Shown here: positions 1 through 21,208 of the stretch, piece by piece
Numbering within the stretch: position 1 is the first letter of the stretch
How the letters are laid out: each line of letters opens with the position of its first letter
Source: a virus
Length of the DNA: 21,208 nucleotides
IMG/VR virus record: IMGVR_UViG_3300032011_000167
Location: 1-21,208 of that record
Reading direction: 5' to 3' (one strand)
Notes under the pieces: model-generated
The model's database searches: none
What the model was told of the DNA's origin: nothing
The model's input: only the letters and a program-made list of their open reading frames with translations
Position numbers and translations under genes: made by a program

Positions 1-60
1 TCGTATGTTTAACAGGAGAGTTAATTTATCACTACTATCACAAGAATTAAGTTCCTCCAT
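1..60 (-). CDS. Partial hypothetical protein, N-terminal fragment
   Basis: An open frame begins with ATG at 60 and runs off the left edge after 20 codons (starts MEELNSCDSS). A GAAGGGAG-like ribosome binding site lies 5-6 bases upstream, inside the end of the preceding gene, and the frame overlaps that gene's stop. This is the same coupled arrangement used across the minus-strand genes. The fragment is too short for any function to be assigned. Confidence 0.5.
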   Translation of the reverse strand, partial: MEELNSCDSSDKLTLLLNIR

Positions 61-205
61 CTGAACTCCCTTCTTTGAGATCTCCAACGAAGTCTAAAGC
101 TACTTCAAGTAATATTGAATCTTCTTTATCATCTATAGAACCATTTTTGATTTCTTCTAGTATTTGTTCTATATACTGTAGTTTTTTCTGTTTATTCAGA
201 GCCAT
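47..205 (-). CDS. Small hypothetical protein (52 aa)
   Basis: ATG at 205 opens a 52-residue frame that ends with TAA at 47. It overlaps the end of the upstream gene (stop at 192) by 14 bases, and the next gene starts inside its last codons. The protein is charged and probably helical, beginning MALNKQKKLQYIEQ and followed by an acidic middle (DDKED). It has no cysteines, membrane segment or motif that I recognise. The overlapping placement and the reading direction support a real gene; its function is unknown. Confidence 0.6.
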   Translation of the reverse strand: MALNKQKKLQYIEQILEEIKNGSIDDKEDSILLEVALDFVGDLKEGSSDGGT

Positions 206-674
206 CTTCAGAAGCCTCCTCTAGTTGTTTAACTTCTTCTTCTTCTTCAATATGTTTAGTAACTAGTTTGATGTAACCATCGGTAGGTACTATATCTACA
301 ATACCTTTCTGACTAGCTTGACCTAGAGTAGAAATCCATAATGGAGCACCAATCTGCATAACATAGTCTTTATAGAATTCATCAAAATGATCTGCAGTTA
401 TAAATGATTTTCCTACGGAGTCTTCGCATTCTTTAAGAAGTTCAGCAACAGTAACTGGATCTTCAGTTGGTTCAAATGCTAGATCAGTGTGATATCCGAA
501 ATAACTATGAGAGCTACCTGGATAATGTTTATCAGTTATCTTTACAAGCAATCCAGTTCGCTCTTTTTGTAATGCTTTTATTAAAGCACCTAAAGACATT
601 TGGTAATCTCCCCGTTTTTTTGGTCTTTTAGGAACACCTTTTTTTATTTCGTTTATTATTTTTTTGGGGTCCAT
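192..674 (-). CDS. Hypothetical phage protein (160 aa)
   Basis: I do not recognise this protein. It has a lysine-rich N-terminus (residues 1-22), a mixed alpha/beta-looking middle and a very acidic C-terminus (residues 142-160, with a run of five Glu). Two starts are possible. ATG at 674 has a good AAGGAG site but overlaps the previous gene by 47 bases. ATG at 599 (residue 26, MSLGALIKAL) has GGGGAG eight bases upstream and leaves no overlap. The longer form is listed, and either could be used. No signal peptide or transmembrane segment is seen. It ends inside the start of the next small gene. Confidence 0.7.
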   Translation of the reverse strand: MDPKKIINEIKKGVPKRPKKRGDYQMSLGALIKALQKERTGLLVKITDKHYPGSSHSYFGYHTDLAFEPTEDPVTVAELLKECEDSVGKSFITADHFDEFYKDYVMQIGAPLWISTLGQASQKGIVDIVPTDGYIKLVTKHIEEEEEVKQLEEASEDGSE

Positions 675-1083
675 TTTTTTTCTCCTTAAGTTTTTGTATT
701 CGTATTTTTTCTCCTTTAGCTCTATTTATTTTAAAGCACTCTTCTAATCCACATGTTTTTTTATTATGATGTCTAGTTTTTATCGTTACACCACATTCTG
801 GGCATTTAATTATACGAAGAGAATTTGGATAAGTTCTTCTTTTAATACGTTCTCGTCCACATTTATCTGACCCGCATGTAATTTGGTTAGTTCTACCTTC
901 TACTTCTTTTTTACAAATTACACATACAACTAATATTCCATCAGCCTTTTTAGATTTTTGTCCCCAAGGGGTTTTTCCAATACTATCGGAGATTTGTGCG
1001 TATTTAGCGTCATATAATTTTTGTGCATCAATAACTTTAAGTAGTTTTCCTTTTGGACTAAATACTTTAATATTACCTAGCAT
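628..1083 (-). CDS. Tandem zinc-ribbon protein, copy B (151 aa)
   Basis: The protein has an N-terminal block of about 45 residues (IKVFSPKGKLLKVIDAQK, then SIGKTPWG) followed by two four-cysteine zinc ribbons. The first is CVIC (about residues 54-57) with CGSDKC. The second is CPEC (about 94-97) with CGLEEC. The C-terminal tail is Lys/Arg-rich. It is clearly paralogous to the gene immediately upstream (1077-1523), sharing the N-terminal block, the first ribbon and its spacing. Paired CxxC/CxxxxC ribbons of this sort are common in phage HNH-type and DNA-binding proteins, but no HNH catalytic motif is visible, so a nucleic-acid-binding role is inferred. ATG at 1083 overlaps the stop of the upstream copy (ATGCTAG). 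Confidence 0.75.
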   Translation of the reverse strand: MLGNIKVFSPKGKLLKVIDAQKLYDAKYAQISDSIGKTPWGQKSKKADGILVVCVICKKEVEGRTNQITCGSDKCGRERIKRRTYPNSLRIIKCPECGVTIKTRHHNKKTCGLEECFKINRAKGEKIRIQKLKEKKNGPQKNNKRNKKRCS

Positions 1084-1523
1084 GCACCTCCAATAGAAAT
1101 TCGCATTTCTCGATTCTTTTTACGGTTTATCCTGCCTGTGAATGAATTAGCGCATTTTTTAGAACAGTACTTAGCTTTTTCAGATTGTTTCATTTCTGTT
1201 TTTCCACATTCTTTACAAACTACTTTATAAATATATGGCAAAGGTTTTTTATCTTTTCTACTAGTTACATAACGTAATCTTGTTTTAACGCGTTCACGTA
1301 AACATTTTGCAGATTTACATGTAACTTGGTTAGCCGTTCCTTCCACTTCTTTTTTACAAATAGAACATATAATATTATTTTTATATTTTTTAGCGGCTAT
1401 TCCCCAGCCTGTTTTTCCAATACTCTCAGCTAGTACTTTAAAATGTTTATCCATTTGTTTCTGTCCATTGATAACTTTAAGTAATTCTCCTTTTGGATTA
1501 AATACTTTTATATCATGAATCAT
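1077..1523 (-). CDS. Tandem zinc-ribbon protein, copy A (148 aa)
   Basis: The start is ATG at 1523, preceded by AAAGGAG. The frame is open further upstream, but that stretch is the tRNA-like gene at 1541-1615, so the longer version is rejected. Domains: an N-terminal block IKVFNPKGELLKVINGQK then SIGKTGWG (residues 4-45); ribbon 1 with CSIC and CKSAKC; ribbon 2 with CKEC and CSKKC, the form seen at the ends of many HNH-type proteins; then a basic tail. It is paralogous to the downstream neighbour 628-1083. The second ribbon and linker have diverged more than the N-terminal block. No nuclease active site is recognised. A likely role is nucleic-acid binding. Confidence 0.78.
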   Translation of the reverse strand: MIHDIKVFNPKGELLKVINGQKQMDKHFKVLAESIGKTGWGIAAKKYKNNIICSICKKEVEGTANQVTCKSAKCLRERVKTRLRYVTSRKDKKPLPYIYKVVCKECGKTEMKQSEKAKYCSKKCANSFTGRINRKKNREMRISIGGAC

Positions 1524-1540
1524 TTTTTCTCCTTTAATTG

Positions 1541-1615
1541 TGCCCTCGGGTGGAATCGAACCACCACCCCACCGTTCTAAAGAATCAGCTGCTCTACCGA
1601 TTGAGCGGCGAAGGC
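1541..1615 (-). tRNA. tRNA or tRNA-like gene with atypical anticodon arm, possibly Lys
   Basis: Read on the minus strand, a 7-bp acceptor stem pairs GCCTTCG with CGAGGGC (one G-U), followed by discriminator A. The D-arm is GCTC/GAGC with GGTA in its loop. The T-arm is GGTGG-TTCGATT-CCACC. All are canonical. The anticodon arm is not: at standard spacing the loop is TTCTTTA (anticodon CTT) but the 5-bp stem does not pair. Shifted by one base, CTGAT/AACGG pairs at four of five positions with loop TCTTTAG (anticodon TTT), but base 33 is then C. Both readings give a lysine anticodon. Positions 8-9 are CC rather than TA/TG, and CCA is not encoded. It may be degenerate, or folded or edited unusually. 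Confidence 0.72.
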
Positions 1616-1851
1616 TAATTATTATTATTATTATCTCCAAATTTATTTCTTATTTTTTTAAGACTTTCTTCTGGAAGGTGGCCTGGTTGCGGTTCTATTT
1701 TATCAGGACAATTAAAATAATCTTTAAATATTTCTTTGAATATTCTTTCAACCATTTCTTTATAACTATTAGTATCATAGTGTTTAATCATTATTTCACC
1801 AATTACTTCCTGACATCTAAGAATATCTTGTTGCAATTTTGCCATATTCAT
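1615..1851 (-). CDS. Hypothetical protein with polyasparagine C-terminus (78 aa)
   Basis: ATG at 1851 follows a strong AAAGGAGG site. The protein is helical and charged with two cysteines and no recognised domain. Its last five residues are Asn, encoded by an AAT trinucleotide run (ATT on the plus strand, about 1618-1632). Its TAG stop overlaps the first base of the tRNA-like gene, so the tRNA 5' end must be cut from the same transcript. It lies just downstream of the structured intergenic element at 1875-2101. Function unknown. Confidence 0.65.
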   Translation of the reverse strand: MNMAKLQQDILRCQEVIGEIMIKHYDTNSYKEMVERIFKEIFKDYFNCPDKIEPQPGHLPEESLKKIRNKFGDNNNNN

Positions 1852-1874
1852 ATTGCCTCCTTTTAAATGAATGG

Positions 1875-2101
1875 CGTGGCAATGAGCTACGCTGTTGTAT
1901 CGTTACCACTTTAATGACCCATAAAACTAGTATTAGCTCTTGGCCAACCAATTTAAATAACCCCGGAAGTTACCAGTACACACAAAAGCTTCCGTTAATA
2001 GCCATTCCATCATGTCCTCTGCCATGGTGTACTTGGACTAGCTAACAGGTTAAACCTCTGCCAAATCTGCCCAAGTCTTAGGGCTCTTGGCAGTCGGTTA
2101 A
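1875..2101 (-). ncRNA. Candidate structured RNA element A (intergenic, about 230 nt)
   Basis: This gap between the nuclease stop (2102) and the next start (1851) has no convincing gene but is rich in pairing. The outer hairpin pairs 2050-2056 with 2096-2101 (ttaaacc/ggttaa), continues with 2059-2064/2087-2092 (tgccaa/ttggca) and ends with 2069-2072/2081-2084. A second hairpin pairs 1964-1969 with 1989-1994 (cggaag/cttccg). Its loop (1975-1981, agtacac) is exactly complementary to 2027-2033 (gtgtact), a possible pseudoknot. A third hairpin pairs 1876-1885 with 1900-1909 with one mismatch. The minus strand is assumed from flanking transcription. It could instead be a processed spacer or a 5' regulatory leader. 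Confidence 0.45.
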
Positions 2102-3085
2102 TTATAAAGTTAGTCTTCCATTCGCCAGCATAGTTTCTGCTTGAGTACACACAGCAACTACTGGGCAATAACGGCATGCTTTAACTTCTCCTGGGACAGT
2201 TTTAATTATTCCTACATCACCGTCATCAGATTTACGGATTAATGCTTCATGCATTGATTTAAAATTTTTAGTAGCTCTATCTAATTTAGAGGGATTTTTA
2301 TAATACTTATAGGTTGTTTCTGAAGCCCATAATTCTTCATCTGTGCATTCTGGTAATCCTTCTTGTGGAGTATTAAAATGTAACTTATAAGATTCTAATT
2401 TATTTTTGATCCAGTTTTCGGTTTCTTCTGGGCCCCATAGATTATATTTTTTAGTTAATACTTTTTGTTGTGGGTAGGCTTTATCTGCTCTAGCTTTAGC
2501 AGCTGACCAATCTGTAAATATGTAATTAATATTAATATAGTCTTCAGTAATTTTATCAGGGCTTAACCACTTATAAATACTTCCCTGTTTTATATAACTG
2601 TCAGCATTACTGTCAAAAATATACGTCCATACGCTTGTAGATTTATAATCATTTAATGTACCGTCTACAACTAGGTCATATTGACCTGATATAATAAAAT
2701 CTATAATTTTTTTTTCTACTCGTTGTTCTACGTATACTGGGATATCCCCTTCATTAACAACTTCTGGGTTTATTTTAATACTATCTATAACGTCTTCAGA
2801 TGCTCCTGATGCCATTAAAGCATTCCTCACATTATCAGGATCTGTCCAAGCTTCCTCACATCCTTTATGTATAGCTGAGCCCATACGACTGGATACTAAA
2901 TCTGCTATGTCTACAGTTTTAGATACAGTAGGGTTCTGTTTAGATAATACTAACTGTCTAAGAGGCTTAATGAGCCCTGTAGCACTAATAGCATTTGACC
3001 TGTCATCGTATTTATACTCGTCATACATTAAAAATACAGCTAGAGCTAATGAAACATTATTTTTGTTTGTATATTCAAATGCCAT
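2102..3085 (-). CDS. PD-(D/E)XK nuclease, Cas4/AddB/RecB-like with Fe-S cysteines (327 aa)
   Basis: A predicted DNA exonuclease or nuclease of the RecB/Cas4 fold. Motifs in order: GSAIH with His at about 73 (the RecB-family N-terminal helix motif); SGQYDLVVDG with catalytic Asp at about 137; DYK with Lys at about 148; and YIKQGSIY (Gln 167, Tyr 171), matching the QxxxY motif. At the C-terminus Cys 304, 307 and 313 have the C-x2-C-x5-C spacing typical of the Cas4/AddB iron-sulfur cluster. The fourth ligand should lie nearer the N-terminus, and Cys 76 is a candidate. It follows the helicase and a 72-aa gene in one coupled series, suggesting DNA end processing, host DNA breakdown or replication-linked recombination. 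The ORF is complete and its start overlaps the preceding stop. Confidence 0.87.
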   Translation of the reverse strand: MAFEYTNKNNVSLALAVFLMYDEYKYDDRSNAISATGLIKPLRQLVLSKQNPTVSKTVDIADLVSSRMGSAIHKGCEEAWTDPDNVRNALMASGASEDVIDSIKINPEVVNEGDIPVYVEQRVEKKIIDFIISGQYDLVVDGTLNDYKSTSVWTYIFDSNADSYIKQGSIYKWLSPDKITEDYININYIFTDWSAAKARADKAYPQQKVLTKKYNLWGPEETENWIKNKLESYKLHFNTPQEGLPECTDEELWASETTYKYYKNPSKLDRATKNFKSMHEALIRKSDDGDVGIIKTVPGEVKACRYCPVVAVCTQAETMLANGRLTL

Positions 3086-3293
3086 CTAATAACCTTTCTG
3101 TTTTAAGTATTTTAAGATGTTGTTCATAATCTTTATTAGGACGAGGTTCTAATATCATATCAATCATTGGGTATTCAAAATCTCTATGAACTTCTCTTTT
3201 ATGCAAAAATTTGCAGTCTTTATATGGTACTTTATACCACCTAGGAAGCCATTCAGCTCTTATAGTGTCATTACCTATACATAAATATCTCAT
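3075..3293 (-). CDS. Small conserved-looking protein between helicase and nuclease (72 aa)
   Basis: The start at 3293 overlaps the helicase stop (ATGA), and the end overlaps the nuclease start by 11 bases, so its translation is tightly coupled to both. The protein is basic and aromatic (MRYLCIGNDTIRAEWLPRWYK), with two cysteines, no membrane segment and no domain that I recognise. Its position between two replication enzymes suggests an accessory role in replication or repair; that is inference only. Confidence 0.75.
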   Translation of the reverse strand: MRYLCIGNDTIRAEWLPRWYKVPYKDCKFLHKREVHRDFEYPMIDMILEPRPNKDYEQHLKILKTERLLDGI

Positions 3294-4585
3294 GAGTTTA
3301 TATACACATTCTCGCTGGCTCTAGTTAGAGCAACATAAAATAACCGTGCTCTAGTAGCACGATTTCTGCATTTATCTATATTAGTTTTATCTATAAATAT
3401 AGCTGGAAATGTACCTCCTTGTGCTTTATGTGTAGTACCTGCAAATGGTGGGCGTAAATCTGCTAAAGAATTCTTTACCTTATAGTAATATTGCCAGTCT
3501 TTAGTGGATTTAGTTAATAGAGCTTCTTTTTTATGCTCATTAAGAATTTTATCTGCGATTGATTTAGTCTTAGGAGAAAACACTGTTTTTTTATTTGATT
3601 TAGTATATTCGTTATAATTACCTTTTAAATTTACATAATAACCAGGAATATTATACAATTCTCCATCCTGATAATCATTAACATGTACTATTTCATTATT
3701 AGTTAAAATAGTTTTGTCTTCCTGAATTACTACATTATTAGTAATTAATCGTTCTCCTGGATAAAAAGGTTCAATAGTATCTTCTAGAAAATACGCAGAT
3801 TTGCGAACCATATTATTATAATTAATGGATGATTCGTTTGTATATGTACACATAGGAGCATCTATCTCTGCTCCAGTAGAGTAGTTTATATATTTTTGTA
3901 CAAATTTAGTAATAAAATCCGCATGAGGAAGCACATGAATACCTTCACCTTTAGAATTAATATCAGTTTTCAACGTAGGTTCAATATTCCGAATCCCTTC
4001 AATATACTCACGAAATTCGTTAGCTTTTTCGAGAACAGGATTACCTCCTAATTGTCGGTGAACTTGGGTAAGTGTAAATGTAGGCAGTGAACCATCAAAG
4101 ATACTACATATATCTGTTGGTGGTGGAAGTTGGAAGGGATCTCCTACAAATAATAATTTTAACTTTCTTTCTTTAACTGTTTCTACAATAGCTTGTAAAA
4201 ATTGGTTTCCTATCATAGAAGCTTCATCTATGATGACTACAGAATTATTTATAATATTGCAGCCGCTAATTCTTTTAAGAGCTTCTTTTCCATATTTAGT
4301 AACTGTAGGACGTAATTTAAATAATGCATGTCCGGTAGTTACTACTCTTCCTGTAATATTTTCCAATACAATAGCTGCTCTGTTAGTTGTTGCACATAGT
4401 TCTATATTGGCAAATGAAGATCTTAATTTAATTTGATTTATAATTTCAGCAACTACCGTAGTTTTACCGGTACCCGCTGATCCTGTAAGGACTGCTATTG
4501 TATGTGTTTTAATATTTGGATCTAATAAGGTATTACAAATACCATCTACTGCATCAACTTGATCTTTTGAAAATTTAACAGACAT
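3290..4585 (-). CDS. SF1 DNA helicase, Dda/RecD-like (431 aa)
   Basis: An ATP-dependent DNA helicase of superfamily 1B. Visible motifs: Walker A GSAGTGKTT (35-43); Walker B VVIIDEAS (116-123); motif III LLFVGDPFQLPP (144-155); VHRQ (about 175), a motif IV-like arginine; GTTHKAQG (383-390) and LFYVALTRA (415-423), the UvrD_C_2-type motifs V and VI. The length suits Dda-like phage helicases (T4 Dda, N4 gp37 type). It starts 11 bases inside the DNA polymerase gene. It probably unwinds duplex ahead of, or remodels forks for, the neighbouring polymerase. No DnaB-type helicase or primase is present in this window. Confidence 0.93.
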   Translation of the reverse strand: MSVKFSKDQVDAVDGICNTLLDPNIKTHTIAVLTGSAGTGKTTVVAEIINQIKLRSSFANIELCATTNRAAIVLENITGRVVTTGHALFKLRPTVTKYGKEALKRISGCNIINNSVVIIDEASMIGNQFLQAIVETVKERKLKLLFVGDPFQLPPPTDICSIFDGSLPTFTLTQVHRQLGGNPVLEKANEFREYIEGIRNIEPTLKTDINSKGEGIHVLPHADFITKFVQKYINYSTGAEIDAPMCTYTNESSINYNNMVRKSAYFLEDTIEPFYPGERLITNNVVIQEDKTILTNNEIVHVNDYQDGELYNIPGYYVNLKGNYNEYTKSNKKTVFSPKTKSIADKILNEHKKEALLTKSTKDWQYYYKVKNSLADLRPPFAGTTHKAQGGTFPAIFIDKTNIDKCRNRATRARLFYVALTRASENVYINS

Positions 4586-7007
4586 TTTTAATTTCCTCTA
4601 ATGTTGCATGGTTGTGAATTACTTTTAATTTATCCCAAGATTTTCCTATATCTAATGAAGCTTTCATTGGAACATCCTCTGATCTAATTGCGTCATCATC
4701 GTTCCACTCCATTTCTTCTATAAGTACATCATTTAAAAATTTAATACATTCCGCAGTATTTCTTACTAAGAAATACCCAGCATCATGAATCATATTACAT
4801 GGAAGAATATCTGTGCCATATCCAGCTTCTTCAATCCGTGCGTTTGTAGCATTCATAGCTCTGTTGAGTAACATCCCCCAGGATTGGGTTATTGCATTAT
4901 TAGCACTACGAGCTTCCTTATCTGCTTCATATGGAGTTCTAGAATTACCTAGAATACATTGTGAGATTATTGGAGTTCTTAGTTTTAAACCAAATGCGCA
5001 CTCTACATATCCATGCTTTTCCATGAATTGTTTATTCTTTTCATTAAATTCCTGGGATACTTTATATAATTTGTGAAATGCTTTCTCTATTTCAGTAGCT
5101 TGATCCATAGGAAAGCCAGTTCTTTTGTGAAGAGTATAGGCTGTGCCCATATACTGTAGGGCAAAGGTGGGCCCTTTAGATCTACGTCTCAGTTCTGGGT
5201 ATTTATCTTGTATAGAATTAATGCTATCTACATTAGTAGGATCTATATCAGGCATTTGATCTGCAAAATATGTTTGAGCTCTTAGTGAATGCCCATCATA
5301 ACCATCGGTGTAGACTTTAATTCTATTAGGATCTTTACTTAAAATAGCTCCTATACGTTCTTCTAGAGCTGAGAAATCCGCACCAGCGAATAACCAGCCA
5401 TCTGGTGCAACAATACAACTTTTAATAAGTTTACCCATGGGCCCATGAGCCGGAAGATTGGTTAAATTAGGAGAATTACTAGCTAATCTTCCGGATTGTG
5501 TTCCTCCAAGTTTTAGATTTCCATGAAGAAAATCCTTTTCTTGCATAAAAGCTTTAATAAATGTTCCATTAATTTTATCTACTTCAGCTAGATCTCTTAC
5601 GAATTTAAGTAAATCTAAAATATCTTGATTATTTGTATGATTTTCTAAATCTTTTAATACATCAGCACCTGTAGCAGGAGCTCCAGATTTTGTTGTATCA
5701 ATAACTGGCAGTTTTAAATTTTCAAATAATAATTTAGCTAACTGAGGATGACTACTAGGATTGAATTTTATATCTTTGAACTCATCAATTGTTTTAACTA
5801 ATTTTTTTAATTTAGCATTGGCTTTTTCACAAGCATCTTTTTGAAGATAGCTTGTAAAAGTAATTACGCAGCTATTCTCTTGTATCTGCTCATTAAGTAC
5901 TTTATCTTTAGCTGCTAGAATGTCATGAACTTCTTGAACTCGATTTGAATTCATAGGAAGTCCAACTAGCATCATTTTAAGTAAAGAATATAAACTAGGT
6001 TGGAATATTTCTAAGTAAGGTCTAGATGCAATTTCAGCATTATACTTTTCCCATACATAAAATGTAGCCAATGCATCAATTAGATTATATTTTAATATCT
6101 CTGCTTTCGTGTATTTAGATATATCTTGTATTTCAATAGCGTAGTTTCCTACGTATTCCATTGCTACATCTTTTAATTTGATAGATGTTTTAGTAGTGGC
6201 ATTCTTAGCTAAGTACACCATAATCATCGTATCATCGAAATTTTTGAAATACTTTAATCCTTCAAGCATACCTGCGTAATCACTAGGATGTTTCATCCAA
6301 AGATGTCGTACTAATATTTTTGCATCGAACAATCCATTATGAAATATCAATTTACCTTTATAGTTTTCAAAAAAGGTTTTAAGGTAATAAATTCCATTAA
6401 TAGATATATCGATGCTTATTCCATCATGTTTAGTCCATGCAAAAGCAATGGAAACTATCTCATCATTTAGATCTAATCCTGTAGTTTCGATATCTGCGGA
6501 TAGTACAGGGTATTTATAAAGAGAATCTAAAAGCTCTCTATCTGATCCATGTTCGAATCCGTATATTGCAGAATTAATAAGTACAGTTGACCCTGTATTT
6601 GTAATTGTTTTAATTCCTATATCAATAAAGCGGTGATTGTCAGGTTGTTTAAATAATGATCTGTAATTAGGTACATATACACATTCATATTTCTCGTATC
6701 CTGTGTGTTTACCTGGTAGGGCACTACTATAGTGATCAGAAATTTTAGCTATTTTAGTAATAAATTTAAAATAACTACTATCTGCTATGATTAACTTAGA
6801 CACACTTTCTGGAATTTTACCAATCAGCTTGTCCAAGTAGGCCTTAGCAGTTTTAGCTAGTATTTTAGTCGGTGTGTTATAAAGAAGCGGTAATGTAAGT
6901 ACAGAGCTTGGTAGAATGCCCTCCTTATTTAACTTAGTTAAATAATGATTATGTATTTCAGCCAAATCAAGAGCATCTTCTTTAATAAGTAATACTGTAG
7001 TTATCAT
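4575..7007 (-). CDS. DNA polymerase, family A, with 3'-5' exonuclease (810 aa)
   Basis: The replicative polymerase. Exonuclease motifs: ADIETTG (Asp 172, Glu 174), FHNGLFD (Asn 224, Asp 228) and YNLID (Tyr 307, Asp 311), so proofreading should be intact. Polymerase motif A is DFSALEERI (Asp 544). Motif B is R607-K611-F615-Y619, with the same spacing as R754/K758/F762/Y766 of E. coli Pol I. Motif C is IHDAGY (Asp 742), with Ala where Pol I has Glu 883. The N-terminal 160 residues before the exonuclease are unassigned, and there is no 5'-3' exonuclease domain. The start at 7007 overlaps the VWA gene stop (ATGA) with AGGAGG upstream. Phe 615 predicts discrimination against dideoxynucleotides. 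Confidence 0.95.
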   Translation of the reverse strand: MITTVLLIKEDALDLAEIHNHYLTKLNKEGILPSSVLTLPLLYNTPTKILAKTAKAYLDKLIGKIPESVSKLIIADSSYFKFITKIAKISDHYSSALPGKHTGYEKYECVYVPNYRSLFKQPDNHRFIDIGIKTITNTGSTVLINSAIYGFEHGSDRELLDSLYKYPVLSADIETTGLDLNDEIVSIAFAWTKHDGISIDISINGIYYLKTFFENYKGKLIFHNGLFDAKILVRHLWMKHPSDYAGMLEGLKYFKNFDDTMIMVYLAKNATTKTSIKLKDVAMEYVGNYAIEIQDISKYTKAEILKYNLIDALATFYVWEKYNAEIASRPYLEIFQPSLYSLLKMMLVGLPMNSNRVQEVHDILAAKDKVLNEQIQENSCVITFTSYLQKDACEKANAKLKKLVKTIDEFKDIKFNPSSHPQLAKLLFENLKLPVIDTTKSGAPATGADVLKDLENHTNNQDILDLLKFVRDLAEVDKINGTFIKAFMQEKDFLHGNLKLGGTQSGRLASNSPNLTNLPAHGPMGKLIKSCIVAPDGWLFAGADFSALEERIGAILSKDPNRIKVYTDGYDGHSLRAQTYFADQMPDIDPTNVDSINSIQDKYPELRRRSKGPTFALQYMGTAYTLHKRTGFPMDQATEIEKAFHKLYKVSQEFNEKNKQFMEKHGYVECAFGLKLRTPIISQCILGNSRTPYEADKEARSANNAITQSWGMLLNRAMNATNARIEEAGYGTDILPCNMIHDAGYFLVRNTAECIKFLNDVLIEEMEWNDDDAIRSEDVPMKASLDIGKSWDKLKVIHNHATLEEIKNVC

Positions 7008-8131
7008 TTTCCTCCTGGGTTTACATAAACAGTTTCTCCAATGTTTGCTGGTTCATGATCAGAATTGCATATCCATAAAACAGGATAGTTTACTGGATCT
7101 AATCTAGATTCTCCATGTAAATCAGTAAAATAAATAAGAGCTTGAGTAGGGTGCTCTTCTACATAATCTAATACTGGTTTAAAACTAGTACCTCCTCCTC
7201 CATGAAATTTTAAAGACATAATATCAGTTGTTTGATCAATACTATGTATGTCATGAATTTCTGCATCACAATCAATAATTGTCATGTACTCTGGGTTAAA
7301 CATTTGTTGTATACCTTTTATTTCACTTAACATTTCTTGTAATTCTTCGTCTTCTATACTACCACTAGTATCTATAGCAAAAGTTAGGTGTCCTAACCCA
7401 TAACTATGTAAACTGGGCATATAGGTATCTGATGAGTATCTACGATTTTTCCTTGCCCACGAGTACTCTTCACGTACTCGCTGGTCGAGAAATCTATGTA
7501 ATATAACTTGCCATGGTAGTTTAGGATTTAATAATTCATCGATGATTCTAAGAATTTCATCTGGGATTTCTCCTTTTAATTGTTTTCCTCCCATTTGTGC
7601 TTGAGTTCGAGCTCGAACAATAATATTTGTTATTGCTGAATCTCGAGTAGGCCCATCGTTACTCTTTTTTTCGCCATCTTCTCTAAGATCAAGCATTAAT
7701 TTACTAGTATCAAAATCTTTTTTCTCTTTCATTAGATCGTCATATACTTTATCAGTAGACCATCCATCTCCGTATTTCTTATCAAGTAATCCTTCAGTAG
7801 GTATTTCGAATCCTGCTTTGGTAAGCATGTGATTAATCACATAGTCACCTGCACAATTCCACATAATAGGATCTCTATTTCCTCTACGAGCTAAATGTTG
7901 AAATGCTACATGCCAACATTCATGAGCCATTAATCCAGCAAATTGTTGAACAGTTTGATTTTTTAAAAATTCAGGATTATACCTAATAGTAGTGCCTCCA
8001 ACATCTGCTGTTGCTGTAGCATCGGTAATTACATGTTTTAAACTTAGGGCAATTGTAGATATAAATGCAGACCTAGTCATGAGCTCGATCTTAGCTTTAA
8101 GTAACTGGCTTTCCAGATCTGTATTAGTCAT
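7004..8131 (-). CDS. Metallopeptidase-like plus VWA domain protein, N4 gp25-like (375 aa)
   Basis: The domain order matches DUF2201-type proteins. An N-terminal putative metallopeptidase region carries HECWH (residues 70-74), an HExxH-form motif. After a charged linker (about 120-170) comes a C-terminal von Willebrand A domain with a MIDAS-like DTSGS (254-258), GGGGTS (311-316) and FTD (335-337). These proteins pair with MoxR-type AAA+ ATPases, and one is encoded directly upstream with an 11-base gap; N4 has the same pair (gp24/gp25). By analogy with other MoxR-VWA systems, the pair would remodel a protein partner using ATP. The actual substrate in phage infection is not known to me. It is coupled to the DNA polymerase start. 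Confidence 0.88.
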   Translation of the reverse strand: MTNTDLESQLLKAKIELMTRSAFISTIALSLKHVITDATATADVGGTTIRYNPEFLKNQTVQQFAGLMAHECWHVAFQHLARRGNRDPIMWNCAGDYVINHMLTKAGFEIPTEGLLDKKYGDGWSTDKVYDDLMKEKKDFDTSKLMLDLREDGEKKSNDGPTRDSAITNIIVRARTQAQMGGKQLKGEIPDEILRIIDELLNPKLPWQVILHRFLDQRVREEYSWARKNRRYSSDTYMPSLHSYGLGHLTFAIDTSGSIEDEELQEMLSEIKGIQQMFNPEYMTIIDCDAEIHDIHSIDQTTDIMSLKFHGGGGTSFKPVLDYVEEHPTQALIYFTDLHGESRLDPVNYPVLWICNSDHEPANIGETVYVNPGGK

Positions 8132-8142
8132 ATGGTTTCTCC

Positions 8143-9165
8143 TTATCCAAACATAATAGAACTATTTTTAGCTATCCATTCAATAATAAGAGGATGCTCT
8201 TTTAATTTAGGGGCCCTTTTATAAATATCCTTAAGTGTGATTACCTGCATTTCTGTTGGTAATCTATTATTTGCAGCCATTATTTTATCTATAGTATCTG
8301 GCGTACTATTATGGGATAGCATTGTTGTAACTGCGTATTGTTCACTAGGTTCTTTAGGGACCTTCCATCCTGATTTAGGATTAGAAAGTATTTGCTCAAT
8401 AGTAGGTAGGTTTTGATAAATCTCAGAATATGTTGCCAGTTCTACTGCCGCACCTTCACCAATTGTACCCGCTAAACGAGTTTTAGTAATATGATCAATT
8501 ATAGCTTTTCCAGAAATTACTTTAGAAGCAAATTCCCATGTACGTGGACAAGGAAAAGTTAATTCATTAGTTGCTGGATCAAATTTATGTAATAAATCTG
8601 GTTTAAATTTAATTAATGAAATGATTCTATGATCTACTCCATTAGAATTTGCCCAATCAACCCATACTTTATGATCAACTCGCATGCGGTAATGAGTTAG
8701 CCTGGATGTAGTAGCTGTACTTTGAGTATTTACAATTGCCCTATCTGTGGTTAAATTTCCAGCTGCGGCAATAAGACATCTAGTGTGCAGTTTATGTTTA
8801 TAGACTTCACGATCTAAGATTAATTTATATGCTGCAGCTTCCGTTTGTTTATTTCCTGAATTAAATTCATCTAGAAATAGCAACCATCCATCATACCCAT
8901 CAGGAATTGAATCTCCTTCTATTGGAAAATATTCTGGAATATGAAAAGTCATTCTTCCATCTTTAACTCCCGGATAACCCTGCATATCTACGGGTTCACA
9001 CTGGGATACTCTGAAATCTATAATTTTAAGCTTATACAAACTAGCTATTTTACGAATAATATCGGACTTTCCCATTCCTGGACTAGAAGCCACCATAGGA
9101 GTAAGTCCTGCTTTTAGATCTTCTTTTAAGCATTCCTCTAATTGGACTGCATTTACTTCAAACAT
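8143..9165 (-). CDS. MoxR-type AAA+ ATPase, N4 gp24-like (340 aa)
   Basis: A predicted AAA+ chaperone-like ATPase. Walker A is SSPGMGKS (27-34), Walker B is LLFLDE (95-100), sensor 1 is AAAGN (Asn 137), and the C-terminal sensor 2 region probably includes CPRTWE (about 207-212). The sequence between Walker A and B (VDMQGYPGV) is typical of the MoxR/CoxD group. The partner VWA protein follows immediately. The start at 9165 has GAGGAG upstream, and the gap to the preceding 40-aa gene is 16 bases. It likely acts with the VWA protein as a two-component remodelling complex in the cytoplasm. Confidence 0.9.
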   Translation of the reverse strand: MFEVNAVQLEECLKEDLKAGLTPMVASSPGMGKSDIIRKIASLYKLKIIDFRVSQCEPVDMQGYPGVKDGRMTFHIPEYFPIEGDSIPDGYDGWLLFLDEFNSGNKQTEAAAYKLILDREVYKHKLHTRCLIAAAGNLTTDRAIVNTQSTATTSRLTHYRMRVDHKVWVDWANSNGVDHRIISLIKFKPDLLHKFDPATNELTFPCPRTWEFASKVISGKAIIDHITKTRLAGTIGEGAAVELATYSEIYQNLPTIEQILSNPKSGWKVPKEPSEQYAVTTMLSHNSTPDTIDKIMAANNRLPTEMQVITLKDIYKRAPKLKEHPLIIEWIAKNSSIMFG

Positions 9166-9181
9166 ATGGTATATCTCCTCT

Positions 9182-9304
9182 TTATATAGTTGGAAATCCT
9201 AAGAATAGCAGTAACTCTATTAATTCTTCCAAATCGCTAGCATTTTCTATAAGATCAGGATCTATATCTGCGACTTCTACATAGATTTCTTCGTTGTCTG
9301 TCAT
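9182..9304 (-). CDS. Small acidic protein (40 aa)
   Basis: ATG at 9304 opens a 40-codon frame ending in TAA at 9182, with AGAGGA about eight bases upstream. The protein is strongly acidic in its first 30 residues (MTDNEEIYVEVADIDPDLIE) and ends with a hydrophobic LLLFLGF. It fills the gap between the 206-aa gene and the ATPase exactly, with one base to the upstream stop. No homologue is recognised. Tight packing is the main support. Confidence 0.6.
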   Translation of the reverse strand: MTDNEEIYVEVADIDPDLIENASDLEELIELLLFLGFPTI

Positions 9305-9305
9305 A

Positions 9306-9926
9306 TTAATTATCCTCTAATAAATTGGTGGTCATACGATTTTTAAGAAATATAGGTGTTGTAGGATCTGGAATTGCCGTCTTTTTTTTTGATCTGGGAG
9401 TTTTAACTGGTTCAGCTGGCAAATATTTATGTAAAGAAGAGTCCCATACCTTTCTCAATTGCAGTGATCCTGTGTATTTTGTTGTAGTTTCTTCCAAATA
9501 TTGGCTCATTTTTTGTTTTTCTGTTCTTAAAGCCAAAATATCGTTACAAAGCTCAATTGCACTATCTTGCAATCTAGGGTCTAATTCATTTTCAGGTACA
9601 CTGGTATAGTATGAACTTCCTTTTCCGTGTGATTTAGGGTTTGTTATGGGCTGGTCTGTCTTGTATCTCCACTTTTCATCTACAGATATTTGTGTTTTAT
9701 CTTCTTCAGGAGTGTATTTAATTCTTAAACAATACTCTTCATCTTTAGCTATCATCTCTTCTGGTAATTTATCTAACAAATGTTGCATTGGTGCTAAATA
9801 TAGCTCCCTACTTTTTTCAGCAATGTCAGTTCTTCGTTTTGTTAATTTATCTTCTTCTTTCCCGTATAAATCTCGTAGTATTTGTCTTTTCATATTAGTT
9901 ATTTCATAACTTCCTATTCTCGCCAT
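9306..9926 (-). CDS. Hypothetical phage protein (206 aa)
   Basis: I do not recognise this protein. The first 60 residues look helical and charged (KEEDKLTKRRTDIAEKSREL). A middle section is probably beta-rich, another helix lies near 120-145, and the C-terminus is a basic proline-rich tail (TPRSKKKTAIPDPTTP). There are two cysteines and no membrane segment. The start at 9926 follows GGAGGAATAAATT and lies three bases from the upstream stop. N4-like phages have similar unassigned genes between the RNA polymerase and the AAA+ ATPase, so a middle-gene role is possible. Confidence 0.8.
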   Translation of the reverse strand: MARIGSYEITNMKRQILRDLYGKEEDKLTKRRTDIAEKSRELYLAPMQHLLDKLPEEMIAKDEEYCLRIKYTPEEDKTQISVDEKWRYKTDQPITNPKSHGKGSSYYTSVPENELDPRLQDSAIELCNDILALRTEKQKMSQYLEETTTKYTGSLQLRKVWDSSLHKYLPAEPVKTPRSKKKTAIPDPTTPIFLKNRMTTNLLEDN

Positions 9927-9929
9927 AAT

Positions 9930-10121
9930 TTATTCCTCCAATATTTTTTCTGAACGATATATATTGACTTGTTTACGTACCTCACAAACATTACTGTTGT
10001 GCATGTTAGAAGTGTTATTAATATATTGTTCTATCTTCATGCCGTTTTTTATGCATTTATTTCCTAATCTCCAATGTTGGCAAGCTTTCAATTCACAATA
10101 ATTCACTACAAAGCACGACAT
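9930..10121 (-). CDS. Small cysteine-rich protein (63 aa)
   Basis: ATG at 10121 follows AGGAGAAG. The protein has five cysteines: Cys 3, 9, 14 and 23 (MSCFVVNYCELKACQHW...NKC) and Cys 46. A metal-binding fold is possible, but the spacing does not match a standard zinc ribbon. It is the first gene of the replication block after the terminator at 10185-10224. Function unknown. Confidence 0.6.
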   Translation of the reverse strand: MSCFVVNYCELKACQHWRLGNKCIKNGMKIEQYINNTSNMHNSNVCEVRKQVNIYRSEKILEE

Positions 10122-10162
10122 TGAACTTCTCCTAGTTTTTAGTAAAGTTAAGCAATCTAAAC

Positions 10163-10191
10163 ATTATAATCTTAAGTATTAGGTTTAATAA
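10163..10191 (-). promoter_or_regulatory. Possible promoter for the replication block
   Basis: A new transcript should begin between the terminator after the RNA polymerase gene and the ATG at 10121. On the minus strand a perfect TATAAT (10163-10168) lies here, with only a poor -35 match (TTATTA, 10186-10191) at 17 bases. N4 middle promoters are read by the phage's own two-subunit RNA polymerase and are AT-rich, so this site may not be sigma70-dependent. This is a weak call based mainly on position. Confidence 0.3.
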
Positions 10192-10224
10192 AAAAAATGA
10201 CCTCCCCAATTAAGGGAAGGTCAT
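10185..10224 (-). terminator. Strong intrinsic terminator after the RNA polymerase gene
   Basis: On the minus strand an 11-bp stem (10214-10224 with 10197-10207, one G-U) closes a six-base loop and is followed at once by eight Ts. In the RNA it reads AUGACCUUCCC, loop, GGGGAGGUCAU, U tract. It separates the early unit ending with the RNA polymerase gene from the replication block. The 70 bases between it and the polymerase stop (10225-10296) show nothing else that I can support. Confidence 0.9.
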
Positions 10225-10296
10225 ATGTTAGCAGCGGCTCTTTCTTGCACAATTCGTTACTTAGTCTATTCGTTAAATAGATACCACTTAGGAGAA

Positions 10297-12054
10297 CTAT
10301 GACAGCATGTAATTACTATTTATAATATCCAGATGTAAATCATTACTGGTTTTGTTTAATTGTAAACCTCTATTACCAGTTAATTGGTTTAAGATATCAT
10401 TAAGTAAATCACTTTTAGAAATCTCAGTCATAATTTCGCGATATGTTCTACTCACTTGTTGTAAGTAGTTGGGGTTAAAAACAAAACAATCATGAACATG
10501 GCTTAATTGAAAATCACACCGCCTGATCATTTCCCTAGCAATATAACCATCAATAGAATGGATAATATTAGGACATAACGAGCGGAAATTATCAGATTTA
10601 GTTTGCTGATACCACCTTAGAGGAATATCGCCTAATTCATTATCTGCGTATACACCGTTAGTAGGTTCTATAATAGCAGTATAAGCAGTATGTCCATCGG
10701 GCATAACCCACGAATGATAGTCTGAATTGTAGTTCCAACAATCATTAATAATATTCATGACATCTTCTGCACCTGGTAGTAAACCAGTCATAATTTCATA
10801 AAATACCTCCAATTCTTTAGAAGAAAGCAATGCTTTAGGCGTAGCTTTAGAATTATAGAAATGAGTCATAGCAACCTGTTTTATAATCTTTCTAGATACA
10901 GGTTTTGATAACTTTTTATTCATCATTTCAGTTATTTCTGTATATAAATCATACCTAACATTTGGATCGATACAGTTTACTAACTTAGCAGTTTTCTTAC
11001 ATCCAGATAGCACTGCCATAATCTGAATACCAGATGATGTAGCGTCTAGACTCATTACATACCCTGTAGGTCTACCTGCTTTTGTATCTTTTAGGGCTCT
11101 AACCGCTTTACGACCAAGGATAGGCTCATCCCAGATAACATTATCTAGATTATTTGCATCATCTTGCATAAGTGCCCAATCATATCTGTCTCGCCAAGTT
11201 AGCTTGTCTTTACCAGCATGATTAGCTATAGCAATATATAAATTAGGCAATCCTGTTTCACTGATTAACTCTTTATTATGTAAAGACAATAAGCTCTTAC
11301 CATACTCATTACTTTGTAAATTAAGATCATATCCAGAAGAATAACTTCTTCCTCTGGAGTCGTATCGCCATACAAAATAAAAATGAGAGCCTAAGTATTC
11401 ATCAATAACTTTCAAAAATTGCTTTTTGTTAACCATATGGTTTGTTTGTTCTTCTAACAAATATGTAGGAGAATCAATTTCCCAAGCAATATTCTGTAAT
11501 TTATTAATAACATCATAAGCCAATGGCTCATCATGCCTATTAAATCTACTCCCTAAAACTAGATGTTTGCTTTCCCAAAACCACCCCCCATTCTCGTTAT
11601 TAGTCCAATCAATAGGTTTTGCTTTCATAGGAGGCAAATATTGTAGTTTATCCAATCTTTGTTGGGTATTAATATCTAATGTAAAATTAGGGCATATATT
11701 CCATTCGTTATTTATAGATTTAAAATTATATAAACCACTATCTCTAGACTCTTTAAGTAATAAAATTCCCCATACAAATGCGTCAAGAGCATCAGGTATA
11801 CCCGCACTAATTCCTATTTGAGTAGCAATTTCCTGAATAGGCCGTCTATTTCTATCTTTAAGAATAAGCGAGAACAGTTTAATAAATATTTCTTTGTTAT
11901 CGATATATTTATTATTGTTTAAACTATTAATAGCCCCAAGAATGTTTGATTCCATTTCTGGAGGGATTTTTCCTTGGATAGATTCAAGGATAATGTCATC
12001 GGTGAGCCTTGTAGACCATGTCGTTTCTAACGTATACTGATCAGTATTAGCCAT
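10297..12054 (-). CDS. Single-subunit (T7-family) RNA polymerase, compact single chain (585 aa)
   Basis: A DNA-dependent RNA polymerase of the T7/mitochondrial/N4 family. Motifs: DSRGR (232-236), the DxxGR motif; SLDATSSGIQ, motif A with catalytic Asp 337; motif B Arg 388, Lys 392 and Tyr 400, with the same spacing as R627/K631/Y639 of T7; and HVHDCF, motif C with His 521 and Asp 522. At 585 residues it is about 300 shorter than T7 RNA polymerase (883). The C-terminus lacks the T7 FAFA foot, and the N-terminal promoter-binding region is small. N4 encodes the equivalent enzyme (RNAPII) as two proteins, gp15 with DxxGR and gp16 with motifs A-C; here all motifs are on one chain. Expected role: middle transcription of the genes to its left. 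Its leader holds a terminator. Confidence 0.93.
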   Translation of the reverse strand: MANTDQYTLETTWSTRLTDDIILESIQGKIPPEMESNILGAINSLNNNKYIDNKEIFIKLFSLILKDRNRRPIQEIATQIGISAGIPDALDAFVWGILLLKESRDSGLYNFKSINNEWNICPNFTLDINTQQRLDKLQYLPPMKAKPIDWTNNENGGWFWESKHLVLGSRFNRHDEPLAYDVINKLQNIAWEIDSPTYLLEEQTNHMVNKKQFLKVIDEYLGSHFYFVWRYDSRGRSYSSGYDLNLQSNEYGKSLLSLHNKELISETGLPNLYIAIANHAGKDKLTWRDRYDWALMQDDANNLDNVIWDEPILGRKAVRALKDTKAGRPTGYVMSLDATSSGIQIMAVLSGCKKTAKLVNCIDPNVRYDLYTEITEMMNKKLSKPVSRKIIKQVAMTHFYNSKATPKALLSSKELEVFYEIMTGLLPGAEDVMNIINDCWNYNSDYHSWVMPDGHTAYTAIIEPTNGVYADNELGDIPLRWYQQTKSDNFRSLCPNIIHSIDGYIAREMIRRCDFQLSHVHDCFVFNPNYLQQVSRTYREIMTEISKSDLLNDILNQLTGNRGLQLNKTSNDLHLDIINSNYMLS

Positions 12055-12083
12055 AAATTATCCTCTCGATTTAAATAAACAAC

Positions 12084-12113
12084 AAAAAACCCCCAAGGAA
12101 CTAACCTTGAGGG
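12084..12113 (-). terminator. Intrinsic terminator or attenuator in the RNA polymerase leader
   Basis: The minus-strand RNA folds as a 9-bp stem (12105-12113 with 12090-12098) around a six-base loop, followed by six Us. One position is G-U in minus-strand RNA but C-A mismatched in plus-strand RNA, so the element works leftward. It lies between the hairpin promoter at 12124-12142 and the RNA polymerase ATG at 12054. A transcript started there would meet it within about 15 nt, and readthrough would be needed to express the polymerase. Confidence 0.85.
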
Positions 12114-12123
12114 CAGTTAAAAG

Positions 12124-12142
12124 ACCGAGCTGACAAGGTCAG
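12124..12142 (-). promoter_or_regulatory. Virion-RNAP-type hairpin promoter 1 (drives RNA polymerase gene)
   Basis: The plus (template) strand carries CTGAC-AAG-GTCAG (12130-12142), a 5-bp stem with a 3-base purine loop. On the minus strand the hairpin is followed by three variable bases and GGT (12124-12126), then a T-rich stretch ending AACT. The same arrangement occurs at two other sites, each upstream of leftward genes. N4 virion RNA polymerase uses template-strand hairpins of this geometry, starting with G about 11 bases from the loop centre. That predicts a start near 12125. Confidence 0.75.
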
Positions 12143-12151
12143 CAGGGATAT

Positions 12152-12253
12152 TTATTTTAACCAAGCAACTACAACGTGTCCTCCTATATAAATAGCTGAA
12201 AAACAAAGAACTATGGCTCCAAAATAATTCAAATATCTATCTAATTTCATCAT
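12152..12253 (-). CDS. Small membrane peptide (33 aa)
   Basis: ATG at 12253 (a second ATG follows at once) opens a 33-codon frame, MMKLDRYLNYFGAIVLCFSA and onward, ending WLK. It is essentially one hydrophobic transmembrane helix with a short basic N-terminus. The start overlaps the stop of the 81-aa gene in an ATGATG junction, and GGAGG lies nine bases upstream. It is the last gene before the hairpin promoter at 12130. Small phage membrane peptides often act on the host envelope, but no function can be read here. Confidence 0.55.
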   Translation of the reverse strand: MMKLDRYLNYFGAIVLCFSAIYIGGHVVVAWLK

Positions 12254-12495
12254 GATTGATATCCTCCTATGGTTTCTTGTAGTAGTTCAACTTTATGTTG
12301 TAAATCTTTAATTTTAAATCTTAAGGTACAAATTTCAGCTTTCTTATCGTGAAGATCATCTTCAAGTTTCTTTATTTTGTATGCTGATTCATTAATTAAT
12401 GAATTAAGTCCAGACTGATCATTTGGTAAGAAATCTTTAACAACTGGTACCATTCTTACAATTCTTTCTATATTACGTAATGATGGTAATTTCAC
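12250..12495 (-). CDS. Coiled-coil hypothetical protein (81 aa)
   Basis: From about residue 33 to the end the protein has a strong heptad-like pattern (INESAYKIKKLEDDLHDKK, then RFKIKDLQHKVELLQETI), predicting a parallel coiled coil. The N-terminal 30 residues are basic. The start at 12495 follows AAGGAGGAG. Oligomerisation is likely; the partner is unknown. It is coupled to the downstream 33-aa membrane peptide. Confidence 0.7.
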   Translation of the reverse strand: MKLPSLRNIERIVRMVPVVKDFLPNDQSGLNSLINESAYKIKKLEDDLHDKKAEICTLRFKIKDLQHKVELLQETIGGYQS

Positions 12496-12509
12496 AATTC
12501 TCCTCCTTG

Positions 12510-12677
12510 TTAGTAGTCAACTGCATCATAATAATCATCTGCACATTCTGGGTCTTCTAATCTTTTAATAATATTTTCTATTATCCTGGTTTCATGTCCT
12601 TTATGCATTTCAATCTTTTTACGTAATAGTTGCTTAAGTAATTCTATCTCCTCTGCACTTAATAAAACATGATACAT
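12510..12677 (-). CDS. Small hypothetical protein (55 aa)
   Basis: ATG at 12677 follows AGGAGAC and opens a 55-codon frame ending in TAA at 12510. The protein is helical and charged (MYHVLLSAEEIELLKQLLRK) and ends in an acidic tyrosine-rich segment (CADDYYDAVDY). The SAEEIELLKQLL segment resembles short helical repeats in many small phage proteins, with no known role. It fits exactly between its neighbours. Confidence 0.6.
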   Translation of the reverse strand: MYHVLLSAEEIELLKQLLRKKIEMHKGHETRIIENIIKRLEDPECADDYYDAVDY

Positions 12678-12697
12678 GTTTGTCTCCTAGGAATGAG

Positions 12698-12904
12698 TCA
12701 CATGTTTTCTTTCTGAGGTGTTGCCCATGCAAATTCTAAATCTTCTCCCATTACTTCTGTTATGAATAATTCAGCTTCTTTTTTTGAATCAAAAATATAA
12801 GGAGCAAAATTTCCATCTGCGTCTTTATCTTGAGCTATTGCTGTATGTGCCATCGCTCCCATTTCTTCGCATTCTATACAAGTACTTGCGATTACCCATT
12901 TCAT
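12698..12904 (-). CDS. Hypothetical protein (68 aa)
   Basis: The start at 12904 follows AAAGGAGATACT, and the start overlaps the upstream stop by four bases. The N-terminus has two cysteines (ASTCIECEEMG), and the middle (DSKKEAELFITEVMGEDLEF) looks like a helix-strand unit. It is a soluble small protein of the early region with no recognised domain. Confidence 0.65.
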   Translation of the reverse strand: MKWVIASTCIECEEMGAMAHTAIAQDKDADGNFAPYIFDSKKEAELFITEVMGEDLEFAWATPQKENM

Positions 12905-13113
12905 AGTATCTCCTTTGTTCCATGTGAAACATTAGAATGTTTTCCCATTTTTTCTATCTTTACACATCCAAAGCTAGATTTAATGGGTACTCCTATAGTT
13001 AAAGCACGTTTAACTGCTTCTTGACACTCTTTCTTTTGGTGGTATTCCCCCAATATATTTATAGAATCAACCTGAAAAGGCTGATTAAATACAATCATTA
13101 ATAGTATCCACAT
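12901..13113 (-). CDS. Small protein with hydrophobic N-terminus (70 aa)
   Basis: The first 10 residues (MWILLMIVFN) are hydrophobic, and the rest (EYHQKKECQEAVKRALTIGV) is soluble with two cysteines separated by 19 residues. This resembles small exported phage proteins with a single disulfide, but the hydrophobic stretch is short for a standard signal peptide. The start at 13113 overlaps the upstream stop, and GGAG precedes it. Function unknown. Confidence 0.6.
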   Translation of the reverse strand: MWILLMIVFNQPFQVDSINILGEYHQKKECQEAVKRALTIGVPIKSSFGCVKIEKMGKHSNVSHGTKEIL

Positions 13114-13451
13114 TATCTATCTCCATTCATTTCACGTCCAATCTTTGTATCTATAGACATGTTTATTGAATCTTTTAGTTCTAAATCATTTTGTGCCATC
13201 TTATCTAGCTCTTCTTGATCACTATCCTGTTGTTTGACCATCCATTCATGTAGCTCTTGCTTCTCTTTCTGTACTTCTGCAGACATAAGATACATAACTC
13301 TATCATTTAACCATTTATTAAAATCTTCTAAAGCTGATTTAGTATAAGTAGTTGAATAATTTGGAGCTTTATATTTCATCCTAAAATACATATCAACTAT
13401 AACTCTTAACATAGTGTCTAGATCATCACGCATCATAGTAGGTTTTTTCAT
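13113..13451 (-). CDS. Hypothetical early protein (112 aa)
   Basis: The start at 13451 follows GGAGAAAGGTA and overlaps the end of the upstream gene by 26 bases. It is predominantly helical and charged, rich in Met (DTMLRVIVDMYFRMK), with a long Glu/Lys/Gln helix from about residue 57 to 90. It has no cysteine, membrane segment or known motif. Translationally coupled on both sides. Function unknown. Confidence 0.7.
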   Translation of the reverse strand: MKKPTMMRDDLDTMLRVIVDMYFRMKYKAPNYSTTYTKSALEDFNKWLNDRVMYLMSAEVQKEKQELHEWMVKQQDSDQEELDKMAQNDLELKDSINMSIDTKIGREMNGDR

Positions 13452-13629
13452 TACCTTTCTCCTCGTCTATAAGATAAAGTTTATAACCATCTTGTGATTC
13501 AACTTCTTCTACTGTATTCCGTTTAACAAGCAGAAACTCTTTACTGAGAGCTTTAATAAACATTTTTCTATTCCTGTATTGTTTATTTTTTTCATAGAGG
13601 TCAAATATTTCATCCCATGAGCATTCCAT
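13426..13629 (-). CDS. Hypothetical early protein (67 aa)
   Basis: ATG at 13629 follows AAAGGAGC. The protein starts MECSWDEIFDLYEKNKQYRN and is followed by a strand-like segment (DGYKLYLIDEE). It is the first gene downstream of structured element B, from which it is separated by about 60 AT-rich bases. It overlaps the next gene. No domain is recognised. Confidence 0.65.
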   Translation of the reverse strand: MECSWDEIFDLYEKNKQYRNRKMFIKALSKEFLLVKRNTVEEVESQDGYKLYLIDEEKGNEKTYYDA

Positions 13630-13689
13630 CTTATAGCTCCTTTAAAGGTTTAATTCTTACTATCTCTATCTTACTATTTTATATTAAAT

Positions 13690-13921
13690 GCAACGCCACA
13701 GCGTTGCTACCTTTACTTTAAAAGGGGTAGCAATATGCACTCAGGTCTATAGAATCAAGAGTACATATTGCTCAATAATCTTAAGAATTAACCGCCTCCA
13801 CTTTTGACTTCGCAAGTCGTAAACCCTTTACTTCCAGAGAATCAGTTTTACAGGGTACGGAGCGACCGCAACTCCCAACTCCTACGGGTTAAGTTTCTAT
13901 GACTCCTCATTAAGATTATTG
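13690..13921 (-). ncRNA. Candidate structured RNA element B (intergenic, about 230 nt)
   Basis: This segment fills most of the gap between genes ending at 13931 and starting at 13629. A perfect 12-bp stem pairs 13773-13784 with 13910-13921, enclosing ttaacc/ggttaa (13788-13793/13887-13892), the hairpin GACTT-CGC-AAGTC (13806-13818) and acccta-type pairings. Leftward lie three hairpins sharing bases: 13730-13742/13759-13771, 13704-13711/13726-13733 and GCAACGC-CACA-GCGTTGC (13690-13707). The first is a continuous 13-bp stem only in minus-strand RNA, where a C-A mismatch becomes G-U. The overlapping hairpins are mutually exclusive, as in a switch. No open frame of note is present. Confidence 0.5.
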
Positions 13922-13930
13922 TCCCTAATT

Positions 13931-14062
13931 TTAACAGTTGTTATAAAGATCACATAATTTACCGTATGGGTAATTGTTAGTTATTTCCCATGCGTTAACA
14001 TAATGAGCCAATGTAAACAACGCAATAACTGTTAGCACGAATATGATTATTTGATTAATCAT
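13931..14062 (-). CDS. Small membrane protein (43 aa)
   Basis: ATG at 14062 follows GGAGGTATC and overlaps the upstream stop (ATGA). Residues 4-22 (QIIIFVLTVIALFTLAHYV) form one transmembrane helix or uncleaved signal anchor. The short tail has two cysteines (KLCDLYNNC). It lies directly upstream of structured element B in the transcript. The role is unknown; a cell-envelope location is predicted. Confidence 0.6.
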   Translation of the reverse strand: MINQIIIFVLTVIALFTLAHYVNAWEITNNYPYGKLCDLYNNC

Positions 14063-14229
14063 GATACCTCCAGTCCTGCTTTGTTCATACGAATACAAAC
14101 AGAGCAAGGGTTATTTACACATGGTTCGTTAGTTAAGTTATTAACCCAAACCATGTAGTTATGTACTATTTGAGACTCTGCATAATGATGCGTATCGTTG
14201 AACTCTTTCATGATTTCTTTAACGGACAT
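14059..14229 (-). CDS. Small cysteine-containing protein (56 aa)
   Basis: ATG at 14229 follows AAGGAGAATTAAA. The C-terminal half carries three cysteines (EPCVNNPCSVCIRMNK), compatible with metal binding or disulfide formation. The N-terminal half is helical (KEIMKEFNDTHHYAE). Its TGA overlaps the start of the membrane peptide gene. No family is recognised. Confidence 0.6.
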   Translation of the reverse strand: MSVKEIMKEFNDTHHYAESQIVHNYMVWVNNLTNEPCVNNPCSVCIRMNKAGLEVS

Positions 14230-14246
14230 TTTAATTCTCCTTATAA

Positions 14247-14438
14247 TTAATGATATGGACAGGTGGCTTCTGTATCTTCATAAGAAAACCCACAATTTTG
14301 ACAATAGAATGGGTTATCTTCGTCACAGTAGTAGTTATATTCATTGACATCCTCCCATGCGTATTTAATAGCATATGCTATAACTCCTATAGGTAGAACG
14401 ATAAAGAATAATATATCAATAATATGTATAAAGTTCAT
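14247..14438 (-). CDS. Membrane-anchored zinc-knuckle protein (63 aa)
   Basis: The start is ATG at 14438, just after GGAGG; an upstream in-frame ATG at 14480 lies inside the previous gene and lacks such a site. Residues 5-26 (HIIDILFFIVLPIGVIAYAI) form a transmembrane segment. The C-terminus has CxxC (YCQNCGFSYEDTEATCPYH), a half zinc ribbon with one more Cys and a His. The likely topology is a single-pass membrane protein with a metal-binding tail. Function unknown. Confidence 0.65.
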   Translation of the reverse strand: MNFIHIIDILFFIVLPIGVIAYAIKYAWEDVNEYNYYCDEDNPFYCQNCGFSYEDTEATCPYH

Positions 14439-14439
14439 A

Positions 14440-14664
14440 TTACCTCCAAAAGTTTTCGTTATGGTTAACTTTAAGCTCATCTATTGCAAGCTGAGCTTCG
14501 ATAGCTAATAAATCTACAGATTTTTGATGTTTTTCAATCTGTCGTTCCGCTTCAATTTTTGCACAAGTAAACTTGTATTCATCCCAAGCATCCTTCCAAA
14601 TTACTTTAATATCTTGTTTAGCCTCTATCAGTATTGCTTTCATTTCTCGTTTAAAATCATTCAT
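14440..14664 (-). CDS. Helical hypothetical protein (74 aa)
   Basis: ATG at 14664 follows GGAGGAG. Almost the whole chain is predicted helix with heptad character (MKAILIEAKQDIKVIWKDAW, then EAERQIEKHQKSVDLLAIEA), so it may be an oligomeric coiled coil. It is the gene immediately downstream of structured element C, and its end overlaps the binding site for the next start. Function unknown. Confidence 0.65.
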   Translation of the reverse strand: MNDFKREMKAILIEAKQDIKVIWKDAWDEYKFTCAKIEAERQIEKHQKSVDLLAIEAQLAIDELKVNHNENFWR

Positions 14665-14689
14665 TGTAAACTCCTCCGTAGGTTAAGTA

Positions 14690-14827
14690 GAAGTAGCAGT
14701 GACCGTATCGGAACTAGCCTAGTTGTGTTGCCATTAGGGCATCGAGCTTGCGTTGGTTTGTTAGCACCAGTACCTCGAATCCGACCCTAATGAGCACCTT
14801 GACCTTGAACTTGCGGTATGCTACTTC
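14690..14827 (-). ncRNA. Candidate structured RNA element C (intergenic, 138 nt)
   Basis: The whole gap between the AlkB-like gene (stop at 14834) and the 74-aa gene folds on itself. A perfect 9-bp outer stem pairs 14690-14698 with 14819-14827 (gaagtagca/tgctacttc). Next is accg/cggt (14702-14705/14814-14817). A side hairpin AACTA-GCC-TAGTT lies at 14712-14724. A long arm pairs 14732-14739 with 14785-14792 (cattaggg/ccctaatg) and 14742-14746 with 14774-14778 (tcgag/ctcga). The pairing is nested and closes the element as a multibranch junction. Strand is assigned from flanking genes. No RNA family is recognised. Confidence 0.6.
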
Positions 14828-14833
14828 ATTTAT

Positions 14834-15430
14834 TTAAGGAATATGCCTGAAAGTTAGACTTATCCTTGATGGACAAGCGTAAAACCTATTATCCTTCTGT
14901 GGTTTACTAACAGAGTGCTTATACTCGTTCTGAAAGCTACCTTCAGGCATTAAGTAGCAACTTCCGTTCGTTAACTTGATCGTAAGAGGTTCTTCACTAC
15001 GATCATTACGGGTTATAGTAGCAACTGCTGTATCTCCTAAGCTGATAGTTGCTACAGCACCTACAGTTCCGTCAGCATTACGAAAGATAGGTTCATCGTC
15101 TGCGTGAGGTGCGATACCCTTATCAGTATAGAGATTAGCAAGTAGGCAGTTGAAGTAACCTACTGGATACTCTAGTTGTTCTTCTAAATCTCGAGCTATT
15201 TGACCGAACTCATCATGCCAGCTCTGAGCATTGTGCCTTACGCCTGTATAAGCGTAATCTACGTCACCGTACCAAGTAGCTACGTGATTGTGGTAGTTAC
15301 GATTGCAGTTGTTATCTGCTTTGATCTGTTCCCAAAGACTCTTGAAGTCTTGTAGGATAAGATGGTCTTCTAAATCTAAGAATAATACGGTTATTAGATT
15401 GTTTATTACACCTTTGTTTAATGTAGCCAT
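14834..15430 (-). CDS. AlkB-like 2-oxoglutarate/Fe(II) dioxygenase (198 aa)
   Basis: Iron ligands HAD (His 109, Asp 111, in GIAPHADDEPIF) and His 172 (EYKHSVSK), with the 2-oxoglutarate-binding pair Arg 189 and Arg 195 in SRISLTFRHI, match the AlkB family including its R-x5-R C-terminal spacing. The core before them (LLANLYTDK) resembles the AlkB substrate-side strand. AlkB enzymes remove alkyl groups from DNA or RNA bases. In an early phage operon it could repair viral nucleic acid or modify host RNA or protein; that is inference. The start at 15430 follows AAGGAG. It is followed closely by structured element C. Confidence 0.88.
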   Translation of the reverse strand: MATLNKGVINNLITVLFLDLEDHLILQDFKSLWEQIKADNNCNRNYHNHVATWYGDVDYAYTGVRHNAQSWHDEFGQIARDLEEQLEYPVGYFNCLLANLYTDKGIAPHADDEPIFRNADGTVGAVATISLGDTAVATITRNDRSEEPLTIKLTNGSCYLMPEGSFQNEYKHSVSKPQKDNRFYACPSRISLTFRHIP

Positions 15431-15457
15431 TCTGTGGATCTCCTTAAGGTTATAGAA

Positions 15458-15664
15458 TTAAGAGCTAATTGCTTTTACCCAGTCTGCTCTGGTATAACTA
15501 ACAGGCTTTCGTTCTGCTTTTGCCTGTTTAATACGCTTAACATATGCGTGTACTCCACCCTTCATACCAATATCCCATGGTATTTGTACTTCCATACGTC
15601 TGCTACTACCAATACCGTTTGGAAATTGATGACTGCAATACATGTACTTATGAAATTTAGACAT
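15458..15664 (-). CDS. Small basic hypothetical protein (68 aa)
   Basis: ATG at 15664 follows AAGGAGAATTAAG. It is a basic protein with aromatic and Cys/His residues near the N-terminus (MSKFHKYMYCSHQFPNG) and a Lys/Arg-rich C-terminal half (HAYVKRIKQAKAERKPVSYT). It may bind nucleic acid. No family is recognised. Confidence 0.6.
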   Translation of the reverse strand: MSKFHKYMYCSHQFPNGIGSSRRMEVQIPWDIGMKGGVHAYVKRIKQAKAERKPVSYTRADWVKAISS

Positions 15665-15708
15665 CTTAATTCTCCTTAAAGTTTATAGGTTATAGTTTAG
15701 AATCTGAC

Positions 15709-15736
15709 GGCACTGAGGGCTAACGCCCCCAGTACC
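15709..15736 (-). terminator. Stem-loop after the 172-aa gene (terminator-like or processing site)
   Basis: In minus-strand RNA 15725-15736 pairs with 15709-15720 as a 12-bp stem with a GUUA loop. Two positions are G-U in this strand but C-A mismatches in the plus strand, so it acts in leftward RNA. It begins seven bases past the stop of the 172-aa gene. No U tract follows, so full termination by host polymerase is unlikely. It could stop a phage polymerase, stabilise a 3' end or be a cleavage site. Confidence 0.55.
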
Positions 15737-15742
15737 TATTGA

Positions 15743-16261
15743 TTAAACTGCAGTAAGCTCCATGATAGCCATGACATCTTCTTCACTCTTGACGGCTGTA
15801 ATGCTTTCTCCAGCACACTCAAGAACATCTTCAGCATGGTCATTCATAGTTAACTGCGTTTTGCTGTCATTAAAGGAAGCATAGCCTCTAAAATGCGTAC
15901 TAGGCTCAATAGCTTTTCCCTCTGCATCCTTAAGACCTTCAGGAATAACAAAGTAAACGCCAAGACTGCGTCCTTTAATTGCTCGCAACTCCATACATGG
16001 GTTGCTGAATACCATTTTAACGTATTCGGTAGTAACTTCTTTTACTTCTACTGCTGGTTTACGAACACCTGTATCTGGATCTACTTTCATAACAGGCTTT
16101 CCGTTCTTATCCTTTACTGCTACTTTATAAGTATTAGATATAGGACTAAACTCGTACCGTGAACCATTACCTCCTAGCTTGTAACGTTTCTTAGGCTCTT
16201 GATTCTGTTCTTTGTTTTTAAAAGAACCATTCGCTTTAAACTTGTCTGTTACTGAGTCCAT
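15743..16261 (-). CDS. Hypothetical early protein, possibly DNA-binding (172 aa)
   Basis: The start at 16261 follows AAGGAGGAA, and the gene is the first on the transcript from hairpin promoter 2. Residues 1-35 are basic and low-complexity (FKANGSFKNKEQNQEPKKRY). Residues 36-130 look beta-rich with alternating strands and a conserved-looking GSRYEFSP. The C-terminus is helical and acidic. The beta-rich core with a basic tail would fit an OB-fold single-strand-binding protein, but no signature proves it. Function unknown. Confidence 0.7.
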   Translation of the reverse strand: MDSVTDKFKANGSFKNKEQNQEPKKRYKLGGNGSRYEFSPISNTYKVAVKDKNGKPVMKVDPDTGVRKPAVEVKEVTTEYVKMVFSNPCMELRAIKGRSLGVYFVIPEGLKDAEGKAIEPSTHFRGYASFNDSKTQLTMNDHAEDVLECAGESITAVKSEEDVMAIMELTAV

Positions 16262-16295
16262 CTGTTCCTCCTTGTAGGAAAAAGGTTATAGAAAA

Positions 16296-16316
16296 GGTAA
16301 TTGAAGTAGAATTACC
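16296..16316 (-). other. 5'-terminal hairpin of the early transcript from promoter 2
   Basis: On the minus strand GGTAATT (16310-16316) pairs perfectly with AATTACC (16296-16302) around CTACTTC. The stem starts at the GGT predicted to hold the transcription start, so the early RNA would begin inside a 7-bp hairpin. 5'-terminal hairpins stabilise mRNAs in bacteria. It might also affect initiation. Confidence 0.5.
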
Positions 16317-16332
16317 TGACTGACAAGGTCAG
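16314..16332 (-). promoter_or_regulatory. Virion-RNAP-type hairpin promoter 2
   Basis: CTGAC-AAG-GTCAG on the template (plus) strand at 16320-16332 is identical to the other two sites. On the minus strand it is followed by three bases and GGT (16314-16316), then AATTCTACT. Upstream flanks CCCTGT (here) and CCCTG (site 1) are also shared. The gene at 15743-16261 lies directly downstream. The predicted start is near 16315. Confidence 0.78.
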
Positions 16333-16427
16333 ACAGGGTTTTTAAAAGGATTAAAATACATATAAATAAACAAATCTCTCTAGCACTCTCTTATAGTGTT
16401 TCTATCTTACGTGTATTTTTTTGATTA

Positions 16428-16464
16428 GGTTTTGACTTAGATTGGTTTAGATTGGTTTTGACTT
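16428..16464. repeat. Short direct-repeat cluster
   Basis: GGTTTTGACTT occurs at 16428-16438 and 16454-16464. Between and across them AGATTGGTTT is tandemly repeated at 16439-16448 and 16449-16458. The cluster lies about 95 bases upstream of hairpin promoter 2 and just downstream of the 79-aa gene. Iteron-like spacing suggests a protein-binding array or replication element. The rest of this non-coding stretch (16333-16427) is AT-rich with nothing else I can support. Confidence 0.6.
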
Positions 16465-16471
16465 TCCCTAG

Positions 16472-16504
16472 GGAGATCCTGTACGGTCAGGTATGAGGAT
16501 CTCC
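16472..16504 (-). terminator. Stem-loop after the 79-aa gene
   Basis: A perfect 9-bp stem, ggagatcct (16472-16480) with aggatctcc (16496-16504), encloses 15 bases that can form an inner CCTG/CAGG pairing. It lies 20 bases downstream of the 79-aa gene stop on the minus strand. No U tract follows, so intrinsic termination is uncertain. It could be a terminator for the virion polymerase or an RNA 3' end. Confidence 0.5.
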
Positions 16505-16524
16505 AGTAGGGATGAGTCTGTTGG

Positions 16525-16764
16525 TTAGACGATTTCGCCTGCGTCGTGACGAGCTAGGATAGCCTTGAACTCGTCAGAATAGGTATTGCCTTCGTCTTGG
16601 GTTTGGCTTTCGAGGAACTCTTCGACTAAGCTAGATCGAGCTTCTTTCTTTGCACCTCGTTTGACGATTTTGGTACCGTAACGAATAATATCGATAAGGT
16701 CGTCTGCGGTATCGAAGGTGCCTTTGATTGTTTTGTTGCCTGATTCTACGATCTGATAAGCCAT
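16525..16764 (-). CDS. Hypothetical first early protein (79 aa)
   Basis: ATG at 16764 follows TTAGGAGAA, with a leader of only about 32 bases from hairpin promoter 3, so this is probably among the first proteins made after injection. It is acidic and soluble (DTADDLIDIIRYGTKIVKRG, then SLVEEFLESQTQDEG) with no cysteines. Codon use is visibly more GC-rich than in the replication block (many CG-ending codons, tcg and acg on the plus strand). A host-takeover role is possible from position alone. Confidence 0.7.
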   Translation of the reverse strand: MAYQIVESGNKTIKGTFDTADDLIDIIRYGTKIVKRGAKKEARSSLVEEFLESQTQDEGNTYSDEFKAILARHDAGEIV

Positions 16765-16794
16765 GTTGATTCTCCTAATAATGTTAGTAATATT

Positions 16795-16813
16795 ACCTCC
16801 CTGACAAGGTCAG
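16795..16813 (-). promoter_or_regulatory. Virion-RNAP-type hairpin promoter 3 (first leftward promoter)
   Basis: CTGAC-AAG-GTCAG on the plus strand at 16801-16813 is followed, in leftward direction, by three bases, GGT (16795-16797) and AATATTACT. The downstream block GGTAATNNTACT is shared with promoter 2 and partly with promoter 1. The 79-aa gene starts about 32 bases downstream. No minus-strand gene lies to its right in this window, so it is the outermost leftward promoter here. Confidence 0.78.
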
Positions 16814-16837
16814 TGTAAAAGATCGTTTTTTGTTTTT

Positions 16838-16851
16838 GGGGCGGGGGTGGG
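16838..16851 (+). other. G-rich tract
   Basis: Three guanine runs (GGGG, GGGGG, GGG) separated by single bases stand out in otherwise AT-rich DNA, between the leftward hairpin promoter and the opposite hairpin at 16856. Three long runs allow a two-layer quadruplex, or three layers if a run is supplied in trans. Transcribed leftward it would give a C-rich RNA upstream of the promoter, so a DNA-level role is more likely. Confidence 0.4.
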
Positions 16852-16855
16852 TTTT

Positions 16856-16872
16856 GTTGAACTTGGTTCAAC
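16856..16872 (+). promoter_or_regulatory. Perfect 7-bp hairpin with 3-nt loop, candidate rightward hairpin promoter or operator
   Basis: GTTGAAC-TTG-GTTCAAC has the same geometry class as the three CTGAC hairpins (5-7 bp stem, 3-base loop). If it is a promoter, the purine loop (CAA) is on the minus strand, making that the template and giving rightward transcription. Downstream it reads TAGTTAGTACT, with partial likeness to the GGTnnTnnTACT block. The loop sequence differs, and the first plus-strand gene is about 340 bases away, so an operator is the alternative. Confidence 0.4.
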
Positions 16873-16970
16873 TAGTTAGTACTGCACTTCTACCTAGAAT
16901 GAAAAAATTGCTAATGGCGCTAGACCATCTTAGAATTTTATCCCCCCTAAAAATATAATATATAATTATT

Positions 16971-17029
16971 AATAAGGACGGCGGACTGAAGCCCCGCAGG
17001 GGCGAGAAGTCCGGCGGACGCTTCTTATT
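16971..17029. other. Three-tier GC-rich hairpin in the divergence region
   Basis: GCCCC-GCA-GGGGC (16991-17003) is nested in CGGACT/AGTCCG (16982-16987/17008-17013) and then AATAAG/CTTATT (16971-16976/17024-17029). GGCGGAC is also directly repeated (16980-16986 and 17013-17019). It stands out in the surrounding AT-rich DNA. It could be a terminus or packaging-related structure, a leader hairpin for rightward RNA or a bidirectional block. No T tract follows on either strand. The stretch 16873-16970 shows only AT-rich DNA and a C run at 16942-16947. Confidence 0.5.
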
Positions 17030-17030
17030 C

Positions 17031-17060
17031 TTAAGAGAGAGTTAGACCTTTAGATATAAT
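17031..17060 (+). promoter_or_regulatory. Sigma70-like promoter candidate for the late (plus-strand) genes
   Basis: A perfect -10 box TATAAT (17055-17060) has TTAAGA (17031-17036) 18 bases upstream as a -35 with four of six matches. It points toward the plus-strand genes, and a dyad operator begins within 17 bases downstream. In N4, late genes are read by host RNA polymerase, which fits. A second weaker candidate is TTGCTA (17143-17148) with TAATAT (17165-17170). Confidence 0.45.
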
Positions 17061-17073
17061 AAGTTACAAAAAG

Positions 17074-17131
17074 TTTAATGTCGTATACGACATTTAACTG
17101 GGTAGTTTAATATACATATACGACATTAAAC
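17074..17131. promoter_or_regulatory. Pair of operator-like dyads
   Basis: Dyad 1 is a perfect 18-base palindrome, AATGTCGTATACGACATT (17077-17094), extended by TTT on the left. Dyad 2 (17105-17131) keeps the outer arms GTTTAAT and ATTAAAC and the right half ATACGACATT but has a degenerate left half. The two centres are about 32-33 bases apart, close to three helical turns. The location, just after a sigma70-like promoter and before the first plus-strand gene, fits a repressor or activator controlling the late genes. Confidence 0.65.
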
Positions 17132-17213
17132 GAAGTTAAGTGTTGCTATTTGTAGTTAATTAGGTAATATTACGTTAAGTTTAGGTAACTAATTGGGGAG
17201 TGGATATTCTATT

Positions 17214-17429
17214 ATGAATACTAAAAGGCAGGATAATTTTAAGCACAGAAACTTTGTGTATGTAATAGAAAAGAAGATGAATGGGAAGTGGGGATTGGAG
17301 TGGGACTTTGGGTGTTTTCTTAGTTACGAAGTAGCGAACGTGTCTATGAAGGAATTTGAGAGATACAATAAACATCCTAAGGATTATCGAGTGACTATGT
17401 ATATCAGTGAAAAGCCGCATAATGGATAG
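17214..17429 (+). CDS. Hypothetical first plus-strand protein (71 aa)
   Basis: The frame is open from TTG at 17193, but ATG at 17214 is the likelier start, with GGGGAG 13-14 bases upstream (long spacing). The protein is basic and aromatic (MNTKRQDNFKHRNFVYVIEK, then NGKWGLEWDFGC) and looks like a small beta-rich fold. Its stop overlaps the next gene by eight bases. It lies downstream of the dyad operators. No family is recognised. Confidence 0.6.
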   Translation: MNTKRQDNFKHRNFVYVIEKKMNGKWGLEWDFGCFLSYEVANVSMKEFERYNKHPKDYRVTMYISEKPHNG

Positions 17430-17610
17430 TTGCATATTTCCAGTTAAAGTATTTAGACCAACAGCAGATGGATTGGTGCTAGTTAGGATACATACGGTGG
17501 AGGAGTTGGGGAACAGAGAAGATAAAAAAATAAAAGATCTATATCTGCATCCGTCAGTGACTAGATTCAACAGGAGGGATTTAAAAAACAAGAAGGAGGG
17601 AGATGTTTAA
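17422..17610 (+). CDS. Hypothetical protein (62 aa)
   Basis: ATG at 17422 (MDSCIFPVKVFRPTADGLVL) is preferred over a GTG at 17407, although neither has a good ribosome binding site; coupling to the overlapping upstream gene is likely. A strand-rich N-terminal half is followed by a charged helix (VEELGNREDKKIKDLYLH) and a basic tail. It overlaps the start of the RepL-like gene by eight bases. Function unknown. Confidence 0.55.
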   Translation: MDSCIFPVKVFRPTADGLVLVRIHTVEELGNREDKKIKDLYLHPSVTRFNRRDLKNKKEGDV

Positions 17611-17941
17611 TAAATTTCAATTGGGCACCCAGCCTGCGGCTTTCTTAGCTAAGAATAAGCTAAGTAGTTCATCGGCCCTGGTACTGCTCAAAATGATGTA
17701 CCACATTAATCGAGTGAATATGGTGATAGGGACCCCTGAAAAGATAGCTGAAATGGCAGGAATAACGCTAAGGGACTTTTCTGTAGGGGTTAGGGCGTTG
17801 AAAAAATGTGATTTAATTAGGAAATACACTAAGAAAGAGTATATGCTTAACCCAGATGTTATGTTTAATGGGAATGATAAGCAGTATTTTATTGTTAAAC
17901 ACATGTGGGATACACAGACTAGTAAAGGACTTAGAACATGA
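17603..17941 (+). CDS. RepL-like winged-helix protein (112 aa)
   Basis: The body matches the plan of the RepL plasmid-replication family. A first helix (SSALVLLKMMYHINRVNMVI) is followed by a helix-turn-helix with TPEKIAEMAGITLRDFSVGV (44-63), then ALKKCDLIRKYTKKEYMLNP, and the wing signature YMLNPDVMFNG (80-90) that in RepL reads roughly YM-NP---F-G. The length (112) is at the short end. RepL proteins start plasmid replication, and in a phage this fold could instead bind operators such as the dyads at 17074-17131. AAGGAGG lies three to four bases upstream of ATG (short spacing). It is coupled (ATGA) to a second related protein. Confidence 0.7.
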   Translation: MFNKFQLGTQPAAFLAKNKLSSSSALVLLKMMYHINRVNMVIGTPEKIAEMAGITLRDFSVGVRALKKCDLIRKYTKKEYMLNPDVMFNGNDKQYFIVKHMWDTQTSKGLRT

Positions 17942-18252
17942 GCAGGTATATAAATACTGATATAGCAGCTGACAGTGAGTTATCGCGTACGGCGCAGGCC
18001 CTAATGTTGCCACTAACAATATTATCTAATAGAAACAACGAGATAAACAAGAAGCAGTTTATCGATACTATTAACTGGATCAAGGATATTAGAACCTGGG
18101 ATAAATATTGGGAAGAACTGGTAGATGAAGGCTTTTTGATTCAATTAGATAAGGATAATTGGATGGTATCTCCTCATAAATGTTATGCCGATGGGATATC
18201 GCACTCTACACTCATTAACAAATGGAACGAGGTTCGTAATGCAGCTAAGTAA
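17938..18252 (+). CDS. Second winged-helix protein, probable divergent RepL-like paralogue (104 aa)
   Basis: It starts in an ATGA overlap with the previous gene. The C-terminal half, WDKYWEELVDEGFLIQLDKD then NWMVSPHKCYADG (75-86), lines up with the upstream protein's LKKCDLIRKYTKKEYMLNPD-MFNG region, and a helical segment precedes it (TAQALMLPLTILSNRNNEIN). The similarity is modest but collinear, suggesting tandem duplication and possibly a heterodimer. A DNA-binding role is inferred. Its last 14 bases overlap the start of the terminase-associated gene. Confidence 0.6.
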   Translation: MSRYINTDIAADSELSRTAQALMLPLTILSNRNNEINKKQFIDTINWIKDIRTWDKYWEELVDEGFLIQLDKDNWMVSPHKCYADGISHSTLINKWNEVRNAAK

Positions 18253-19024
18253 CTTAAAGGACACTAGTACTGAATTAGAGACAACAGATCATTTAACTAA
18301 AGAGCAGTTAGCCGGAGCGGTACCCGATAAACGCTTTAGGAGACACATAACTGACGAAGTTGTTGCTATTATTAACTCAGAGCCCGATTCTGAACTACGA
18401 AGAGTGTTTAGGGACAACACATTAACTTACTTGTCAGTACTAGCAACTGGAAAGCACTCACTAGCAGCTTATGTGAATGCTATTAAGTTTGTGTCTCTTA
18501 AACTAATGGGAGACAAGTCCTCTGTTGCTTATAGTAAAGTATTCCCTGATCGGTACCAGAATCTAATAGACAAAGGGGCCTCTGCTTCCTATATAGCCAG
18601 TTTTGCTGATAACTACAGTAAAAACAGTCTGATAACTAAAATTATGGAACAGACTATGGTGCCCACGCATATATTGAATGCCGGTGTGTACCAGGAAGCT
18701 ATTAATACACAAGCAGAACTAATGCGTACAGCTAAATCAGAACTAGTGAGGCAGAAGGCAGCTGAGTCACTGATCAGTAATTTAACAGCTCCTGCAGCGG
18801 CTAAAGTAGAAATAGATATTAACTACAATAACGATGTAGTAGAGGATTTAAGAGCAACTACTAAAGCACTTGCACAACAGCAGCTTAAAATGATTCTAAA
18901 TGGGCAGTCTAGTGCTAAGGAGGTAGCACATAGTGAAATCCTGGCTAGGAAGGTCAACCCCCCACCACCCCCACCAGTCGCTGAAACAACTTATGAAGTA
19001 ATTGAGGAGGAAAATGCTAGTTAA
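18239..19024 (+). CDS. Probable terminase small subunit or packaging-associated protein (261 aa)
   Basis: ATG at 18239 with GAGG upstream is preferred; the frame is open to 18185, but that part overlaps the previous gene. It is largely helical (EVVAIINSEPDSELRRVFRD, then TYLSVLATGKHSLAAYVNAI). The region around residues 70-120 could form the helix bundle or HTH typical of small terminases. A helical oligomerisation-like stretch follows (ELMRTAKSELVRQKAAESLI), and a proline tract (NPPPPPPVAE) precedes the acidic C-terminus. It overlaps the large terminase start by 11 bases. Assignment rests on position and size, since no signature is conserved enough to be sure. Confidence 0.6.
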   Translation: MQLSNLKDTSTELETTDHLTKEQLAGAVPDKRFRRHITDEVVAIINSEPDSELRRVFRDNTLTYLSVLATGKHSLAAYVNAIKFVSLKLMGDKSSVAYSKVFPDRYQNLIDKGASASYIASFADNYSKNSLITKIMEQTMVPTHILNAGVYQEAINTQAELMRTAKSELVRQKAAESLISNLTAPAAAKVEIDINYNNDVVEDLRATTKALAQQQLKMILNGQSSAKEVAHSEILARKVNPPPPPPVAETTYEVIEEENAS

Positions 19025-20612
19025 AAAAACAGTAGATGAGTGGCTTAATGATATTGATTACGATGATGACCCCACTTATGTTCCTAGTGAGTTTGCCCTG
19101 GAGTTTGTCTCTTTTATCAAATTAGTTAATGGCGAGAAAGGAGAAGAAAATAAGACTCCTATAATCCATTATAAAATGCTGGATAAAATAGCAGGCAAAA
19201 ACCAGAACACGGCGAACATGTGTGCTCGTGGATTAGCTAAAACAACTATATTTGCTGAATATCTGTTCTTGTATATAGCTGTTTATGGGGCGATTCCGGG
19301 ATTTGGAGTAGTAGATTACGCATTGTATCTCTCAGATAGTATAGAGAATGGTGTGAAAAAAATGCGTCTTCGTGTAGAAAGACGCTGTGACAATAGTGAA
19401 TTTTTAAAAAAATATATTACAGAAACACGATTTACTGATATCAGATGGTATTTTAAAAATGCAGAAGGTAAAGAATTTGTTGTTACTGGACACGGAGCAA
19501 AGACCGGCGTTCGTGGTACTGTTGAACTAAATACGAGACCTCATCTTGCTGTACTTGATGATTTACTAGGAGATGAAGATGCGAGATCTGCGACCATTAT
19601 TGAAAATGTGGAAAATACTGTCTATTCGGCAATTGATTATGCATTACATCCCAATAAGAGGAAAGTTATTTGGTCTGGAACTCCGTTTAATGCTAAGGAC
19701 CCTTTATACAAAGCAATTGAATCGGGCGTATGGCACGTTAATGTGTATCCGGTTTGCGAGACATTTCCGTGCTCTTCTGAGGAATTTAAAGGCGCTTGGG
19801 AAGATAGGTTTAGTTACGATTATGTAAATACCCAATATCTTAAAGCTAAAGGGGCCGGCCAACTAGATTCATTTAACCAGGAGTTAATGCTACGTATTAC
19901 ATCCGAAGAAGACAGGCTAATACAGGATTCGGACTTAATTTGGTACCAAAGAAGTACGTTACTTAAAAATAAGGGAGCCTATAATTTTTATGTCACTACC
20001 GATTTTGCTACTAGTGATAGAGAACATGCTGATTTTAGTGTAATTAACGTATGGGCATACAATAACAACGGTGATTGGTTATGGGTAGATGGGTATTGTA
20101 AACGGGCCCTTATGGATGACACTATTGATGCGTTGTTTCGTTTAGTTCAGGAATATAGACCACAGGAAGTAGGTATTGAAACTACTGGGCAACAAGGGGG
20201 TTTTATTAGTTGGATTCAAAATGAAATGGGACACCGTAATAATTATTTTACCTTGTCAACAGGTAAAAATAGTAAAACAATAGGCATTAGACCAACTAAA
20301 GATAAGATGAGTAGATTTCAACAAAATGCTATCCCATTATTTAAATCTAAAAAAATTTGGTTTCCTGAAGAATTAAAAGACAGTAATGAACTTGAAGAGT
20401 TGCTTTTTGAGTTATCTTTAGCTACTCTAAAGGGGTTTAAAAGTAAACATGATGATCAAATAGATACGATTACTATGTTAGCAGAATTAAATGCATGGAA
20501 ACCAAGTGAAGTGGGACCGCAAGAAGAAGACAGCGATGAGTTAGAGAATTCACCAATGTGGGGTGATGATGGCAGTATTAAGAAAGCAGGAGACAGTTCT
20601 TATTTTGTTTAA
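19014..20612 (+). CDS. terL: Terminase large subunit (532 aa)
   Basis: The DNA-packaging ATPase and nuclease. The start is ATG at 19014 after GAGGAGG; an in-frame TTG at 19002 lies in the ribosome binding site and is rejected. Walker A-like CARGLAKTT (70-78) has the adenine-side Arg typical of TerL; Walker B is LAVLDDLLGDE (about 178-188) and motif III is SGTPF (221-225). The RNase H-like nuclease has Asp 330 (TTDFATSD), Glu 389 (VGIETTGQQG) and Asp 480/484 (KHDDQID). The length and motif set fit N4-type TerL. It packages DNA into the prohead through the portal. A terminator follows 46 bases later. Confidence 0.95.
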   Translation: MLVKKTVDEWLNDIDYDDDPTYVPSEFALEFVSFIKLVNGEKGEENKTPIIHYKMLDKIAGKNQNTANMCARGLAKTTIFAEYLFLYIAVYGAIPGFGVVDYALYLSDSIENGVKKMRLRVERRCDNSEFLKKYITETRFTDIRWYFKNAEGKEFVVTGHGAKTGVRGTVELNTRPHLAVLDDLLGDEDARSATIIENVENTVYSAIDYALHPNKRKVIWSGTPFNAKDPLYKAIESGVWHVNVYPVCETFPCSSEEFKGAWEDRFSYDYVNTQYLKAKGAGQLDSFNQELMLRITSEEDRLIQDSDLIWYQRSTLLKNKGAYNFYVTTDFATSDREHADFSVINVWAYNNNGDWLWVDGYCKRALMDDTIDALFRLVQEYRPQEVGIETTGQQGGFISWIQNEMGHRNNYFTLSTGKNSKTIGIRPTKDKMSRFQQNAIPLFKSKKIWFPEELKDSNELEELLFELSLATLKGFKSKHDDQIDTITMLAELNAWKPSEVGPQEEDSDELENSPMWGDDGSIKKAGDSSYFV

Positions 20613-20624
20613 TAATTAATCTCA

Positions 20625-20651
20625 CTCAACTCGTTTTATGAGCGAGTTGAG
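20625..20651 (+). other. Hairpin downstream of terL
   Basis: CTCAACTCG (20625-20633) pairs perfectly with CGAGTTGAG (20643-20651) around a nine-base AT-rich loop. It begins 12 bases after the terL stop and sits just before the terminator stem. No U tract follows it, so on its own it is more likely an RNA-stabilising or processing structure, or part of a two-hairpin terminator. Confidence 0.6.
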
Positions 20652-20658
20652 CTCCTCC

Positions 20659-20703
20659 CGGGTAGGTGAGAGGACTCGACACTCTTGCCTACCCGCCTTT
20701 TTT
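20659..20703 (+). terminator. Strong intrinsic terminator after terL
   Basis: CGGGTAGG (20659-20666) pairs with CCTACCCG (20688-20695). The stem continues through GAGAG/CTCTT with two G-U pairs to about 14 bp around the loop gactcgaca, and CC plus six Ts follow. It lies between terL and the next gene (ATG at 20715), so the structural genes need readthrough or their own promoter. Confidence 0.88.
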
Positions 20704-20714
20704 AAGAGGGTGAT

Positions 20715-21208
20715 ATGAAAGTTTCAGAATATATTGATTATTTAGTTACAGGTGAATGCAGTAAGCTTGCTATTGCTAGTGTAGGAGACATGTCTGCTAA
20801 TCCAAGCCCATCACCAACTGCAGTACAAACTGTCAATCAAAATAAGTTTGTTAATTATGTAAATTTAGCTAATTTAGCTTTACATAAACGATTTCATTTA
20901 ATGGTAAAAACATATGAAATGGACAATCCATTAGATGGAGAAGAATTTACTTTACCTTCAGATTTTCTTTCTCCTATTTACGCATATTACGCTTCAGATT
21001 TTGTACAAGTACCCATTAAGGATGACTCAGTTAAATTAGTACAAAAAATAGATCACCATGTGTCCATTCTTATACCAGAGCCATTTAAGGCAGTTATCAA
21101 GGGCACAGATGCTGAATCACCTAAACGAACTCAAATTCTTTTGAAATATGCTGCGGCTCCTAAAAAAGCTAAAGCAACTTACACAGATTTAAAAATAAAT
21201 GAAGTATA
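20715..21208 (+). CDS. Partial probable virion structural protein (first 164 codons)
   Basis: ATG at 20715 follows AGAGGGTG, and the frame is open to the window edge. It starts MKVSEYIDYLVTGECSKLAI, followed by ASVGD and a Pro/Ser-rich turn, then NYVNLANLALHKRFHLMVKT. This N-terminal plan (short amphipathic helix, then an N-LAL-KRF helix and a beta-rich domain) resembles head-tail junction or adaptor proteins of podoviruses. The gene follows terL, where N4-like genomes carry virion genes. The family is not certain. Confidence 0.7.
   Translation, partial: MKVSEYIDYLVTGECSKLAIASVGDMSANPSPSPTAVQTVNQNKFVNYVNLANLALHKRFHLMVKTYEMDNPLDGEEFTLPSDFLSPIYAYYASDFVQVPIKDDSVKLVQKIDHHVSILIPEPFKAVIKGTDAESPKRTQILLKYAAAPKKAKATYTDLKINEV

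Follow-up and report, generated by a model that had tools for sequence, protein, structure and literature searches.

What occupies the gap between an AlkB-like oxygenase gene and a 74-aa open reading frame (p74) in the genome of an uncultured phage, and does it act as an RNA? The locus, here called element C, lies in a window of 21,208 nt (the whole stretch of DNA analysed), a fragment of an uncultured N4-like phage genome whose origin is likely marine, judging from the company in which it is found. The record encodes an N4-like RNAP2 (10297-12054; phrog_2051, E 2.4e-97), a family A DNA polymerase, and a PD-(D/E)XK exonuclease, with the terminase large subunit on the opposite strand from this set. 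The phage setting assumed in the original prediction is upheld. Its RNAP2 is less than 60% identical to those of all cultured phage records (the best among the matches listed, Alteromonas phage PT15-A5, shares 32%) and 64-72% identical to those of a group of IMG/VR contigs. Element C was first described as an AT-rich spacer filling an entire gap of 138 bases. Its GC content is in fact 50%, and the coding-free gap spans 169 nt (14665-14833) between two minus-strand genes.

Two further features of the record were observed. Adjacent minus-strand ORFs at 628-1083 and 1077-1640 have repeated DNA in common, in stretches that are 73-86% identical, and are probably paralogues; neither has a confident Pfam family. 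On the plus strand, a match to SIB_RNA at 13931-14077 falls below threshold (28.3 bits, E 0.011, gathering 56) and is antisense to a small, conserved hydrophobic ORF on the minus strand (13931-14107); it is possibly a chance match.

The nested stems described in the original prediction are present. Read as plus-strand letters, the locus contains a 9-bp perfect inverted repeat, GAAGTAGCA (14690-14698) and TGCTACTTC (14819-14827), and an 8-bp stem, CATTAGGG (14732-14739) and CCCTAATG (14785-14792); a 4-bp stem (CCGT/ACGG) and the inner stems appear in minimum-energy folds. The folding energy corresponds to a z-score of -3.0 on the minus strand (0/200 shuffles as low) and -2.7 on the plus strand (3/200). 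Along the record, 28 of the 306 windows scored have values of -2.7 or lower. Shuffling the gap produces a closing stem of at least 9 bp in only 10 of 3000 trials, but a 9-bp closing stem is found in 24 of 1052 overlapping windows of the real sequence. Neither fold energy nor stem length is more than moderately unusual for this genome, and the argument that the nested order is improbable by chance is not supported. Across the gaps of the phage group, long closing stems show weak enrichment (14 of 132 gaps exceed 15 shuffles where ~8 would be expected). Thermodynamics alone would not establish element C; its homologue in a related phage does.

That homologue was found in a single contig (L011/L069) among the 71 relatives' loci first fetched. 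The core, TACCGCAAGTTCARGGTCRAGGTGCTC ... ACAACTAGGCTAGTTCCGATACGG, is identical at 49 of 51 positions, whereas between the same two phages the RNAP2 gene is 68% and the terminase-side gene 75% identical in DNA. In the window the closing stem P1 reads GAAGUAGCA/UGCUACUUC; the L011 version is GAGGCAGUA/UGCUGCCUC, with five of the 18 bases different. These changes comprise two double compensatory substitutions and one C-G to U-G replacement, and no pair is broken. Pairing kept through compensatory change, as expected of a structured phage non-coding RNA, is thus seen in P1 (n = 2 sequences); its absence from related phages had been named in advance as grounds for rejecting the fold. P2 and P3 are invariant between the copies, which leaves covariation readable in P1 only, and it rests on one comparison because only two copies are known.

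The same comparison identifies the RNA strand. The eighth P1 pair of L011 reads U-G on the minus strand but would be A-C on the plus strand. The RNA is therefore the minus strand, in agreement with both flanking genes and contrary to the plus-strand reading first given. The side hairpin AACTAGCCTAGTT (14713-14725) included in that reading is a plus-strand feature; on the minus strand its pairing probability is 0.02-0.06, and its bases pair there as GGUC/GGCU. Folded separately, the two homologues yield the same P1, P2 (CCG/CGG), and P3 (GGUC/GGCU), and both leave the same 9+10-nt internal loop open (Table 1). At the apex, the window has a 73-nt arm where L011 has a short hairpin, which marks the apex as a spare arm.

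Table 1. Positions of element C, its parts, and its neighbouring genes in the window.
Feature	Position	Strand	Evidence or remark
AlkB-like 2OG-Fe(II) oxygenase, 198 aa, upstream neighbour	14834-15430	-	Pfam PF13532, E 3.6e-17; absent beside the L011 copy
p74, 74-aa ORF, downstream neighbour	14440-14664	-	no known family
Element C, whole structured RNA domain, 138 nt	14690-14827	-	nhmmer E 1e-6 to L011; L011 homologue 81 nt
P1 5' arm, GAAGUAGCA	14819-14827	-	pairing probability 0.97-1.0; 2 double compensatory changes and 1 wobble versus L011
P1 3' arm, UGCUACUUC	14690-14698	-	pairs with P1 5' arm
P2 5' arm, ACCG	14814-14817	-	folds of both homologues; unchanged in L011
P2 3' arm, CGGU	14702-14705	-	folds of both homologues
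Conserved internal loop, 5' side, CAAGUUCAR	14805-14813	-	unpaired in both folds
Conserved internal loop, 3' side, AGUUCCGAUA	14706-14715	-	unpaired in both folds; identical in L011
P3 5' arm, GGUC	14801-14804	-	pairing probability 0.67-0.92 across the two homologues; invariant
P3 3' arm, GGCU	14716-14719	-	homologue folds
Variable apical arm, 8-bp stem CAUUAGGG/CCCUAAUG and inner hairpins	14728-14800	-	short hairpin in L011
3' tail, UACUUAA	14683-14689	-	identical directly after P1 in L011

Could this be a chance fold in spacer DNA, with the similarity to L011 reflecting shared ancestry of the DNA without any RNA function? The moderate energy and stem statistics are compatible with such an explanation, as is the probability of 0.15 that five P1 changes would all preserve pairing if only transitions were allowed; under random substitution this probability is 0.0045. 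Slid controls for P1 gave 0 double changes in every case, and the shuffle control was weak (120/500). A chance fold does not account for a core that is far more conserved than the surrounding genes, whereas the apex and P1 have diverged, nor for the agreement between independent folds of the two copies, and we consider it improbable. Nor does the conservation look like that of a protein: the two copies have no open frame in common, and the core changes show no third-codon-position bias, in keeping with the non-coding status first assigned. One minus-strand frame, YRKFKVKVL...QLG-stop-FRYG, is similar in L011 and was rejected as coding, because its core changes hit the first and second codon positions, it is interrupted by a TAG, and the start is not shared. 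Taken together, these results make it very probable that element C is a real structured RNA.

Comparison with known RNA classes upheld the view that element C is neither a tRNA nor a known riboswitch. Over 14600-14900, Rfam 15 gives no family match at the gathering threshold or at E 10. Neither ARAGORN (tRNA or tmRNA) nor RF00005 reports anything at element C, and no intrinsic terminator (GC stem followed by a U run) is called at 14690-14827. The record's only tRNA-like match lies at 1541-1615 on the minus strand (RF00005, 41.9 bits); it has an odd anticodon arm and receives no ARAGORN call, and in the relative L010 an intact tRNA-Asn lies about as far from RNAP2.

A covariance model built from the two sequences recovered only these same copies from 93 sources and 40 whole records, and no copy was present among ~51,000 phage records. 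Pattern scans of viral contigs and bacterial genomes, which as exact-pattern searches miss diverged copies, yielded no further element C, the remaining matches being chance occurrences lacking the closing stem. Searches of phage and plasmid records with blastn returned nothing convincing. Each record holds a single copy, which does not fit a miniature transposable element, expected in several copies with terminal repeats. Element C is not essential to the phage group, because most relatives do not have it, and with only two copies it looks like a rare new phage RNA.

The genomic neighbours of the two copies differ. In L011, element C is not beside alkB, and the next gene downstream is a 76-aa ORF that is separated from it by a 190-nt non-coding block (c). 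This change of flanking genes makes a leader or riboswitch dedicated to one gene unlikely, including the processed leader that the original prediction had offered as one possibility. A putative riboswitch-like element, sensing a ligand and regulating the gene downstream, would make use of the conserved internal loop that a variable P1 carries, and the p74 Shine-Dalgarno sequence does lie ~15 nt past P1, with weak predicted pairing to UCCUU at the alkB end. But riboswitches occupy the 5'UTR of a consistent gene class, and here the downstream gene is different in L011, the two copies share no expression platform, and a longer fold reaches a z-score of only -1.5; of the explanations weighed, we give this one the lowest odds. 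A small self-cleaving ribozyme that cuts the polycistronic RNA has scarcely better prospects. A free closing stem, a conserved internal loop, P3, and a variable apical arm together reproduce the layout of such ribozymes, but Rfam gives no match to any known ribozyme class even at E 10.

Relatives of this phage carry other conserved non-coding blocks. In L011, element C sits between blocks B2 (about 5865-5970) and c (6069-6225), joined by linkers of ~10 nt. In L022, B2 and c almost adjoin, with no element C between them, and in L002 the same slot holds an unrelated 240-nt block. The L011 segments 5690-5975 (B1/B2) and 6060-6254 (c) have homologues in L002, L022, L006, L105, and L020. B2 combines an invariant core with a clearly covarying closing stem, whose pairing is intact in four distinct sequences (AAGUGG/CCACUU, AUGGUA/UACCAU, AAGCGGUACUGC/GCAGUACUGCUU, and AAGCAGGA/UCCUGCUU). 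In the window, the conserved non-coding block A (13773-13921, minus) is closed by a 12-bp stem, CAATAATCTTAA/TTAAGATTATTG. It has homologues in four relatives (L005, L006, L002, and L011) and in L011 occupies a different genome position, ~10 kb downstream of RNAP2; its fold has a z-score of +1.0, so free energy alone gives block A no support. Like element C, these blocks have conserved cores, lie in tandem or intergenic positions, and change neighbours between genomes, and B2 and A also have clear closing stems. Unlike element C, they are present in more relatives, and the core sequences are unrelated. By these comparisons, A, B2, and c act like movable non-coding cassettes, a pattern that element C fits.

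A free closing stem, a fixed internal loop, and a spare apex point to the loop as the working part of the molecule. We therefore favour, with a probability of roughly 0.45, the reading that element C is a separate structured RNA unit of the early minus-strand transcript that binds a protein through this loop. P1, in which pairing is kept and sequence is free, would present the conserved 9+10-nt asymmetric loop between P2 and P3, with the variable hairpin arm as a cap. The RNA may be released from the polycistronic early transcript or be stable within it, and any trimming would probably occur in the AU-rich linkers on either side of P1. The loop would most likely hold a phage or host protein, element C acting as a unit in its own right and not as the leader of one gene.

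Second to this protein-binding unit we rank a cis-acting element of mRNA processing or stability, an unlikely but live alternative, in which P1 insulates the alkB and p74 messages as an RNase III/E site or 3'-end protector, with little depending on the fine sequence. The retention of P1 pairing while its sequence drifts agrees with such a role. So do the structures found at the alkB 3' position in relatives, a 15-bp-closed two-hairpin domain in L002 and 11-12-bp hairpins in L010 and L049, and it is this variety that keeps the cis alternative alive. A generic site would leave the 49/51 conserved core unexplained, and L011 keeps the same core away from alkB, between two non-coding blocks. One would also expect such a site to recur several times within a genome; a single copy with a fixed core argues against a generic processing hairpin. 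The L002 domain (7464-7551; z -5.2), which follows alkB directly, was itself considered as a homologue of element C, sharing its place and a CGCAAGU match, but it was missed by both the covariance model and nhmmer and is treated as a different element with an unrelated core.

A broader form of the protein-binding reading is more tentative. N4-like phages of this group may carry in their early region an exchangeable set of unrelated, stem-closed RNA genes, each with its own conserved core and arranged much like a tandem array, which would act in trans on host or phage RNA polymerases; element C would be one of them. Should element C and blocks A, B2, and c prove to be real RNAs, the early phase of infection by these phages would include expression of a structured RNA set, and such RNAs would be a fresh source of binders of host or phage proteins. 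Judging from titles and abstracts in the literature on the N4-like family and non-coding RNA, few non-coding RNAs have been described for these phages, and no work on RNAs of this kind appears there.

Promoter- and terminator-like sites were also observed elsewhere in these genomes. Three identical hairpins, CTGACAAGGTCAG (12130-12142, 16320-16332, and 16801-16813; 0.02 expected by chance), have a 5-bp stem and a 3-nt template-strand loop, AAG, and each lies upstream of a minus-strand gene; they are candidate N4-type vRNAP hairpin promoters, though position -8 is not G as in N4. Between one such candidate promoter and the RNAP2 start lies a strong intrinsic-terminator-like hairpin (12089-12114, minus), possibly an attenuator or an operon end. 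Nearly all relatives conserve the intergenic region 16765-17190 (E down to 6e-59), which separates the divergent gene sets and contains the palindrome AATGTCGTATACGACATT at 17077-17094. In L011, six GGCTACGCCTANTAG-like copies upstream of early genes (at about 3947, 4412, 4767, 5579, 6825, and 7333) are perhaps promoters of that phage.

Phage T4 produces two stable small RNAs of unknown role, C and D, located in its tRNA cluster. Like them, element C is about 100-140 nt long, structured, and set in a non-coding stretch of a phage transcript; it differs in not lying in a tRNA cluster and in being a predicted RNA. The hairpin promoters of N4 vRNAP carry a 3-nt loop in which, on the template strand, position -11 is a purine and position -10 a G (PMC4496689). 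The AACTA-GCC-TAGTT palindrome likewise has a 5-bp stem and a 3-nt loop, but its template-strand loop is GCC, its centre relative to the neighbouring genes being C where N4 vRNAP needs a purine (PMC4496689), which sets it apart from that class. The manA, wcaG, and c4 antisense motifs are structured RNAs carried by phages (PMC2864571) and, like element C, came to light by comparison in phages and metagenomes. Element C differs from these in having no Rfam match and in not being tied to one gene class.
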